Positions 1 to 64,000 of a DNA stretch of 64,000 nucleotides are shown in pieces. Position 1 is the stretch's first letter; the number at the start of each line of letters is the position of its first letter. The position numbers and the translations under genes were made by a program. The stretch comes from Solitalea longa (GTDB lineage Bacteria > Bacteroidota > Bacteroidia > Sphingobacteriales > Sphingobacteriaceae). Location of the stretch: positions 248,001 through 312,000 of the forward strand of contig NZ_PQVF01000001.1 in assembly GCF_002920915.1 (NCBI RefSeq), read 5' to 3'. Under the pieces are notes generated by a model, which saw only the letters and a list, made by a program, of their open reading frames with translations, was not told the origin of the DNA and searched no databases.

Positions 1-1
1 T

Positions 2-694
2 GAAGTTGAAATTTATAAAAAGATAAAACCCGGTAGCGGAATTGGTTCGAGTGCAGCGAGTTCTGCAGGTGCAGTTGTAGCAGCTAACAAACTCTTAGGA
101 GAGCCGTTTTCAAAAACAGATTTGGCGCGTTTTGCGATGGAAGGTGAGCGACTTGCTTCGGGTACAGCACATGCCGACAATATAGCTCCGGCGATTTTCG
201 GAGGCTTTACCTTGGTGCGTAGCTATCAACCTTTGGATATTATAAGTATTGATACGCCTGATGAACTGTATGCAACCGTAATTCACCCTCAAATTGAGGT
301 AAAAACCTCTGATGCCCGCGAAATTTTAAAGCGTAATGTTTTGCTTAAGGACGCTATTCGTCAGTGGGGAAATGTTGGCGGTTTGGTTGCCGGACTAATG
401 AAGTCAGATTACGACCTCATCAGCCGCTCATTAGAAGATGCTATTGTTGAACCGATACGCTCTATTTTAATTCCTGCGTTCCAGGAAGTGAAATTAAAGT
501 CGAAGGAAGCAGGTGCGCTGGGTGGTGGAATTTCAGGATCTGGTCCTTCTATTTTTATGTTGAGCAGAGGTGAAGCAACTGCACAAAAGGTAAAAGCCAT
601 TATGGCCGAAATTTACGATAAAGTTGGAATCGAATATGATATCCATTTATCGAAAGTGAATAAAGAAGGAGTGAAAATTATTAGTCAAAAGTAA
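2..694 (+). CDS. thrB: Homoserine kinase, 5'-truncated by window edge
   Basis: Cytosolic GHMP-family kinase that phosphorylates L-homoserine to O-phosphohomoserine in threonine synthesis. The frame is open from base 2, so only the C-terminal 230 residues are present. The glycine/serine-rich ATP loop PGSGIGSSAASSAGA starts at about base 29. The C-terminal GHMP motif GGGISGSGPS lies near bases 518-550. An internal ATG at 137 is not the start, because the ATP loop lies upstream of it. thrC follows 52 bases downstream, so the two are probably co-transcribed. The usual upstream partner, an aspartokinase/homoserine dehydrogenase, would lie outside the window. The family call is firm; the true start cannot be seen. 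Confidence 0.93.
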   Translation, partial: EVEIYKKIKPGSGIGSSAASSAGAVVAANKLLGEPFSKTDLARFAMEGERLASGTAHADNIAPAIFGGFTLVRSYQPLDIISIDTPDELYATVIHPQIEVKTSDAREILKRNVLLKDAIRQWGNVGGLVAGLMKSDYDLISRSLEDAIVEPIRSILIPAFQEVKLKSKEAGALGGGISGSGPSIFMLSRGEATAQKVKAIMAEIYDKVGIEYDIHLSKVNKEGVKIISQK

Positions 695-746
695 ATGGTC
701 AAAGGGGGAAATTATTTCCCATTGGCTCAAATTTAGAATAGAAAAA

Positions 747-2063
747 ATGAACTATTTCAGTTTAAATCATAATGCTCCAAAGGTGAAATTTAGCGAAGCC
801 GTTGTAAAAGGGCTCGCTCCCGATAAAGGCTTGTACTTTCCTGAGTCGATTGCTCCTTTATCGAAAGAACTGATCGATAATATCGAGCGCTATTCAAAGG
901 AAGAAATTGCTTTTCAGGCAATTAAGCAATTTGTTGGCGATGAAATCAATGAAGTTGAGTTAAAACGAATTGTAGCCGAAACTGTCAATTTTGATTTTCC
1001 TTTAGTCGAGGTTGAACCAAATGTATACAGTTTGGAGCTTTTTCATGGGCCAACACTTGCCTTTAAAGATGTAGGAGCACGTTTCATGGCTAGGTGTCTT
1101 GGTGCTTTTTCAAAGTTTGACGAAAAAAAGGTCACCGTATTGGTAGCTACTTCTGGTGATACCGGAGGTGCAGTTGCTGATGGCTTTTTAGGTGTGGATG
1201 GTGTTGAAGTTGTGATCCTTTATCCAAGTGGGAAGGTGAGCGATATCCAGGAAAAACAATTGACAACTTTGGGTAAAAACATTAAAGCTGTAGAGGTTAA
1301 AGGTACCTTTGATGATTGCCAAAGGATGGTTAAAACCGCATTTCTGGATGAGGATCTTAACAATACCTTAAATCTTACTTCGGCCAATTCAATTAATGTG
1401 GCTCGCTGGTTGCCACAAATGTTTTATTATTTCTTTGCTTATCAGCAGTTAAAAGATAAAACCAAAAATCTTATTATTTCGGTCCCAAGCGGCAATTTTG
1501 GGAATATTTGTGCGGGTATGATGGCCAAACGTTTAGGTTTGCCAATTGATCTTTTTGTGGCTTCTACAAATGCCAATAAAGTGGTTACCGAGTATTTAAA
1601 TTCAGGCAACTATGAGCCAAGACCATCTGTGCAAACAATCTCTAACGCCATGGACGTTGGCGAACCAAGTAATTTTATAAGAATTGAAGAGTTGCACCAA
1701 AAGAGCTTTAATACACTTAAAACAGCCTTGTTAAGCTTTAGTTATTCTGATGAACAAACCAGAATGGCGATGAAGGATGTGAAAAAACATACCGGCTACA
1801 TCCTCGATCCACACGGAGCTGTAGGTTATTTAGGTTTGAAAGATGCACTTAAAAATGTTGAAAATGCGCAAGGTGTCTTTTTAGAAACCGCTCATCCTTG
1901 TAAGTTTATTAATGTTGTTGAGGATACCTTAGGAGAAAAAGTGGATATACCGGCAAAATTAGAAGGTTTGCTTTCAAAAGAAAAGGTAGCCGTTTCACTT
2001 GAAAACAACTATGATCAGTTAAAAGAATTACTTTTAAAAAGCGCTTCAATACAAATGGTTTAA
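747..2063 (+). CDS. thrC: Threonine synthase
   Basis: PLP enzyme converting O-phosphohomoserine to L-threonine and phosphate in the cytosol. The protein is 438 residues, normal for the family. The motif HGPTLAFKDVGARF contains the PLP-binding lysine at residue 107. The phosphate-binding stretch TSGDTGGAVADGF follows around residues 135-150. It sits directly behind thrB and supplies the last step of the same pathway. No TAnnTTTG promoter is visible in the short gap, which fits a thrB-thrC operon. Confidence 0.97.
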   Translation: MNYFSLNHNAPKVKFSEAVVKGLAPDKGLYFPESIAPLSKELIDNIERYSKEEIAFQAIKQFVGDEINEVELKRIVAETVNFDFPLVEVEPNVYSLELFHGPTLAFKDVGARFMARCLGAFSKFDEKKVTVLVATSGDTGGAVADGFLGVDGVEVVILYPSGKVSDIQEKQLTTLGKNIKAVEVKGTFDDCQRMVKTAFLDEDLNNTLNLTSANSINVARWLPQMFYYFFAYQQLKDKTKNLIISVPSGNFGNICAGMMAKRLGLPIDLFVASTNANKVVTEYLNSGNYEPRPSVQTISNAMDVGEPSNFIRIEELHQKSFNTLKTALLSFSYSDEQTRMAMKDVKKHTGYILDPHGAVGYLGLKDALKNVENAQGVFLETAHPCKFINVVEDTLGEKVDIPAKLEGLLSKEKVAVSLENNYDQLKELLLKSASIQMV

Positions 2064-2074
2064 TGATTGCTAGG

Positions 2075-2150
2075 TAATGAACTAATGTTAGTTATTTTAC
2101 GTTAATTGATTTTAAATCTTTAACTTATAACTGCTGATATTAGTTCATTA
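2075..2150. repeat. 12-bp perfect inverted repeat in the thrC-S41 gap
   Basis: TAATGAACTAAT at 2075-2086 and ATTAGTTCATTA at 2139-2150 are exact reverse complements separated by 52 bases. The spacing is long for a terminator and there is no T tract. It could be a pair of regulator half-sites, a long-range RNA pairing, or chance in AT-rich DNA. Confidence 0.4.
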
Positions 2151-2172
2151 TTATTTAACAGTCCTTAAAATC

Positions 2173-3573
2173 ATGTTTATGAAGTCCAAACGCTCCCCTT
2201 CATTTTGGATTATTGTTGCTTCCTTTCTGGCAATTCCTGCTATTTTAACTACATCCTGTAAAAAAAGCTCCGATCCTGTTCCTAAGGTTACTCCTGGTGA
2301 TGTTCGTGACAGTGTATACCTGGTTGCCGAAACTTTTTATTTATGGACAGATAATTTACCCTCTGAAGATGTTTTTAAAGCAAAATCCCTGGCTGGTCCG
2401 GATGAAGTAATTGAAAAAGTTAAAACGTACAGCCCCTTATTAAACGGAAAGCACCTTGATAGATACAGCTTTGGATTGCCTAAAGCCGATTGGGACAATA
2501 TTTCGAATGGTAATGAGTCTGATTTTGGTTGTGGGTTTAAATTTAACCGAGCCAGCTCAGGTGATTATTCGGATGATCTTCGTATCTCCTACGTTTATAA
2601 AAATTCATCAGCGGGAATCCAGGGTGTGGCCCGTGGATGGCGTATACTGTCTATTAATGGAATAACAGCTAATACAGATAACATAAACGCACTTAATACG
2701 GCCTTAAATCAAAATTCAATTTCGGTTCAATTTAAAACTCCTGCAAATACTAATCAAACAATTACACTTACATCAGGATCTTATAGCGTAAATACGGTAA
2801 TTAAAAGTTCTGTAATTGATTTAGGCGGCAAGAAGGTTGGTTATATTATGTTTAATACATTTTTTGCTACTGCTATTCAGGAAATTGATGCTGCTTTTGC
2901 TGATTTTGTAGCACAAAATGTAACCGATGTAGTGGTTGATTTACGTTATAATGGTGGTGGAAGAGTGGATATAGCTGAGCATTTTGCGGATTTATTGGCT
3001 CCAGCGGCTGCTAAATCAAAATTAATGTACACCGATCAGCATAACACATTACTTACCTCAGAAGGTTGGAATGAAAGTGTTCCTTTTGATAATTCTGCCC
3101 AAAAGCTTCCAGGCTTAAGCAAAGTGGCATTTATAGGTACTTCCGGAACCGCTTCTGCCAGTGAACTTTTGATTAATGTACTCAAACCATATTTAGGAGA
3201 GAACCAAAAACTTTTTGGATCAACTACTTATGGCAAGCCTGTAGGTTTTTATCCTATAACGATAAACCGCGGTTTAAGTGATGCATATACCACATTGATT
3301 GTAGCTGTTAAATCAACAAATTCGGTTGGTACAAGTGACTATTTTCAGGGATTTAATCCGGATGGTTTAGCAAATGATGATCTTACAAAAGATTTTGGAG
3401 ATCCGGAAGAAGGTTCCTTAAAAGCAGCTTTAACCTGGATTCAGAACGGTACCATTTCAACTTCAACTGTAGCCACTGAGTCGGTTGCTCGTCCAAGTCC
3501 GGTAATAGAATCAGCTAATGCAAAATTTGATCGCTCGTTTAAAGGTTCGATTTTTAAAGAGAAAAAACACTGA
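2173..3573 (+). CDS. S41 family (C-terminal processing) peptidase lipoprotein
   Basis: Predicted envelope lipoprotein protease of 466 residues. The N-terminus is a signal peptide ending in the lipobox LTTSC with Cys29. A PDZ-like region spans about residues 120-200, with GVARGWRILSING typical of PDZ folds in S41 proteases. The catalytic domain has GTSGTASASE, in which Ser328 aligns with the Tsp nucleophile, and YGKPVG with the presumed general base Lys355. Translation could begin at ATG 2173 or at ATG 2179; the second gives the usual length of signal peptide. S41 peptidases trim C-termini of secreted proteins, but the substrate here is unknown. It is followed by its own terminator and looks monocistronic. 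Confidence 0.88.
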   Translation: MFMKSKRSPSFWIIVASFLAIPAILTTSCKKSSDPVPKVTPGDVRDSVYLVAETFYLWTDNLPSEDVFKAKSLAGPDEVIEKVKTYSPLLNGKHLDRYSFGLPKADWDNISNGNESDFGCGFKFNRASSGDYSDDLRISYVYKNSSAGIQGVARGWRILSINGITANTDNINALNTALNQNSISVQFKTPANTNQTITLTSGSYSVNTVIKSSVIDLGGKKVGYIMFNTFFATAIQEIDAAFADFVAQNVTDVVVDLRYNGGGRVDIAEHFADLLAPAAAKSKLMYTDQHNTLLTSEGWNESVPFDNSAQKLPGLSKVAFIGTSGTASASELLINVLKPYLGENQKLFGSTTYGKPVGFYPITINRGLSDAYTTLIVAVKSTNSVGTSDYFQGFNPDGLANDDLTKDFGDPEEGSLKAALTWIQNGTISTSTVATESVARPSPVIESANAKFDRSFKGSIFKEKKH

Positions 3574-3600
3574 GTTAATTTAACAATAAACCTTAGGTAG

Positions 3601-3645
3601 CAACAAGCGGACTTTTCGACAGAAGGGTTCGCTTGTTGGCTTTTT
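3601..3645 (+). terminator. Rho-independent terminator after the S41 peptidase
   Basis: The stem CAACAAGCG (3601-3609) / CGCTTGTTG (3630-3638) is perfect and is followed by GC and a five-T run at 3641-3645. It is placed 27 bases after the S41 stop codon. Confidence 0.8.
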
Positions 3646-3705
3646 ATACGTGTTTTTTTATCGATTTAAAATGATAAAATTCACCTCATTGGATAAGAAA
3701 AACTA

Positions 3706-3713
3706 TAAATTTG
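3706..3713 (+). promoter_or_regulatory. Candidate -7 element upstream of fumC
   Basis: TAAATTTG matches the Bacteroidota housekeeping -7 consensus TAnnTTTG. It lies 42 bases before the fumC ATG and just after the preceding terminator. No well-spaced -33 TTG was found. Confidence 0.5.
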
Positions 3714-3754
3714 CCCGCCGATAATAAACGGTTTTTTTACTCAAAACATAACAT

Positions 3755-5155
3755 ATGGAATACCGCATAGAAAAGGACACCATGGGTGAAGTTCAGGTTC
3801 CTGCAGAGAAATTCTGGGGAGCTCAAACTCAACGTTCAATTGAAAATTTTCAGATTGCTCAAGACATCAACAAAATGCCTAAGGAAATTGTTAAAGCATT
3901 TGCCTATTTAAAAAAGGCGGCTGCATTAACCAATCTTGATGCTGGTGTTTTACCTAAAGAAAAATCAGATTTAATTGGAAAAGTTTGTGATGAGATCCTT
4001 GAAGGTAAACTTGACGAGCAGTTTCCGTTGGTAGTTTGGCAAACCGGTTCAGGGACCCAATCGAACATGAACGTGAACGAAGTAGTAGCTTACCGTGCTC
4101 ATGTTTTAAATGGTGGCCAACTTACGGATAAAGATAAAGTATTGAATCCTAATGATGATGTTAACAAATCACAGTCATCAAATGATACCTTCCCAACAGC
4201 TATGCACATTGCTGCATACAAAATGCTGATTGAAACTACTATTCCTGGTATTACTAAATTAAGAGATACTCTTGCTGCTAAAGCCGAAGCATTTAAGCAT
4301 GTGGTGAAGATCGGCCGTACGCATTTTATGGATGCAACCCCATTAACCTTAGGTCAGGAGTTTTCAGGTTATGTTTCTCAATTAAACCATGGCTTAAAAG
4401 CCATCAATAATACCTTGGCGCATCTTTCGGAGTTAGCTTTGGGTGGAACTGCCGTTGGAACAGGAATTAACACCCCAAAAGGTTATTCAGAGAATGTGGC
4501 TAAACACATTGCTAACTTAACAGGACTGCCTTTTGTAACTGCTGAGAATAAGTTTGAAGCCCTTGCAGCTCACGATGCTATTGTTGAAGCGCACGGAGCC
4601 TTAAAAACAGTGGCGGTTAGTTTGATGAAAATTGGTAACGATATCCGTATGTTATCATCTGGTCCTCGCTCTGGTATCGGTGAAATTCACATTCCTGATA
4701 ACGAGCCGGGTTCATCAATTATGCCAGGTAAGGTAAATCCTACCCAATGCGAGGCAATGACCATGGTTGCCGCTCAGGTGTTAGGAAACGATGTAGCAAT
4801 TAATATTGGTGGTTCAAACGGTCACTTTGAATTGAACGTTTTCAAGCCGATGATGATCTATAACTTCCTTCATTCAGCTCGTTTAATTGGCGATGTTTGT
4901 GTTTCTTTCAATGATAAATGTGCAAGCGGTATCGAGCCAATCGAAAAGAATATCAATAACCACCTGAACAACTCATTAATGCTGGTAACCTCTTTAAATA
5001 CAAAAATAGGTTACTATAAAGCAGCTGAAATTGCTCAAACAGCACACAAACAAGGTAAAACCTTAAAAGAAACTGCTGTTGAGTTAGGTTATGTTACTGC
5101 TGAGCAGTTCGACGAATGGGTTAACCCATTAGATATGGTTGGTGAGATCAAATAA
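3755..5155 (+). CDS. fumC: Class II fumarate hydratase
   Basis: TCA-cycle enzyme interconverting fumarate and L-malate. It is iron-free, tetrameric and cytosolic. The 466-residue length matches the class II family. The superfamily signature [11 protein letters not shown] is at residues 319-329, and its serines lie in the mobile loop carrying the catalytic base. [14 protein letters not shown] near residue 98 and [20 protein letters not shown] near residue 187 form further substrate-site segments. It has its own -7 element upstream and a strong hairpin downstream, so it is probably transcribed alone. Confidence 0.97.
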
Positions 5156-5184
5156 AAGCTCACAACTTATTCCAATAATTTATT

Positions 5185-5217
5185 AATGCCTTTGCCATAT
5201 CGGTAAAGGCATTTTTT
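5185..5217 (+). terminator. Terminator after fumC
   Basis: ATGCCTTTGCC and GGTAAAGGCAT form a stem with a single G-T wobble around ATATC, followed by a T tract at 5212-5217. Confidence 0.85.
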
Positions 5218-5350
5218 CTTTTGCTTTAAGTCGAAAGTTTACATGTTAAACCAATGAGTTTTTCAGATCGTTCCCCCTGTTTACGGTGGTTCGCACTTGG
5301 CCAATGGGCTGAATGAAATATATAAATAAGGATTTATACATGATTGATTA

Positions 5351-5392
5351 CGCAGGATAATTGGCGCAGGATAATTGGCGCAGGTTAATTTT
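5351..5392. repeat. Three-copy 14-bp tandem repeat
   Basis: The unit CGCAGGATAATTGG occurs exactly at 5351-5364 and 5365-5378. A diverged third copy lies at 5379-5392 (CGCAGGTTAATTTT). The left flank makes GATTACGCAG, a 10-mer also present at 10369-10378 in another intergenic repeat. Confidence 0.8.
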
Positions 5393-5450
5393 TGCAGTAT
5401 CTATTCATTGTCTGATATTCGTTATCAACTATTATCAAACTAAATTTATC

Positions 5451-5458
5451 TATCTTTG
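5451..5458 (+). promoter_or_regulatory. Consensus -7 element for the TPR gene
   Basis: TATCTTTG is an exact TAnnTTTG match 187 bases upstream of the TPR start. A clear -33 TTG at the usual spacing is not visible. Confidence 0.5.
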
Positions 5459-5644
5459 TTAATATTAGTGCTTTTGAACTCAATGTTTTAAAGTGTTTTA
5501 AGTTAATATGTGGAAAAAAAGGGCCGCTGCGGTTGGAAGATTAATTCTATCTTTTCAATAGTTAAATTCAGCACGATATTTGGGATATATCATTTAAGTG
5601 CTTTTTAACGCCTTCGTTCTTTTTAACCTATTGAGGAATATTAA

Positions 5645-7051
5645 ATGTTTGACGACGATTTTGAATTCGACAGCCCTGAAGAGGCGCTCTCTTCGGTTGA
5701 ACGATATGAGGAGATGATTCGAAATAAAGATCAATACTTTTTTGATGCAGATGCATTTGAAAAAATCATTGATTATTACATCGAAAAGAATGACCCGGTG
5801 AAGGCTCTTCAAGTAGTAGAATACGCACTTAGCCAACACCCTTACGCTTCCGGTTTTTTTGTAAAGCAGGCTCAGCTGTTTATTATGACCAATCAAACAG
5901 CCAAAGCGTTTAAAATGCTCGAAAAGGCCGAGACCTTGGAGACTTCCAATCCTGACATTTATGTTTTAAGAGGCAATTTGTTGGAAAATCAGGACCGTCA
6001 CGAGGAAGCCCTTGAGAACTATCAGAAAGCTTTATTGTTTGCGGAAGAAACGGATGAAATATGCTTGCAAATAGCATATGTCTATCAAAATCTTGGGGCC
6101 TACGAAAATGCGATCGTTTATTTAAAACGATGCCTCGAAGCTAATATGGAGCATCAGGACGCTTTATATGAACTGGCTTTTTGCTACGATGTTTTGGATA
6201 AACAGGAAGAAAGTATCCATTTTTATGAGCAGTACATTGATGAGGAGCCTTATTCATATGCCGCCTGGTATAACCTGGGAAATGCTTATATCAAGCTGGA
6301 AATGTATGAAAAAGCCATTGATGCGTATGATTATGCCATTCTGATAAAAGAGAATTTCGCTGCAGCTTATTTTAACAAAGGCAACGCATTGGTTGGTTTG
6401 GAACGGTACATGGATGCCATAAATGTTTATCGCCAAACATTTGAATACGAACAACCCGATGCAGAAACCTATTGTTGTATGGGCGAATGTTACGAAAAGC
6501 TGGAAATGATGGACGAGGCTCGTTCGTTTTATAAAAAAGCGGTGAAACTTGATGCCCGCCTGGCCGAAGGTTGGTTTGGTATTGGTGTTACACTCGATTT
6601 TGAAGAAAGATGGTTTGAATCCCTTCATTTCTATAAAAAAGCTTTGGAGCTTGATAATGCTAATCCGGAGTACTGGTTTGCTTTAGGGGATTCTTACTCA
6701 AAGCTTGGCAATGTTGAAGAAGCAGAACAGGCTTATGAAAAGGTAATGGAACTAGCTCCAGATGATATTGAGATTTGGCTTGATTATTCTTCATTGATGT
6801 TTGAGGAAGGCAAAAATGAGGAAGCCATCGGTATTCTATCTGAAGGAATAAAGATTAATGCCCAGGCAGCGGAATTGTATTACCGAATGGTTGCCTACTT
6901 GTTTGCAAACGGACAATATCAGGAGGCGATCAACTATTTGGAACAAGCCCTGATCTCTGATCCAGAAAAATCTGAATTGTTATTCGAATATCTTCCTCAA
7001 TTACAAAACAACAAAGTGATTATTGATATCCTCAATCGCTATATTTCGTAA
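5645..7051 (+). CDS. Tetratricopeptide-repeat protein
   Basis: A soluble 468-residue protein with no signal peptide or membrane segment. After a very acidic N-terminus (MFDDDFEFDSPEEA), nearly the whole chain from about residue 35 is made of 34-residue TPR units, roughly 11-12 of them. Examples are the segments containing AAWYNLGNAYIKLEMYEKAI and EYWFALGDSYSKLGNVEEA. TPR arrays form superhelical scaffolds for protein-protein contacts. The partner cannot be deduced from the neighbours, which are fumC and a ComA-like gene. It appears to be a single-gene transcript with a long leader. Confidence 0.85.
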   Translation: MFDDDFEFDSPEEALSSVERYEEMIRNKDQYFFDADAFEKIIDYYIEKNDPVKALQVVEYALSQHPYASGFFVKQAQLFIMTNQTAKAFKMLEKAETLETSNPDIYVLRGNLLENQDRHEEALENYQKALLFAEETDEICLQIAYVYQNLGAYENAIVYLKRCLEANMEHQDALYELAFCYDVLDKQEESIHFYEQYIDEEPYSYAAWYNLGNAYIKLEMYEKAIDAYDYAILIKENFAAAYFNKGNALVGLERYMDAINVYRQTFEYEQPDAETYCCMGECYEKLEMMDEARSFYKKAVKLDARLAEGWFGIGVTLDFEERWFESLHFYKKALELDNANPEYWFALGDSYSKLGNVEEAEQAYEKVMELAPDDIEIWLDYSSLMFEEGKNEEAIGILSEGIKINAQAAELYYRMVAYLFANGQYQEAINYLEQALISDPEKSELLFEYLPQLQNNKVIIDILNRYIS

Positions 7052-7083
7052 TTCGGTTGAGTACAATACAATAAAAAAAATGG

Positions 7084-7118
7084 TCCCCGGAGTGTTTCTG
7101 CTTTTCGGGGATTTGTTT
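7084..7118 (+). terminator. Weak terminator after the TPR gene
   Basis: The stem TCCCCG (7084-7089) / CGGGGA (7106-7111) is followed by a T-rich stretch TTTGTTTT. The stem is short, so this is only probable. Confidence 0.55.
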
Positions 7119-7259
7119 TAAAATGAAGGCTTAATTCTGCATAGGCATTAATAACGCCAATAATTTTACTCACTTTTTTGCGTTTGCAAAATATCTTACT
7201 GTTGCATTAAAACATTTGTTATTTTAAACACTTAGGCTTTATTTTGTGGTGCCTAAAAA

Positions 7260-7299
7260 ATGGGAGAGAGCCCATATGGAAATAGTTAATTTGAAATGA
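7260..7299 (+). promoter_or_regulatory. Leader hairpin and 7-codon frame abutting the ComA-like start
   Basis: ATGGG (7260-7264) and CCCAT (7271-7275) pair around AGAGAG. An ATG at 7276 opens a seven-codon frame (MEIVNLK) whose TGA at 7297-7299 overlaps the downstream ATG at 7296 as ATGA. This geometry allows translational coupling, but such short frames also arise by chance. Confidence 0.3.
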
Positions 7300-8075
7300 A
7301 TTATACCTTGAAATACGTTCCGGAAAGAGCAGCTAAGCCTCGTGAAAAAGGCATTACCATGGTAATGGATAAAGGATTGAGTGTAAATGAAATTGAAAAC
7401 TTCCTTTCGGTTTCAGGTAATCACACTGATCTGGTAAAACTTGGATGGGCCACTTCCTTTGTGACTCCTAATCTTCAGGATAAATTAAATGTATATCGCG
7501 AAGCCGGAATTCCGGTTTATTTCGGTGGCACCTTGTTCGAAGCTTTTATTATTCGCGGACAATTTGAAGATTATCAGCGACTGCTCGATCGTTATGGAAT
7601 GGAATACGCCGAAGTTTCCGACGGTTCTATTACCATTCCTCACGATGTAAAATGTGAATTTATTCGCAAACTGAAGAAACAAGTGACCGTAATTTCCGAA
7701 GTTGGTTCTAAAGATGACACGGTAATCATTCCTCCTTATAAATGGATTGAATTGATGCAGGCCGAAATAGACGCCGGTTCTTGGAAAGTTATTGCTGAAG
7801 CCCGTGAAAGCGGCAATGTCGGTCTTTTCCGTGGAAATGGTGAAGTTCGTTCGGGTCTGGTAGAAGAGATTCTAACCAAGATCCCACAGGAGAATATTAT
7901 TTGGGAAGCTCCTCAAAAATCGCAGCAAGTATGGTTCGTAAAACTACTTGGCGCCAATGTTAACCTCGGAAATATTGCCCCTGCTGAAGTTATTCCTTTG
8001 GAAACAGTTCGTTTGGGTTTACGTGGTGACACCTTTAATCATTTCCTTAAAGATTTCGACATTCCGGTAATGTAA
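7296..8075 (+). CDS. Phosphosulfolactate synthase-like protein (ComA family)
   Basis: A 259-residue cytosolic TIM-barrel protein of the ComA family. Archaeal ComA joins sulfite and phosphoenolpyruvate to make (R)-phosphosulfolactate, the first step of coenzyme M synthesis. Visible family features are the opening PREKGITMVMDKGLS, KLGWATSFVTP, the GGTLFEAF segment near residue 75, and VIAEARESGNVGLF near residue 165. The length is like archaeal ComA (about 250). Bacteroidota are not known to make coenzyme M, so the product may feed another sulfonate route. Alternatively the protein may act like the plant homologue HSA32, which is linked to heat tolerance. No ComB or ComC homologue is adjacent. 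The family call is good; the reaction is inferred. Confidence 0.8.
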   Translation: MNYTLKYVPERAAKPREKGITMVMDKGLSVNEIENFLSVSGNHTDLVKLGWATSFVTPNLQDKLNVYREAGIPVYFGGTLFEAFIIRGQFEDYQRLLDRYGMEYAEVSDGSITIPHDVKCEFIRKLKKQVTVISEVGSKDDTVIIPPYKWIELMQAEIDAGSWKVIAEARESGNVGLFRGNGEVRSGLVEEILTKIPQENIIWEAPQKSQQVWFVKLLGANVNLGNIAPAEVIPLETVRLGLRGDTFNHFLKDFDIPVM

Positions 8076-8104
8076 AATCATTACTCAACTTAAAATATTA
8101 TTGC

Positions 8105-8135
8105 TGAAGCGATCATTGATAAAATGATCGCTTCA
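8105..8135 (+). terminator. 12-bp perfect hairpin after the ComA-like gene
   Basis: TGAAGCGATCAT (8105-8116) and ATGATCGCTTCA (8124-8135) pair perfectly around TGATAAA. Only a short T run (ATAGTTT) follows. It is a likely terminator or 3'-end stabiliser. Confidence 0.7.
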
Positions 8136-8169
8136 ATAGTTTAAGCATCTAAGACTAATTTATCCCTCA

Positions 8170-8913
8170 ATGAAAAAATTTGGACTCATAGGGTTTCCGC
8201 TTTCTCACTCCTTCTCAAAAAAATATTTTACCGAAAAGTTTAAAACACTTGGTCTTTCAGATCACCAATATGATTTATATCCAATTGAAACTGCTGATAA
8301 GTTGCTGGAAATTGTTAATAATGATCAGGAATTGATCGGCATTAATGTGACCATTCCGCATAAAATTGAAGTAATGCAGTTTTTAAACCGATTAGACGAT
8401 TCGGCTAAAGGAGTTGGAGCAGTAAATGTGATCAAAATTGAGCGAAACGTGGATCAAGCGGTTTTGACCGGCTACAATTCTGATGTTTATGGTTTTAGAG
8501 AGTCCTTACGGCCCTTACTAAAAAGCAATCATAAAAAAGCGCTGATCCTGGGAACTGGCGGCGCTTCAAAAGCGGTTGAATTTGCGTTAAAAGAACTAGG
8601 TATTGATTGTCGTTTCGTGTCAAGAATAGGCTCAGATCAAAAACTGGCCTATAGCGCCTTGACAAAGGAGATCATGGCACAATACACTGTAATCGTTAAT
8701 TGCTCTCCTGTGGGCACCTATCCGAATGTTGATGCTTGTCCTGAATTGCCTTACGAGTATTTAACAGCCGACCATTTATTATTTGATCTGGTTTACAATC
8801 CGGAGGTTACCTTGTTCCTTCAAAAGGGCCTTGATACGGGTGCTAGTATTAAAAATGGATTAGAAATGCTCCACTTGCAAGCTGAAAAGGCTTGGAGTAT
8901 TTGGAATGAATAA
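8170..8913 (+). CDS. aroE: Shikimate dehydrogenase
   Basis: NADP-dependent reduction of 3-dehydroshikimate to shikimate in the chorismate pathway, in the cytosol. At 247 residues it is slightly shorter than E. coli AroE. The shikimate-binding SHS motif is at residues 12-14, the catalytic Lys65 is in NVTIPHK, the catalytic Asp105 is in GYNSDVYGF, and the dinucleotide loop LGTGGAS is at 127-133. All key residues are present. No other aromatic-pathway gene is adjacent. Confidence 0.95.
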   Translation: MKKFGLIGFPLSHSFSKKYFTEKFKTLGLSDHQYDLYPIETADKLLEIVNNDQELIGINVTIPHKIEVMQFLNRLDDSAKGVGAVNVIKIERNVDQAVLTGYNSDVYGFRESLRPLLKSNHKKALILGTGGASKAVEFALKELGIDCRFVSRIGSDQKLAYSALTKEIMAQYTVIVNCSPVGTYPNVDACPELPYEYLTADHLLFDLVYNPEVTLFLQKGLDTGASIKNGLEMLHLQAEKAWSIWNE

Positions 8914-9016
8914 ATAGATTTTGAAAGTTAGATTTTTGAATGACGAGTTAGGAATTTCGTACAGTCGATTAGACTCCGCATTTTAAAATCGTAATTCGTC
9001 CTTCGTACTTTAATTG

Positions 9017-9024
9017 TACCTTGC
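9017..9024 (+). promoter_or_regulatory. Near-consensus -7 element upstream of gldD
   Basis: TACCTTGC differs from TAnnTTTG by one missing T and lies 45 bases before the proposed TTG start. The flanking DNA (8940-9010) is rich in short CGTA/TTCGT repeats and carries no open frame. Confidence 0.3.
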
Positions 9025-9068
9025 AGCCGTTTATTTAATCAATAACAACTTATAAACACCTTAACGTT

Positions 9069-9671
9069 TTGGGTTTTAAAAATATAATTTCTGCCAGAGT
9101 TGGCTTATTTCTTATACTGCCATTTGCATTGTTTTCAGCATGTAAGGAGAATACTTCTACCCCTAAGCCACGAGGGTATCATCGAATAGAGTTCCCCAAA
9201 AAAGCATACAAGCATTTCGATGAAGGCTGTAAATACTCTTTTGATATTCCTGTTTATGCAAAAATTACAACCGATAATGCTGCTGGTGCACAACCCTGTT
9301 GGCTAAATGTTGAATACCCGCAGTTCAATGGCAAACTTCATTTAAGCTATCATTCCATAAATAATGATAAACAAAAGTTTAATGCATTAGTTGAAGATAG
9401 CCGGAGTTTGGTTTTTAAGCATACTATAAAGGCCACAGCTATTGACGAGAGTGTAATAAGAAATGCAGAACGTAAAGTATACGGCACCTATTATACCATT
9501 GACGGAAATGCTGCTTCATCAATGCAGTTTTACCTTACTGATAGTACACATCATTTTTTAAGGGCGGCATTGTACTTTAGAACTGAGCCCAGGCTGGACT
9601 CTATTCAACCGGTGCTTGATTTTATTAAACAAGACGTTGATGTGATGATAAAAACCTTTAAGTGGAAATAA
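9069..9671 (+). CDS. gldD: Gliding-motility lipoprotein GldD
   Basis: A 200-residue predicted lipoprotein of the GldD family, required for gliding and linked to type IX secretion in Flavobacterium johnsoniae. The signal peptide ends in LFSAC with Cys25. The mature part begins with the conserved PKPRGYHRIEFPKKAY and contains KHFDEGCKYSFDIPVYA. The frame has no ATG between the upstream stop (9036) and the lipobox, so the best start is TTG at 9069, which gives a normal signal peptide. GldD is often encoded beside gldE, but no gldE-like gene is present here. The neighbours are aroE and a metallo-hydrolase. Confidence 0.9.
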   Translation: MGFKNIISARVGLFLILPFALFSACKENTSTPKPRGYHRIEFPKKAYKHFDEGCKYSFDIPVYAKITTDNAAGAQPCWLNVEYPQFNGKLHLSYHSINNDKQKFNALVEDSRSLVFKHTIKATAIDESVIRNAERKVYGTYYTIDGNAASSMQFYLTDSTHHFLRAALYFRTEPRLDSIQPVLDFIKQDVDVMIKTFKWK

Positions 9672-9708
9672 AACAGCTCTTTTCCAAAGAATAAATTTTA
9701 AAATCAAT

Positions 9709-10344
9709 ATGATTCAGGTTCATTATTTAACATTCAATCCTTACCAGGAAAACACCTATATACTTTTTGACGAAACAAAAGAGTGCCTGATTATTGATCC
9801 AGGTTGTTATAATGCCGGCGAACAGAATGCATTAGTAGAATTTATTAATGCGAACAATTTTAAACCGGTTAAGCTTATCAATACCCATTGTCATATCGAC
9901 CATGTGTTAGGCAATAAGTTTGTTTTTGATAACTATGGATTAAAGCCGCATTTTCATAAAGAGGAGCAATTTATTCTGGATGCCATTCCGGGGTACGCAC
10001 CATCAATGGGGATGCATTATGAGCTCTCACCAGCGGCGGAGCATTATTTGGAAGATGGCGAAGTTGTCAGTTTTGGTAATTCAACTCTTGAAAGCATTTT
10101 CACTCCAGGCCATTCACCAGGTAGTCTTTCTTTTTACAGTAAAGAGGATCATTTTGTTATTGGTGGCGATGTTTTGTTTTATCAAAGTGTAGGTCGAACT
10201 GATTTACCAGGCGGTAATTTCGGAGTATTGAAACAAAGCATTGAGCAGCGATTATTCCCTTTGGGCGACGAAGTAAAGGTTTTCCCAGGTCATGGTCCGG
10301 CTACAAGCATCGGATTTGAAAGATTGCATAATCCTTTTTTATAG
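9709..10344 (+). CDS. Metallo-beta-lactamase-fold hydrolase (glyoxalase II-like)
   Basis: A 211-residue cytosolic hydrolase with a binuclear metal site. The signature NTHCHIDHVLGN gives H60, H62, D64 and H65. Further metal ligands sit in FTPGHSPGS, GGDVLF and FPGHGPATS. It lacks the extended C-terminal domain of classical glyoxalase II, so it belongs to the short thioesterase-like MBL group common in Bacteroidota. The substrate is unknown; hydroxyacyl-glutathione or another thioester is possible. The gap to gldD is 37 bases, so the two may share a transcript. Confidence 0.85.
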   Translation: MIQVHYLTFNPYQENTYILFDETKECLIIDPGCYNAGEQNALVEFINANNFKPVKLINTHCHIDHVLGNKFVFDNYGLKPHFHKEEQFILDAIPGYAPSMGMHYELSPAAEHYLEDGEVVSFGNSTLESIFTPGHSPGSLSFYSKEDHFVIGGDVLFYQSVGRTDLPGGNFGVLKQSIEQRLFPLGDEVKVFPGHGPATSIGFERLHNPFL

Positions 10345-10349
10345 AAGAT

Positions 10350-10382
10350 GATTACTCCGATTAAAAAAGATTACGCAGATTC
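10350..10382. repeat. Phased GATTA repeats in an intergenic spacer
   Basis: GATTA occurs at 10350, 10359 and 10369, with GATTC at 10378, at 9-10 base spacing. The third copy reads GATTACGCAG, identical to 5346-5355 beside the tandem repeat near the TPR gene. It looks like a member of a short dispersed intergenic repeat family. Confidence 0.6.
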
Positions 10383-10443
10383 GCTAAGGATGAGAATAAA
10401 ATATTCTTTACTTATTACTCAAAACTAATCACTTAGAACTCGA

Positions 10444-11682
10444 ATGAATCTGGCGCTTTACTTTGCTAAACGATACCTTTTTTCTAAGAAATCAACCAAT
10501 GCTATCAATATAATTTCGGGCATATCCATGTTCGGGGTGTTAATTGGATCGGCGGCGTTGATCGTTATCCTATCGGTATTTAATGGCTTTGAGGCGCTTG
10601 TGCTTTCTCTATATAACCGTTTTACCCCCGATATTAAAATTGAGGTGTTACATGGTAAAACCTTTGATCCAACTACCAGTGCTTTTAAGCAGTTAAAATC
10701 AGCTCCTGAAAACCTGTATTATGTAGAAGCGCTGGAGGAAAAAGCGCTTTTACGTTTTGGCAAGAATCAATACATCGCAACGGTGAAGGGTGTTAGTGCT
10801 GATTTTTTGAAAACGCATGCATTGGACTCGATGATACTTAGGGGGCAGGCAACGCTTGGAACTGAAAAGGACCCAAGAGCAATAATAGGTAGCGGCGTTG
10901 AATACTATCTGTCGATGAATATCGAATCGGATGACCCGCTAACCATTTTTTCTCCCCGAAAAAATATGGGAACCTCCATTGATCCTACAAATGACTTGAA
11001 CAGGAATGAGATTTATGTTTCGGGCGTATTTCAGATTCAGCAAGATTTCGATTTAAAATATGTACTTGTTCCGCTTTCATACGCACGTATGCAACTGGAT
11101 GAAAGCCAAAATGTTTCATCTGTAGAGATCTATTTAAAGAATACAGTAAACCTGAATGGCTACAAGAACAAAATAAAGACCCTACTTGGAGATGATTATA
11201 AAGTAAGAGATAGGTTTGAGCAAAATGAACTCCTTTATAAGATTCTGAATTCAGAAAAATGGGCAGTTTACCTTATTCTCACATTTGTTTTGGTCATTGC
11301 CATCTGTAATATCATCGGTTCATTAACCATGCTGGTAATTGATAAAAAGAAAGACATAGCCATATTGTTTAGCATGGGAGCCAATGAACGCATTGTTCGC
11401 TATATTTTCTTGTTTGAAGGGTTATTGATCTCAATGGCAGGTACAGTGGCCGGGCTTGTTCTAGGAGCTGGATTCTGTTATTTACAGCAAAAGTATGGCG
11501 TAATTAAACTGGGGCAGTCAGGCACGTTTGTAATGGACAAGTATCCGGTTGAAATGCATTGGCCCGATTTTCTGCTTGTATTTGCCACGGTATTTATCAT
11601 TTCTTTTATTGCCTCATGGGTGGCATCGCGCTTAAGTGTAAGAAACTTTACAAATGTGAGTCAAGAACTTACAGAGCAATAA
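10444..11682 (+). CDS. LolC/LolE-type ABC transporter permease
   Basis: A 412-residue inner-membrane permease of the FtsX/LolCE superfamily. It has an N-terminal transmembrane helix (about residues 25-48), a large periplasmic MacB-like core domain (about 50-265) and three C-terminal helices (about 275-300, 325-350, 375-400). MNLALYFAKRYLFSKKSTNAINIISGIS is typical of the LolE subgroup in Bacteroidota. Such permeases release lipoproteins from the inner membrane to the LolA carrier, with a LolD ATPase. No ATPase gene is in the window. Lipoprotein export is therefore the likely role but is inferred from family. Confidence 0.85.
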   Translation: MNLALYFAKRYLFSKKSTNAINIISGISMFGVLIGSAALIVILSVFNGFEALVLSLYNRFTPDIKIEVLHGKTFDPTTSAFKQLKSAPENLYYVEALEEKALLRFGKNQYIATVKGVSADFLKTHALDSMILRGQATLGTEKDPRAIIGSGVEYYLSMNIESDDPLTIFSPRKNMGTSIDPTNDLNRNEIYVSGVFQIQQDFDLKYVLVPLSYARMQLDESQNVSSVEIYLKNTVNLNGYKNKIKTLLGDDYKVRDRFEQNELLYKILNSEKWAVYLILTFVLVIAICNIIGSLTMLVIDKKKDIAILFSMGANERIVRYIFLFEGLLISMAGTVAGLVLGAGFCYLQQKYGVIKLGQSGTFVMDKYPVEMHWPDFLLVFATVFIISFIASWVASRLSVRNFTNVSQELTEQ

Positions 11683-11702
11683 ACTTATTGAATAACATTC
11701 AT

Positions 11703-11710
11703 TAATTTTG
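11703..11710 (+). promoter_or_regulatory. Candidate -7 element for hutH
   Basis: TAATTTTG matches TAnnTTTG and lies 26 bases before the hutH ATG, which would give a leader of about 20 nt. A TTG at 11688-11690 is closer than the usual -33 spacing. Confidence 0.5.
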
Positions 11711-11735
11711 GGGCCATTCAATAAACCAGAAGATA

Positions 11736-13226
11736 ATGAAGTCATATTTCATTGGCTCGGGAGCCATAACCCTAGAGCTAATTCAATCAATTATTACCGA
11801 GGGGTATCAGCTTGCCTTATCTGAGGAGGCAACCAAAAAAATCATCGATTGTCATAATTACCTTCACGAAAAGATTAAAGTAAGTACGGCGCCAATTTAT
11901 GGTATAAATACCGGCTTCGGTTCACTGCAAAACGTTTCAATCGACAATGACCAATTGGAAGCTTTGCAAAGCAACTTGCTTAAATCACACGCTTGTGGTA
12001 CAGGCGATGAGGTTCCTCACGAAATTGTACGGCTAATGCTGTTGCTTAAGATTCAATCGCTAAGTTATGGTCATTCAGGCGTTCAGTTATCAACCGTTCA
12101 GCGACTCATTGATTTTTATAATCATGATGTTTTGCCTGTGGTCTTTACACAGGGCTCTCTTGGTGCCTCAGGCGACTTGGCTCCTTTGGCTCATCTTTCA
12201 TTGCCTTTACTAGGAATTGGTGAAGTGTATGTTCAGGGCAAGCGTAAAGCAGCTTCAGCCATGTTGCAACAGTTTGGCTGGGAGCCGTTACATATGAAAG
12301 CGAAAGAGGGCTTGGCATTAATCAACGGAACCCAGTTTATGAGTGCATACGGTGTGCATTGCTTGTTGTTGGCTAAAAAGCTTTCGCATGTGGCTGATGT
12401 TGTTGCCGCAACTTCAATCGATGCTTTTGATTGTCGTTTGGATCCGTTTAATGAACTGATTCATCAAATTCGTCCGCATAAGGGACAGTTGGAAACAGCC
12501 AAGTTTATATCTGACGTTTTAGCTGGAAGTGAATTAATAAATCAGCCAGGCAAACAAACGCAGGATCCATATTCGTTCCGTTGCGTACCCCAGGTTCACG
12601 GCGCTTCAAAAGATGCCTTGAATTATGTTGAATGGGTTTTTATAACTGAAATTAATGCAGTTACCGATAATCCTAATGTGTTTCCGGAAGAAGATCTGAT
12701 CCTGTCAGGTGGTAATTTCCATGGACAACCTTTGGCGCTTGCGCTCGATTTTCTGTGCATGGCTTTATCTGAATTGGGAAGTATTTCTGAACGAAGAACG
12801 TTTCAATTGATTTCAGGTTTGCGAAAGTTGCCGGCATTTTTAATAGCTAAGCCTGGTTTAAATTCCGGATTAATGATTCCTCAATATACAGCAGCTTCAA
12901 TTGCCAGTCAAAACAAACAATTGTGTACACCGGCCTCGGTTGATTCTATCGTTTCATCTAACGGACAGGAAGATCATGTAAGTATGGGAGCTAATGCGGC
13001 TGTTAAGGCTTATAAGGTAGTTCAAAACCTGGTTTCTATTTTAGGGATCGAATGGTTGAATGCTACCCAGGCCCTTGAACTACGTCGTCCGCTGAAGTCT
13101 TCTCTTTTTATAGAAAAACTGTTCACTGATTTTCGTGAAGAGGTTGCATTTATTACTGAAGACCGTCAATTGTCGATTGATATTGAAAAATCGAAGCATT
13201 TTATTCTCGATTCGATCATACATTAA
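11736..13226 (+). CDS. hutH: Histidine ammonia-lyase
   Basis: Deaminates L-histidine to urocanate, using the self-formed MIO cofactor. The MIO-forming tripeptide Ala144-Ser145-Gly146 lies in GSLGASGDLAPLAHL. The catalytic tyrosine is Tyr55 in APIYGINTGFG, and His85 in SHACGTG matches the substrate-selecting histidine seen in histidine and tyrosine lyases. The length of 496 is normal. No hutU, hutI or hutG lies beside it, so a complete hut operon is not present here. An aromatic ammonia-lyase specificity cannot be fully excluded. Confidence 0.93.
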   Translation: MKSYFIGSGAITLELIQSIITEGYQLALSEEATKKIIDCHNYLHEKIKVSTAPIYGINTGFGSLQNVSIDNDQLEALQSNLLKSHACGTGDEVPHEIVRLMLLLKIQSLSYGHSGVQLSTVQRLIDFYNHDVLPVVFTQGSLGASGDLAPLAHLSLPLLGIGEVYVQGKRKAASAMLQQFGWEPLHMKAKEGLALINGTQFMSAYGVHCLLLAKKLSHVADVVAATSIDAFDCRLDPFNELIHQIRPHKGQLETAKFISDVLAGSELINQPGKQTQDPYSFRCVPQVHGASKDALNYVEWVFITEINAVTDNPNVFPEEDLILSGGNFHGQPLALALDFLCMALSELGSISERRTFQLISGLRKLPAFLIAKPGLNSGLMIPQYTAASIASQNKQLCTPASVDSIVSSNGQEDHVSMGANAAVKAYKVVQNLVSILGIEWLNATQALELRRPLKSSLFIEKLFTDFREEVAFITEDRQLSIDIEKSKHFILDSIIH

Positions 13227-13236
13227 TTTGATAACC

Positions 13237-13288
13237 TTTATAAAACAGAAAGAGGAGTTCATGTGAGCTCCTCTTTCTGTTTTATAAA
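13237..13288. terminator. Bidirectional terminator between hutH and pfkA
   Basis: A 21-bp perfect inverted repeat has arms at 13237-13257 and 13268-13288. The core is CAGAAAGAGGAG / CTCCTCTTTCTG, flanked by A and T runs on both sides. The pairing continues inward through GTTCA/TGAGC with one G-T wobble. It separates convergent genes and should stop transcription from either side. Confidence 0.92.
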
Positions 13289-13308
13289 GATTTTGTATTT
13301 AATACTTA

Positions 13309-14277
13309 TTATGAAGCCAGAATACCAACCATACGTAAAAGGTCTTTATCCATTTTCGAAGTGTCTTTTATGGCTTCATCAAATGGAGTATAGGTGATTC
13401 TCTTATCAACCTTGCCCACCATTACTCCTTTTTTGCCATTTAACAAGGCTTCAACGGCATGAAAGCCTAGCTCACTGGCCAGCATTCGGTCGAAACACGA
13501 AGGTGAGCCACCGCGCTGTATATGCCCTAAAACCGAAACTTTAGTATCGAAATGAGGGAATTTTTCTTTCACTCTTTCAGCAACAGCAAAAGCCCCTCCT
13601 GCTTCGTCACCTTCCGCAACAATAATGATCTTTGCTGATTTTCTACGACCTTTTTCTAAACGGTCATAAAGTCTTTCCAGGTCAAATTTCACCTCAGGCA
13701 ATAAGATGGCTTCAGCACCTGCTCCAATTCCTGTCGCCAAGGCAATTTGTCCGGAGTCACGGCCCATTACCTCTACAAAGAATAAGCGGTCATGTGATTC
13801 AGCAGTATCACGTATTGCATCAACGGCCTTTATTACAGTATTTATTGCTGTATCATAACCGAGGGTAAAGTCAGTTCCTAACAAGTCATTGTCAATCGTT
13901 CCGGGAGTTCCAATCGAGGGTATGCCGAATTCTTTTTCAAAAATGGAGGCACCGGTAAAAGTTCCATTTCCTCCAATAGCTACCAACGCTTCAATTCCTG
14001 CGGCCTTAAGCTGTTCATACGCTTTTTTACGACCCTCAGCCGTCATGAAATCCTTGCTTCTGGCGGTCTTTAAAATCGTTCCTCCACGTTGAATAATATT
14101 TGCGACCGATTGGGTTTCTAAAGGAACAAATTCACCGTTAATCATTCCTTCATAACCACGCATAATTCCAACAACTTCTATATTATGATAGATGGCAGTT
14201 CTGACAACTGCCCGTACACATGCATTCATGCCAGGAGCATCACCTCCTGATGTAAAAACACCTATTTTTTTAATCAT
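13309..14277 (-). CDS. pfkA: ATP-dependent 6-phosphofructokinase
   Basis: Phosphorylates fructose 6-phosphate to the 1,6-bisphosphate, the committed step of glycolysis. The start is the ATG at 14277, giving 322 residues like E. coli PfkA. The open frame extends upstream to 14436, but that part is low-complexity and overlaps the terminator of dsbD. Motifs are GGDAPGMN (11-18), GTIDND with catalytic Asp129, GYDTA and MGRDSG. Gly105 and Gly126 are the residues typical of ATP rather than pyrophosphate users. Residue 104 is Asn in IGGNGTF, where E. coli has the Mg-binding Asp103, an unusual change. Confidence 0.95.
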   Translation of the reverse strand: MIKKIGVFTSGGDAPGMNACVRAVVRTAIYHNIEVVGIMRGYEGMINGEFVPLETQSVANIIQRGGTILKTARSKDFMTAEGRKKAYEQLKAAGIEALVAIGGNGTFTGASIFEKEFGIPSIGTPGTIDNDLLGTDFTLGYDTAINTVIKAVDAIRDTAESHDRLFFVEVMGRDSGQIALATGIGAGAEAILLPEVKFDLERLYDRLEKGRRKSAKIIIVAEGDEAGGAFAVAERVKEKFPHFDTKVSVLGHIQRGGSPSCFDRMLASELGFHAVEALLNGKKGVMVGKVDKRITYTPFDEAIKDTSKMDKDLLRMVGILAS

Positions 14278-14343
14278 CGCCTGATTTTTTATAATGTTTG
14301 CCAATTTACTGACAAAAATATCAACTGTTGTTAAACAGAGGCA

Positions 14344-14351
14344 CAAATTTA
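14344..14351 (-). promoter_or_regulatory. Candidate -7 element for pfkA
   Basis: Reads TAAATTTG on the minus strand, an exact TAnnTTTG match 67 bases before the pfkA ATG. It supports the shorter start over the upstream-extended frame. Confidence 0.45.
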
Positions 14352-14415
14352 TATAAATTTTAAAATTGCCTAAACGAAGTACAGATGCTAATACGATGGC
14401 CAAATCAATAAAAAC

Positions 14416-14448
14416 AAAAGCCTTCCAATTCTTCATCGGAAGGCTTTT
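14416..14448 (-). terminator. Terminator after dsbD
   Basis: AAAAGCCTTCC (14416-14426) and GGAAGGCTTTT (14438-14448) pair perfectly. It lies 22 bases past the dsbD stop on the minus strand and ends in a T run in that direction. Confidence 0.88.
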
Positions 14449-14470
14449 GCCTGTTATAATTTGATATTTT

Positions 14471-16570
14471 TTATTTCATGCTTAGTTTTTGATTTTGAAA
14501 AGCTTCTTTACCGCTATCAAGGAAACGAATATAGTTCTCAATATTAGGATTATAAGCCTGAGGATTTACTAGCACTTTACCATCGTGATCCATCAATACA
14601 TAGTATGGCTGTGAGTTGGTATTGAAAGAACTTGCCTGAAGATCACTCCATTTCTTACCTACTGTGGTGATCTTTTTACCTGTAGCCTTAGAAACGAATT
14701 GTTCGTTTGCTGGTAATTCAGTTTTATCGTCCACGTAAAGAGAGATCAATACATAGTCGTCTTTTAAGCGTTTTAAAACGTCAGGATTTGACCAAACATT
14801 AGCTTCCATTTTACGGCAGTTAACGCAAGAGTGGCCTGTAAAGTCAATGAACACAGGTTTTCCTGTCTTTTTTGCTTGTTCCATACCTTCTTCATAATCA
14901 AAGAAAGCATCGATGCCATGTGGCGCATGGAAAAGGCCGGCATATTTTTTAGCAGAATGGGCTGGAGCTTCGCTATTGCCTGAATTTGGGGCTAAAACAA
15001 AATCCTGAGTTCCCATTGGAGGAGCAAAGGCGCTGATCGCTTTAAGAGGCGCACCTTCTAGTCCAGGCAACATGTATACAGCAAATGCAAACGAAAATAT
15101 TGCTAAAAATAAACGAGGAGTTGAAATATGTTTTAAATCACTGTCGTGTGAAAATTTCAGTTTACCTAGTAAATAGAATCCAAGCATAGTGAAAATTACA
15201 ATCCATAATACAAGGAATACTTCACGGTCAAGAATACCCCAATGGTATGCTAAATCAACATTCGACAAGAATTTTAAAGCAAAAGCCAATTCAATAAAAC
15301 CTAACACAACTTTTACCGAGTTTAACCAACCACCTGATTTAGGCAGGTTTTGCAGCCAACTTGGGAAAATGGCGAAAAGTGTAAAAGGAATAGCTAATGC
15401 AGTAGAGAAACCTAACATTCCCATAGCAGGGCCTAAGTATTCACCTTTTCTGGCGGCTTCTACCAACAAGTTACCAATTAGAGGTCCGGTACAAGAGAAA
15501 GAAGCTAATGCCAAGGCTAAAGCCATGAAAAATATACCGATGAATCCACCTTTATCTGCTTTCTCATCGGCTTTGGTAGCCCATGAACTTGGTAATGTAA
15601 TTTCAAATGCACCAAAGAACGATGCAGCGAAAACTACAAGTACCACAAAAAAGATAAGGTTGGCAATTGCGTTACTTGCTAAGTTGTTTAAGGCGTCTTC
15701 ACCTAAAGTAATGGTAATGCCTAAGCCAAAAATTACGTATATGCCGATAATTGCTAATCCAAAACTAATGGCTTTACGGATACCTGCAGAACGAGAAGGA
15801 CTGCGTTTGGTAAAGAAACTAACTGTTAATGGAATCATCGGGAAGATACATGGCATTAACAAGGCCACAAATCCGAAAAGAAAACCTTCAATGAAAATAC
15901 CCCAGGTTGAACCTGATTTTACTTCAGCTTGTGGCGTGTTAGTATCTGCAATTGAAGCCGCTACAGTAGCATTGCTTGTATCAGTTTTCACTGTATCAAC
16001 TGTAACTGCCGCACTTGTAGTTTGCGGAGTAACTGCTGTTGTAGTATCTGTAGGTGCTTTAGGTTTATTTTGATTTGCATCAGGTGCAGTGGCTGGAACA
16101 GCTACAGCTGCTTGTGGTGTTCCTGTTGCAGTAATGTTAAACTCTACTTCTTCAGGAGGTAAACACTGTTTGTCGTTACAAACCATGTACTCAAGTGTTC
16201 CGCTAATTTTAGCAGATGGAACTTTCAATCGTACTTTTTGTTCAAATACAGCTTTCCCTTCAAAATAGATAACCTGCATTTCAAAGGTAGGATCCTGAAC
16301 TTTATGTGGAGTTGATTTTTCATCAACTTTACCAATTAACTCATAATCTTTTGATGGTTTAAATTTAAAACTGGTTGGATTTGGACCACCTTCTTCAATA
16401 AACTGTGAATACATGTGCCAGTTGCCATCAATTTTGGCAGATAAAATCAACACCGCTTCGTCGCCCTTCAGGGTTTTGCTCGAGAACTGCCATGATACAG
16501 GGTTCTCAATCTGAGCAAATGTTGTTAAGCTTCCCAATAGCATTAACAACAAAAACATTCCTCTCTTCAT
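14471..16570 (-). CDS. dsbD: Thiol:disulfide interchange protein DsbD
   Basis: An inner-membrane reductant conduit of 699 residues that passes electrons from cytosolic thioredoxin to periplasmic thiol proteins. Domains in order are: signal peptide 1-20; N-terminal DsbD-alpha domain 25-150 with the redox pair Cys131/Cys136; a Pro/Thr/Ala-rich linker about 150-220; an eight-helix membrane domain 222-505 with Cys241 (MPCIFPMIP) and Cys360 (SCTGPLIG); and a C-terminal thioredoxin-like domain with C582-V-N-C585. All six redox cysteines are present, so it should be functional. It has its own promoter and terminator. Confidence 0.95.
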   Translation of the reverse strand: MKRGMFLLLMLLGSLTTFAQIENPVSWQFSSKTLKGDEAVLILSAKIDGNWHMYSQFIEEGGPNPTSFKFKPSKDYELIGKVDEKSTPHKVQDPTFEMQVIYFEGKAVFEQKVRLKVPSAKISGTLEYMVCNDKQCLPPEEVEFNITATGTPQAAVAVPATAPDANQNKPKAPTDTTTAVTPQTTSAAVTVDTVKTDTSNATVAASIADTNTPQAEVKSGSTWGIFIEGFLFGFVALLMPCIFPMIPLTVSFFTKRSPSRSAGIRKAISFGLAIIGIYVIFGLGITITLGEDALNNLASNAIANLIFFVVLVVFAASFFGAFEITLPSSWATKADEKADKGGFIGIFFMALALALASFSCTGPLIGNLLVEAARKGEYLGPAMGMLGFSTALAIPFTLFAIFPSWLQNLPKSGGWLNSVKVVLGFIELAFALKFLSNVDLAYHWGILDREVFLVLWIVIFTMLGFYLLGKLKFSHDSDLKHISTPRLFLAIFSFAFAVYMLPGLEGAPLKAISAFAPPMGTQDFVLAPNSGNSEAPAHSAKKYAGLFHAPHGIDAFFDYEEGMEQAKKTGKPVFIDFTGHSCVNCRKMEANVWSNPDVLKRLKDDYVLISLYVDDKTELPANEQFVSKATGKKITTVGKKWSDLQASSFNTNSQPYYVLMDHDGKVLVNPQAYNPNIENYIRFLDSGKEAFQNQKLSMK

Positions 16571-16620
16571 TTAAATCTTGATTGATAAGTTTTAGGTTAA
16601 ACCGAAAAATAATTCGACCC

Positions 16621-16628
16621 CAAAAATA
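16621..16628 (-). promoter_or_regulatory. Candidate -7 element for dsbD
   Basis: Reads TATTTTTG on the minus strand, 51 bases before the dsbD ATG. It matches TAnnTTTG, although the region is very AT-rich. Confidence 0.4.
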
Positions 16629-16661
16629 GAAAAATAAATTTGTCTAATTGTAAGATTATTA

Positions 16662-17426
16662 TTACTTTATGAATTCGACCTCCTTAAAAGAAAATTCCTT
16701 AACTCCTTCATTACTTTTTATTTGCAGTTGCCCATTAGGATTAACTCCAATAATTTCACCATAAAAAAACTCACCGTTTGCCCGGTACAAATCAACCGTG
16801 TTTAATCGATATAATATATTGAGATAATCGTTGTTTATCTTTTCTGATTTTCCCGACTTTAGTTGCAAGTACCTCGCTTCAAGAAATACGCAAAGTGCAT
16901 TCAAACAGTTTTTTAAATCGAATTCAGTTTGTTGAATCTGGAGGAAAGAAGTTGCATTTGGAGCGCCGTTAAAGTTTTGCTGGTTTATGTTTAAACCTAT
17001 GCCAATGACTGATTGTTTTAATTGAGCCCCTAATAAAAAGTTTTCAATTAGAATTCCGCCAAGTTTGTTGTCATCCCAATAAATATCGTTTGGCCATTTT
17101 ATTTTAACTTTGTTACCCAGAAAATGATTTACAAAATCTGCCACACCCAGGCTTACCACTTTATTCAAATCAAATTGCTTAATTGCAGGTAAAAAATTGG
17201 GGCAGAGTAAAATGCTAACGGTTAAATTTTTACCTGGTTCCGATATCCATTTATTGTTTATTTGTCCACGACCGCTAAATTGGTTTTCTGCCATAATAAC
17301 AGTGCCCTCGGGCTGTGGCGTGGAATTTGTGAGTAAATCTTTTAAATAATTATTGGTCGAATCAACTTCACTAAGTGCAACAAGATTTTGACCTATAAAT
17401 AATGCAGAATTAGTAGTAAATTGCAT
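16662..17426 (-). CDS. birA: Biotin--[acetyl-CoA-carboxylase] ligase
   Basis: Activates biotin with ATP and attaches it to biotin-carboxyl-carrier lysines. It is a 254-residue catalytic form without the N-terminal DNA-binding domain of E. coli BirA, so it should not repress transcription itself. The biotin/ATP loop is FSGRGQINNKW (a variant of GRGRxGRxW), and the catalytic KWPNDIYWDDNKLGGILIE follows. A short C-terminal SH3-like domain ends the protein. The gene is divergent from rsfS, with a 49-base gap. Confidence 0.92.
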   Translation of the reverse strand: MQFTTNSALFIGQNLVALSEVDSTNNYLKDLLTNSTPQPEGTVIMAENQFSGRGQINNKWISEPGKNLTVSILLCPNFLPAIKQFDLNKVVSLGVADFVNHFLGNKVKIKWPNDIYWDDNKLGGILIENFLLGAQLKQSVIGIGLNINQQNFNGAPNATSFLQIQQTEFDLKNCLNALCVFLEARYLQLKSGKSEKINNDYLNILYRLNTVDLYRANGEFFYGEIIGVNPNGQLQIKSNEGVKEFSFKEVEFIK

Positions 17427-17458
17427 TTATTGAGTATTAAACGAAGTTTATAAATTTT

Positions 17459-17466
17459 CAAAGTTA
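17459..17466 (-). promoter_or_regulatory. Candidate -7 element for birA
   Basis: Reads TAACTTTG on the minus strand, 33 bases before the birA ATG. On the opposite strand TAAATTTT at 17451-17458 is a near-consensus match for rsfS. Confidence 0.5.
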
Positions 17467-17475
17467 GGTTTTTGA

Positions 17476-17850
17476 ATGGTAAAAAACAGAAGAACTGACG
17501 AATCCCAATTGATTTCAGATATTATCATTCATGGTATTCAGGAGAAAAAAGGAAATGATATTGTAAGGCTCGACCTCCGTAATATTCATAGTTCAGTAAC
17601 CGATTACTTCATTATTTGCGATGCCGAATCCAGCACTCAGGTAAGAGCCATCGCCAATTCGGTTGAAGCTGAAGTATATAAGGCCCTTAAAGAAGAACCC
17701 TGGAGAAAAGAAGGCTTAGATCACTGCGAGTGGGTGCTGCTCGACTTCGTAAATGTTGTGGTGCACATTTTTAAGAAAGACAAGCGCTTATATTATGGTG
17801 TAGAGGAATTGTGGGGCGACGCGGAAATCAAAAACTATCAAAGCGCTTAA
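17476..17850 (+). CDS. rsfS: Ribosomal silencing factor RsfS
   Basis: A 124-residue RsfS/Iojap protein. It binds ribosomal protein L14 and blocks subunit joining when nutrients are scarce. The conserved core is present: [11 protein letters not shown]-type strand, [21 protein letters not shown], and the C-terminal [32 protein letters not shown]. It lies 53 bases before the ftsH start, an rsfS-ftsH order that suggests co-expression. Confidence 0.94.
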
Positions 17851-17903
17851 ATCAAAACAAAACATTTAACCTGCGGGTTATTAATCTAATAATCAGAACT
17901 TTA

Positions 17904-19988
17904 ATGAGAGAAAACAATTCCGAACCTAAAAACTCGCGAGATAAAATGCCTAAAAAAATCCTTCCAAAGCCACCTAAGTTCAGTGGCCTGTGGATTTACG
18001 GAACTATTTTGGCCTTAATAATTGGATTTAACCTGTTTTATTCAGGCTCTTCTCCGGTAAAAACTACCTATGAGGATTTTGAAACCAAAATGTTAAAGGC
18101 GCACGACGTTGAATACGTGAACGTTTATAAAAATGGCGAGGCGTACGAGTTTTATGTGTATATCAAAAAAGATCGTTTAGAATCAGAAAAATATAAGGAA
18201 GTAAATGGTAAAGGAACCTGGGGCTCTAACTCTGGGCCACATTACATGTTTACCAGCTTCGATTATAAGGCGATTCGCGATAAAATAACTGCCGCTGAAA
18301 AAGGTTGGCCACAAAATGAACTTATTAAGATTGAAGATAAACAGAAGCAGGAAAACGTTTTCTTAACCTTCCTTATTCAATGGATCTTGCCAATAGCTTT
18401 GGTGGCTGTTTTCTGGATCTTCATCATGCGCCGGATGACCGGTGGTGGCGGAGGCCCTGGTGGACAGATTTTTAACATCGGCAAATCAAAAGCAACCTTA
18501 TTTGATAAAGAATCTCAGGTAAATATCACCTTTAATGATGTTGCGGGCTTAGAAGAAGCGAAACTTGAGGTAATGGAAGTTGTTGATTTCCTGAAATATC
18601 CGAAGAAATATACCAGCCTTGGCGGTAAAATTCCTAAGGGTGTTTTATTAGTAGGCCCTCCGGGAACAGGTAAAACCTTGTTAGCGAAAGCCGTTGCCGG
18701 TGAAGCACAAGTGCCTTTCTTTTCCCTTTCAGGCTCCGACTTTGTTGAAATGTTTGTAGGGGTGGGAGCATCACGTGTTCGTGACTTGTTCCGCCAGGCC
18801 CGAGATAAAGCTCCATGTATTATTTTTATTGATGAGATTGATGCCATTGGCCGTGCTCGTGGTAAAAACCAAATCATGGGAGGCAATGATGAGCGTGAAA
18901 ATACATTGAATGCACTTTTAGTTGAAATGGATGGTTTTGCTACCGATTCAGGGGTAATTATTATGGCGGCCACTAACCGTCCAGATGTACTTGACTCGGC
19001 ATTGTTGCGTCCAGGCCGTTTCGACAGGCAGATTTCAATTGACAAACCTGATTTAAATGGTCGCGAGGAGATTTTCAAAGTCCACTTAAAACCATTGAAA
19101 TTAGCTCCTGATGTTGATCCTAAAAAACTTTCGGCTCAAACGCCTGGTTTTGCCGGTGCTGAAATTATGAACGTTTGTAACGAAGCAGCCCTAATAGCAG
19201 CCAGAAGGAATAAGAAAGAAATCGATATGAAAGATTTCCAGGATGCAATTGATCGTGTAATTGGTGGTTTAGAGAAAAAGAACAAAATCATTTCTCCTGA
19301 AGAAAAAAGGATTGTTGCTTATCACGAAGCTGGTCACGCTATTGCAGGTTGGTTCCTTGAACACGCTGATCCATTAGTAAAGGTTTCCATCGTTCCTCGT
19401 GGCGTTGCAGCTTTAGGTTATGCACAGTATCTGCCAAAAGAGCAGTATTTATATACCACCGAGCAGTTAGTTGACGGCATGTGTATGACAATGGGTGGTC
19501 GTGTGGCAGAAGATATTATTTTCGGAAAAATTTCGACCGGTGCCCAGAATGACCTTGAACGTATTACCAAATTGTCTTATGCAATGGTGACGATTTATGG
19601 TATGAATGATAAGGTGGGTAATGTTTCTTTTAATGATCAGCAGGGTGAATATAGTGGATTCACTAAACCATATTCAGAGAAAACCTCAGAGTTAATAGAT
19701 CATGAAGTACGTTCATTGATTAACGACATTTATATACGTACCAAAGAACTATTAATAGAAAATCGCAATGGTTTAGAGGCATTGGCGCAAAAATTATTGG
19801 AAAAGGAAATTCTGTTCCAGTCTGATTTGGAAGAAATCTTAGGGAAGCGTCCATTTGATAGCCGTACCACTTATGATGAATTTGTTAACGGGGGATCTCA
19901 GAACGGTGCTGAACATCCATTAGCTGAAGGCAATCAGAGTTTACCCATTGAGGTAACCACTGTTCAGGAAAAGGAAGAAAACGTTTAA
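17904..19988 (+). CDS. ftsH: ATP-dependent zinc metalloprotease FtsH
   Basis: A membrane-anchored AAA+ protease that degrades unassembled membrane proteins and regulators. The ATG at 17904 gives 694 residues. An earlier in-frame ATG at 17811 lies inside rsfS and adds an unlikely basic extension. Order: helix 1 about 29-46, periplasmic domain 50-150, helix 2 about 155-175, a Gly-rich linker, AAA+ domain with Walker A GPPGTGKT (251-258), Walker B IIFIDEID and the second region of homology [20 protein letters not shown]. The peptidase domain has the zinc site HEAGH at 474-478. The acidic, Gln/Glu-rich tail is typical. Confidence 0.97.
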
Positions 19989-20017
19989 TGTTTTCTGAAA
20001 AAAGTATAAATTGAATT

Positions 20018-20046
20018 AAACGTCCGGAATTTTTCGGACGTTTTTT
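20018..20046 (+). terminator. Terminator after ftsH
   Basis: AAACGTCCG (20018-20026) pairs with CGGACGTTT (from 20035), and six Ts run over 20041-20046. Confidence 0.9.
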
Positions 20047-20098
20047 CTGGAAGTATAATCTAAGAAATGCGTCAAGATAATTTTTCTATTTTTACATT

Positions 20099-20788
20099 AT
20101 GAAAAAGGCGGCTATTACTCCACGTGAACTGATGCTGAAAAACATTCGTAAGGCATTACTTGAGAAACGGGATAATCCTTATCCTAATTATGAAGATTCT
20201 CCCTTGTATCCGCCCAACCATGAATTATTGGAATTGATTTTTGCGGAGGAGCTGAATAAAGTAGCCGGTAAGTTTTTGTTTTGCGAAGATGAGATTCATT
20301 TTATCGAAAACATTATTGCCCTTGCAGAAGAAAAAGACTGGCTGAAGATCATTTGCTGGGATAGCAAACTACAGCAATTGCTGCGCAAATATGATTATCC
20401 TTTTATTGCTGATGATGAGAATTTTGTAAATGCAGAAGTAGGTATAACCACCTGTGAAGCATTAATTGCCCGTAATGGCAGCGTATTGGTTTCGAGTGCG
20501 CAACAAAGTGGTCGCCGGTTAAGTGTTTATCCGCATACCCACATTGTTTTGGCTTATACCTCGCAGTTAGTAATGGATTTGAAAGATGGCTTCTCTTTGT
20601 TGAAGGAAAAATATGAAGAGCGATTACCTTCGAATATTACGGTAATAACAGGTCCAAGCCGCACTGCGGACATTGAAAAGACATTAGTGCTTGGAGCTCA
20701 TGGCCCTAAAGACCTATATGTTTTCCTTATCGATGATTTAGATCCGGAATTTAAAACTTTTAGCAACCAGGTAGAACTCGACCTATAA
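20099..20788 (+). CDS. LUD-domain protein (LutC-like)
   Basis: A 229-residue protein of the LUD family, which includes LutC of the LutABC L-lactate oxidation complex. Visible features are the N-terminal REXMLKNIRKALLEKRDNP-like helix, the segment VGITTCEALIARNGSVLVSS near residues 118-138, and the C-terminal GPSRTADIEKTLVLGAHGPKDLYVFLID, which is characteristic of the family. No LutA or LutB gene is adjacent, so lactate use is not supported by context. It ends 8 bases before the convergent yraN stop. Confidence 0.85.
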   Translation: MKKAAITPRELMLKNIRKALLEKRDNPYPNYEDSPLYPPNHELLELIFAEELNKVAGKFLFCEDEIHFIENIIALAEEKDWLKIICWDSKLQQLLRKYDYPFIADDENFVNAEVGITTCEALIARNGSVLVSSAQQSGRRLSVYPHTHIVLAYTSQLVMDLKDGFSLLKEKYEERLPSNITVITGPSRTADIEKTLVLGAHGPKDLYVFLIDDLDPEFKTFSNQVELDL

Positions 20789-20796
20789 GAGAAAGC

Positions 20797-21162
20797 TTAC
20801 CTCGGAAAAAAAGCATCTTCAATATGATGCACTTGGTAACTCAGTCCATCTTTGCTAAAAGTAACGGAAACAATGTCGAACCGACATTCGCCGGTATGGC
20901 CTTGCCGATAAATAAACTCTTCGGCTGCGAGCGCAAACAATTTCTCTTTTTGGCTTGTTACAAATTCTTCGGGATTGCCAAAGAAGTTGCCCGTTCGGGT
21001 TTTTACTTCAATAAACACTAAATCATTCTTTTTTTGAACAATTAAATCAATCTCGGCATGCTGGTACCGCCAGTTATTGGCAATAATTTCATATCCATTG
21101 ACTTTAAGGTGTTCGAGGGCGATTTGCTCACCTCTTTTGCCAAGATCAGTGTGTTGAGCCAT
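20797..21162 (-). CDS. YraN family protein (UPF0102)
   Basis: A small protein with a predicted nuclease-like PD-(D/E)XK fold, of uncertain role. With the start at ATG 21162 it has 121 residues beginning MAQHTDLGKRGEQIA, the usual family N-terminus. An upstream in-frame ATG at 21186 would add eight residues. Putative catalytic residues are Asp39 in AEIDLIV, and Glu52 and Lys54 in FIEVKTR. It is convergent with the LUD gene and divergent from lipB. Confidence 0.85.
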   Translation of the reverse strand: MAQHTDLGKRGEQIALEHLKVNGYEIIANNWRYQHAEIDLIVQKKNDLVFIEVKTRTGNFFGNPEEFVTSQKEKLFALAAEEFIYRQGHTGECRFDIVSVTFSKDGLSYQVHHIEDAFFPR

Positions 21163-21205
21163 AGGTAGGAATGTAGGTTGTTGCATTAAGTTAGGAGTTT
21201 TAAAC

Positions 21206-21213
21206 TATTTTTG
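21206..21213 (+). promoter_or_regulatory. Candidate promoter for lipB
   Basis: TATTTTTG matches TAnnTTTG. A TTG at 21181-21183 lies 22 bases upstream, within the usual -33 spacing. The lipB ATG is at 21257. Confidence 0.55.
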
Positions 21214-21256
21214 CACCATTAAAAATATCGTTTAGTAAACGAAACACTAAGTTCGA

Positions 21257-21958
21257 ATGAAACAAGTTCAATTTATAGATTGGGGACTCATTGACTATAA
21301 AGAGGCCTGGGATAGGCAGGAAGAGATCTTTTCTGAAACCGTTCGCATTAAAACAGAAAACAGGGATAATTTAAACGGTGACCAAAGACAAACGAGTGAT
21401 TATCTGATTTTTTGTGAACACCCGCATGTTTATACTTTAGGGAAAAGTGGGAAACCGGAACATTTGTTACTGGACGAAAAGGGTTTAGAAGAAAAGCATG
21501 CTAACTATTATAAAATTAACCGGGGGGGAGATATAACTTATCACGGACCGGGACAGATTGTTGGCTATCCGATTTTAGATTTAGATCACTTCTTTACCGA
21601 CATACATAAATACCTGCGTTTTTTGGAGGAGGCTATTATCCTTACTTTAAAAGAATATGGTATAGTGGCTGGTCGCTCCGAAGGTCAGACTGGAGTTTGG
21701 CTTGATGGCGATAATCCCTGGACCGCTCGTAAAATTTGTGCCATGGGTGTTCGTTGCAGTCGTTGGGTAACCATGCATGGCTTTGCTTTTAATGTAAACG
21801 CTGATTTAAACTATTTCGGAAACATTGTGCCTTGCGGTATAGCGGATAAAGCTGTTACTTCTCTAAATAAAGAATTAGGCAGAGATGTAGACATTAACGA
21901 TGTTAAAGAAATACTGAAGTCCAAGATTTGTGAGCTTTTTGAAATGGAGTTGATTTAA
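21257..21958 (+). CDS. lipB: Octanoyl-[acyl-carrier-protein]:protein octanoyltransferase
   Basis: Transfers octanoyl groups from acyl carrier protein to lipoyl-domain lysines, the first step of lipoate synthesis. It has 233 residues. RGGDITYHGPGQ is at 89-100, and the catalytic pair Lys159 (RKICAMGV) and Cys193 (IVPCGI) have the same 34-residue spacing as in E. coli LipB. There is a short extra acidic loop at about residues 33-48. A lipA gene is not in the window. The next gene begins 7 bases after the stop. Confidence 0.95.
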   Translation: MKQVQFIDWGLIDYKEAWDRQEEIFSETVRIKTENRDNLNGDQRQTSDYLIFCEHPHVYTLGKSGKPEHLLLDEKGLEEKHANYYKINRGGDITYHGPGQIVGYPILDLDHFFTDIHKYLRFLEEAIILTLKEYGIVAGRSEGQTGVWLDGDNPWTARKICAMGVRCSRWVTMHGFAFNVNADLNYFGNIVPCGIADKAVTSLNKELGRDVDINDVKEILKSKICELFEMELI

Positions 21959-21965
21959 TACCATC

Positions 21966-22574
21966 ATGTCGCAACAAGAATTAACTTATCTCGCCTTAGG
22001 CGATTCTTATACTATTGGCGAAGCTGTTGAAGAAAAGGAAAGATATCCTGTTCAACTGAAAGAAGCCTTAAATGAAAGCGGGTTTTCTATAAACTCACCT
22101 AAAATTATTGCAACTACTGGCTGGACAACGGATGAATTAATGGCCGGTATTAAAAAAGAACAGCTTACCGAACCCTTTGATTTGGTTACGCTTTTAATTG
22201 GTGTAAATAACCAATACCGGAATCGTAGTATTGAGGCTTATAGGAGTGATTTTAGACGTTTATTGAGAATTGCCAACCGTTTTGCAAAGGGTAAAAAGAA
22301 ACGAGTTTTCGTATTATCCATACCAGATTGGGGAGCAACACCCTTTGGTAAGGCTAATTTGGAAGTAATCACCAGCGCTATTCAAAAGTTTAACGTGGTT
22401 AACAAAGAAGAAAGTGAACGTTTTGGAGTAAACTATATTGACATTACTCCAAGCTCTTACAAAGCTCTTGATGATTTAAGTTATGTAGCCCATGACCAGC
22501 TTCATTATTCGGGTAAAATGTATGGCGAATGGGCAAAACTTCTATTGCCATATGTTCAAAAAAGCTTGAAATAA
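21966..22574 (+). CDS. SGNH/GDSL-family hydrolase
   Basis: A 202-residue esterase or lipase of the SGNH fold with no signal peptide, so probably cytosolic. The block I motif LALGDSYTIGE contains the nucleophile Ser14. Block III is LIGVNNQYR, with the oxyanion Asn. The C-terminal DQLHYS has the Asp and His of the catalytic set. It starts 7 bases after lipB, so the two are likely co-transcribed. The substrate is unknown. Confidence 0.85.
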   Translation: MSQQELTYLALGDSYTIGEAVEEKERYPVQLKEALNESGFSINSPKIIATTGWTTDELMAGIKKEQLTEPFDLVTLLIGVNNQYRNRSIEAYRSDFRRLLRIANRFAKGKKKRVFVLSIPDWGATPFGKANLEVITSAIQKFNVVNKEESERFGVNYIDITPSSYKALDDLSYVAHDQLHYSGKMYGEWAKLLLPYVQKSLK

Positions 22575-22590
22575 AACGATTACATAAAGA

Positions 22591-22626
22591 AAAAAATGCG
22601 TTTAGAGAAGTCTAAACGCATTTTTT
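22591..22626. terminator. Bidirectional terminator between SGNH hydrolase and DUF4249 genes
   Basis: AAAAAATGCGTTTAGA and TCTAAACGCATTTTTT form a 16-bp perfect stem around GAAG, with T runs on both strands, between convergent genes. Confidence 0.92.
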
Positions 22627-22635
22627 ATATAGGTT

Positions 22636-23481
22636 TTATTTGTTTTCTGTTACTACTGCACTGATGGTACTTACCATCGAGGCTCCAAAATAACCGACTG
22701 CTTTTTTAGGCGAGGAAGAATTTACATTTTTTATGTTTGTTCTTACATTGGCAGGTGGGTTGGCAAATATTCCCCCGTTGTTAACCTGGGCACGTAACTC
22801 ATCATAAAAATGATAGGCATCCATGGTTATCGACCAGGTTTCAACGGTCACCTCGTCATTTAATTGAAATGGGTCTTTTGTGAACAATCGCACTTGTTTA
22901 AATTCAGCGCTATCAACAAATTCATCATCCATATAATTGAGATCTTCAATTGTTCCTAAATAGTGATTGTTTCGTTTAATTTTTATCCTGCAGGCATCGC
23001 CCAAACCTTTCAATTCATTGCCATAAAACTGCACAATATATCCATCCTCCTCCTGCTCAATTGACTTTTCCCGAAACTCAAATCCTAAAGAATCTAGCAA
23101 AAAGCTTTGGCGTGTGGCCTCTGTCTTTGCCTCATAAACCTCACCTTCGTATTCAATACTTAGGGTATAAGTTTCGCCCTTGGTGCTTCTAATGTTTTGA
23201 ACCAAAAATCGTCCATTGGCAATTTCACTAAGCTGTTCGGTTTGTCCCGAACCGGTGGTTAATTTAACTTTAGCACCGGTTACAAATAAAGGCGCGGTGT
23301 TAGAAAAATAAGGTGACGTTTGTGAAATTTTAATTGTGTCGGGCACAGCTTTATTGGTTAGCCATCCGTCAACGGCTAATAATGCGGGACCGGAATCCAG
23401 TTTTACATCAACAACATCTTCACAAGAACTCAACGTAAATACTGAAAACGCAAGGACTATAAGTATATAGATCTTATTCAT
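22636..23481 (-). CDS. DUF4249 lipoprotein
   Basis: A 281-residue predicted lipoprotein with lipobox LSSC (Cys20). The mature chain starts EDVVDVKLDSGPALLAVDGWLTN, which fits DUF4249. DUF4249 genes usually follow a TonB-dependent receptor. Here the receptor ends only 2 bases upstream, so the pair is one operon. By analogy with SusD-like partners it may be a surface cap for the receptor, but the ligand is unknown. Confidence 0.88.
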   Translation of the reverse strand: MNKIYILIVLAFSVFTLSSCEDVVDVKLDSGPALLAVDGWLTNKAVPDTIKISQTSPYFSNTAPLFVTGAKVKLTTGSGQTEQLSEIANGRFLVQNIRSTKGETYTLSIEYEGEVYEAKTEATRQSFLLDSLGFEFREKSIEQEEDGYIVQFYGNELKGLGDACRIKIKRNNHYLGTIEDLNYMDDEFVDSAEFKQVRLFTKDPFQLNDEVTVETWSITMDAYHFYDELRAQVNNGGIFANPPANVRTNIKNVNSSSPKKAVGYFGASMVSTISAVVTENK

Positions 23482-23483
23482 GA

Positions 23484-25865
23484 CTATCTGAAATTAAAAT
23501 TATAAGTAACTGATGGGATAAATGAACCAATAATTGATAATCGTCTTGATTCAGTTATCTGTGGATTGTCTTCACTCGGTTGGAAATAAATGGTGTATGG
23601 ATTGCGTCGCGCATAAAGGTTGTAGATAGAAAATACCCAGTTACTGCCAAATTTGCTTCCCGGTTTGTGACTTGGATATAATGTTGCCGATATATCTAAA
23701 CGATTATATGCCGGAATACGATAGTTGTTACGTGAATTGGTGGTATTATGTGGAACCACTATTCCATCAATCTCATACCTTCCATTTGGAAATGTGGTAC
23801 TCACCCCTGTTGAGTAGGTAAATATGGCTGAAAAACTCCATCGCTTACTCATATCATAAATTCCCACCACCGAAAGGTTATGGGTTTTATCGTATTTGCT
23901 TGGGTAATATTCGTTGTTATTAATGCCATCAATTTGGCGTTCCGATTTCGACCAGGTGTAACTAATCCAGCCGTTTAGTTTACCGGTGTTTTTCTTTAAA
24001 TAAAACTCAAGTCCGTAAGCTCGGGCCTTGCCATAAAGTAATTCACTTTCCAGGTTGCTGTTAAGAAAAAGTTCCGCGCCATCAATGTAATCGATTTGGT
24101 TTTGCATCTTCTTATAAAACCCTTCCAGCGAAAACTCGATACTATTGTTTTTGAAATTTCGGAAATAGCCTAATGCCACCTGATCAGCCACTTCGGGCTT
24201 AATATTATTGGTGGTTGGCTGCCAAACATCCAGCGGTGTGGCAGCTGTTGTATTTGAAATTAAATGTAAGTACTGTGCGGTTCGGTTATAACTGGCTTTT
24301 ACCGACGATTCATCCGTTAACACGTAGCGAAGCGAAAGTCTTGGTTCGAGGTTAAAATGGGTTTTAATAACCTCGCCTTTATTATAAGATTGTGGATTAA
24401 CGGGTTCTTTTCGCTGACCGGTAAGCCCTTCGTATTCATTTACTGTAAAGTTATTTTGACCGCTTACATAGCTAAAGCCGGATAGTCTTAAGCCATATTG
24501 CGCCGAAAGTTTTTCGGTTATTTTCTGTTCATTATCTAAATAAACTGCATACTCCCGACCAAGTTGCGTTTGCAAAGCAACATCGTTAAATGAAGTGTTT
24601 TCGTCTGCGGTTGTTGCTGAGCCAGGCTTAAACCGGTAAAAAGTCGCATTGGCGCCAAAGCTCAGTTTGTTGCTTTGATTAGCGTAATAAGAAAAATCGC
24701 CTTTTAAGGTTTGATTGATAATTCTTGAGGTCCAGTCGAAGGAATTTACACCGCTCGGAATTCCTAATGCATAATCATAATTACTGTAAACAGCAGTGAA
24801 ATTTACAAATAAGCTTGGGTTAAAGGTATGGTTCCAGCGTAAGGTGCCGGTTCCGTTGCCCCAGTTCATTGCAAAACGCTCGGCAAATCCAAAGTTGTCT
24901 TTTCCAAAGTAGCCCGATAAGTATAATCGGTTATTCTCATTAATGGTGTAGTTTGCTTTTCCACTTAGATCATAAAAATAAGCGGAGTTTTTGTTCAGGC
25001 TTTCATCAGGAGAAAGCTTCAGGAACATATCAGCATATGATCTTCGGGCAGCAATTACAAATGAACCCTTTCCTTTCACAATAGGCGCTTCAGCCAAAAA
25101 ACGTGCTGAAACAGTTCCTATTCCTCCGGAAGTGCTGAAATTATTCGCATTTCCATCCTTCATTCTAACATCCAAAATCGAAGACAATCTGCCTCCGTAC
25201 ATGGCAGGAATTCCCCCTTTTATCAGTTTTACATCTTTTACTGCATCAGGATCGAATACCGAAAAGAAACCAAACAGATGGGAGCTATTGTAAACCGGTG
25301 ATTCATCAAGAAGGATAAGATTTTGGTCAACGCCACCGCCACGCACATTAAAGCCCGAAGAGCCTTCTCCAACGGTGCTAATGCCGGGCAAAAGCTGAAT
25401 GCTTCGAACAATATCAACTTCGCCCATGAGTGCAGGCATTTTTTGGAGTGAACGCATTTCGAGTTTATTAACGCCCATATCCATGCTTGTGACATTTTTT
25501 TTTACCCCTGCCGAACTAACCACTACTTCGTCAATTTGCTTGCCCTCGGCCTCAAGATTAATATTTAACGTTGCTGATTTTGTAATGGTGACTTTTTTCT
25601 CAAGTGTTTTAAAACCAAGGTATTGAAACACCAGGGTATAACTGCCCGGCGTTACACTTAAGGAATAAAATCCATAACTATTGGTCGAGGATCCGCTGCC
25701 GTTTTCTTTTATTGAAACCGATGCGCCAATAATGTTTTCACCGTTCTCACTTTGTTTTACGTAACCACTTATGGTTGTTTTGTTTTTTTGCTGGGCAAAA
25801 GCTGTAATACTGCATAAAAGCAGCATAGCTATGAGCTTAGATTTTTTTAAGACTGTATTTAGCAT
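23484..25865 (-). CDS. TonB-dependent receptor with carboxypeptidase-regulatory domain
   Basis: A 793-residue outer-membrane active transporter. Domains are a signal peptide (1-24, ending AFAQ), a carboxypeptidase-D regulatory-like domain (about 30-115, TISGYVKQSENGENIIGASV), a plug domain (about 130-235, containing GFNVRGGGVDQNLILLDE and IPAMYGGRLSSILDVRM) and a 22-strand barrel. The last residue is an aromatic-rich YNFNFR, a barrel end. No TonB box consensus could be assigned. It lies directly upstream of the DUF4249 gene. No iron, vitamin or glycan gene nearby suggests the substrate. Confidence 0.93.
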   Translation of the reverse strand: MLNTVLKKSKLIAMLLLCSITAFAQQKNKTTISGYVKQSENGENIIGASVSIKENGSGSSTNSYGFYSLSVTPGSYTLVFQYLGFKTLEKKVTITKSATLNINLEAEGKQIDEVVVSSAGVKKNVTSMDMGVNKLEMRSLQKMPALMGEVDIVRSIQLLPGISTVGEGSSGFNVRGGGVDQNLILLDESPVYNSSHLFGFFSVFDPDAVKDVKLIKGGIPAMYGGRLSSILDVRMKDGNANNFSTSGGIGTVSARFLAEAPIVKGKGSFVIAARRSYADMFLKLSPDESLNKNSAYFYDLSGKANYTINENNRLYLSGYFGKDNFGFAERFAMNWGNGTGTLRWNHTFNPSLFVNFTAVYSNYDYALGIPSGVNSFDWTSRIINQTLKGDFSYYANQSNKLSFGANATFYRFKPGSATTADENTSFNDVALQTQLGREYAVYLDNEQKITEKLSAQYGLRLSGFSYVSGQNNFTVNEYEGLTGQRKEPVNPQSYNKGEVIKTHFNLEPRLSLRYVLTDESSVKASYNRTAQYLHLISNTTAATPLDVWQPTTNNIKPEVADQVALGYFRNFKNNSIEFSLEGFYKKMQNQIDYIDGAELFLNSNLESELLYGKARAYGLEFYLKKNTGKLNGWISYTWSKSERQIDGINNNEYYPSKYDKTHNLSVVGIYDMSKRWSFSAIFTYSTGVSTTFPNGRYEIDGIVVPHNTTNSRNNYRIPAYNRLDISATLYPSHKPGSKFGSNWVFSIYNLYARRNPYTIYFQPSEDNPQITESRRLSIIGSFIPSVTYNFNFR

Positions 25866-26177
25866 GTTGGAATAAAGTAGAATAAAATTTAGATCTGTTT
25901 AGTTTGATAGGGTAATGTTCGGCAAAAGTATGACATGATAATAAAGTATGCTAACGCTTAATATTAAATAATTGTATAATGTTTGATACGGAAAGGCTTT
26001 AATTGCATTGGAAATGGACTTTTTGCTAAAGTGTTCGCTTACACTAGTAATAGGTTTGCTCTTTTTTGTTTAACAATTTGAATGGGGATGGAGCGCAATT
26101 TGTGCCTCGCTGCCTAGTTTACCCAGGAACTTTGTATATTAAAGCTACTTAGTTTCAATTTTAACAACCAATAGATA
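25866..26177. other. 312-bp divergent intergenic region
   Basis: It separates the TonB receptor (minus) from the GNAT gene (plus). It holds the minus-strand -7 element at 25923-25930. On the plus strand GAACTTTG at about 26127 is only a partial match. No hairpin, tRNA or short gene was found. Confidence 0.6.
25923..25930 (-). promoter_or_regulatory. Candidate -7 element for the TonB receptor operon
   Basis: Reads TACTTTTG on the minus strand, an exact TAnnTTTG match 58 bases before the receptor ATG. Confidence 0.55.
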
Positions 26178-26693
26178 ATGGAGATTAAGCTTAAAGGATG
26201 TGTGTTACGTCCCTGGCAAAAAGATGATGCTTTATCGCTGGTGCAGCATGCAAATAATAAAGCAGTTTGGGATAATTTAAGAGATTATTTTCCACATCCC
26301 TATACACTAATAGACGCTGTTGATTGGATAACGATAAATGAAAGGAGGGAGCCGGCTACTAATATGGCAATTGTGGTAGATGGTTACGCGGTTGGGGGCA
26401 TTGGTATTATGCTGAAAGATGATGTTTCACGCATTAATGCTGAAATTGGCTATTGGCTCGGAGAATCCTATTGGAATAAAAAGATAATGAGCGAGGTTAT
26501 AAGTGCTTTTGTTGAGTACGTCTTCGATAATTTTGATGTTATTAGAATTTATGCCGAAGTTTTTGAACGAAATTACGCATCAATGAAAGTCTTACAGCAT
26601 GCCGGGTTTATTCAGGAAGCAATTTTGCGTTTTAGCATTGTAAAGAACAACGAAATAATGGACGCTTATGTCTTTTCTGTTTTAAAAAATTAG
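26178..26693 (+). CDS. GNAT-family N-acetyltransferase
   Basis: A 171-residue RimJ/RimL-like acetyl-CoA-dependent transferase. The N-terminal LRPWQKDDALSLVQHANN and the central AEIGYWLGESYWNKKIMSEVI are typical of this subgroup; the latter forms the acetyl-CoA-binding strand and helix. EVFERNYASMKVLQHAGFIQEA is the conserved C-terminal part. The acceptor could be a protein N-terminus or a small amine, which the sequence does not show. It is monocistronic. Confidence 0.9.
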   Translation: MEIKLKGCVLRPWQKDDALSLVQHANNKAVWDNLRDYFPHPYTLIDAVDWITINERREPATNMAIVVDGYAVGGIGIMLKDDVSRINAEIGYWLGESYWNKKIMSEVISAFVEYVFDNFDVIRIYAEVFERNYASMKVLQHAGFIQEAILRFSIVKNNEIMDAYVFSVLKN

Positions 26694-26722
26694 CTTCCTT
26701 TTCTTCCTGTAAGAAAAGGAAG
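26694..26722. terminator. 12-bp hairpin between convergent genes
   Basis: CTTCCTTTTCTT (26694-26705) and AAGAAAAGGAAG (26711-26722) pair perfectly around CCTGT. There is no T tract on either side, so it may act by pairing alone or as an mRNA 3'-end stabiliser. Confidence 0.6.
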
Positions 26723-26732
26723 TCGAGTATAG

Positions 26733-27485
26733 TTAAATCACTTCTCCTTTCGGATTGTCATCCATAAAATTTTGCCTGCTCATCTCTGAAACAGAGGCTC
26801 CGTTCAATGATAAATTCAACTGTTCGCCAACTGCTAGCAAGTGCAGTTCTTTGCCTTTGACAGCAAATTTCTCTTTAGCACCCGAATGATCAATCATGAT
26901 ATAGCCAAAAGTATCGTAATGTACACCAATTATCTGATCGCAATTAAGCATTAGGGAAGCCATTAAGGCCTGCTCAACATCCATCGTAAAGTTATCGCCA
27001 ATTGGAAGTATTGCCCAGTTAATGTTGTGCATGCGGCCAAAAAGTTCCATATCACTAAACAAAGCGGTATCGCCCGAATAGTAAATACTCTTGCCCTCCA
27101 ACGTTATAATAAACCCACCTGCTGCGCCTCCATAACTTCCATCAGCAAAACTACTAGTATGCATGGCTTGCACCATTTTTACACGACCAAAGTCAAAGTC
27201 CCATTTTCCGCCAAAATTCATTGGATGGCCTTCAAATCCTTTTTGCTGATAATGCATTACAATTTCAAAGGTTGAAATAATTTTGGCGCCTGTATTTTTT
27301 GCTATTTGTTCAACGTCGGCAGTATGGTCGGAATGGGCATGAGAAATAAGAATATAATCAGCTCTAATCCGATCAATGTCAATGTGTTTTGCCAATTCAT
27401 TCCCCGAAATAAAAGGATCGAACAGTAATGTTTTTCCGTTTGTTTCAATGGAAAAACAAGAGTGACCATAATAGGTGAAGTTCAT
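26733..27485 (-). CDS. Metal-dependent hydrolase, UPF0173 type
   Basis: A 250-residue cytosolic MBL-fold hydrolase. The metal motif ISHAHSDHTADV gives H49, H51, D53 and H54, with further ligands in MHTSSF and GDTALF. The opening NFTYYGHSCFSIETNGKTLLFDPF is the hallmark of the YtkL/UPF0173 group. The substrate is not known for the family. It precedes a CMD-family gene on the same strand, but a 74-base gap leaves the operon uncertain. Confidence 0.88.
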   Translation of the reverse strand: MNFTYYGHSCFSIETNGKTLLFDPFISGNELAKHIDIDRIRADYILISHAHSDHTADVEQIAKNTGAKIISTFEIVMHYQQKGFEGHPMNFGGKWDFDFGRVKMVQAMHTSSFADGSYGGAAGGFIITLEGKSIYYSGDTALFSDMELFGRMHNINWAILPIGDNFTMDVEQALMASLMLNCDQIIGVHYDTFGYIMIDHSGAKEKFAVKGKELHLLAVGEQLNLSLNGASVSEMSRQNFMDDNPKGEVI

Positions 27486-27559
27486 TGTTGTAATTTTTTT
27501 AGGTTTATGGAGATATAATATACCAAATATTGATTGATTAATTGATGAAATGGAAATGC

Positions 27560-27904
27560 TTATTCTGCAATTAATTCATCCCAATATTCAACAGCCCGGC
27601 GGTAATGCGGAATTACAATTGACCCTCCCACCAGCATCGCAATCATAAAGGTTTCATTCATTTCTTCACTATTTACACCAGCTTCTTTGCATTTACCTAA
27701 ATGGTATTTTATACAATCGTCGCAACGAAGTACCATCGATGCTACCAGCCCCAACAGCTCTTTGGTTTTCACGTTTAGCGCTCCCTCGGCATACGAAGTA
27801 GTGTCTAAAGCATAGAAGCGCTTAATATTGGTGTTGGCAGTTTCCATTACACGGTCGTTCATCCGGGTACGGTAGCTGTTAAATTCTTCAATTAGTTTAC
27901 CCAT
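27560..27904 (-). CDS. Carboxymuconolactone-decarboxylase family protein
   Basis: A 114-residue all-helical AhpD-like protein. The motif C61-D-D-C64-I-K-Y-H68 is the CxxCxxxH redox site of the AhpD/CMD peroxidatic subgroup. A thiol-peroxidase or disulfide-reductase role is therefore more likely than lactone decarboxylation. No alkyl-hydroperoxide reductase gene is adjacent. Confidence 0.88.
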   Translation of the reverse strand: MGKLIEEFNSYRTRMNDRVMETANTNIKRFYALDTTSYAEGALNVKTKELLGLVASMVLRCDDCIKYHLGKCKEAGVNSEEMNETFMIAMLVGGSIVIPHYRRAVEYWDELIAE

Positions 27905-27965
27905 TGTTTTATTGATTTAATCTGATAATAATTTTTAAAATTGAACAAAGGTTAATTGCAGTGAA

Positions 27966-28301
27966 CTATCCTCCAATTTCTACACTCGGATCCCAAAAAT
28001 GTTTTTTAAAATTTTGCACTTTGTCATCCTTTACCAAAATGCCTTCGCTTTTAAGGAGCTCTTCCATTAGCGTTGGCGTTCCAAAATGAACTTTGCCTGT
28101 TAATAAGCCTGCACTGTTCACCACCCGATGAGCCGGAATTGGCGGTATGGCCGAAGAAGCGGCGTGCATTGCCCAGCCTACCATACGCGATGAGCCCTTG
28201 GTTCCCAGAAAATTGGCAATAGCTCCGTAGGATGTTATTCTTCCGGGGGGTATCAATCTAACCACGTCGAAAACCTTTTCAAAAAAGTTAGGATCTTTCA
28301 T
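27966..28301 (-). CDS. Alkyltransferase-like protein (MGMT family, no active Cys)
   Basis: A 111-residue protein matching the DNA-binding domain of O6-alkylguanine-DNA alkyltransferase. PPGRITSYGAIANFLG forms the helix-turn-helix region, and SSRMVGWAMHAA carries the arginine finger. The active-site PCHRV is replaced by PAHRV (Ala57), so it cannot accept an alkyl group. Such ATL proteins bind alkylated bases and hand them to nucleotide excision repair. Repair by that route is the likely role. Confidence 0.88.
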   Translation of the reverse strand: MKDPNFFEKVFDVVRLIPPGRITSYGAIANFLGTKGSSRMVGWAMHAASSAIPPIPAHRVVNSAGLLTGKVHFGTPTLMEELLKSEGILVKDDKVQNFKKHFWDPSVEIGG

Positions 28302-28456
28302 TTTGGGTAACTGCTTAAGGCTTTAAATTCTTCAGAAATTTACTCTATTAAAACCATGCTTCAAATTACCATGAGCCATGAAATGAAAAACCCTGAAATC
28401 AGTTATTGCCTGATACAGGGTTTGGAAAGCAAAAGAACAAAAACAGTTTTTAGAAC

Positions 28457-29098
28457 TTACAGGCTAAAACGCACGTAGTTAATATTTTTACCTTGTGAAA
28501 GGTATTTTCGCTCGTAATATGTTTTAATTGAAAGCACCTCATCTAAAAGCTCAGAGTAATAAACATCATTGGTGTTTGCCAGCAAGGTTAGCTTGTTTTC
28601 GGCAATTACCTCTAAAGTATATTCATACAGCTGATCATTATCTGTTTTTAAATGGATAATGGCATTTTCTTTTAATATAGGCCGATAAACTTCCAGGAAA
28701 CGCATAGAGGTTAAACGTTTCTTCTCCCGGCTTACCTGCGGTTGAGGATCTGGAAAGGTGATCCACACTTCATCCACTTCCATAGTTTCGAAATACGATT
28801 GCAGGTGCTCAATTTGAATACGTAAAAACGCCACATTTTCAATTCGATCTTCAATGGCCATTTTTGCGCCCGTCCACAAACGATTGCCTTTCAAATCAAC
28901 ACCAATAAAGTTTTTCTCCGGAAATTGTTTGGCAAGATTTACGGTATATTCACCCTTGCCACAGGCGAGCTCCAATACAATTGGATGATCATTTTTAAAA
29001 AACTCGGTTCTCCATTTTCCTTTTAAAGAACCGTCTTTTTGAAACACGTTATGAAACGTATCTAACTCAGCAAACTGACGTATTTTATTCTTTCCCAC
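28457..29098 (-). CDS. trmB: tRNA (guanine-N7-)-methyltransferase
   Basis: Makes m7G46 in tRNA from S-adenosylmethionine. The SAM motif VLELACGKGEYTVNLA and the tRNA-binding WITFPDPQPQVSREKKRL are clear. The GTG at 29098 gives 213 residues beginning VGKNKIRQFAE, the usual family start. The longer ATG frame to 29131 begins upstream of a consensus -7 element (TATCTTTG) that overlaps it, so it would be only partly transcribed. The GTG start lies only about six bases from the -7 element, which suggests a leaderless or nearly leaderless mRNA. Confidence 0.9.
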   Translation of the reverse strand: MGKNKIRQFAELDTFHNVFQKDGSLKGKWRTEFFKNDHPIVLELACGKGEYTVNLAKQFPEKNFIGVDLKGNRLWTGAKMAIEDRIENVAFLRIQIEHLQSYFETMEVDEVWITFPDPQPQVSREKKRLTSMRFLEVYRPILKENAIIHLKTDNDQLYEYTLEVIAENKLTLLANTNDVYYSELLDEVLSIKTYYERKYLSQGKNINYVRFSL

Positions 29099-29103
29099 GG
29101 CCG

Positions 29104-29111
29104 CAAAGATA
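29104..29111 (-). promoter_or_regulatory. Consensus -7 element at the trmB start
   Basis: Reads TATCTTTG on the minus strand. Its 3' edge is 5 bases from the GTG proposed as the trmB start. Confidence 0.5.
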
Positions 29112-29164
29112 ATAAAGTCTGCTAAAAACATGGATGTTCATACAGGGAGCCCATATCGATTTAA

Positions 29165-29172
29165 TATCTTTA
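29165..29172 (+). promoter_or_regulatory. Near-consensus -7 element for the Gcr-type gene
   Basis: TATCTTTA differs from TAnnTTTG at the last base and lies 35 bases before the ATG at 29207. Confidence 0.35.
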
Positions 29173-29206
29173 AACAATAACCTGCTTTAAGAGTTGTTAT
29201 TTCTTC

Positions 29207-31228
29207 ATGAGCAAAATGAAATTAATACTGGAGCAAATCAGAAAATCGCCGCAAAATTCGGTGGAAGAGCTCGCTATGCTTGTCAATAGTTTAAGGCCTG
29301 AGTCGAAAACTGTAATCAATTCAGCCCAGGAAAACCTCAAACAATTGATCGACTTATTAAATGAAGATCCTCAACTCTTATATGCTTTCCGGAAGTTTAT
29401 TCAGCATATCATAAGTTCAAAAAATCATATCCGCTTATTCACTGAACTGGGTATTTCACCTCGCAGAAGTTTTATATCTGAGTTACTGAGACGTTTTAAT
29501 GAAAAAATATTGCCCGATTACATTGAGGAAGATGAGTTGCTGAGTGTTATAGCCAATGTTTTTTATGAACCGGATGACTATCAATGGGTGGAGGCCATTC
29601 ATATGGATATTTGGTGTGATTTATTTGAACTGATGGATTTTTCGGTGGAAGAAAACGCTTTTCTACCCAATGAATTCAATCCTTCCTTGTTTGCTTCTGC
29701 CCAAATATTAGCAAGCCGTATTACCTCATTAGGTCTAGAACCTGAAATGATTGTGAGGTTACCCCATATCGAAAATTTTAATTCTCCTTTCCAGGTGCTT
29801 TCTTATGAGGTTAACAAGCTCGTGGAACTAGCCAATGAATCAAAGCCTGATAAGGTACATATTCAGCAGCTTTACAGGCATATTTTGGTAATGCTCAGCC
29901 AATGTCGGGAGTCGATTGAACACGTTCGCAAAGGGCAAAGGCGATCGGGGGTAAGTATAAGTTTGGCTTATTTATTATTGAGGATAGAGCAGAACATTGA
30001 GCGTTTGGGACGGGTTTTGGGTTCAATTTTAAGCGAAACAAAGGAGCAAAGGTTAATGCTGGCGGTTGAAATTTTTATCCGTATGGTTCGTTTCGAAAAC
30101 CAAAAGCATGGTATCAGGCAGCATATTAAAGAAAATACTCAAATGCTGGCTTACCAGGTGGTTGAGCTTACCAGTCAAACCGGTGAACATTACATCACCG
30201 ATACCCCTCGTCAATATTATCGGTTCCTGTTGCAATCAATGGGAGGCGGGCTGATAATTTCATTTACTACCTGGATAAAGTTTGTTATTGGAAGTTTGAA
30301 AACCGCTCCTTTGGTTGAGGGGCTTCTATTCAGCCTGAATTACTCCTTGAGCTTTATAGCCATTTTTGTAACACATTCAACGCTGGCCACCAAGCAGCCT
30401 TCTATGACGGCCTCAGCCTTAGCAAGTGCGCTCGACGATAAGAAACACCAAACGATCAATTTGGATAAAACGGCTGACTTGATCGTAAAACTTTCGCGAA
30501 GCCAGTTCGCTTCATTTCTGGGTAATTTAATTATCGTTATACCGCTTCCTTATCTTATCGCATGGGCCTATCATTATTTTACAGGAAGCTACATTGTTGA
30601 TGAAGCAAAGGCGCTCAAAACAATTAAAAGTATTGATCCGGTACATTCACTTTCGGTATTGTATGCGGTAATAACCGGGGTTTTCCTCTTTATTTCGGGT
30701 ATAATCAATGGTTATTATGATAATAATGTACACTATGGAAATGTAGGCCTTCGTATTAAGAATAATCGTTTTTTGCAACGGCATTTCTCACAACGAAGGA
30801 TCAATAAGATGAGTAGTTATATTGAAAAAAATTATGGCGGCCTTATGGGTAATCTATACCTTGGTTTTTTTCTGGGCTTTGCTGCAATTTTTGGACAGAT
30901 CACCGGGCTGCCTTTTGACATACGACACGTAACGTTGGCCGGAGGTAGCTTTGCGATGGCTTATTATACATTGGGCGATTTTCTATCAGGTATAACTATC
31001 TGGACTTCCCTCTTAGGAATCTTTTTAATTGGTTTGATGAATTTTTTAGTGAGCTTTAGCCTTTCATTATTAGTCGCCTTAAGATCCCGAAAGGTTAATT
31101 TTAGCCAAACAGGGGAATTGTTTACCCGTGTGCTGGCACATTTCTTTGCAAAACCCATGGATTTCTTTTATCCACCCAGAAAAAAGAATTTATCTTTGCC
31201 CGTCGATTCTACTTTAATAAATGAATAA
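29207..31228 (+). CDS. Gcr-type (so-called site-specific recombinase) membrane protein
   Basis: A 673-residue protein resembling the Pfam family named SpecificRecomb after gonococcal Gcr. About 350 soluble helical residues come first. They are followed by at least six membrane helices, with visible segments near residues 350-385, 440-465, 480-505, 545-570 and 600-630. No tyrosine- or serine-recombinase catalytic motif can be seen, so the family name is probably misleading and the function is unknown. Its last 8 bases overlap the start of fcl (ATGAATAA), indicating translational coupling to GDP-fucose synthesis. Confidence 0.75.
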
Positions 31229-32147
31229 AGATTCAAGAATATACGTTGCCGGCCATCGCGGAATGGTGGGCTCGGCAATTTACCGCAAGTTGCAAAAAGA
31301 GGGTTTTGTAAATATTATAACCAAAACCTCGTCGGAGTTAGATTTGAGAAATCAACAGGCTGTGGCTGACTTTTTTAAAGCAGAAAAGCCGGATTATGTT
31401 TTTCTTGCTGCTGCAAAAGTGGGTGGCATTGTTGCCAACAATACCTACCGTGCCGATTTTATTTATGAGAACCTATGTATTCAAAACAATGTGATTCACC
31501 AATCGTATGTTCATGGGGTTAAGAAACTAATGTTTTTAGGTTCTTCATGTATTTATCCTAAAATGGCTCCTCAGCCATTAAAAGAGGAATACTTGTTAAC
31601 CGGCTTGCTGGAACCTACCAATGAGCCTTATGCCATTGCCAAAATTGCAGGCATAAAAATGTGTGAGGCTTACCGTGCCCAGTATGGTTGCAATTTTGTA
31701 TCAGTTATGCCAACTAACTTATACGGGCCTAATGATAATTATGATTTAGAGAAATCGCATGTGCTTCCAGCTCTTATCCGTAAGTTTCATGAAGCGAAGA
31801 AGAATAATCTCTCACAGGTGGAAATTTGGGGGACAGGGTCTCCTAAACGCGAATTTTTATATGCAGATGATCTTGCTGAAGCCTGTTTTTATTTAATGCA
31901 AAATTATAACCAAGTTGGTTTTGTGAATGTAGGGACAGGTGAAGACTTATCTATTAAAGAGTTAGCGTTACTGGTGAAGGAAATAGTTGGATTTAATGGT
32001 GAACTTACCTTTAATACCTCAAAGCCAGACGGTACGCCACGAAAATTAATGGATGTTTCAAAGCTTCACTCACTGGGATGGAAACATCAAATTGAGTTGC
32101 CCGAAGGAATTAAATTAGCTTATAACGATTTTTTAAGTAAGCAATAA
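31221..32147 (+). CDS. fcl: GDP-L-fucose synthase
   Basis: An NADP-dependent epimerase-reductase making GDP-L-fucose from GDP-4-keto-6-deoxy-mannose. The SDR protein has 308 residues. The dinucleotide loop is GHRGMVGSA (11-19), and the catalytic set is Ser108 and Cys110 (GSSCIYP) with Tyr137 and Lys141 (YAIAK), as in E. coli Fcl. The usual partner gmd, which makes the substrate, is not nearby. It overlaps the preceding gene by 8 bases and ends in a strong terminator. Confidence 0.95.
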
Positions 32148-32156
32148 CATAAATAT

Positions 32157-32186
32157 AGAAAGCTCATCAATTTTGATGAGCTTTCT
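32157..32186. terminator. Bidirectional terminator after fcl
   Basis: AGAAAGCTCATCAA and TTGATGAGCTTTCT form a 14-bp perfect stem, with A/T runs at the flanks. It separates fcl from a convergent operon. Confidence 0.85.
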
Positions 32187-32188
32187 TG

Positions 32189-32623
32189 TTAAGTATAAAT
32201 TTCATGTTCCCAATCAATGGGTTCATCTCCCTTCGAATCTTTCTTTTTCCATTTAAACAAGCCTCCTATTGAGGAGAGGACTTTATCAAAATCTAAGTCT
32301 TTGAGGTTCTTTAACAGTAAATCCCCACCAACGGCTGTTGCCGCTCCAAAAAATCCTCGTTTTTTTCCTGTAATAAAACTGCTTAGCAGATAAGGAACAA
32401 CAGACTTAATGCCACTCATAAATGCCGAGCTCATCAGGTTCTCACTTCCTCCGCCTTTCATGAAAAAGTTCAATGCCTTCTGCACAGGCTTTAAACGTTC
32501 ATTTATCTGCTTAAACTGATTGTTAAGTTCCAATTCTTTTGCATCAGCAAGCACTTTTAATCGGGCTCTTTCGGCTCTTAGCTGCTCAATGTTCTCAATT
32601 TTGGTTGTCAGTTTTATCATCAT
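32189..32623 (-). CDS. Hypothetical protein, third gene of an envelope trio
   Basis: A 144-residue protein that I do not recognise. The N-terminal half (1-55) is a charged, probably coiled-coil helix. The middle (70-110) is Gly/Ala-rich and weakly hydrophobic (FFGAATAVGGDLLLKNL), and the tail is Lys- then Glu/Asp-rich. There is no signal peptide. Its start lies inside the preceding holin-like gene (29-base overlap), so the two are translationally coupled. A role at the inner face of the envelope, together with its two upstream neighbours, is an inference from context. Confidence 0.7.
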   Translation of the reverse strand: MMIKLTTKIENIEQLRAERARLKVLADAKELELNNQFKQINERLKPVQKALNFFMKGGGSENLMSSAFMSGIKSVVPYLLSSFITGKKRGFFGAATAVGGDLLLKNLKDLDFDKVLSSIGGLFKWKKKDSKGDEPIDWEHEIYT

Positions 32624-32975
32624 TACTGCCTTTGAAAAAGTTACGGATAACTGTGTTGACCAATGGTTTCTCCAGGTATTTGTCTTTTATTAGAATAATG
32701 ATCAAACTAATAAATAGATAAATGCCGGCTACTATTAAAAATCCTAAAGCCTGATTTTGCAATAGTTGACCAAGGTATAGCGCCAAGGCAGTACTTGCAA
32801 AAAAACAAAACATGATAACGAATAAGAGAACTGCGGCTCTGGTTATAAGACTGGCTAAAAGATTAGCTGTGTTTTCAGCAACAGAAAGTGTGACTATACG
32901 CAACTTTAAGGCGATATAATCTTTAATATTATCTACTAGTGTATTTGTGTCAAGTAGTTCCTTTTGTTCATTCAT
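32595..32975 (-). CDS. Holin-superfamily-3-like membrane protein
   Basis: A 126-residue protein with an amphipathic N-terminus and two membrane helices (about 45-75 and 80-105). It resembles the actinobacterial-type phage-holin 3_6 family. Despite the name, no lysis genes or phage structural genes are near. In Bacteroidota such proteins commonly sit beside YtxH and appear to be general envelope or stress proteins. It overlaps the downstream gene by 29 bases and follows the YtxH gene by 52 bases. Confidence 0.75.
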   Translation of the reverse strand: MNEQKELLDTNTLVDNIKDYIALKLRIVTLSVAENTANLLASLITRAAVLLFVIMFCFFASTALALYLGQLLQNQALGFLIVAGIYLFISLIIILIKDKYLEKPLVNTVIRNFFKGSNDDKTDNQN

Positions 32976-33027
32976 CGGTTAAAGTTTGTTGAAGGGAAGT
33001 ACAGTAATTGTGCTTCCCTTAGTTGCT

Positions 33028-33258
33028 TTAAACACCAAGCTCATCAGATGCTTGTTGTACAGTTTTAGAGAAGCGACTTCTTGCTGAATCAATTCCACTA
33101 TTGATTTTACTCAAAAGGTCATCTCCGCCTTTTTTTAAAGAGTCGCCAATCTTTTCTCGCAAATCGGATCCTTTTTCGGGAGCTAACAAAATGCCCAAAG
33201 TGGCACCAACTGCTAGGCCGGCAAAAAATGCCAGTAATGCTTTTGTGTTATCGTTCAT
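33028..33258 (-). CDS. YtxH domain-containing protein
   Basis: A 76-residue small protein with one N-terminal membrane helix (ALLAFFAGLAVGATLGILLAP, residues 7-27), followed by a charged amphipathic stretch with KGSDLREKIGDSLKKG. This is the YtxH pattern, associated with general stress in other bacteria. It is the first gene of a three-gene minus-strand unit with the holin-like and coiled-coil genes. Confidence 0.85.
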   Translation of the reverse strand: MNDNTKALLAFFAGLAVGATLGILLAPEKGSDLREKIGDSLKKGGDDLLSKINSGIDSARSRFSKTVQQASDELGV

Positions 33259-33328
33259 AGCTTTTCAATTTTGGATATTTAATTAAATAGTACGAATTTC
33301 TATGCCAAAACTTTCGGTTAGGCATCCC

Positions 33329-34354
33329 TTAATTTACTTCTTCTTCTTTTAATATTTCTCGATTGGTCTCATAAATATTTACAAGAATGATAAAACCTGA
33401 AATTAGCAAAGGACCGTAAACTAAACCTAAAATTCCAAAAGTTGGGATGCCAATTATGACCCCTACAATTACAATAATGGGATGTGTGTTAGCGAATTTT
33501 TTTGATATGAAATAGCGCAAAACATTGTCGATGTTGGTAATTAGCAGAAATCCCCAAAGCAATATGCCCACCCCTGAAAAGGAGTTGCCGTTAGAAATGC
33601 TTATAATAGCTGCGGGAACAAATATTAACGGGGCTCCAACAACAGGTAAAAAGGAAAGAAAAATGCAAATGATCCCCCAGAATATTGGATCAGGGATTTT
33701 AAAGATCCAGAAGCCAATGGTCAATAAAGTACCTTGAACGCAGGCAATCAAACCTTGTCCTAGCACGTTTGAAAAGGTCATGTTTTTAATTTCCTCTCCA
33801 AATCTAACGCTATTTACTTTTGATAAAGGTGAGTATTTAATGAGAGAATTCTCAAATGATTTGTAATCGGCCAGCATAAAGTAGAGCAGGAAATACATGA
33901 TCGATACTTCCAGTAATACCTGGCCCACTCTTCCAATAATACTCGAAAATACCTGGACGGCAATTCCCTGGGCTTTGACGAATATATCCTGTACAAGGTG
34001 AGGCTGTTTTAATCGCTGCGCTGCAAAACGATCAATATTGGCCAACATCTCCTTTATGTAGGCTGTATTTTGGCTAAAGTCCTGAATTTTGCCAACCACC
34101 ATTGAAATGGTAAAGAAAAAGGGAACTACAATTATAAAGAAGGATAGAATAATAATTGAAATAGAAGATAAACCTGGTTTCCACCTCTTTTTCTCGATGA
34201 GGTATAAATTCAAGGGCCTGAATATGGTATAGAACACTACAGATCCCAAGACTGCACCCATAATGTCCAGAGTAGCATAGAATAAGAAACCTCCCAGTGC
34301 CAAAATGATAATCAAAATTATGCTGTTGCGTTCTTTTAAAGTAAATGAAGACAT
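33329..34354 (-). CDS. AI-2E family transporter
   Basis: A 341-residue inner-membrane permease of the AI-2 exporter family. It has seven or eight hydrophobic segments, beginning IILIIILALGGFLFYATL and ending in a long GILGLVYGPLLISGFIILV helix with the conserved GxxGxxxGP pattern. Homologues export autoinducer-2 or exchange sodium ions for protons. No quorum-sensing gene is adjacent, so the substrate is unproven. The gene is followed on the same strand by the YtxH unit, separated by 70 bases. Confidence 0.88.
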   Translation of the reverse strand: MSSFTLKERNSIILIIILALGGFLFYATLDIMGAVLGSVVFYTIFRPLNLYLIEKKRWKPGLSSISIIILSFFIIVVPFFFTISMVVGKIQDFSQNTAYIKEMLANIDRFAAQRLKQPHLVQDIFVKAQGIAVQVFSSIIGRVGQVLLEVSIMYFLLYFMLADYKSFENSLIKYSPLSKVNSVRFGEEIKNMTFSNVLGQGLIACVQGTLLTIGFWIFKIPDPIFWGIICIFLSFLPVVGAPLIFVPAAIISISNGNSFSGVGILLWGFLLITNIDNVLRYFISKKFANTHPIIVIVGVIIGIPTFGILGLVYGPLLISGFIILVNIYETNREILKEEEVN

Positions 34355-34424
34355 GCTGGTGATTTGATTAGTATAATATTGAAAGATAATGATAATTCAA
34401 TTAAATGCGGCTTTTTGGAGGTCT

Positions 34425-34480
34425 TAAACCATAAAAAAGGGAGCCCCGTTTATCTACGGGACTCCCTTTTTTATGGTTTA
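34425..34480 (-). terminator. Long terminator after the OmpA gene
   Basis: Outer stem arms TAAACCATAAAAAAGGGAG and CTCCCTTTTTTATGGTTTA are perfect 19-mers. Inside, CCGT and ACGGG continue the pairing. It contains T runs on both strands and lies just past the OmpA stop. Confidence 0.92.
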
Positions 34481-34493
34481 TCGTTTCTTACGA

Positions 34494-35747
34494 CTATTGT
34501 ACTTTGAATTCAACGCGACGGTTTTTCTGACGACCTTCTTCAGTATCGTTAGATGCTACCGGACGAGTTTCGCCGTAACCTTTAGTAGTGATGTTACCTG
34601 ATTTTGCTCCGGCTTTCACTAATGCTTTTTTCACTGAAGCAGCACGACGTTTCGACAAGTCCATGTTGTAAGCTTCGGTACCTTCTTCTGAAGCGTGACC
34701 TTCTAACAACATTTTACCACCTGATGCTTTTAACTCGTTAGCCATGCTTTCAATTGCACCTGATGACTCTGGACGTAATTTGTCGGAGTTGAAGTCGAAC
34801 TGAATGGTGTTGCTTTGCTCCACTGCTGCTACCGGTGCAGGAGTTGGGAATACGATCGTACGACCGGCTCCGTCTACTACGTTACCAGCAGGAGTGTTAG
34901 GCTCTTTATCAAATATATTTGATACGCCGTCACCGTCTGAATCTTTTTTAAGGTTCGATACTTCACCTTCGTTAGCCGCTACACGTGATTTTAATGCTTC
35001 CACTTCTTTGCGCAACTGATCGTCTTTCAACTCATCATACATCAAAGCATATGGATTTACCCAGTCCAGGTTTTTCTTTTCTTTAGCTCCTAGGGCAAAG
35101 TTTAAACCAGCGTAACCGTATGACCACTTGTCACTGCTTGGACCAAACCAAGTTCTGTCCAAATTGTCAGCATCCAGGAAGTTCATGGTGTAACCTAAGT
35201 CTAAGCCAATACCTTCAGCTAGTCTGAATTTCAATCCACCGCCAACTGGGAAGAACTGCTCAGTGCGTGTATCTGCATCTGGTTTGTAACCGGTTAAACC
35301 GTAACCGCCTTGTAGATACAATGCCACTTTGCTGTCACGTTTCCATAACAAGCTAGTCAGGTCTACCTGACCTTGTAATGAAACAGCATAGTTAATAGTG
35401 GTTGAAAACGAGTTGAAACCAGGGTAACCTTGATTGTTAGTAGAACCATTGTAGCTACCTGCAACTTTACCACCCTGATAGTCTAATTTTAAACCAAAGG
35501 CGTGGGTTAATTGTTTTTGAACGTACAGGCCGTAACCAAAGTTAGCGTCCCATTTGTTGTAGTCATTATGGCCTCCTAAGAAAACTACAGGTGCTGCTAC
35601 ACCCGCGTTTACTCCGATTTGCCAAGTTCTGAATTGTTTGGTCCCGCCAAACACTTTCGCGCCTCCATCTTGGGCAAATGCCGATAGACCGCTAAATGCT
35701 GTAACCAGCGTCATAGCTGCTATCTTCTTAAAAGTAAATTTGTTCAT
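34494..35747 (-). CDS. OmpA-family outer-membrane protein
   Basis: A 417-residue outer-membrane protein with a signal peptide (1-25, ending AFAQ) and an N-terminal eight-stranded beta-barrel of about 200 residues. Next is a short coiled coil (LRKEVEALKSRVAANEGEVSNLKK) and a calcium-type thrombospondin-3 repeat, DSDGDGVSNIFDKEPNTPAG. The C-terminal OmpA/MotB-like peptidoglycan-binding domain carries LEGHASEEGTEAYNMDLSKRRA and the arginine-rich RQKNRRVEFKVQ. Its likely role is to tie the outer membrane to the cell wall. The strong promoter element and the long terminator suggest high expression. Confidence 0.94.
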   Translation of the reverse strand: MNKFTFKKIAAMTLVTAFSGLSAFAQDGGAKVFGGTKQFRTWQIGVNAGVAAPVVFLGGHNDYNKWDANFGYGLYVQKQLTHAFGLKLDYQGGKVAGSYNGSTNNQGYPGFNSFSTTINYAVSLQGQVDLTSLLWKRDSKVALYLQGGYGLTGYKPDADTRTEQFFPVGGGLKFRLAEGIGLDLGYTMNFLDADNLDRTWFGPSSDKWSYGYAGLNFALGAKEKKNLDWVNPYALMYDELKDDQLRKEVEALKSRVAANEGEVSNLKKDSDGDGVSNIFDKEPNTPAGNVVDGAGRTIVFPTPAPVAAVEQSNTIQFDFNSDKLRPESSGAIESMANELKASGGKMLLEGHASEEGTEAYNMDLSKRRAASVKKALVKAGAKSGNITTKGYGETRPVASNDTEEGRQKNRRVEFKVQ

Positions 35748-35769
35748 ATTAAACTTTTTATTGTTGGGG

Positions 35770-35777
35770 CAAAGCTA
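35770..35777 (-). promoter_or_regulatory. Candidate -7 element for the OmpA gene
   Basis: Reads TAGCTTTG on the minus strand, 23 bases before the OmpA ATG. The implied leader is about 16 nt. Confidence 0.55.
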
Positions 35778-35890
35778 AGGCAATTTAATTGCCATTTTCA
35801 TGATGATGAACAGTCATTCAGGTGTTGTTTTCAATAACTATTTACTATTGAGCTGTTTTACAGAAGATTATTGAAATTGTAACTTTTTTG

Positions 35891-38674
35891 TCACGCCAGC
35901 TTGAATTTGAGGATAAAACGAGTGCCATAGCCGAGCTTGCTTTCAACATCAATACTTCCGGCATGAGTTAATATGATATTTTGAGTACTGGTTAACCCCA
36001 AACCACTTCCGTTTTGCTTTTCGGTATAAAATGGTTCGAACAGTTTGCCCAGATTTTCGGGTTTTATACCGGTTCCATTATCAGCAATTTCTACAATTGC
36101 CTTATCCTGCTCACAGGTAGTCTTAATTTTTAAAACCCCTTTTTGAGGAAGCATGGCTTCAATAGCATTTATTATGATGTTAAGAATGGCTATTTTAATC
36201 TTGTCATTGTCAACCGATATCTCACAGTCAGGCAGCATATAATCCTTTTCTACCTTAATTTCATTGAGCGTGATGCGGTCAATTGCCAATTCAAGCGTTT
36301 CATCAATTAGTGTATTAACTGATTTCTTTTGTAGTTCGAGGTATTCGGCACGTGTGCTGTTCAACAACTGCGTGATCAGCACATTAATGCGCTTGCAATT
36401 GCGCTGAATGATATCGAAGTAGAAATCATAATTGTTTTCAGTATCATTTATTTCGAGTTTAAGCTGTTCCAGTGCGAGGTTTACATTTGTTAATGGATTC
36501 CTGACCTCATGAGCAATGGTTCGTGCCACCCGCTCCGTTGCATCCAGTTTCTGCGAAACGATTCTCTCTTGTTCTGATTGTTTAAGAGCACTTATGTCGT
36601 GGATTATTCCCTGGAAGAAAATGGATCGACCTTCGCTATCGTATTGGGCCGAAGCGGTAATCAAAGCGTAAATACGTTGCCCTTTTCTGCTTATTAATGT
36701 TTCCTCTTTGTCACTAAGGTTTCCACGTTGAATTAATTCTTGCTGAAATTCTTCCCAATCTTTTTTTAAGTAGAAAAACGAGCGAAGATTCGAGCTCTTT
36801 AACTCTGAAAGGTTTACGCCTAATAAGCTTACAGCCGATTGGTTGATATCGATAATATTGCCATCGCGGTTAATTATAAAGATGACATCTTTGGATTGCT
36901 CGAACAGGCTGCGATACTTATATTCACTCTTAAGGATTTTAGCCTGGTTATGTTTACGTTCAGTTATATCCTGAATTACGCTGAGTACCTGGGTGGTATT
37001 TCCATGGTAATCTGTTTTAAAAGCTACCCGGCGTGATGAAAGCCAACGCCACTCGCCTGATGGACGTTTAAAGCGATATTCATTTTCTACAACCTGGCCT
37101 TCAGCAACAGCATACATTCTGCCCGAATAATCCTCGGTGTTTAATTGAACTTCACCGTTTATAATTGAATTAAGTTGTACTTTGTTGATTTGGAATAGCT
37201 CTTCTTCGGTGATATCCAAAATTTGCAGCAGTTCTTTGTTGCAATAAATCGGTTTTAACACTTCAATATCAATTACCAGAATGCCCGTTGGTGTATTGGT
37301 AGCAATTTTCTCTATAAAGTTTTTGCTTTCCTTAAGATCAATTTCGTTCTTTTTAATTTCAGAGATATCATCAAAAACAATAACGCAACCATCCCGGTAC
37401 TTTACCGCATTAATGTAAAACCATTTATTTAAGCTTCTTGAGTAGTGCTGAGTTTCGAATAAGGTGTCATATTCAACAACTTTTACGTATTCACTAAACA
37501 ATCCCGATTCTTTTACAGTTAAAAATATTTCTGTTAATTTTCGGTTAACCAAACTGCCTTGAAATGAGTAATTAAAAAGCTTGCGTAAGAGATATTCGGC
37601 AACAGGGTTGGTTAAAATAGAACGGAAATCAACAATGTCTCCCTTTTCATTTCTAATGGTTTCAAATGTAATGATGGCATAGGTCGAGCTGTTGAGTACC
37701 CCACCAATAAGGTCTTCGGCTTTTTTCCGCTCCTCAGCCACCTGATGCAAATTGGCAATCACCGTTTTTTCATTCCTTAAGGTTTCTAAATAATTAAGGC
37801 CTAACCCACAGAAAGGAATGACATAGGTAACCATTTTCATGAAATGAGCGATCATGAAATGATTATCAAAAATTTGCATACTGAACGCCATGTGCAACTG
37901 TGTAAAAATTGCAGGGAAAAGGCTTAAAATAAGCGTTAATGAAAATTTTGAAGGATAGCGGTGATAAAACTTAGGGAATACAAACACCAGTGCAAGGAAA
38001 TAAAGTAATAAAGGGATTCCATCTGCTGGATGCGTATAAAACTTACCGGTTATTGCTGAGGTGGGTAGCTTTTTCAGATTTAACAGCACATTGATCGTTA
38101 AGAAGGTAAGTAAAACGAAGATGATACTTATAAAGCTTACAAAGCGGACATTGGACCGTTCATTGGTAATGGTTCCCACAGGGCGCATGATCAAAAACAT
38201 GCCGGTTCCAATAATGAGAATAAATGCGTGGTATCCACTGCTAAGGAGCCAGGTAAAGGCTGAGATATCAACTAATTCAGTGGTTATGGATAACAACTGT
38301 GTTGCTGAAAGTATGTGAAATACATCAAACAATCCGGCACAAAAAAGTGCTACTCCAACTATTGGAGTGGTTATGTCCCGTTTTATGCTGTAATCAACAA
38401 AGGCTAGAATGATTGTTAGGAAGGCAATGGTAATGGCTATACTTACTAGGATAATATGGACGAAACGTCCGGCCAGCGCATAGTAAATAATATTTTGCTG
38501 GCTCTCATAGTTTAACGTATTTAACTTGGTAATATCAATTACCTGGTCATGAACTCCAAAATCAAAGCCCAGTAAGTTTAAAAAGCTTGGCAGAACACAA
38601 ATAATAAGTGTTGACCAAATAAACTGGGATGGTAATTCATAATTACCAAAAATGCGGCTTAAGCTATTCTTCAC
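35891..38674 (-). CDS. Multi-PAS membrane sensor histidine kinase
   Basis: A 927-residue kinase with a polytopic N-terminal sensor of about eight helices (1-300) like a MASE-type domain, followed by about three PAS domains (about 325-700). The PAS segments include IRNEKGDIVDFRSILTN, EYRFKRPSGEWRWLSSRR and KSEYKYRSLFEQSKDVIFI. The kinase core has the phospho-accepting His722 in ARTIAHEVRNPL, the N box NIIINAIEAM, G1 DNGTGI and G2 GSGLGL. It lies 9 bases after the sigma-54 regulator gene on the same strand, so the regulator is its probable partner. The signal could be a membrane-soluble or redox cue. Confidence 0.93.
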   Translation of the reverse strand: MKNSLSRIFGNYELPSQFIWSTLIICVLPSFLNLLGFDFGVHDQVIDITKLNTLNYESQQNIIYYALAGRFVHIILVSIAITIAFLTIILAFVDYSIKRDITTPIVGVALFCAGLFDVFHILSATQLLSITTELVDISAFTWLLSSGYHAFILIIGTGMFLIMRPVGTITNERSNVRFVSFISIIFVLLTFLTINVLLNLKKLPTSAITGKFYTHPADGIPLLLYFLALVFVFPKFYHRYPSKFSLTLILSLFPAIFTQLHMAFSMQIFDNHFMIAHFMKMVTYVIPFCGLGLNYLETLRNEKTVIANLHQVAEERKKAEDLIGGVLNSSTYAIITFETIRNEKGDIVDFRSILTNPVAEYLLRKLFNYSFQGSLVNRKLTEIFLTVKESGLFSEYVKVVEYDTLFETQHYSRSLNKWFYINAVKYRDGCVIVFDDISEIKKNEIDLKESKNFIEKIATNTPTGILVIDIEVLKPIYCNKELLQILDITEEELFQINKVQLNSIINGEVQLNTEDYSGRMYAVAEGQVVENEYRFKRPSGEWRWLSSRRVAFKTDYHGNTTQVLSVIQDITERKHNQAKILKSEYKYRSLFEQSKDVIFIINRDGNIIDINQSAVSLLGVNLSELKSSNLRSFFYLKKDWEEFQQELIQRGNLSDKEETLISRKGQRIYALITASAQYDSEGRSIFFQGIIHDISALKQSEQERIVSQKLDATERVARTIAHEVRNPLTNVNLALEQLKLEINDTENNYDFYFDIIQRNCKRINVLITQLLNSTRAEYLELQKKSVNTLIDETLELAIDRITLNEIKVEKDYMLPDCEISVDNDKIKIAILNIIINAIEAMLPQKGVLKIKTTCEQDKAIVEIADNGTGIKPENLGKLFEPFYTEKQNGSGLGLTSTQNIILTHAGSIDVESKLGYGTRFILKFKLA

Positions 38675-38683
38675 ACTGCAATC

Positions 38684-40117
38684 TTAATTAAGCTTCATTG
38701 CTTTCATTTTATTATAAAGAGTCTTTCTGTCGATATTTAAAATGGCAGCAGCTTTGGTTTTGTTAAAATTTACTTCTCTCAATACTTTCATGATGGTATC
38801 CAACTCGGCTTCCTGAGCGGCTGATTTTAAATCATTTCGACTGAATGCCACCGTTCTCACCGGTTCTACAAATTGCGGCTCTGTTGAGGAAGCGATGGGA
38901 GAAAAGTTTAGTTCTAATAATTCAAGTGGGAGCGAACGTGATTCAATCTCACTACCATCTTCTGTTAAAAGTGCTGCTCGACGAACTACGTTTTTTAGCT
39001 CACGAATGTTACCCGGCCAGCTGTATCGTGTAAAATAGCGAATAACTTCAGGTGAAAAACCGGGAATATGTTTATTCAATTCAATACTCGTTTGCTTTAA
39101 AAAATGTTCAGCAAATTGCATCAAATCGCCATGACGGTTTCTTAACGGAGGAATATGTATACTGAACTCATTAAAACGGTGGAAAAGGTCTTCACGGAAT
39201 CGGCCTTTTTGAACAGCCTCCCAAAGGTTTTCATTGGATGCCACCAGAATACGAACATCTAATTCAATCTCTTTATTTCCTCCAATACGCTTTACTTTTC
39301 GTTCCTGAATAACACGCAATAGCGAAACCTGAATATCGTATGATAAATTAGCTACCTCGTCAAGAAACAAGGTTCCTCCGTTTGCCATTTCAAAATGACC
39401 AATTTTTTGAGCCAAAGCTCCTGTAAATGAACCTTTTTCATGTCCAAACAGCTCACTACCTGCCAATTCTTTTGATAATGAACCACAATCGAGCGGTATA
39501 AACGGTCTATCTTTACGGGGGCTGTTCTGATGGATCATATTCGCTACTGATTCTTTTCCTGTCCCACTTTCACCAAATAAAATAACGCTGTAATTAGTAG
39601 GTGCCACCAGGCTTATCTGCCGGTAGAGTTCCTTAGCAGATTCACAATCTCCAAGCACATAGTTTTTAGTTATCAAAACGCCCTGTTGTGTTTTAGTGGG
39701 TTTTGAGGTTTTTGATTCTTCTTGAATTGACTCGGTCTGCTCGTTTTTGCGTACTTGAGCTGTTTCCAGTGCCTTATTTATGGTGTTTAATATTTCATCG
39801 GGATAAAGCGGTTTCGAAATGTAATCGTAAGCGCCGTTTTTAACCATTTCCACAGCAATTTTAACATCAGAATAACCTGTTATTATAATTACAATGGTTT
39901 GAGGGTGTATGGCAAGTATTTTATCAAGCATATCACGACCATCTGTATCTTCCAGTCGGTAATCGCATAATATTAAATCGTACCGATTAACATTAAGCAA
40001 CTCCATAGCCTTTGCTCCACTTGTGGCGGTTTCTACATTAAATCCATGTTTGGTTAAAAAACGTGTTAATAGTAGTCCAATGTTTACTTCGTCGTCAATG
40101 ATCAGGATATTTTTCAT
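38684..40117 (-). CDS. Sigma-54-dependent response regulator (NtrC type)
   Basis: A 477-residue response regulator. The receiver domain (1-115) has Asp52 in LILCDYRLED as phosphate acceptor. The AAA+ domain (about 150-390) has Walker A GESGTGKE (182-189), the sigma-54 contact loop GSFTGA (229-234, a Ser variant of GAFTGA), Walker B GGTLFLDE and the arginine motif RFREDLFHR. A Fis-type helix-turn-helix lies at about 435-475 (NFNKTKAAAILNIDRKTLYNKMK). It activates RpoN promoters, and its targets are unknown. It precedes its kinase by 9 bases. Confidence 0.95.
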   Translation of the reverse strand: MKNILIIDDEVNIGLLLTRFLTKHGFNVETATSGAKAMELLNVNRYDLILCDYRLEDTDGRDMLDKILAIHPQTIVIIITGYSDVKIAVEMVKNGAYDYISKPLYPDEILNTINKALETAQVRKNEQTESIQEESKTSKPTKTQQGVLITKNYVLGDCESAKELYRQISLVAPTNYSVILFGESGTGKESVANMIHQNSPRKDRPFIPLDCGSLSKELAGSELFGHEKGSFTGALAQKIGHFEMANGGTLFLDEVANLSYDIQVSLLRVIQERKVKRIGGNKEIELDVRILVASNENLWEAVQKGRFREDLFHRFNEFSIHIPPLRNRHGDLMQFAEHFLKQTSIELNKHIPGFSPEVIRYFTRYSWPGNIRELKNVVRRAALLTEDGSEIESRSLPLELLELNFSPIASSTEPQFVEPVRTVAFSRNDLKSAAQEAELDTIMKVLREVNFNKTKAAAILNIDRKTLYNKMKAMKLN

Positions 40118-40233
40118 GCTATTCGATATTAAAATCTAAAAAAATGAGTACTCAACTTCCCAGCAAGGATCTAAATTAAAGGTGTGTATTTTTTTCCACA
40201 CTTTTTCTTTAATTCGTAAAAATCGATGCCCAA

Positions 40234-40241
40234 TATTTTTG
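40234..40241 (+). promoter_or_regulatory. Orphan -7-like element on the plus strand
   Basis: TATTTTTG matches TAnnTTTG but points into DNA with no plus-strand gene until 43431. It may be chance in an AT-rich gap, or the start of an unannotated small RNA. Confidence 0.25.
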
Positions 40242-40420
40242 TTTATCAGGTTTATATATGCTTATAATCATATAGTACGACAAAAGAATTGTGCTGCACA
40301 GTTATGATAAATCCTTTTGCTGGTTGAGTTTAATTGTATGTATTAAACTTGGTTTCAGTTAAAATAATGCAAAGCCTGAACCAAATTAGTTTGTAAAAAA
40401 ACGGTCCTAATTATAAAAAC

Positions 40421-40447
40421 ATAAAAAGCCGGTATTTATGCCGGCTT
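40421..40447 (-). terminator. Terminator after AMP nucleosidase
   Basis: On the minus strand AAGCCGG and CCGGCTT pair around CATAAATA and are followed by a T run. It lies about 25 bases past the stop. Confidence 0.82.
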
Positions 40448-40472
40448 CTGTATAAATAAGATCATTTTACTT

Positions 40473-41252
40473 TTAAACATCTTCAAAGCGTAAATGTTTA
40501 ATTGTATTTCCTTTATTTATGAGCTGATAAAGCGACTCAATGCCAATTTTTAAGTGTTGTTCAACATATTTTTCAGTAACTTTTAAATCGCTTTCAGATG
40601 TTTTTACACCCGAAGCTATCATGGGCTGGTCTGAAACCAAAAGCAAAGCTCCCGACGGGATTTTGTTATAAAAACCTGCAGTGAAAAGGGTGGCAGTTTC
40701 CATATCAATAGCCATGCAGCGGATTTTTCGGAGATAATCTTTAAACTCTTCATCGTGCTCCCAAACCCGGCGATTAGTTGTGTAAACAGTGCCGGTCCAG
40801 TAATCGCGTTTATGCTCCCTGATTGCAGTGGATACCGCTTTCTGAAGGGAAAATGCAGGTAAGGCAGGTACTTCGGCCGGGAAATAATCATTTGAAGTTC
40901 CTTCGCCTCTAATCGCAGCTATTGGTAAAATAAGATCACCCAATTCGTTTTTACGTTTTAATCCTCCGCATTTACCTAAAAATAAAGTTGCCTTGGGCTT
41001 TATGGCAGATAATAGATCCATTATGATGGCGGCATTGGGGCTGCCCATTCCAAAATTTATAATGGTTATATCATCGGAGGTTGCATTAAGCATGGGCTTA
41101 TCTTGCCCTTTAAGTTCCACCCCCTTCCATTCGGCAAATAACCTTACATAATTATTGAAATTGGTCAACAGAATGTACTCGCCAAAATCCTTTAACTCGG
41201 TACCTGTGTAGCGTGGCAACCAATTGGCCACAATTTCTTCTCTACTTTTCAT
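40473..41252 (-). CDS. amn: AMP nucleosidase
   Basis: Hydrolyses AMP to adenine and ribose 5-phosphate. It is a phosphorylase-superfamily protein of 259 residues when started at ATG 41252, where MKSREEIVANWLPRYTGT opens in the way usual for Bacteroidota AMN. An upstream ATG at 41303 would add 17 unrelated residues. Nucleoside-site motifs are TIINFGMGSPNAAIIMDLL, FLGKCGGLK and AIDMETATLFTAGF. It lacks the extra N-terminal regulatory domain of E. coli Amn. The promoter is uncertain (TACCTTGT on the minus strand near 41338). Confidence 0.9.
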   Translation of the reverse strand: MKSREEIVANWLPRYTGTELKDFGEYILLTNFNNYVRLFAEWKGVELKGQDKPMLNATSDDITIINFGMGSPNAAIIMDLLSAIKPKATLFLGKCGGLKRKNELGDLILPIAAIRGEGTSNDYFPAEVPALPAFSLQKAVSTAIREHKRDYWTGTVYTTNRRVWEHDEEFKDYLRKIRCMAIDMETATLFTAGFYNKIPSGALLLVSDQPMIASGVKTSESDLKVTEKYVEQHLKIGIESLYQLINKGNTIKHLRFEDV

Positions 41253-41346
41253 AAGCTTTATTATTTGATTGATTTCATCTTTTCGGTAATACAACCTCTG
41301 CATTACCTGTCAATCGTTTTATAAACTATCGTATTTACAAGGTACA

Positions 41347-41376
41347 AAAAAAGCCCACCGAAATCGGTGAGCTTTT
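41347..41376 (-). terminator. Terminator after the beta-barrel gene
   Basis: On the minus strand GCTCACCG and CGGTGGGC pair with one wobble around ATTT, followed by seven Ts. It separates the barrel gene from amn. Confidence 0.88.
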
Positions 41377-41396
41377 CAACTTAATTAAGATTTTTC

Positions 41397-41915
41397 TCAG
41401 AAGCCAAATGAATACGCAAATCGTAATCCGAAAAATGATCTGTCAAAGTCTCCTGTATGACCTTCGTAGCGAGCTGAAACATCGACAAATTTATTGTCTG
41501 CAACAGGAAAGGAATATCCAAGTCCAGGAGCATACACAAATGTGGTTGAAGAACCATCTCCTGTATAAAAAGCCGCTCCTAATTCGCCAATGCCATAAAA
41601 ATTGCTTGCGAAATAATACTTACCACCAACTTTTACGGGAATAAACCCCGAACCTTCAAGTCCATCAATTTTACTATTGGTAAATGTTGAATAACCAGCC
41701 GTTGCTGTTACTGAAAGGTTGGACTTAACTGGAAATTCGGCCTGTAGAGAACCACCTAATACAATCTTGTACACATCAGCAGCATTGCCAAGAGGGAAGC
41801 CTGATTCAAAAGCAATGTTTAATAATTTTTTACCAGCCGGAGCTTGTGCATTAACATGGTTTGATACCATAAGAGCGCTAACAAAAAGTATAGCTAATAA
41901 AGTGAGACGTTTCAT
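41397..41915 (-). CDS. Outer-membrane beta-barrel protein
   Basis: A 172-residue protein when started at ATG 41915, which places a normal signal peptide first (MKRLTLLAILFVSALMVSNH, ending NAQ). The upstream ATG at 41957 would place 14 residues before the signal. The mature part has alternating hydrophobic strands (LNIAFESGFPLG, YYFASNFYGIGELGAAFYTG, VSARYEGH) and ends in FAYSFGF, the terminal aromatic of a barrel. It is an eight-stranded OmpW/OprF-like porin fold by pattern. The function is unknown. Confidence 0.82.
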   Translation of the reverse strand: MKRLTLLAILFVSALMVSNHVNAQAPAGKKLLNIAFESGFPLGNAADVYKIVLGGSLQAEFPVKSNLSVTATAGYSTFTNSKIDGLEGSGFIPVKVGGKYYFASNFYGIGELGAAFYTGDGSSTTFVYAPGLGYSFPVADNKFVDVSARYEGHTGDFDRSFFGLRFAYSFGF

Positions 41916-42044
41916 AATTAGAGTTTGTTTGTATTGTTTTTCAAAAAAAATAAGCAATCAACTATTTAATGAAAGTAGAAGATTTATGTTGTTTACCATT
42001 TGGTAATGGTGAAACGAAGTTAATAAATAAGCCCGATTCAAAAA

Positions 42045-42824
42045 TTACCGACCTGTAAAATTAGCTTTACGTTTTTCAATAAAAGCTTGTGTCCCTTCCT
42101 TAAAGTCATCAGTGCCAAAAAGCTTTCCAAATTCTTCAATTTCAACGATATAGCCATTTTTGTCTTTCGAATAAAATGCGTTTACAGCCTTTAGCGCTGA
42201 CGTGAGTGCTAATGGTGCACGACTAAGCATTTTTTCTGCTAATTCTTCACATTTGGTTATAAGCGCATATTCGGGGGTTACCTCATTTACTAAACCAATG
42301 CTTTTTGCATCTTCTGCCCTTACCATATCGGCAGTTAAGATCATTTCTAAAGCCTTAGCTTTACCCACAAGTTGAGTTAATCGTTGAGTGCCACCATATC
42401 CCGGAATTAATCCCAGTGTTACTTCAGGGAGTCCAAGCTTTGCATTTTCACTTGCAATACGAATATGGCAAGCCATGGCTAATTCTAAACCTCCGCCTAA
42501 AGCAAATCCATTTATAGCAGCAATTATAGGCTTTGGGCTGTTTTCAATAAGGTCGAAAACATTGGTGTGGCCATCGGTTGCCAGTTGCTGTCCTTCGGCA
42601 ACTGTAAAGTTCGCAAACTCTGAAATGTCGGCCCCTGCAACAAAGGCTTTAGGCCCGTCGCCGGTAATAATGGCTACTCCTGCTTTTGCATTTGTAATAA
42701 AATCTTTAATAACCGCACTTAGCTCGGCAAGCGTATCTTTATTAAGTGCGTTTAACTTGGCTGCACGATTAATAGTTATATATAAAATACGGTTCTTTAT
42801 TTCGACTAAAAGATTGTTGTACAT
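42045..42824 (-). CDS. Enoyl-CoA hydratase/crotonase-family protein
   Basis: A 259-residue crotonase. The oxyanion loop is in VAGADISEF, and the catalytic glutamates Glu114 (GGGLELAMACH) and Glu134 (GLPEVTLGLIPG) have the 20-residue spacing of rat mitochondrial hydratase. Hydration of trans-2-enoyl-CoA is therefore the best call. It is downstream of the B12-binding gene by 56 bases on the same strand. That linkage suggests a branched-chain or propionate acyl-CoA route, though this is only inferred. Confidence 0.92.
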   Translation of the reverse strand: MYNNLLVEIKNRILYITINRAAKLNALNKDTLAELSAVIKDFITNAKAGVAIITGDGPKAFVAGADISEFANFTVAEGQQLATDGHTNVFDLIENSPKPIIAAINGFALGGGLELAMACHIRIASENAKLGLPEVTLGLIPGYGGTQRLTQLVGKAKALEMILTADMVRAEDAKSIGLVNEVTPEYALITKCEELAEKMLSRAPLALTSALKAVNAFYSKDKNGYIVEIEEFGKLFGTDDFKEGTQAFIEKRKANFTGR

Positions 42825-42880
42825 AATAAAATGATTTTTAGGAAAAGATGATTAATGTGTTGGCTAAGCAAATTGAAGAC

Positions 42881-43291
42881 CTAAAAAGATCGGTGTTCTT
42901 TTGTCCAGTCTGAGATATATTCAACGATGTCGGCGGTACTTGTTCCTGGAGGGAATAAAGTACCTACGCCAAGCTCATTTAATTGTTTCATATCTCCTTC
43001 AGGAATGATGCCTCCGCCGGTTAACAAGACATCGTCCAATTGCTTTTCCTTCATCAGTTTCATAATTTTTGGAAAAACGGTCATATGAGCGCCAGAAAGG
43101 ATACTGATGCCAATGGCATCAACGTCTTCCTGCAGGGCAGTGTTTACAATCATTTCGGGAGTTTGTCGCAGGCCGGTATAAATAACTTCCATGCCTGCAT
43201 CTCTCAACGAGGTGGCTATAATTTTGGCACCTCGATCGTGGCCATCAAGGCCGCACTTGGCAACTAAAACTCGAATAGGTCTGTTCATCAA
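42881..43291 (-). CDS. Stand-alone cobalamin-binding protein (mutase small domain)
   Basis: A 136-residue protein equal to the C-terminal B12 domain of methylmalonyl-CoA mutase-type enzymes. The base-off motif DGHDRG is at residues 16-21 with the cobalt-binding His18, and the domain also has [10 protein letters not shown] and [12 protein letters not shown]. The catalytic subunit is not encoded beside it, so it must pair with a large subunit elsewhere. Paired two-gene mutases of this type include isobutyryl-CoA and ethylmalonyl-CoA mutases. It forms a probable operon with the crotonase. Confidence 0.9.
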
Positions 43292-43333
43292 TTGGTCATC
43301 ATAAGTGCCCTTAACATTAAAGGGTTGGTGTTA

Positions 43334-43341
43334 CAAATGTA
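43334..43341 (-). promoter_or_regulatory. Candidate -7 element for the B12-binding gene
   Basis: Reads TACATTTG on the minus strand, 43 bases before the ATG at 43291. Confidence 0.5.
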
Positions 43342-43430
43342 ATTTTTTCAAACATTAACATTCTTCTAAAATTGAATAAAAACGATAAGGTTTGAATTCA
43401 TTTAAAGTTTTTTATAAATCATATCTTTCT

Positions 43431-43940
43431 ATGGAAATGCAAGACCAAAATGGCAAGGAATACTTTCGTTCATTATTTACTACTTACCTCAGCATTGTGG
43501 TTCCAATGAGTTTTTTCATTGTTTATGCCCTTTATCATCCCGATTTCTTAATTAAAAAATCCCCATATAATGGATCATTTAATGTGTACATAGCTGCTAT
43601 TTTTGGTGTTATAGCTATGTATCTCCAATTGTTTTGGTATCCTAAAAGGATATTGAAGGCCCAGTCATTGGAATCTATAATTGACAAGTTAAATAATTAC
43701 CGCGGCGCATATTTAATGACGTTACTTGCTTTTCAGGTTACTGCTATGGCATTTATGCTTTCGTTTTTGTTTACAAAAAATATGATCCTTGAAGCTTGTT
43801 CTATTGGGATAAGCATTGTGGTGTTGATTATTTATCCATGTAAAGCTAAGGTTATTGCTTCGTTAAAGTTGAGTGAAAGTGAGATCGAATCGCTTGACGA
43901 CCCTGAAGCAATAGTAGCTCAAGTTAAATCAAGTCGTTAA
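43431..43940 (+). CDS. Hypothetical four-helix membrane protein
   Basis: A 169-residue protein that I do not recognise. The ATG at 43431 is preferred. An in-frame TTG at 43392 would place 13 residues ahead and overlap a near-consensus -7 element (TATCTTTC, about 43422). Four hydrophobic helices lie at about 14-35, 51-70, 93-115 and 118-136. The short acidic C-terminal tail (ESEIESLDDPEAI) is cytosolic. It is a single gene, divergent from the B12-binding gene and 89 bases before glnS. Confidence 0.7.
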   Translation: MEMQDQNGKEYFRSLFTTYLSIVVPMSFFIVYALYHPDFLIKKSPYNGSFNVYIAAIFGVIAMYLQLFWYPKRILKAQSLESIIDKLNNYRGAYLMTLLAFQVTAMAFMLSFLFTKNMILEACSIGISIVVLIIYPCKAKVIASLKLSESEIESLDDPEAIVAQVKSSR

Positions 43941-43996
43941 TTGCACAGCAATGGCAATAATCCTTAATTTCTACCTGCTTTAACCTAATACTCTGC

Positions 43997-44004
43997 TATA
44001 TTTG
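43997..44004 (+). promoter_or_regulatory. Consensus -7 element for glnS
   Basis: TATATTTG matches TAnnTTTG and continues GCATTTTT. It lies 26 bases before the glnS ATG. Confidence 0.6.
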
Positions 44005-44029
44005 CATTTTTAAATTCTGACGATATTTT

Positions 44030-45703
44030 ATGAGTGAAGAGAGATCGCTTAACTTTTTAGAGGAAATAATTGAAAAAGATTTAGCCGAAGGAACCCATGA
44101 TGGGCGAGTGTTAACACGCTTTCCGCCTGAACCTAACGGATATTTACATATTGGTCATGCCAAATCTATTTGCTTAAATTTTGGTTTGGCAAATAAATAC
44201 AATGGAAAAACCAATCTGCGTTTCGATGATACTAACCCTGTTACTGAGGATACTGAATACGTAGAAAGCATTAAGGAAGATGTAAAGTGGTTGGGCTTTA
44301 ACTGGTCAGAGGAATTGTATACCTCCGACTATTTTGATAAGTTGTACGAATTTGCAGTAGCGCTTATTAAAAAAGGCTTAGCTTATGTTGATGATTCAAC
44401 ATCAGAAGAAATTGCTGCTCAAAAAGGCAATCCTACCGAACCGGGAACTCCAAGTCCGTATCGCAGCCGCAGTGTTGAAGAGAACTTGCAGTTGTTTGAA
44501 GACATGAGAGCAGGCAAATTTAAGGATGGTGAAAAGGTGCTTCGCGCTAAAATCGATCTGACTTCACCTAATATGCACATGCGCGATCCGATCATTTATC
44601 GTATTAAGCATGCTCATCATCATCGTACAGGCGATAAATGGTGCATTTATCCAATGTATGATTTCGCGCACGGTCAAAGTGATTCGATTGAAGAAATTAC
44701 GCATTCAATTTGTACGCTGGAGTTTATTCCACATCGTCCGTTGTACGATTGGTGTATCGAAAAACTGGGAATCTTCCCTTCAAAGCAATATGAGTTTGCC
44801 CGTTTGAATATGAATTATACGGTGATGAGCAAGCGTAAATTATTGCAACTGGTAAACGAAAATTATGTTGAAGGTTGGGACGATCCACGCATGCCAACTA
44901 TCAGTGGTTTACGTCGCCGTGGGTTTACACCTGCCTCCATCCGTGAGTTTTGTGAGCGTATTGGTATTCAAAAGCGTGAAAATGTCATTGATGTAAGTTT
45001 GCTTGAGTTCTGTATCCGTGAGGATCTGAATAAAACCTCATGGAGAAGAATGGCTGTTCTTGATCCGATAAAAATGGTTATTACTAATTATCCTGAGGGT
45101 GAAGTAGAAATGCTTGAGGGTGAAAATAACCCTGAGGTTGAAGGTGGCGACGGTTCTCGTATGTTGCCGTTCAGCAAGGAACTTTGGATTGAACGTGAAG
45201 ATTTTATGGAAAATCCTCCAAAGAAATTCTTCCGTTTAGGGCCGGGCCTTTCAACCCGTTTGAAGCACGCCTATATTGTAACCTGCACTGATTTTGTAAA
45301 AGATGCCGAAGGAAATGTAACAGAGATTCATTGTACCTACGCCCCTGATTCAAAATCGGGGAATGACACCAGTGGTATTGCTGTAAAAGGAACAATTCAT
45401 TGGGTAAGTGTTACGCATGCGAAAACTGCTGAAGTTCGACTGTATGAACGCTTGTTCAAAGTCGTGAATCCGGCAAGTGAAGAAGGTGATTTTAAAGAAT
45501 ACATTAACCCTGATAGTTTACAAATTATCAAAAAGGCTTATATCGAACCAGCTTTAGCTGAAGATTTCAATCCGGAACATCGTTTCCAGTTTATTCGTAA
45601 GGGATATTTTGTGATGGATAAGGATTCTTCACCAGAGCACTTGGTATTTAACCGCACCGTTACCCTGAAAGATTCATGGGCCAAAGAGGTTAAAAAGGGA
45701 TAA
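44030..45703 (+). CDS. glnS: Glutamine--tRNA ligase
   Basis: Charges tRNA-Gln directly with glutamine. The class I synthetase has 557 residues, like E. coli GlnS. The HIGH motif is at residues 40-43 ([13 protein letters not shown]), and the second signature appears as VMSKR at 265-269. [15 protein letters not shown] and the following RFDDTNPV are characteristic of GlnS and GluRS. The C-terminal anticodon-binding barrels (about 340-550) are complete. It has its own consensus -7 element and a terminator. Confidence 0.97.
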
Positions 45704-45724
45704 AAAGGAAATTTAAGTATATTC

Positions 45725-45760
45725 AAAACGCCATCTGCATTTTAGTTGATGGCGTTTTTT
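45725..45760 (+). terminator. Terminator after glnS
   Basis: AACGCCATC (45727-45735) and GATGGCGTT (45748-45756) pair perfectly, followed by a T tract to 45760. Confidence 0.9.
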
Positions 45761-45791
45761 ATGAACTGTAAGTATTAACAAAGGCAATTGT

Positions 45792-46283
45792 ATGAGAGAA
45801 CGCTTGTCAACAGGGTATTATATAGGAAGAGGATTGGTTTACGCTTTTATTTTGTTCGTTTTACTTTCTGTACCTCCTCCTCATGGTACTTTTAAGTTCA
45901 TCTTAATTCCATCTCACTGGGAATGGTTCACTGTTTTCCAGCGGATCATTCATTATGGGATTTGTTTCATTATCATTAAGTATTTTGAGCGTGCCCATAA
46001 TCACGTTGAGTTTGATGAAAGTATTATGTATCTGGTGGATAGCAAGCATCTGATCGTAAATCATATTCCTTTAGAACGCATTACACGGATCGAGTTAACT
46101 TCCCGATCGCACCAAGGAGCAAATCCTTCTACTACTTTTGAGGTCTTTTATTTAGATGGAGATGGTTATGGAGATGTGTTTACCTTTAAAGCTTTACACG
46201 ATAAAAAATTAAAGCGCTTCATTAAATTTATTGAAGCCAAAAACCCTGATTTCGAGTTTGTTAATAAAGATGTTGCTCATTAA
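45792..46283 (+). CDS. Hypothetical membrane protein with PH-like tail
   Basis: A 163-residue protein of unknown function. Two hydrophobic stretches at about 12-30 and 48-66 are joined by a short loop with PPPHGTFKF. The C-terminal 95 residues are soluble, with strands in the order expected of a bacterial PH-like domain (VEFDESIMYLVDSKHLIVNHIPLERITRIEL then FEVFYLDGDGYGDVFTFKA). No cofactor or catalytic motif is seen. It lies between glnS and a sensor kinase gene and has a 76-base gap to the latter. Confidence 0.65.
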   Translation: MRERLSTGYYIGRGLVYAFILFVLLSVPPPHGTFKFILIPSHWEWFTVFQRIIHYGICFIIIKYFERAHNHVEFDESIMYLVDSKHLIVNHIPLERITRIELTSRSHQGANPSTTFEVFYLDGDGYGDVFTFKALHDKKLKRFIKFIEAKNPDFEFVNKDVAH

Positions 46284-46359
46284 TGAAAGGTTGGGCGCTC
46301 ATGAACATATAATCTTTTATCATAAATACTTATAATAGCATTTTCTATAATTTGAGGCT

Positions 46360-48132
46360 ATGGTAAAAAGGTTGCTGCCATTTATTGCATTGTTTTTTAC
46401 TCTCACCGGAATTTTGTTTCTACTCAATTTCTTAGGGTTGCAAACGCTGGCGGCTGTCAGGGCGTATGTTGGCGCCGAAAGCAGGTATTCAAAAGGTCAA
46501 AAAGAAGCTACTTATAACTTAAGCCTATATATTTCCACTCAAAACGAAATCTTTTTTCAAAAATTCAAAGAAAATATAGCACTTCCTCTAGGAGCCCAGG
46601 AGGCCCGTCTTGAACTTGAGAAAGATCAGTCGAACATGTACCTGGTGAGATCCGGTTTCATTAAAACAGGCATTCATCCTGCTGATATCCGAAACATGGT
46701 ACTCCTTTTTAAATATGGACGGAACAGTCAACTGATGAAAAAACCGGTGGCCATTTGGATAGAAGCTGATGTCTATATTAATAAGCTGCATACCCTTGGC
46801 TACCATATTCACGAAGAAATAAAAACTAGGCAATTGTCCTTGGGCGATATCCATGAGTTTCAGGAAAAAAATCGTTTACTTGATGATCGTTTAACACTGC
46901 TTGAACAACAGTTTTCAGTTGAAATCAGCAATTCGATCAGAGAACTCAAGTCAAAAATACTGGTGATTACATTTATTGCCGGTTTGCTGCTTTTCGGTAT
47001 CTGTGTTTGGCTAACGGCCATTTTCATAGCAAAACTAAAAGAGTCGGGTGAAAAATACCGTCGTTTATTCAGGGAGTCACTCGACATGGTTTTTATATCT
47101 TCTGTTAACGGCGAAATATTAAGTATCAATCAGGCTGGGCTAAATCTTTTGGGAGTAAGTTCAAGAGAAGAGATCAATCAGTTTCGAAATATTATCCCTT
47201 TTTATAAAGACAGTTCGGATCGTCTAATAATTAGGGAGGAAATAGCTCGGAAAGGCTTTGTAAAGGATTTTAAGGTTTCATTGGTTTCCAAAGATGGGCG
47301 ACAACTACAATTGTTAGTGTCGGCCACTAGTATTAAAAACCGCAAGAATGATATTGTTGGGTATCGCGGAATTGTAAGGGACGTTACCGATAAACTGTAT
47401 GCCGAAGAACAGCTGATACGTAAAAATGTAGAGCTTGAAAAAACAAATGCCGAGCTTGATAGATTGGTTTATACCACTTCACATGACCTTCGATCGCCTT
47501 TAAATTCTGTACTTGGTTTAATCGAATTGGCTAAAATGGAAACTTCGGAAAAGGAGCGAGCCCATTATTTCAGTTTAATGGAAAAAGCTATAAAAGGGCT
47601 CGATGGATTTGTGCTTGACATTATGAATTACTCTCGCAATAGTCGTTTGGAAATTTTGATTGAAGAAGTATGGTTTGACCGTTTGATTGATGACAGTATT
47701 GAAAGTTTTAAGTTTATTAAAAATGTCAATAGAATAAAGTTCACCAAAGTAATTAACCAAACCGAAGCGTTTAATTCTGATAAGAACCGGATAATAACCA
47801 TTCTTAATAATTTGATCTACAATGCCATCAAATTTCATGAGTATAGTAGAAGAGAACCTTTTATTTATATAGAGGTTACCGTAAAGAATAATATGGCAAC
47901 CATCAGGGTTAAAGATAATGGGCGCGGAATTGAAGAAAAGCATCAAACCAAAGTATTCGGCATGTTTTATAAAGGGCATCAGGCAGATTCGGGATCGGGG
48001 TTGGGGCTTTATATTGTAAAAGAAATGGTAACTAAGCTTAAGGGCAAAATAAGTTTATACTCCATCTTAGGTACAGGAACCGAGTTTGTTATTCAACTTC
48101 CAGAATTAAAAGATTATTCATCAGAGAGTTAG
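46360..48132 (+). CDS. PAS-domain sensor histidine kinase
   Basis: A 590-residue membrane kinase. The first helix is at about 5-28 and the second at 201-224, enclosing a periplasmic helical sensor of about 170 residues. A PAS domain (about 233-350, KYRRLFRESLDMVFISS) is next. The HisKA domain contains His375 in TTSHDLRSPLNSVLGL, and the ATPase has N box NNLIYNAIKFHE, G1 KDNGRGI and G2 GSGLGLYIVKEM. No response-regulator gene is adjacent, so it is an orphan kinase here. The signal is unknown. Confidence 0.92.
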   Translation: MVKRLLPFIALFFTLTGILFLLNFLGLQTLAAVRAYVGAESRYSKGQKEATYNLSLYISTQNEIFFQKFKENIALPLGAQEARLELEKDQSNMYLVRSGFIKTGIHPADIRNMVLLFKYGRNSQLMKKPVAIWIEADVYINKLHTLGYHIHEEIKTRQLSLGDIHEFQEKNRLLDDRLTLLEQQFSVEISNSIRELKSKILVITFIAGLLLFGICVWLTAIFIAKLKESGEKYRRLFRESLDMVFISSVNGEILSINQAGLNLLGVSSREEINQFRNIIPFYKDSSDRLIIREEIARKGFVKDFKVSLVSKDGRQLQLLVSATSIKNRKNDIVGYRGIVRDVTDKLYAEEQLIRKNVELEKTNAELDRLVYTTSHDLRSPLNSVLGLIELAKMETSEKERAHYFSLMEKAIKGLDGFVLDIMNYSRNSRLEILIEEVWFDRLIDDSIESFKFIKNVNRIKFTKVINQTEAFNSDKNRIITILNNLIYNAIKFHEYSRREPFIYIEVTVKNNMATIRVKDNGRGIEEKHQTKVFGMFYKGHQADSGSGLGLYIVKEMVTKLKGKISLYSILGTGTEFVIQLPELKDYSSES

Positions 48133-48214
48133 TTCAAAGTTATTACTTTTCCAAATACGGAGTAGTTCATAATAATTGCATTTAAGCTTATTTTAGGAAT
48201 TCAAAAATACCCTT

Positions 48215-48649
48215 ATGATCTGGAAGAGTGAATTCACCGTTGAACAAATAAATAACCGATACGGGCATAGGAAACATATCGGTTCATTGCTCGATATCAA
48301 TTTTACCGAAATAGGCGATGATTTTATTAAAGCAACCATGCCGGTTGATGAACGTACGCATCAACCATATGGCATTTTGCACGGAGGAGCTTCAGTGGTT
48401 TTGGCTGAAACATTGGGAAGCGTAGCTTCAACTCTCTGTGTTGATACAACTAAATACGATTGTGTGGGATTAGAGGTGAATGCTAATCATCTACGGGCGG
48501 TACGTTCGGGATTGGTAACAGGCGTCTGTTCACCTATAAAACTTGGCGCCTCGGTTCATGTTTGGGAAATTAAAATTTATAATGAGCAGGGTAAGATGAA
48601 TTGCTTAAGCCGGCTAACGGTTATGGTAATATCAAAAGGAAAGGTATAA
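48215..48649 (+). CDS. Hotdog-fold acyl-CoA thioesterase (PaaI-like)
   Basis: A 144-residue thioesterase with the motif GILHGGASVVLAETLGS. His56, Gly57, Gly58 and Glu65 are the typical residues of the PaaI/MenI group. The C-terminal LEVNANHLRAVRSG matches the same group. The substrate may be a phenylacetyl-CoA-like or 1,4-dihydroxy-2-naphthoyl-CoA ester; context does not decide. It is separated from the kinase by 82 bases. Confidence 0.88.
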   Translation: MIWKSEFTVEQINNRYGHRKHIGSLLDINFTEIGDDFIKATMPVDERTHQPYGILHGGASVVLAETLGSVASTLCVDTTKYDCVGLEVNANHLRAVRSGLVTGVCSPIKLGASVHVWEIKIYNEQGKMNCLSRLTVMVISKGKV

Positions 48650-48650
48650 A

Positions 48651-48689
48651 AATGAAAAGACCCGGAAGCGTTTCCAGGTCTTTTTCATT
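48651..48689. terminator. Terminator shared by convergent thioesterase and DUF6249 genes
   Basis: AAAAGACC-C-GGAA and TTCC-A-GGTCTTTT form a stem with one mismatch, flanked by A and T runs. Confidence 0.8.
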
Positions 48690-48708
48690 TATTAAATAAA
48701 CTTAGTTC

Positions 48709-49080
48709 TTAATAAACCGATTGTTGCTCTGTTTGTTTTTCACTTTGAATTTCTTTTTTAGTGCGGTTGTATGAAGTTATCAAACCGAAACCGCCTCCGA
48801 TAAAGATTAATCCAAAATAAACTGCTGGCATTGCCTCTTCATCCATATTTACAAAAACGTATTGTGTTAAAATCAGGGCTAAGAGTAGACCGGTTCCCAC
48901 ACCAATAAATAACAATCCCCATTTTAATGCTCCTGCCGGATTTGTATTTTTCTTGCGGGTGCCAGGGTCCATTCCTCTTTCTATCATCGCCATTCTCTCT
49001 TTATTTTCAAGATATCTCAAGCCAAAGACCATTAAAAATGCGCCCAGAGAGATCAGAATCGGAACTAATATACCTTCCAT
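48709..49080 (-). CDS. DUF6249-like membrane protein
   Basis: A 123-residue protein with three membrane helices (about 3-21, 52-73, 83-103). The segment LENKERMAMIERGMDPGTRKK after the first helix is the mark of the DUF6249 family. The C-terminus is charged. The gene is divergent from an ECF sigma factor gene across a 258-base region. Its promoter-proximal DNA contains a TGTAACC element oriented towards it, so it may belong to the same regulon. Confidence 0.75.
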   Translation of the reverse strand: MEGILVPILISLGAFLMVFGLRYLENKERMAMIERGMDPGTRKKNTNPAGALKWGLLFIGVGTGLLLALILTQYVFVNMDEEAMPAVYFGLIFIGGGFGLITSYNRTKKEIQSEKQTEQQSVY

Positions 49081-49176
49081 AATGTTTATATTTTAATTAG
49101 TAGTTTAACATTTTTTAATTATCTCAAATCATTATTGCAAGTGATTTGAATACTATGACTACCTGATTAAATGATA

Positions 49177-49308
49177 GGTTACACCCTTGGATTAAAATAT
49201 TTTAGGCATTGTGTCAGTGGAAGTTGTAACACCCAGTACTGTTTTGGTATATAAACTAAGTAATATTAACTAGCGATAAATAATGTAATTTAGTGCTTAG
49301 ATGTAACC
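49177..49308. promoter_or_regulatory. Three TGTAAC elements between the DUF6249 and ECF sigma genes
   Basis: TGTAACC occurs on the minus strand at 49177-49183. TGTAACA is on the plus strand at 49225-49231 and TGTAACC on the plus strand at 49302-49308. TGTAAC is a typical -35 core for ECF sigma factors. The element at 49225 has GGTATA about 15 bases after it as a possible -10. This suggests autoregulation of the sigma factor and divergent control of the DUF6249 gene. Confidence 0.4.
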
Positions 49309-49338
49309 AATTAGGGCTGCACAGCGTCATAACCTTCA

Positions 49339-49920
49339 ATGATAAAGCAATTATCGGATATTGAGCTTATAGAACATGCATTAAATGGAAATCAAGGGGC
49401 ATACGTCGACCTGTTGAACAGGCATCAACGTTATGCCTTTACCCTTGCCTTGCGCTTTGTAAAAAATCGTGAAGATGCGGAAGAGGTGGCACAGGATAGT
49501 TTCTTAAAAGCTTTTCGTTCATTGGCTTCTTTTCAGCGTACATCAAAATTTACCACTTGGTTGTATTCAATTGTATATACATCTGCAATGAGTAAATTAA
49601 GGAAAGGAAAACTGGATACGTCTTCGCTCGACGATGATGAACATCCTATAATTGTGGAAGATGCTTCGGGTGATGATGCCAGCAGTGGCATTGAGTTTAA
49701 GGTTAGAGGCGAATATCTAAAAAAAGCAATTGATCAGCTTTTACCAGATGATGCCACCATTATTACCTTGTTTTATTTGCATGAGCAATCGCTTGAAGAA
49801 ATTGCTACGGTAATAAATATGCCGGCCAATACCGTAAAGGTAAAGCTGCATAGGGCCCGGCAACGACTAAGAACTCAATTGGAGCTCTTATTAAAAGATG
49901 AAGTAAAGGAATTATTATAA
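49339..49920 (+). CDS. ECF RNA polymerase sigma factor
   Basis: A 193-residue sigma-70 family ECF factor. Region 2 (about 10-80) has YVDLLNRHQRYAFTLALRFVKNREDAEEVAQDSFLKAF, and region 4 (about 130-185) has LHEQSLEEIATVINMPANTVKVKLHRARQRL. The acidic linker DDDEHPIIVEDASGDDAS lies between them. The adjacent genes encode a probable membrane anti-sigma factor and a lipoprotein, so it likely responds to an envelope signal. Repeated TGTAAC elements upstream suggest that it controls itself. Confidence 0.94.
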   Translation: MIKQLSDIELIEHALNGNQGAYVDLLNRHQRYAFTLALRFVKNREDAEEVAQDSFLKAFRSLASFQRTSKFTTWLYSIVYTSAMSKLRKGKLDTSSLDDDEHPIIVEDASGDDASSGIEFKVRGEYLKKAIDQLLPDDATIITLFYLHEQSLEEIATVINMPANTVKVKLHRARQRLRTQLELLLKDEVKELL

Positions 49921-49929
49921 CATACTGCC

Positions 49930-49937
49930 TATCTTTG
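49930..49937 (+). promoter_or_regulatory. -7 element between sigma and anti-sigma genes
   Basis: TATCTTTG matches TAnnTTTG exactly, 9 bases after the sigma stop and 38 bases before the anti-sigma ATG. It could allow housekeeping transcription of the anti-sigma gene independent of the sigma gene. Confidence 0.5.
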
Positions 49938-49975
49938 CGTTTGCAAGGTGAGGTAGTAAATAGAAAGGATTGAAT

Positions 49976-50500
49976 ATGAATCGGATCACAGAAGAACAAC
50001 TTTGGGACTTAGCTGATGGACTTATTCCAGAAGCAGAAGCCGCCGAACTGATACGTTCTATTTCGATGAACCCCAAACTAAAACAAAAGTTTGAGGAGAT
50101 CAAAGCGATTAACGCGTCTTTAGCTTCGACGGAACTTGAAACTCCTTCGCCTGCTTTTACAGCTAATGTAATGACCAAATGGCGCGCGGAATTAGCGCCC
50201 CCCGTTTCGGCATTAAAAACATTAGTGAATCGGAAGATCATTTACGGAGTGGCAGCCATATTTGCATTTTTAATTGTTGGCTTGCTGTTTTTTGCTATCG
50301 GAAATGCTCCTGCTGAGCCTTCAACTCAGTATGTTGCGGCTAGCAACCAGGTACAGGGTGTTGTAAACTCACAAGTTGATTCCTTGTTAGGTAACCGCAG
50401 TTTCTGGTTTGGCTTTTTTATTATCGATGCCGTATTACTGTTGATTTTTGTCGATAAGCTGCTTAGCAGAAACAGATTATTGAGCGTGTTGCATGAATAA
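49976..50500 (+). CDS. Probable anti-sigma factor, two-helix membrane protein
   Basis: A 174-residue protein. The ATG at 49976 is preferred over the in-frame TTG at 49970; a purine-rich AAAGGA precedes it. The cytosolic N-terminus (about 1-80) is helical, acidic and resembles an anti-sigma domain (ITEEQLWDLADGLIPEAEAAEL), but lacks the zinc-binding HxxxCxxC motif of ZAS proteins. Hydrophobic helices follow at about 82-104 and 139-158. Its position straight after the ECF factor and its topology support the role, but it has no recognised family signature. Confidence 0.7.
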   Translation: MNRITEEQLWDLADGLIPEAEAAELIRSISMNPKLKQKFEEIKAINASLASTELETPSPAFTANVMTKWRAELAPPVSALKTLVNRKIIYGVAAIFAFLIVGLLFFAIGNAPAEPSTQYVAASNQVQGVVNSQVDSLLGNRSFWFGFFIIDAVLLLIFVDKLLSRNRLLSVLHE

Positions 50501-50888
50501 GATTATCAAACTATCCTTTCTTTTAGGTATCGGTTTCTGTCTGTTACCTTCGGCATGTGTAAAGGAAGGCGACGAGGATGGCAGGTATAAATTATTGTCA
50601 CGTACCTGGATAGAAACAAAGATCCTGACAAACGGACAATCGGCAGTAGCTCCCGGGCGCCAACATATCTTCTTTTCCAACTTAAAGTATCGAAGAATTT
50701 GCGCGGTTAATGAAAACTGTATTCCGGCACCTGATGGAGATTGGAGTTTATTAACTGACAGCACATTGCAAACGGTTTTTAATACCGAGATCAATATCTA
50801 CATTATTAGAAAGCTCGATAATGCTAACCTTTGGTTGGAATATAAGTCGGGTAAAAATAAGATACAGCTGCAAATGCAGTCTCGATAA
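50493..50888 (+). CDS. Hypothetical lipoprotein of the sigma operon
   Basis: A 131-residue lipoprotein with signal peptide and lipobox LPSAC (Cys22). The mature domain, about 108 residues, has a strand-rich pattern (YKLLSRTWIETKIL, DGDWSLLTDSTLQTVF, NLWLEYKSGKNKIQLQM) that resembles lipocalin-like or DUF4488-type folds, without certainty. Its start overlaps the end of the anti-sigma gene by 8 bases (ATGAATAA), so translation is coupled. It may be a sensor or effector of the same envelope response. Confidence 0.75.
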   Translation: MNKIIKLSFLLGIGFCLLPSACVKEGDEDGRYKLLSRTWIETKILTNGQSAVAPGRQHIFFSNLKYRRICAVNENCIPAPDGDWSLLTDSTLQTVFNTEINIYIIRKLDNANLWLEYKSGKNKIQLQMQSR

Positions 50889-50892
50889 ATAG

Positions 50893-50924
50893 AAAAGCCC
50901 TCGGTTTAAATCGAGGGCTTTTTT
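50893..50924. terminator. Terminator after the sigma operon
   Basis: AAAAGCCCTCG (50893-50903) and CGAGGGCTTTT (50912-50922) pair perfectly, with a T run to 50924. It also serves the convergent DUF2911 gene. Confidence 0.9.
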
Positions 50925-50940
50925 ATGGCCTCTTTAATTT

Positions 50941-51519
50941 TTAATTCTGAAATTTTATTGGAAGTTCTACATAGCAGTTATCCCAGCCCATTACCATTTT
51001 GGCTCCGCTGCTATTATCATCTTTAAATAGAATTGTAAATACCTCAATTGGATTGGCGGGAGTTTTTACCGGTACATCTATTCTTATTACATCTTTCGAT
51101 TTATCATAAAAATAAGCACCCCATTTATCATTTACCGAGTTAAGGATCACAGTCCATTTATCTTTATTTGGAATGGTAAACAATGAGTATTCTCCTGCAG
51201 TAATCACCTTGTTGCCAATCTTCACGTCTTTATAAAACTTAACCTCGGTCGATTCATTTGCACCCGTTCTCCAAACAGTTCCATAATCCTGCAGCTTGCC
51301 AAATATTTCGCGACCATTTTTTTGAGGACGCGAGTAAATTACACGGGCTATCGGACTTTTAGTAATGTCTCTTTCAAAAGCCGCACGCGCTGGGTAATAA
51401 ACAATATCAGCCGGACTTTTATCAATTGGAATTATTTGAATGCTGTCTTTCGTTTGAGCAATTGAGCTCGATGTAAAGGCAACAAAAGCCATAATCGCAA
51501 GGCTAAACTTTTTCATCAT
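50941..51519 (-). CDS. DUF2911 secreted protein
   Basis: A 192-residue exported protein with a signal peptide (1-22, ending SIAQ). The mature part contains VIYSRPQKNGREIFG, YGTVWRTGANESTEV and AGEYSLFTIPNKDKWTVILN, all typical of DUF2911. The family is common in Bacteroidota and has no proven function. It is 58 bases downstream of an S9 peptidase on the same strand. Confidence 0.9.
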   Translation of the reverse strand: MMKKFSLAIMAFVAFTSSSIAQTKDSIQIIPIDKSPADIVYYPARAAFERDITKSPIARVIYSRPQKNGREIFGKLQDYGTVWRTGANESTEVKFYKDVKIGNKVITAGEYSLFTIPNKDKWTVILNSVNDKWGAYFYDKSKDVIRIDVPVKTPANPIEVFTILFKDDNSSGAKMVMGWDNCYVELPIKFQN

Positions 51520-51577
51520 TAGGGTATATTATTATTTAAAACTAGTAATTAAATGCACTTTGAACGTTTTAGAAGAA

Positions 51578-53932
51578 TTAATGTTTTAGTTCTTCTTCAA
51601 ATAATTTAAATATTCTTTTGTACTCATCGGTCCAGCTGCTGGGCTCCACAAATCCATGGTCTTCCATCGGATAAACCGCCAATTCCCAATTGTTTTTACC
51701 CAGTTCGATCAGGCGCTGTGAAAGACGTACAATGTCCTGGAAATGAACGTTTACATCAACCATTCCATGACACATTAACAACCGGCCTTTAAGCCCATTG
51801 GCAAAATAAATCGGAGAACTTTGTTTATAAGCAATGCTGTCCGTTATCGGCGAGTTTAAGATATTAGAGGTATATCCATGATTGTAATGCGCCCAATCCG
51901 TTACCGACCGCAAAGCGGCACCAGCTTTGAAAACATCGGGCTGTGTGAACATCGCCATCAAGGTCATAAATCCTCCATATGAACCGCCATAAATACCAAT
52001 TGCTTTGGCGTTTACATTGTATTTTTCAACAAGCAGTTTTGCGCCGTCAAGCTGATCGTTCAGATCGGCACCTCCCATATGGCGGTAAATATTGGTGCGG
52101 CAGTTACGACCATATCCCGAGCTAGCCTGATAATCGATATCCAGTACGGTATAACCTTTATCGGCAAGGAAATTATGGAACATGTATTCCCTGAAATAAT
52201 TACTCCACCAGTAGTGCGCATTTTGCAAATATCCTGCCCCATGCACAAAAATTACAGCCGGTTTGTTAGAATGTGGCTTTTCCGGTTGATAAAGGCGAGC
52301 ATAAACTACATTGCCCGAACGGTTTACAAAACTGATCACTTCCGGCTCTCTCCACTTATAAGAATTAAATTCTTCAGAAACTGAATTGGTGATTTGTAGA
52401 GCTGCTGCCCCGCTTTTGTTTTCTTGCAGATATAATTCCCAAGGCTTGTTGCTATAAGAATAGCGTATGGCCAGCCATTTTTCATCAGGCGAAAGCTTAA
52501 TGTCATTCGCACCTTTCATAGAAGTTAAACGCTCCAAAGGTCCTCCTGTAACGGCAAGCCTATAAAAATCTTTGGTTCCAGGGTGCTCCTTGTTAGCCGT
52601 AATATAAAAACTGCGCTTGTCGGAAGCTAATTGAACTGATTGAACTTCCCAATTGCCCGAAGTAAGCTGCTGCTTTTTGCCTGTAGTAAAGTTGTAGGAG
52701 TATAGATGAGAATAGCCAGATACTTCGCTTTGGTAGTAAATCGATGAATTGTCTATCCAACCGATGTTTTCATTGTACATATCTACGCCAGGACCTCCAA
52801 CCCAGGCTTCGTCACGCTGGCGATCAATTAGTTTTAGCTTACCGGTTGTCGCATCCAAACTAAAAATCCAGCGGTCTTTGTTGTCGGCAGAATAAACTGA
52901 AACGATTGCATTTTTGCCATCTTCACTCCAAAAAGGAGCCCGGAATACAACTTGACGGGCCTCTTTATTTTTTTCTTTGGATTTCTTCTCTGTAGTGTAG
53001 TTTTTTAAGTAGTCTGGAAGGTCATAAATTCCAGGGATTTGAAGCGTGGAGACTTCATAAACCGTATCACGTTCCTTATTATAAACAAAAAAATCACTGC
53101 TGGTTTGTATACCGCCAACCTTCGCTCGCGTTGGGATTTCCTCGGTATAACCCGATTCTGTTACATAGGTTGGTACAACAGTGTTTCGGTCATCGCCACC
53201 GGTAGTAAGATTGTATGTTATTATTTGTCCATTCGGACTTGATTTAAGGTCATCAACAGTTCGGCCTTCGAGATAAATTTCTTTTAATCGCTTTGGCTGG
53301 TCCCGTTTTCTTGCCTTTGATGTTTCCTCTTTCTGTGCTTTACGTTGTTTTAGAATTTCAAATTCAGCTAGCTGCTGGTTCTTGAGCCATTGATCCTGCT
53401 CATTCAGGCGGCCTTCTTTTATTTTGGTTCCCTTTTGAAAATTGGTTAGTTGCGCAAGCATTCCATTTGAAATAGAAAGGCTGAACAAATTATCGCCTTT
53501 TCTGAAGATTACCTTGTCTTCTTCGCCAGAAAATGAAGGAAATAATTCTTGATCAACGGTATAGGTTAGCTGTCGAAGCATGCCTGTTTTAAGGTCCTGC
53601 AAAAATAGGTCTCCAAATTTTTCATAGAGCTTTATGGAGTGGGCCTTGTTATAAACGGCATTTTGTGCCAGGTTTTGTCTTTGGGCAGAAATTACTTTAA
53701 TAACCTGTTTATTGTCAGTAGAAACCGTGTAAAGTGAATCACTTTTATTCTTGTCGGGGTTCCAGTTAAAGTAAACATTTTTACTGTCATCACTCCAAAA
53801 TAAGGCTGAAGGTGAAACGCCGATCCATTTTGGGTCGCGCATGATTTTTTCAACACTTAAGGAATCTAGTTTTTGAGCCGAGGCATTGAGATAAAAAAAA
53901 ACGAAAGGAGCGACAAGGTACAGTTTCTTCAT
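51578..53932 (-). CDS. S9 family (prolyl oligopeptidase / DPP IV-like) peptidase
   Basis: A 784-residue exported serine peptidase. A signal peptide (1-19, ending ASAQ) is followed by an eight-bladed propeller (about 30-500) with TolB/DPP IV-type repeats. The alpha/beta-hydrolase domain has the triad Ser651 in GGSYGG, Asp726 in HGMVDVNVH and His759 in MEDHGF. Periplasmic cleavage of proline-containing peptides is likely. The gene precedes the DUF2911 gene on the same strand. A near-consensus TATCTTGC element lies just upstream of its start. Confidence 0.93.
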   Translation of the reverse strand: MKKLYLVAPFVFFYLNASAQKLDSLSVEKIMRDPKWIGVSPSALFWSDDSKNVYFNWNPDKNKSDSLYTVSTDNKQVIKVISAQRQNLAQNAVYNKAHSIKLYEKFGDLFLQDLKTGMLRQLTYTVDQELFPSFSGEEDKVIFRKGDNLFSLSISNGMLAQLTNFQKGTKIKEGRLNEQDQWLKNQQLAEFEILKQRKAQKEETSKARKRDQPKRLKEIYLEGRTVDDLKSSPNGQIITYNLTTGGDDRNTVVPTYVTESGYTEEIPTRAKVGGIQTSSDFFVYNKERDTVYEVSTLQIPGIYDLPDYLKNYTTEKKSKEKNKEARQVVFRAPFWSEDGKNAIVSVYSADNKDRWIFSLDATTGKLKLIDRQRDEAWVGGPGVDMYNENIGWIDNSSIYYQSEVSGYSHLYSYNFTTGKKQQLTSGNWEVQSVQLASDKRSFYITANKEHPGTKDFYRLAVTGGPLERLTSMKGANDIKLSPDEKWLAIRYSYSNKPWELYLQENKSGAAALQITNSVSEEFNSYKWREPEVISFVNRSGNVVYARLYQPEKPHSNKPAVIFVHGAGYLQNAHYWWSNYFREYMFHNFLADKGYTVLDIDYQASSGYGRNCRTNIYRHMGGADLNDQLDGAKLLVEKYNVNAKAIGIYGGSYGGFMTLMAMFTQPDVFKAGAALRSVTDWAHYNHGYTSNILNSPITDSIAYKQSSPIYFANGLKGRLLMCHGMVDVNVHFQDIVRLSQRLIELGKNNWELAVYPMEDHGFVEPSSWTDEYKRIFKLFEEELKH

Positions 53933-54010
53933 TATGTTTCAGGATGTTATTACTTTGCAAGATAATAAGTGCATTTGAGCATTTTTAACTCCAACATGAT
54001 TGATACATAA

Positions 54011-54054
54011 AAAGAGAGATGCCCGTTTGAACTATCAAACGGGCATCTCTCTTT
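54011..54054 (-). terminator. Terminator after the OmpA-like lipoprotein gene
   Basis: A 20-bp perfect stem has arms AAAGAGAGATGCCCGTTTGA and TCAAACGGGCATCTCTCTTT around ACTA, with a T run on the minus strand. Confidence 0.93.
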
Positions 54055-54071
54055 ATCAACTCCTTGAAGAA

Positions 54072-54743
54072 TTATTTCTGTTTTGCTGCTTCTTGTTTCA
54101 GCTTATCATTTGCAACAATATAGAATTCAACCCTGCGGTTTTGAGTACGACCATCAACCGTTTTGTTATCGGCAATTGGTGTAGTTTCACCCATGCCTTG
54201 CGACATTAAACGGTTGGCTTGAACACCGATTGATATAGCGTAATGCATCACAGCTTCCGCACGTTTTTGCGAAAGAGTCATATTGTAAGCATCTTCTCCT
54301 GTATTATCGGTATGGCCCTGGATCTGAACATAGGTGTCAGGATATTTATTAATGATCTCGGCTAGCTGTTTCACGGCATTCTTTGAGGCATCTTTTAAAT
54401 CATATTTATTCACATCAAAAAGAACCTTCGAGTCAAAAGTTACTTTTAAGGCTTCGCCATTATTGATTTCTTCAACTTTTGCATTGGGTACAGTTTCCTG
54501 AATTTCTTTTTTCTGCTTATCCATGTACTTGCCAATGTAAGCGCCACTTACACCACCAACAGCGCCGCCAATTAATGCGCCAATCGCTGTATTTCCTGCT
54601 GCGTGACCAATTAATGCGCCAATTGCTGCTCCTGAACCCGCGCCAATCGCTGCTCCTTTTTGAGTTCCGGTCATGTTTTTACAAGCGGGCATAATACTCG
54701 CAATAGTTAAAAGCGCTGCTAATAATAGTGCTTTAATTTTCAT
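54072..54743 (-). CDS. OmpA-family lipoprotein with glycine-zipper segment
   Basis: A 223-residue lipoprotein with lipobox MPAC (Cys21). Residues 30-72 form a glycine-zipper stretch (AAIGAGSGAAIGALIGHAAG and GALIGGAVGGVSGAYIG) likely to insert in a membrane. The C-terminal OmpA/MotB-like domain includes IQGHTDNTGEDAYNMTLSQKRAEAV and RTQNRRVEFYIVAN, which bind peptidoglycan. It resembles the Pal/YiaD type and should link the outer membrane to the wall. Confidence 0.92.
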   Translation of the reverse strand: MKIKALLLAALLTIASIMPACKNMTGTQKGAAIGAGSGAAIGALIGHAAGNTAIGALIGGAVGGVSGAYIGKYMDKQKKEIQETVPNAKVEEINNGEALKVTFDSKVLFDVNKYDLKDASKNAVKQLAEIINKYPDTYVQIQGHTDNTGEDAYNMTLSQKRAEAVMHYAISIGVQANRLMSQGMGETTPIADNKTVDGRTQNRRVEFYIVANDKLKQEAAKQK

Positions 54744-54755
54744 AAGATTAAATTT

Positions 54756-54763
54756 TAGCTTTG
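54756..54763 (+). promoter_or_regulatory. Candidate -7 element for the LytS-type operon
   Basis: TAGCTTTG matches TAnnTTTG and lies 150 bases before the LytS-type start, so it implies a leader of about 145 nt. It points away from the divergent OmpA-like gene. Confidence 0.4.
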
Positions 54764-54913
54764 TTTAATATACGAACAATTTTTTGCCGGACATCTGAAA
54801 TTCCGGCCCAACTTTAGAAGTTATTCGTCCGCAAAATTCCGCATTTTATCACTTAGAAATTTCATCTTATCGTAAAAAAAGTCTTTTAATTATGTTTAGT
54901 CGTACATTGGGTT

Positions 54914-55996
54914 ATGATTCAGAAGGATATGAATAATGATAAGGAATGCACAACTTGGCTGGAGTATAACTTGAAATATTCAAAAATAGGGATATATGTT
55001 GCCTTTGGAATCTGTGGACTTAATTATTTTCGAGACTTTGAACTTTCCTGGCAAACCATCTTTGCAACATTCTTATTTTCAATAACCATATCTCTTACTA
55101 TCACCAATATCATTCATTTGTCGCATCGATTGTTTAATAGAAATCACGAAAGAACTATTAAACAAGTTATTGTTGATTTTGCATTGATGGGATTAGGAAT
55201 TATAATAGCTACCGAGATTTGCTTTGGCGTATTATATCTTGGTTTTGATAAATGGTTTACTCTTCAGGAACAACTGCCTTCGTTGGCATTTAATTTATTT
55301 GCAGGTTTTATAATTGGCGGGTTCAGGCAAATTATTGACCTGCAAAAAGAGAATTATGAATTCAAACTTAAAGAAAGTGAATATCAGGTAACTAAGTTAC
55401 ATGAGCTAAAAACACGAGCCGAGTTGGAGGCTCTTCAGTCGAAAATAAACCCTCATTTCTTGTACAACTCATTAAATTCAATTGCCTCCTTAATTCACCA
55501 GGATGCTAACAAAGCCGAGGAAATGGTGTTAAAGCTTTCCAAACTGTTTCGTTATGCGATCAATACTAACGATGAGAGCTACACAACACTGGCTTATGAG
55601 CTGGATATTGTTAAAACCTATCTCGATATTGAAAGTATCCGATTGGGAGACAGGTTGCAAACAAACTTTGTGATTGATGAAACATTAAGACATGAAAAAA
55701 TACCACGCTTCTTGCTTCAACCATTGGTAGAAAATTCAATTAAGCACGGCATTTCTAAGATCACTCAAAATGGAGCCATTGAAGTTGGTGCCACTTCAGT
55801 TAATAATGAAGGATTAAAGATTTGGGTGGCTGATAATGGTCCGGATTTTCCACTGGATTGGAATCCTGGATATGGACTGCAGAATACTTTTGACAAGTTA
55901 AAACTACTTTACAATGATAATTATGAATTGAATATTATCATGGCCCCACAGAAAAGAATTCAGATTATTATTCCGAAATTCGTTTTCAAAACTTAG
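54914..55996 (+). CDS. LytS/YehU-type sensor histidine kinase
   Basis: A 360-residue membrane kinase. Four hydrophobic helices lie at about 25-38, 48-68, 88-110 and 123-140, forming a short sensor with no large periplasmic domain. The kinase part carries the phospho-accepting His181 in LQSKINPHFLYNSLNSI and the ATPase motifs DNGPDF and GYGLQNT, as in the His_kinase family paired with LytTR regulators. It is followed by an acidic-protein gene (3-base gap) and a LytTR regulator gene, all in one operon. Confidence 0.93.
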   Translation: MIQKDMNNDKECTTWLEYNLKYSKIGIYVAFGICGLNYFRDFELSWQTIFATFLFSITISLTITNIIHLSHRLFNRNHERTIKQVIVDFALMGLGIIIATEICFGVLYLGFDKWFTLQEQLPSLAFNLFAGFIIGGFRQIIDLQKENYEFKLKESEYQVTKLHELKTRAELEALQSKINPHFLYNSLNSIASLIHQDANKAEEMVLKLSKLFRYAINTNDESYTTLAYELDIVKTYLDIESIRLGDRLQTNFVIDETLRHEKIPRFLLQPLVENSIKHGISKITQNGAIEVGATSVNNEGLKIWVADNGPDFPLDWNPGYGLQNTFDKLKLLYNDNYELNIIMAPQKRIQIIIPKFVFKT

Positions 55997-55999
55997 TAT

Positions 56000-56464
56000 A
56001 TGAAATTCATCAACCGCTTTTCGCTGCATCTACACTATAAATTGCCTTACCTGAACTGGTATAATTCCATTTTCCCTGAAGAAGCTTTTGCTTCCCTTGA
56101 AGAAATCAATGAGACCGAGAAAACAACTTATTTGATTCCGGTTTTTGACGAAGACAGTGAAATAGAAGAGTATTTGGAGGAAAACTTCGAGCAGTTTTTT
56201 ATTGATGAGCTTTTTGGTGTTTCCATGGCCCAGGAAACCTGGCCACAGGACATTACCATTGAAATGTTTTACGAATGGTTTGATGTTGACGTTACCCCAA
56301 TGGTGGTAGACTATGGAGATGAAGAATTGATTGATGATGAGTCTGAAGGTTTTTCTGATTTTTGGGACGAGGATGAAGATGAGAATGAGGAGAATAAGAA
56401 TAACCAGGCAGGGGATGATTCAGAAGATAATATCCGTCAGCTACCTAAACGTCCTTCTAATTAA
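56000..56464 (+). CDS. Acidic hypothetical protein inside the LytS-LytTR operon
   Basis: A 154-residue protein that I cannot assign to a named family. It is very acidic: residues 48-75 and 108-145 are dominated by Glu and Asp. The middle (about 76-105) has aromatic residues in a conserved-looking order (ETWPQDITIEMFYEWFDVD). There is no signal peptide or membrane helix. It lies 3 bases after the kinase, and its last base overlaps the first base of the regulator start, so all three are translated together. It may act as a third partner, for example an adaptor or an inhibitor of the pair. Confidence 0.75.
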   Translation: MKFINRFSLHLHYKLPYLNWYNSIFPEEAFASLEEINETEKTTYLIPVFDEDSEIEEYLEENFEQFFIDELFGVSMAQETWPQDITIEMFYEWFDVDVTPMVVDYGDEELIDDESEGFSDFWDEDEDENEENKNNQAGDDSEDNIRQLPKRPSN

Positions 56465-57225
56465 TGCCCTTATTTAATACCATTATCATTGATGATGAAC
56501 CTTTAGCCAGAAATCGGTTAAAAAGGTTACTCAGTACTTATGAACAGGTGTTTTTCATTGAGGCTGAAGCAGCCAATGGTGAAGAGGGTCGCCAGCTTAT
56601 TGAAGAACTTAAGCCCGACTTGGTTTTCCTTGACATTGAAATGCCCGTTTTAAACGGCTTTGAAATGTTAGGAATGCTTTCTTTTATCCCTTTAATTGTT
56701 TTTACTACCGCATTTGACCAATATGCCATTAAGGCTTTCGAAGAAAATTCAATTGATTATTTGCTTAAACCCGTTGAAGCAGAAAGGGTGGAATTAACTG
56801 TAGCCAAGTTGCAGAAGGTAAATATTCATTCTGCAAACACTAACCCAGCAAAGCTGCTTGATCTATTTGAGAAGCTGCAGACCAAAAAAGAGCTAAAGGC
56901 GTTACCCGTTAAAATAGGTGATAGGTTTTTGTTAGTGAAGACCTCCGAAATAAGTCATATTGAGGCTGATGATAAATATGTTTCCCTAAAAACATTAAAA
57001 GGAGATTCCTATTTAACCGATTATACACTTTCTTCTTTGGAAAGCAAATTACCTGAAAGCTTTCTCCGTGTTCATAGAGGATGTATTATCAATGCTGAAA
57101 ATATGAAAGAGGTGCGAAAAGGGTTTAATGGAGCCTTAATAGCCATTATGAATGACATTAATGGCTCCAAAATTTCAACCAGCAGAAGTTATACTGATAA
57201 TCTGAAGCGGATTTTAGAGATCTAG
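56464..57225 (+). CDS. LytTR-family response regulator
   Basis: A 253-residue regulator. The receiver domain (1-120) has Asp57 in PDLVFLDIEMPVLNG, with the flanking Thr and Lys sites in FTTAFDQYA and YLLKPVE. The LytTR DNA-binding domain (about 145-250) contains VKIGDRFLLVKTSEISHIEADDKYV and FLRVHRGCIIN. Phosphorylation by the upstream LytS-type kinase is expected. The target promoters are unknown, but the RND operon immediately downstream on the opposite strand is a possible target. Confidence 0.94.
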   Translation: MPLFNTIIIDDEPLARNRLKRLLSTYEQVFFIEAEAANGEEGRQLIEELKPDLVFLDIEMPVLNGFEMLGMLSFIPLIVFTTAFDQYAIKAFEENSIDYLLKPVEAERVELTVAKLQKVNIHSANTNPAKLLDLFEKLQTKKELKALPVKIGDRFLLVKTSEISHIEADDKYVSLKTLKGDSYLTDYTLSSLESKLPESFLRVHRGCIINAENMKEVRKGFNGALIAIMNDINGSKISTSRSYTDNLKRILEI

Positions 57226-57249
57226 GTTAAATTCTAATAAAAGGCATTT

Positions 57250-58632
57250 TTACCAGCCTCCGCCTAATGCTTTATACAATTGTACGGTAGCCGCAAGCTG
57301 GTTTTGTTTAGTGATCGAGGTATTTAATTCTGATTCATAAAGTTGGCTTTCTGACTCAAGTACTTCTAAAAAGGTTGTGAAACCATTGTCATAACGGGCT
57401 CTTGAAAGTTTTACAATGTTCCTGTTTGCCTGTACTTCTTTTGATCGGGCAAATAATTCATCCTGATAGGTTTTAACGGCTTTTAGTGAATTTTCAACAT
57501 CACTAAAAGCTACTAAAACTGTTTTTTCGTATTGATATAATAACTGCTCAGTTCTTTTCCGCTCTACATCAACCCTGCGTTTATTTTGTCCAAAATTGAA
57601 TATAGGACCGAAAAGCTGACCGGCTACACCAAATGCTAATGAACCATTTTGTAATAAATTACCAAGGTCGTTACTGGCCACGCCTCCAAAACCGGTGAGT
57701 GCTAATGAAGGAAATCGTAAGGCCTGAGCTACGCCAATTTGCTCGGTTTGTGAAATAAGTGTATTCTCGGCAGCTCTTACATCAGGCCGTCTTTCAATTA
57801 GTTCAGAAGGCAATCCTGCAGGGATTTCCAAACTGATTGCCTGGTTAATATTTAATAATCCTCTTGGTACTGAACCTGGAACCTGACCCACTAATACCCG
57901 AATAGCATTTTCAGTTTGTACAATATCACGCTCTAATTGCGGAATATTGGCCATAGCGAAGGCTACCTGTTGTTCGGCCTGAAACTTGTCAATTTCTGCC
58001 ACATAGCCTTTGGAAAAACGGGCACTGATTAAATTATAACTCTCTTCACGGGTAGTTACTGTATTTTTCGAAATGATAAGGCGCTCGTCTAAGCCTCTTA
58101 GCTGAAAATATAGCTCAGCAATTTGAGCAACTACACTTACTGTAATGGCTTTACGATTTTCTTCATCCGCCAGCAGCTGAGCATAGGCAGCACGGTTGGC
58201 ATGCCTGATTTTTCCCCATAGATCTAATTCCCAATTTACTGTTCCCAATAAATTAAAGGAGTTGCCGTCAATCCCAACTCCGCTAAGCTGGGCGTTTTCA
58301 TGTAGCTTATTATATCCTGCACCAACGTTATAGTTTAAAAATGGATAGAGATTAGCCTTGTTATAACCTAATATAGCCCGAGATTCTTCTACCCGGGCAA
58401 TTGCCGTTTTAAGGTCTTTGTTCTGTTCTAAAGCAATCCTTATCAGGTTTTGTAGAGTGCTATCCTGATAAAGCTCAAACCATTTGATATTGGCTATAGA
58501 ATCCCGGCGGAGTGAATCCGATTGTTGAGCATAAGCAGTTGGAACATCCATTTGTGGCCTGCTGTATTTAGGGCCAACAAGGCAACCTGTAAGCAGGAAC
58601 AAAATGCCGGTAAAAGCAATGTGTCGGTTCAT
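57250..58632 (-). CDS. Outer-membrane efflux lipoprotein (TolC/OprM family)
   Basis: The outer-membrane channel of a tripartite pump, 460 residues from ATG 58632. Lipobox LLTGC places Cys17 in the mature chain, and VGPKYSRPQMDVP follows as in NodT/OprM proteins. An upstream ATG at 58668 would overlap the pump gene and disrupt the signal peptide. The long alpha-helical repeats typical of TolC are present (RVEESRAILGYNKANLYPFL, then its duplicate about 200 residues later). It begins 1 base after the pump stop codon. Confidence 0.93.
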   Translation of the reverse strand: MNRHIAFTGILFLLTGCLVGPKYSRPQMDVPTAYAQQSDSLRRDSIANIKWFELYQDSTLQNLIRIALEQNKDLKTAIARVEESRAILGYNKANLYPFLNYNVGAGYNKLHENAQLSGVGIDGNSFNLLGTVNWELDLWGKIRHANRAAYAQLLADEENRKAITVSVVAQIAELYFQLRGLDERLIISKNTVTTREESYNLISARFSKGYVAEIDKFQAEQQVAFAMANIPQLERDIVQTENAIRVLVGQVPGSVPRGLLNINQAISLEIPAGLPSELIERRPDVRAAENTLISQTEQIGVAQALRFPSLALTGFGGVASNDLGNLLQNGSLAFGVAGQLFGPIFNFGQNKRRVDVERKRTEQLLYQYEKTVLVAFSDVENSLKAVKTYQDELFARSKEVQANRNIVKLSRARYDNGFTTFLEVLESESQLYESELNTSITKQNQLAATVQLYKALGGGW

Positions 58633-58633
58633 A

Positions 58634-61600
58634 TTAATGTCCTGTTTGTTGGTTTGTTGTACTTTCATTTTTCTTTTTTCCTCTTGATTCTATCCATGTA
58701 AAGAATGAAGGGACGAAGAGCACCCCAAGTATGGTGGCTATGAGCATGCCGGCAAATACGGCCATTCCAATAACTTTACGTGCCTCTGCAACTGCACCCG
58801 AAGCTGTAAGAAGCGGAACTACACCCAGAATAAAGGCAAATGCAGTCATTAAAATAGGCCTGAAGCGCAATCTTGCTGCCTCTATCGCTGCATCCATTAC
58901 TGATTTGCCATGTTTTTCGTGCGATTCTTTTGCAAACTCCACAATAAGGATGGCATTTTTTGCCGCAAGTCCGATAAGCATTACCAAGCCAATTTGTGCA
59001 AATACATTATTCTGATAGCTTGAGCTAAAAAAACCGCAGAGCCAAAGGCCAAGGAATGCGCCTAAAACAGCAAACGGTGTTCCCAGTAAAACACTGAAAG
59101 GTAGTTTCCAGCTTTCATATTGAGCGGCAAGGATCAGAAATACAAAGATCAGAGCAGTTGCAAACATTACTCCTGCAGTTCCTTCCGCGGCTTTTTCCTG
59201 AAATGACATATTGCTCCATGAATACTGTAAATCTTTTGGAAGCACCTGTGCTGCTGTTTCTTCTAAGGCTTTTAAAGCTTGAGAGGAACTGTAACCCTCT
59301 GCAGGAGTTCCGTTAAGTTCGGCAGATCGGTACATATTAAAACGGTTGGTGAATTCAGGACCCACAGTATCTGTAACTGTAACCAGGGTGCTTATGGGGA
59401 CTATAGAACCATTTCTACTTCTGACAAAGAACAAGTTCAGGTCCTTAGGGCTGGTACGGTAGTTAGAATCGGCCTGTACATACACTTTATATTGCCGGCC
59501 AAATTTGTTAAAGTCGTTCACATAAGCACTACCCAGGTAAGAAGATATAGTGCTGTTTAATTCGGATAGATCAACTTCTAATTTTTCGGCCTTATCAAGG
59601 TCGACGCTGACTTTCTTTTGAGGTACATTTGAGCGATAGGCTGTAAATATCCTGCCTATTTCAGGGCGTTTTGAAGCCGCTGCAATAAATTTCTTTGATT
59701 CATTGAATAAATACTCGGGGGTATTTCCGGTTTTATCTTGCAGCATAATGGTAAAACCTGCACCGGTTCCCAAACCGATGATTGGGGGTGGGCCAAAAGC
59801 TATGGCTGTTGCCTCGGTAATCTCACGAGCGAATTCGGTATTTGTTTGTTTAATAATGTCAAAAACGGTGTGTTTCCGTTCGTCCCAAGGTTTTAAGGCC
59901 ACAAACACAAATGCCGTATTGGTTGTATAGGCAGATGTAACCATACTGTAGCCCATAATTGTGGTATAAAATTGAATCCCATCTATTTTGCCGAGAATCT
60001 GTTCAATCTTATGAGCCACCTCGTCTGTTCGCCCTAACGATGCAGCATCAGGCAATTGTATGTTCAACATATAATAGCCTTGATCTTCTTCGGGCACAAA
60101 TCCTGATGGAATTAACTTGGCCAGTATTACCACGCCAACAACACATATTATTGTAAAGAGTATTGAACGGAATGAATTTTTTACAAAACCTTGAACGATA
60201 GCTACATATTTATCTGTAAATGAACCGAACATTCTGTTGAACCAGTCGAAAAACTTGTCCAGCCATCCTTTGCTTTCTTTTTTCGGTCGAAGCAGCATAG
60301 CCGACAGTGCAGGGCTTAAGGTTAAAGCGTTAAATGCTGAAAAACCTACAGAAATGGCAATGGTAATGGCAAACTGTTGATAGAGTCGTCCGGTAATACC
60401 ACCTGCAAGGGCAACCGGGATAAATACCGCTGCCAGAATCAACGCGATGGCAACAACAGGACCTCCTACTTCCTGCATGGCTTTGCTTGTCGCATCCTTG
60501 GGACTCATTCCGTGTTCTATATTATGCATTACAGCTTCTACCACCACAATTGCGTCGTCAACCACAATGCCGATTGCCAGCACCAGGCCAAGGAGAGAAA
60601 GCACGTTTACCGAAAACCCTAATAATGGAAAGACCATGAACGTACCGATCAATGAAACCGGAACGGTAAGTAATGGAATCAGCGTTGCCCTCCAATCTTG
60701 TAAGAAAATAAATACTACCAGGATCACCAGAATAACTGCTTCAAAAAGAGTATGAATAATTTCCTCAATCCCTACTGTTACAGAAGCAGTGGTATCTAGT
60801 GAAACATCATATTTTAAGTCAGGAGGAAAGCTTTTTGACATTTCTTCAATTGCTCCTTTCACATTTGCTGCTACATCCAAAGCATTAGATCCTGGTAATT
60901 GATAAACGCCTATTGTTGCTGCTTGCTTTTGGTTAAGCCGGCTATAGGAAATATAGTTTTCAGAGCCTAATTCAATTCGCGCCACATCTTTCAATCGAAC
61001 CATGGCTCCTTGCGAGCTTGATTTTACTACAATGTTTCCAAATTCCTCCTCAGTAGCTAAACGATCTTGTAAACGGATGGTGTAGGTATTGTCAACACCC
61101 TTGGGTGAAGGCGGTCCTCCAAATTTTCCCCCTGGTACAATGGCGTTTTGTTTTTTAACCGCATTGATTACGTCGTTAGCTGTAAGATTCAGTTTCGAAA
61201 GCCTGTCGGGGTTTAACCAAACACGCATAGAGTAATCGTATCCACCAAAAAGGGTTACGTTACCTACCCCGGAAATCCGTGAAATACGGTCGACGATGTT
61301 AATATTGGCATAGTTGCTTAAGAATGCTCCATTGTATGAACCGTTTGGCGATGACAGAGAAATTAGCAACAATGGGAAAACCAGGGATTTTTTGGTGGTC
61401 ACACCATAGCTTTTTACTTCAGCAGGCAGTTTGGCATTGGCTTGCGAAACCCTGTTTTGTGTAAGCATATTGGCATTATCGAGGTTAACACCCACTTCAA
61501 ATGAAACCTGAAGTGTTAATGAACCGTCGCCGGCATTAACCGATTTCATATAAAGCATTTGTTCAACCCCATTTACCTGTTGTTCAATTGGTGTAGCAAC

Positions 61601-61780
61601 AGCTTGCTCAACATTTACGGCACTGGCACCGGTATAAACCGATGTTACCTGGATCATTGGTGGAGTGATTTCGGGATATTGAGCTATTGGAATATTACGC
61701 AGTGTTAGCAATCCCATTAAAACCATTACTATGGAGATAACCATGGCCACAATAGGCCTTCTGATGAAAAACTCACTCAT
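58634..61780 (-). CDS. RND multidrug efflux pump (AcrB/HAE1 type)
   Basis: The inner-membrane proton-driven pump, 1048 residues as usual for HAE1. The proton-relay aspartates Asp408 and Asp409 are in [17 protein letters not shown]. Twelve helices and two large periplasmic loops are visible, with [18 protein letters not shown] and [14 protein letters not shown] as porter-domain segments. It is flanked by the adaptor and the channel genes in one operon. Substrates cannot be read from the sequence; organic solvents, bile salts or drugs are typical for the family. Confidence 0.96.
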
Positions 61781-61818
61781 GAATCTGTGTTTTAGATGCG
61801 ATTAATTGGCTATGGTAG

Positions 61819-62967
61819 TTAAATTCCTTTTCCGGGAACTACCGGTGTCCATTTGGCTTCAATCGGTGTTACTTTTGAATTGTCAGATAGGGCTGCAGTA
61901 CCGATAAGGGCTACCCGCTCATTGGCCTCAAGACCTTTGGTTATAACCCACATATCTCCAACCCGTGGGCCTACTTCCACAATTCTAACTTTAAGGGTAT
62001 TAGATTTGTCAACCACAAAAACCTGATATAGACTCTGAAGTTGATTAACTGCCCTTTGAGGAACTACAACAGCGTTGGGGTAATTGCTGGCTAGAAGTTC
62101 AACTTTTACATATAGCCCTGGTCGCAATAATCCTGATTGGTTGGCAAATGATGCTTCGAGTGTAATTGATCCGGTTTCGGGGTCTATCTGGCGGTTGGCA
62201 AAATCAATTTTACCCTTTTCGCTGAAAACTGAATTATCGGGCAGTATCAGCGTTACGTCCTGTCGAACGGACTGCTCGCCTTTATAGCTACGCATAAATT
62301 TTAGAAATTCCGTTTCATTTATTTGGAAGCGAACTCTTACAGTTCCAGTTTGGGAAATAGTGGAAAGAATATTTGAATTGATGCGGCTTACATAATCTCC
62401 AACGCGAACATTAGAAATTCCTATGATTCCATCGATGGGTGCATAGACCTTAGCATAACCGAGTTCAATCTGTGAATTCTGCAATGCTGCTTCGGCAACC
62501 TGCTGGCGGGCTCTTGCGGCATTATATTCGGCCTGAGCGTTATCAAGGTCCATTTTGCTCAATGCGTTCATCTCGGCTAAAGGTCTCACGCGGTTAAGCT
62601 GGCTTTGCGCCCTGGCAACTTCCGTTTTGGCAGATGCTACATTGCCCGCTGCCTGATCAACGCGGGTTTTGTATTGCATGTCATCAATGGTATAAAGTAA
62701 AGTGCCCTTATTTACTTTAGCTCCTTCTTTAAAATACATTCCTGTTACCCAACCTTCAACACGAGCCCTTATATCCACATCGGCTAAACCATAGGTTTGT
62801 CCAACGTATTCCTGATATATGGGAACATCTACGCGTTGAGAGTTAATAACGGATACTTCGGAAGGTGGCCCTACTTTAGCAGTTTTTTCACGACAACCAA
62901 CACCTAAAAAGAGTAGTAACGATATCTGTGTAGCGAGCACAGAAAACAACTTATAATTTCGAGTCAT
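61819..62967 (-). CDS. RND efflux periplasmic adaptor (membrane-fusion lipoprotein)
   Basis: The periplasmic link between pump and channel. It has 382 residues and a lipobox GVGC (Cys25). The barrel-sandwich halves are IRARVEGWVTGMYFKEGAKVNKGTLLY and YAKVYAPIDGIIGISNVRVGDYV, flanking a helical hairpin (about 100-165) that contacts the channel. The beta-barrel and membrane-proximal domains follow. It is the first gene of the adaptor-pump-channel operon. Confidence 0.94.
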   Translation of the reverse strand: MTRNYKLFSVLATQISLLLFLGVGCREKTAKVGPPSEVSVINSQRVDVPIYQEYVGQTYGLADVDIRARVEGWVTGMYFKEGAKVNKGTLLYTIDDMQYKTRVDQAAGNVASAKTEVARAQSQLNRVRPLAEMNALSKMDLDNAQAEYNAARARQQVAEAALQNSQIELGYAKVYAPIDGIIGISNVRVGDYVSRINSNILSTISQTGTVRVRFQINETEFLKFMRSYKGEQSVRQDVTLILPDNSVFSEKGKIDFANRQIDPETGSITLEASFANQSGLLRPGLYVKVELLASNYPNAVVVPQRAVNQLQSLYQVFVVDKSNTLKVRIVEVGPRVGDMWVITKGLEANERVALIGTAALSDNSKVTPIEAKWTPVVPGKGI

Positions 62968-63102
62968 TTTGAGAGAGTAAATTACTGGAAGTTAATAAAA
63001 TGCATTCTCAATTACTATAGTTCAGTCAAAGTTTTTTTAAGTAAACATAGGCTGTATTCTTTAAAATGAAACTATTTTTTAGCCGGTTAAGAACTGGATT
63101 TT

Positions 63103-63136
63103 ATCGGTGAATATTTTTAGTTGATCGTTCACCGAT
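63103..63136. promoter_or_regulatory. Inverted repeat in the region between RND operon and TonB receptor
   Basis: ATCGGTGAA (63103-63111) and TTCACCGAT (63128-63136) are exact reverse complements with a 16-base spacer. The size and position suit a dimeric regulator's operator between two divergent units. A further TTATCGG occurs near 63150. No regulator gene is adjacent. Confidence 0.45.
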
Positions 63137-63238
63137 GGTTTATTGCAGTTTATCGGGTAAAGCCTTGCACTCGTCGGCAAAGTGTTTAAAAAAACAGGTA
63201 CTGTTATCAAATTTGAGCCATCAACACCAGCAGAACTA

Positions 63239-64000
63239 ATGAAAACTTTATCTACACTTACCTTCTTATTTAGCCTGATTGCTTTTGGGACTTTAGCACA
63301 AAATAAAGTCTCGGGGGTAATTAAAAACCAAAAAGGACAGGTTTTAGCAGGAGCAGCTATATCTATTAAAGATTCATATGACGGAGCCACCTCTGACAAG
63401 GACGGTAAATTCTCATTTACTACCGATGAAAAAGAAAGCAAAGAATTAATTGTGAATTTAACAGGGTACGAAATCAATATTCAGCCAATTGTGCTTAATG
63501 GATCCCCAATAGAATTAACAGTGGTATTGGAAGAAGTGGCTACTGAACTGAATACAGTTGTAGTTACTGCAGGAACCATGGAGGCAAATGACCGTAGTAA
63601 AATGGCGCAATTAAAATCATTAGACATTGCCACTACTGCAGGTGCAGAGGCTGATATTATTTCTGCGCTGCAGACTTTGCCGGGTACACAAGCACCCAGT
63701 GGTGAGCAGGGATTGATGGTGCGCGGAGGAGCAGCTTCTGAAACCAAAATGTACTTTGATGGAATGCTAATCAAAAATCCCTACCTGAATGATTTGCCAG
63801 ATATAGCTTCACGCGGACGGTTTTCTCCTTTTATGTTTAAAGGGATGAGTTTTAGTGCTGGTGGTTATTCAGCTCAATACGGTCAGGCTCTTTCATCAGC
63901 TTTAGTTTTAGAAAGTAAAGATCTGGAGCCTAAAACAACAACAGGAGTTAGCATTATGAGTGTTGGCGGAGGTTTGTTGCAAACCAATAAGTTTAAAAGA
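63239..64000 (+). CDS. TonB-dependent receptor, 3'-truncated by window edge
   Basis: The frame is open from ATG 63239 to the window end (254 codons). It starts with a signal peptide (1-20, ending TLAQ), then a carboxypeptidase-regulatory-like domain (about 22-105, VSGVIKNQKGQVLAGAAISIK), and then a plug (about 115-230, containing GLMVRGGAASETKMYFDGMLI and YSAQYGQALSSALVL). The barrel lies mostly outside the window. Homologues move large or scarce compounds through the outer membrane with TonB energy. It is divergent from the RND operon across 271 bases. Confidence 0.92.
   Translation, partial: MKTLSTLTFLFSLIAFGTLAQNKVSGVIKNQKGQVLAGAAISIKDSYDGATSDKDGKFSFTTDEKESKELIVNLTGYEINIQPIVLNGSPIELTVVLEEVATELNTVVVTAGTMEANDRSKMAQLKSLDIATTAGAEADIISALQTLPGTQAPSGEQGLMVRGGAASETKMYFDGMLIKNPYLNDLPDIASRGRFSPFMFKGMSFSAGGYSAQYGQALSSALVLESKDLEPKTTTGVSIMSVGGGLLQTNKFKR

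Follow-up and report, generated by a model that had tools for sequence, protein, structure and literature searches.

An acidic accessory gene captured between a histidine kinase and a LytTR response regulator in Solitalea, with a putative role as third component

LytS/LytTR-type two-component systems include BtsS/BtsR and YpdA/YpdB; some two-component systems also have auxiliary or connector proteins, such as PmrD and MzrA. The Solitalea locus described here resembles the LytS/LytTR systems in that a PF06580 kinase lies beside a Response_reg-LytTR regulator in one operon; unlike them, it carries a third gene between the two, here called X, and no LytS-type 5TM sensor domain was reported. Should X have been co-opted by this pair, it would resemble the PmrD/MzrA-type connectors in being a small protein with an effect on a kinase or regulator, although the X family otherwise lies away from two-component genes. 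In the LytTR Regulatory Systems, a second protein is proposed to hold a LytTR regulator in check; it is a transmembrane inhibitor, and these two proteins make up the whole minimal system (PMC6193735). The Solitalea locus likewise has a LytTR regulator with a separate proposed partner protein, whereas X has a predicted compact alpha/beta core and is accompanied by a kinase and a receiver domain. Because a PF06580 kinase is present, the locus is not a LytTR Regulatory System in the sense of having a transmembrane inhibitor as the regulator's sole partner.

The window, a stretch of 64,000 nucleotides from Solitalea longa, contains the three genes in the arrangement listed in Table 1. The gene coordinates given in an earlier note on this DNA were exact, and the open reading frames verified the tight spacing that it described: three bases (55997-55999) separate the kinase gene from X, and the X stop and the regulator start share one base at 56464 (TAATG). 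Its description of X as a highly acidic protein of no known family was also borne out, with 44 Asp and Glu against 8 Lys and Arg in 154 residues, a pI of 4.05 and a net charge of -36; searches of Pfam, NCBIfam, PHROGs and PADLOC gave no match. The kinase scored 98.2 bits against the Pfam His_kinase model (cut-off 25.2) and had no Pfam match besides PF06580 up to an E value of 1. The name "LytS-type" therefore fits the kinase part and not the sensor, since Pfam reported no LytS 5TM domain; judged by its domains, the protein is a PF06580 kinase and not a LytS in the strict sense. The regulator matched PF04397 (LytTR, E 3e-23) and PF00072 (Response_reg, E 1.2e-18) in Pfam and reached 185 bits against the NCBIfam BtsR model, under its cut-off of 246. 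An OmpA/glycine-zipper gene (window 54072-54743) is divergent from the kinase gene in all four Solitalea species.

Table 1. Features of the Solitalea longa operon, in positions of the window
Feature	Position	Strand	Evidence
Sensor histidine kinase, PF06580 type (partner 1)	54914..55996	+	360-aa ORF; PF06580 E 3.3e-28; orthologues in the other three Solitalea
X, 154-aa acidic protein between kinase and regulator	56000..56464	+	ORF; present in 4/4 Solitalea; distant homologues; pN/pS; AlphaFold2 core confident
X core, residues 1-104, part common to the wider family	56000..56311	+	alignment; predicted model; invariant residues
X acidic tail, residues 105-154, Solitalea only, net -16 here	56312..56461	+	tail length comparison; low pLDDT; alignment
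LytTR response regulator, Response_reg + LytTR (partner 2)	56464..57225	+	253-aa ORF; Pfam
24-base gap to convergent efflux genes	57226..57249	none	ORF list

The order kinase-X-regulator was found in all four Solitalea genomes examined, with X once per genome and separated from both neighbors by gaps or overlaps of no more than 14 bases; in Solitalea agri, the profile of X matched contig NZ_JAMWYS010000028.1. The X proteins of the other three species are 71-87% identical to the window copy. Pairwise pN/pS by the Nei-Gojobori method, at mostly saturated synonymous sites, was 0.06-0.13 for the X core (first 105 codons, four species), compared with 0.27-0.32 in the kinase and 0.13-0.19 in the regulator. 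By these ratios, purifying selection acts more strongly on the X core than on the gene of either partner. The tail, at 0.18-0.56, is less conserved than the core. Presence in four of four genomes, the level of identity and the low core pN/pS together show that X is a real, strongly constrained gene. A third component at the level of the genus should show both conserved linkage and constraint on the gene, and both were found, indicating that the linkage within Solitalea is not accidental.

We nevertheless considered a neutral linkage, in which X was inserted by chance and simply never lost. Such an accident would suit a single origin in one genus and the patchiness of the family, which a class-level profile search found in 26 of 395 genomes (25 besides the window's) and a search of Sphingobacteriaceae in 5 of 301, namely the four Solitalea and one other. 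Core pN/pS values of 0.06-0.13, even with synonymous sites mostly saturated, speak against a neutral gene, and the neutrality of X itself is largely refuted by them. Furthermore, the adjacent spacer, which separates the regulator from the efflux genes, holds other genes in two species, yet the kinase-X-regulator operon stayed intact. We consider an accidental linkage very improbable.

A search for the regulator in 100 genomes gave matches with E values of 1e-40 or lower in 51 of them, and 30 of the loci were retrieved. At the 13 best loci outside Solitalea (L057-L069), which come from nine other genera and have regulators 48-60% identical to that of the window, the kinase lay directly upstream of the regulator with no room for X, so that X was absent from every one of these orthologous pairs. 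The window's genome has seven LytTR and eight PF06580 matches; by hand subtraction of match positions, the LytTR and kinase domains are 738-868 bases apart in six other pairs and 1263 bases apart in the pair with X. These gapless pairs, both in other genera and in the window's own genome, show that the insertion is particular to Solitalea among the genomes sampled. X is thus not a general component of LytS/LytTR systems. What the earlier note had proposed, an uncharacterized regulator of the pathway, stands insofar as X is coupled, conserved and constrained in all four Solitalea, and falls as a general statement because of the 13 orthologous pairs that lack it. If X acts on the pair, the X-less sister pairs in nine genera would provide natural controls.

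If the acidic tail bound a basic LytTR surface, as had also been suggested, a compensating charge might be expected in the regulator. We looked for such compensation by comparing Solitalea regulators with X-less orthologues and did not find it: the LytTR net charge of +3 in Solitalea falls within the X-less range of -1 to +5, which leaves the suggestion without support, and the receiver, at -8 to -11 compared with -1 to -10 elsewhere, is not more basic either.

X belongs to a patchy, nameless family of acidic alpha/beta proteins of about 100-120 residues. A phylum-level profile search matched 12 other genomes of 395 and left ten loci after removal of three weak matches (L018, L019 and L020; E 4e-4 to 0.0065) that lay inside other long frames or contained stops, and single-protein searches added homologues from Neisseria and Burkholderia to those from Bacteroidota. 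Duplicate places of other loci (L022, L023, L026 and later repeats) were also dropped before counting. Ten loci (L036, L038, L039, L041, L044-L047, L049 and L102), of which L049 is a weak match, entered the neighbor test and were omitted from alignments A3 and A4. None of the family members scanned matched a Pfam, NCBIfam or PADLOC model above cut-off; in PADLOC, window X and the members at L008, L029 and L016 matched no model at E 0.01. Literature searches found no paper on X, which has no name to search under. Two members (L041, 1465-2163, and L044, 1474-2211) carry a second C-terminal region of about 120 residues with no Pfam match above cut-off, and the overlapping loci L032 and L048 (G591) hold two near-identical tandem family copies about 1.3 kb apart.

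The Solitalea proteins share with the rest of the family a common core, in which R6, W20, P82, F90 and D104 are invariant across the alignments. They differ from all other members in having a long acidic tail and in lying beside a kinase and a regulator. Past the last invariant Asp, the tail measures 45-51 residues in the four Solitalea and 1-17 in 28 others (alignment A3). Its net charge in Solitalea is -16 to -19, and it ends in IRQLPKRPSN in the window and in IRHLPKPP in the other three species. AlphaFold2, run with 29 sequences, predicted the core with confidence (pLDDT block means 85-97 to residue 100) in the order beta-alpha-alpha-beta-alpha-alpha-beta; confidence was low beyond about residue 110, with block means of 47-57 from residue 111. 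In Foldseek searches with the X model, the best E value was 1.5 against the PDB and 0.28 against viral models, and VIA-align gave a best Z of 3.6. All rows of these searches were weak, with no known DNA mimic among them, and the lack of a match is not by itself evidence that the fold is new. A resemblance to PII-like proteins and PurS was too weak and was discarded. Profile A1 of X had no match among PDB chain sequences to E 10. A phage origin was likewise set aside, since phage records gave no match with one family member as query and viral contigs gave none with A1, L016 or L008, although more distant relatives may exist in phages.

The family tree groups the four Solitalea proteins in a single clade (100/100) whose stem is long, at 1.71 changes per column, and whose crown is short, a shape that we counted for capture and co-option. 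X is almost certainly a captured accessory gene, acquired once, in the ancestor of Solitalea.

According to the earlier note, homologues found mainly away from LytS/LytTR genes would mark the linkage as accidental. With the window's kinase and regulator as tblastn queries, none of 39 X loci outside Solitalea had either gene nearby, in flanks of 1.5 kb (4 kb for three loci) that were in some cases ended by contig ends; both queries matched in all 26 control loci. The condition thus largely applies outside the genus, whereas inside it the linkage is kept in four of four species. Many of the other members lie beside ordinary genes, among them argH, mnmE, recF and folC, which we named by eye from the sequences. 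Several lie in or beside restriction or defense loci. At L008 (G221), X sits within a type III system as mod-X-res, with an ATGA overlap of the mod stop and the X start and a TAATG overlap of the X stop and the res start. At L029/L105 (G578), the order is HsdM-X-HsdS of type I, with DUF3800 and HsdR further downstream. At L110 (G576), X stands ahead of genes for a PF01555 methylase and an MvaI/BcnI endonuclease (type II). L104 (G777), from the only genome with X outside Solitalea among the 301 of Sphingobacteriaceae, has a run of a DruE-like helicase, SLFN_AlbA_2, RhuM/Fic (PDC-S23), X and DUF3843 in a Druantia-like island.

We counted methylase domains (PF02384 or PF01555) around 36 X loci in 34 genomes and found them within 5 kb of five loci, compared with 0.40 expected (P ~4e-5); because two restriction contexts had been seen before the test was devised, its P value is a post hoc one. 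The count used 125 hits, those weaker than E 1e-10 being excluded, and rounded genome sizes; the excess persisted from 2 to 13 kb. In the tree, four restriction or defense members occupy three places (L008 with L102, and L029 and L039 each apart) and are interspersed among members with other neighbors, although the deep forks are not settled. A group count for the "rm" label gave one change; since it counts labeled rows only and skips unlabeled ones between them, the placement was taken from the tree itself.

These neighborhoods suit a rival explanation, in which X keeps an independent, perhaps defense-related function and uses the operon for its expression without contact with the pair. A family found beside many unrelated genes, never near a kinase or regulator at the 39 outside loci, and recurring in restriction or defense settings at three separate places of the tree, with the post hoc excess of methylases, agrees well with such a passenger. 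Its habit of sitting inside other operons makes this explanation nearly as likely as co-option. By itself, however, it leaves unexplained why X was retained in all four species with a core more constrained than its partners and why a new acidic tail arose in just the Solitalea copies. Whichever role X has in Solitalea, the family is possibly a defense accessory not yet characterized and, as it recurs in restriction and other defense loci, a candidate to be tested in that role.

An acidic surface imitating DNA might block the LytTR domain, in line with the competition with DNA suggested in the earlier note, and would also account for the restriction-enzyme neighbors; the charge of window X and a family neighborhood that includes DNA methylases, restriction enzymes and a Rep3 replication initiator suit this idea. 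Charge is modest in most relatives, however, with core net charges of -2 to -24 in the 28 other aligned members, and the invariant positions (R6, W20, P82, F90 and D104) do not form an acidic array. We regard DNA mimicry as improbable. A broader proposal, that the members of a defense-associated family modulate their DNA-acting operon partners and that one was re-used in Solitalea with a new tail as a modulator of a LytTR two-component system, seems unlikely, if somewhat less so.

The explanation that we favor, and hold only tentatively as to mechanism, is that the captured gene was co-opted as a third component modulating the kinase-regulator pair. In the Solitalea ancestor, a family member was inserted between kinase and regulator and gained an acidic tail of 45-51 residues, and strong purifying selection has maintained it there; it would have become a cytosolic third component. 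X and the regulator may be translated together via the TAATG overlap. The folded core could then bind one partner, more likely the regulator, with the tail and its conserved IR(H/Q)LPK end tuning this contact, and X might limit the output of the regulator or set its threshold. The regulator, with which the translation of X would be coupled, is the more probable target. However, mod-X-res is equally tight, with ATGA before and TAATG after X, so that close packing may be characteristic of the family without implying that X functions in the pair. We counted the restriction of the long tail to copies linked to the kinase and regulator in favor of co-option; the lack of charge compensation in the regulator and the weaker conservation of the tail than of the core were counted against the mechanism. 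On balance, X may well have been retained as a modulator of the pair. If so, the locus would clearly exemplify a two-component operon that acquired a third part through accessory-gene capture.

Finally, we examined the convergent efflux genes, which the earlier note had named as a possible target. The OEP-RND-MFP genes converge on the regulator, and in each of the four Solitalea OEP and RND are found on this side of it. The gap varies between species: it is 24 bases in the window, about 94 in G001, about 2.4 kb in G002 and, with a methyltransferase gene inside it, about 0.9 kb in G003. Neither the MFP promoter, of which 135 bases were compared for G001, nor the kinase promoter contained a pair of direct repeats of the LytTR-type consensus. 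With no such repeats and with 0.9-2.4 kb and other genes intervening in two of four species, the RND operon is unsupported as a target; the regulator and the efflux genes are connected by synteny alone. The MFP promoter (window 62968-63235, minus strand) does contain a palindrome, ACTATAGT, whose conservation ahead of MFP extends to each of the four Solitalea species and which is a candidate operator.
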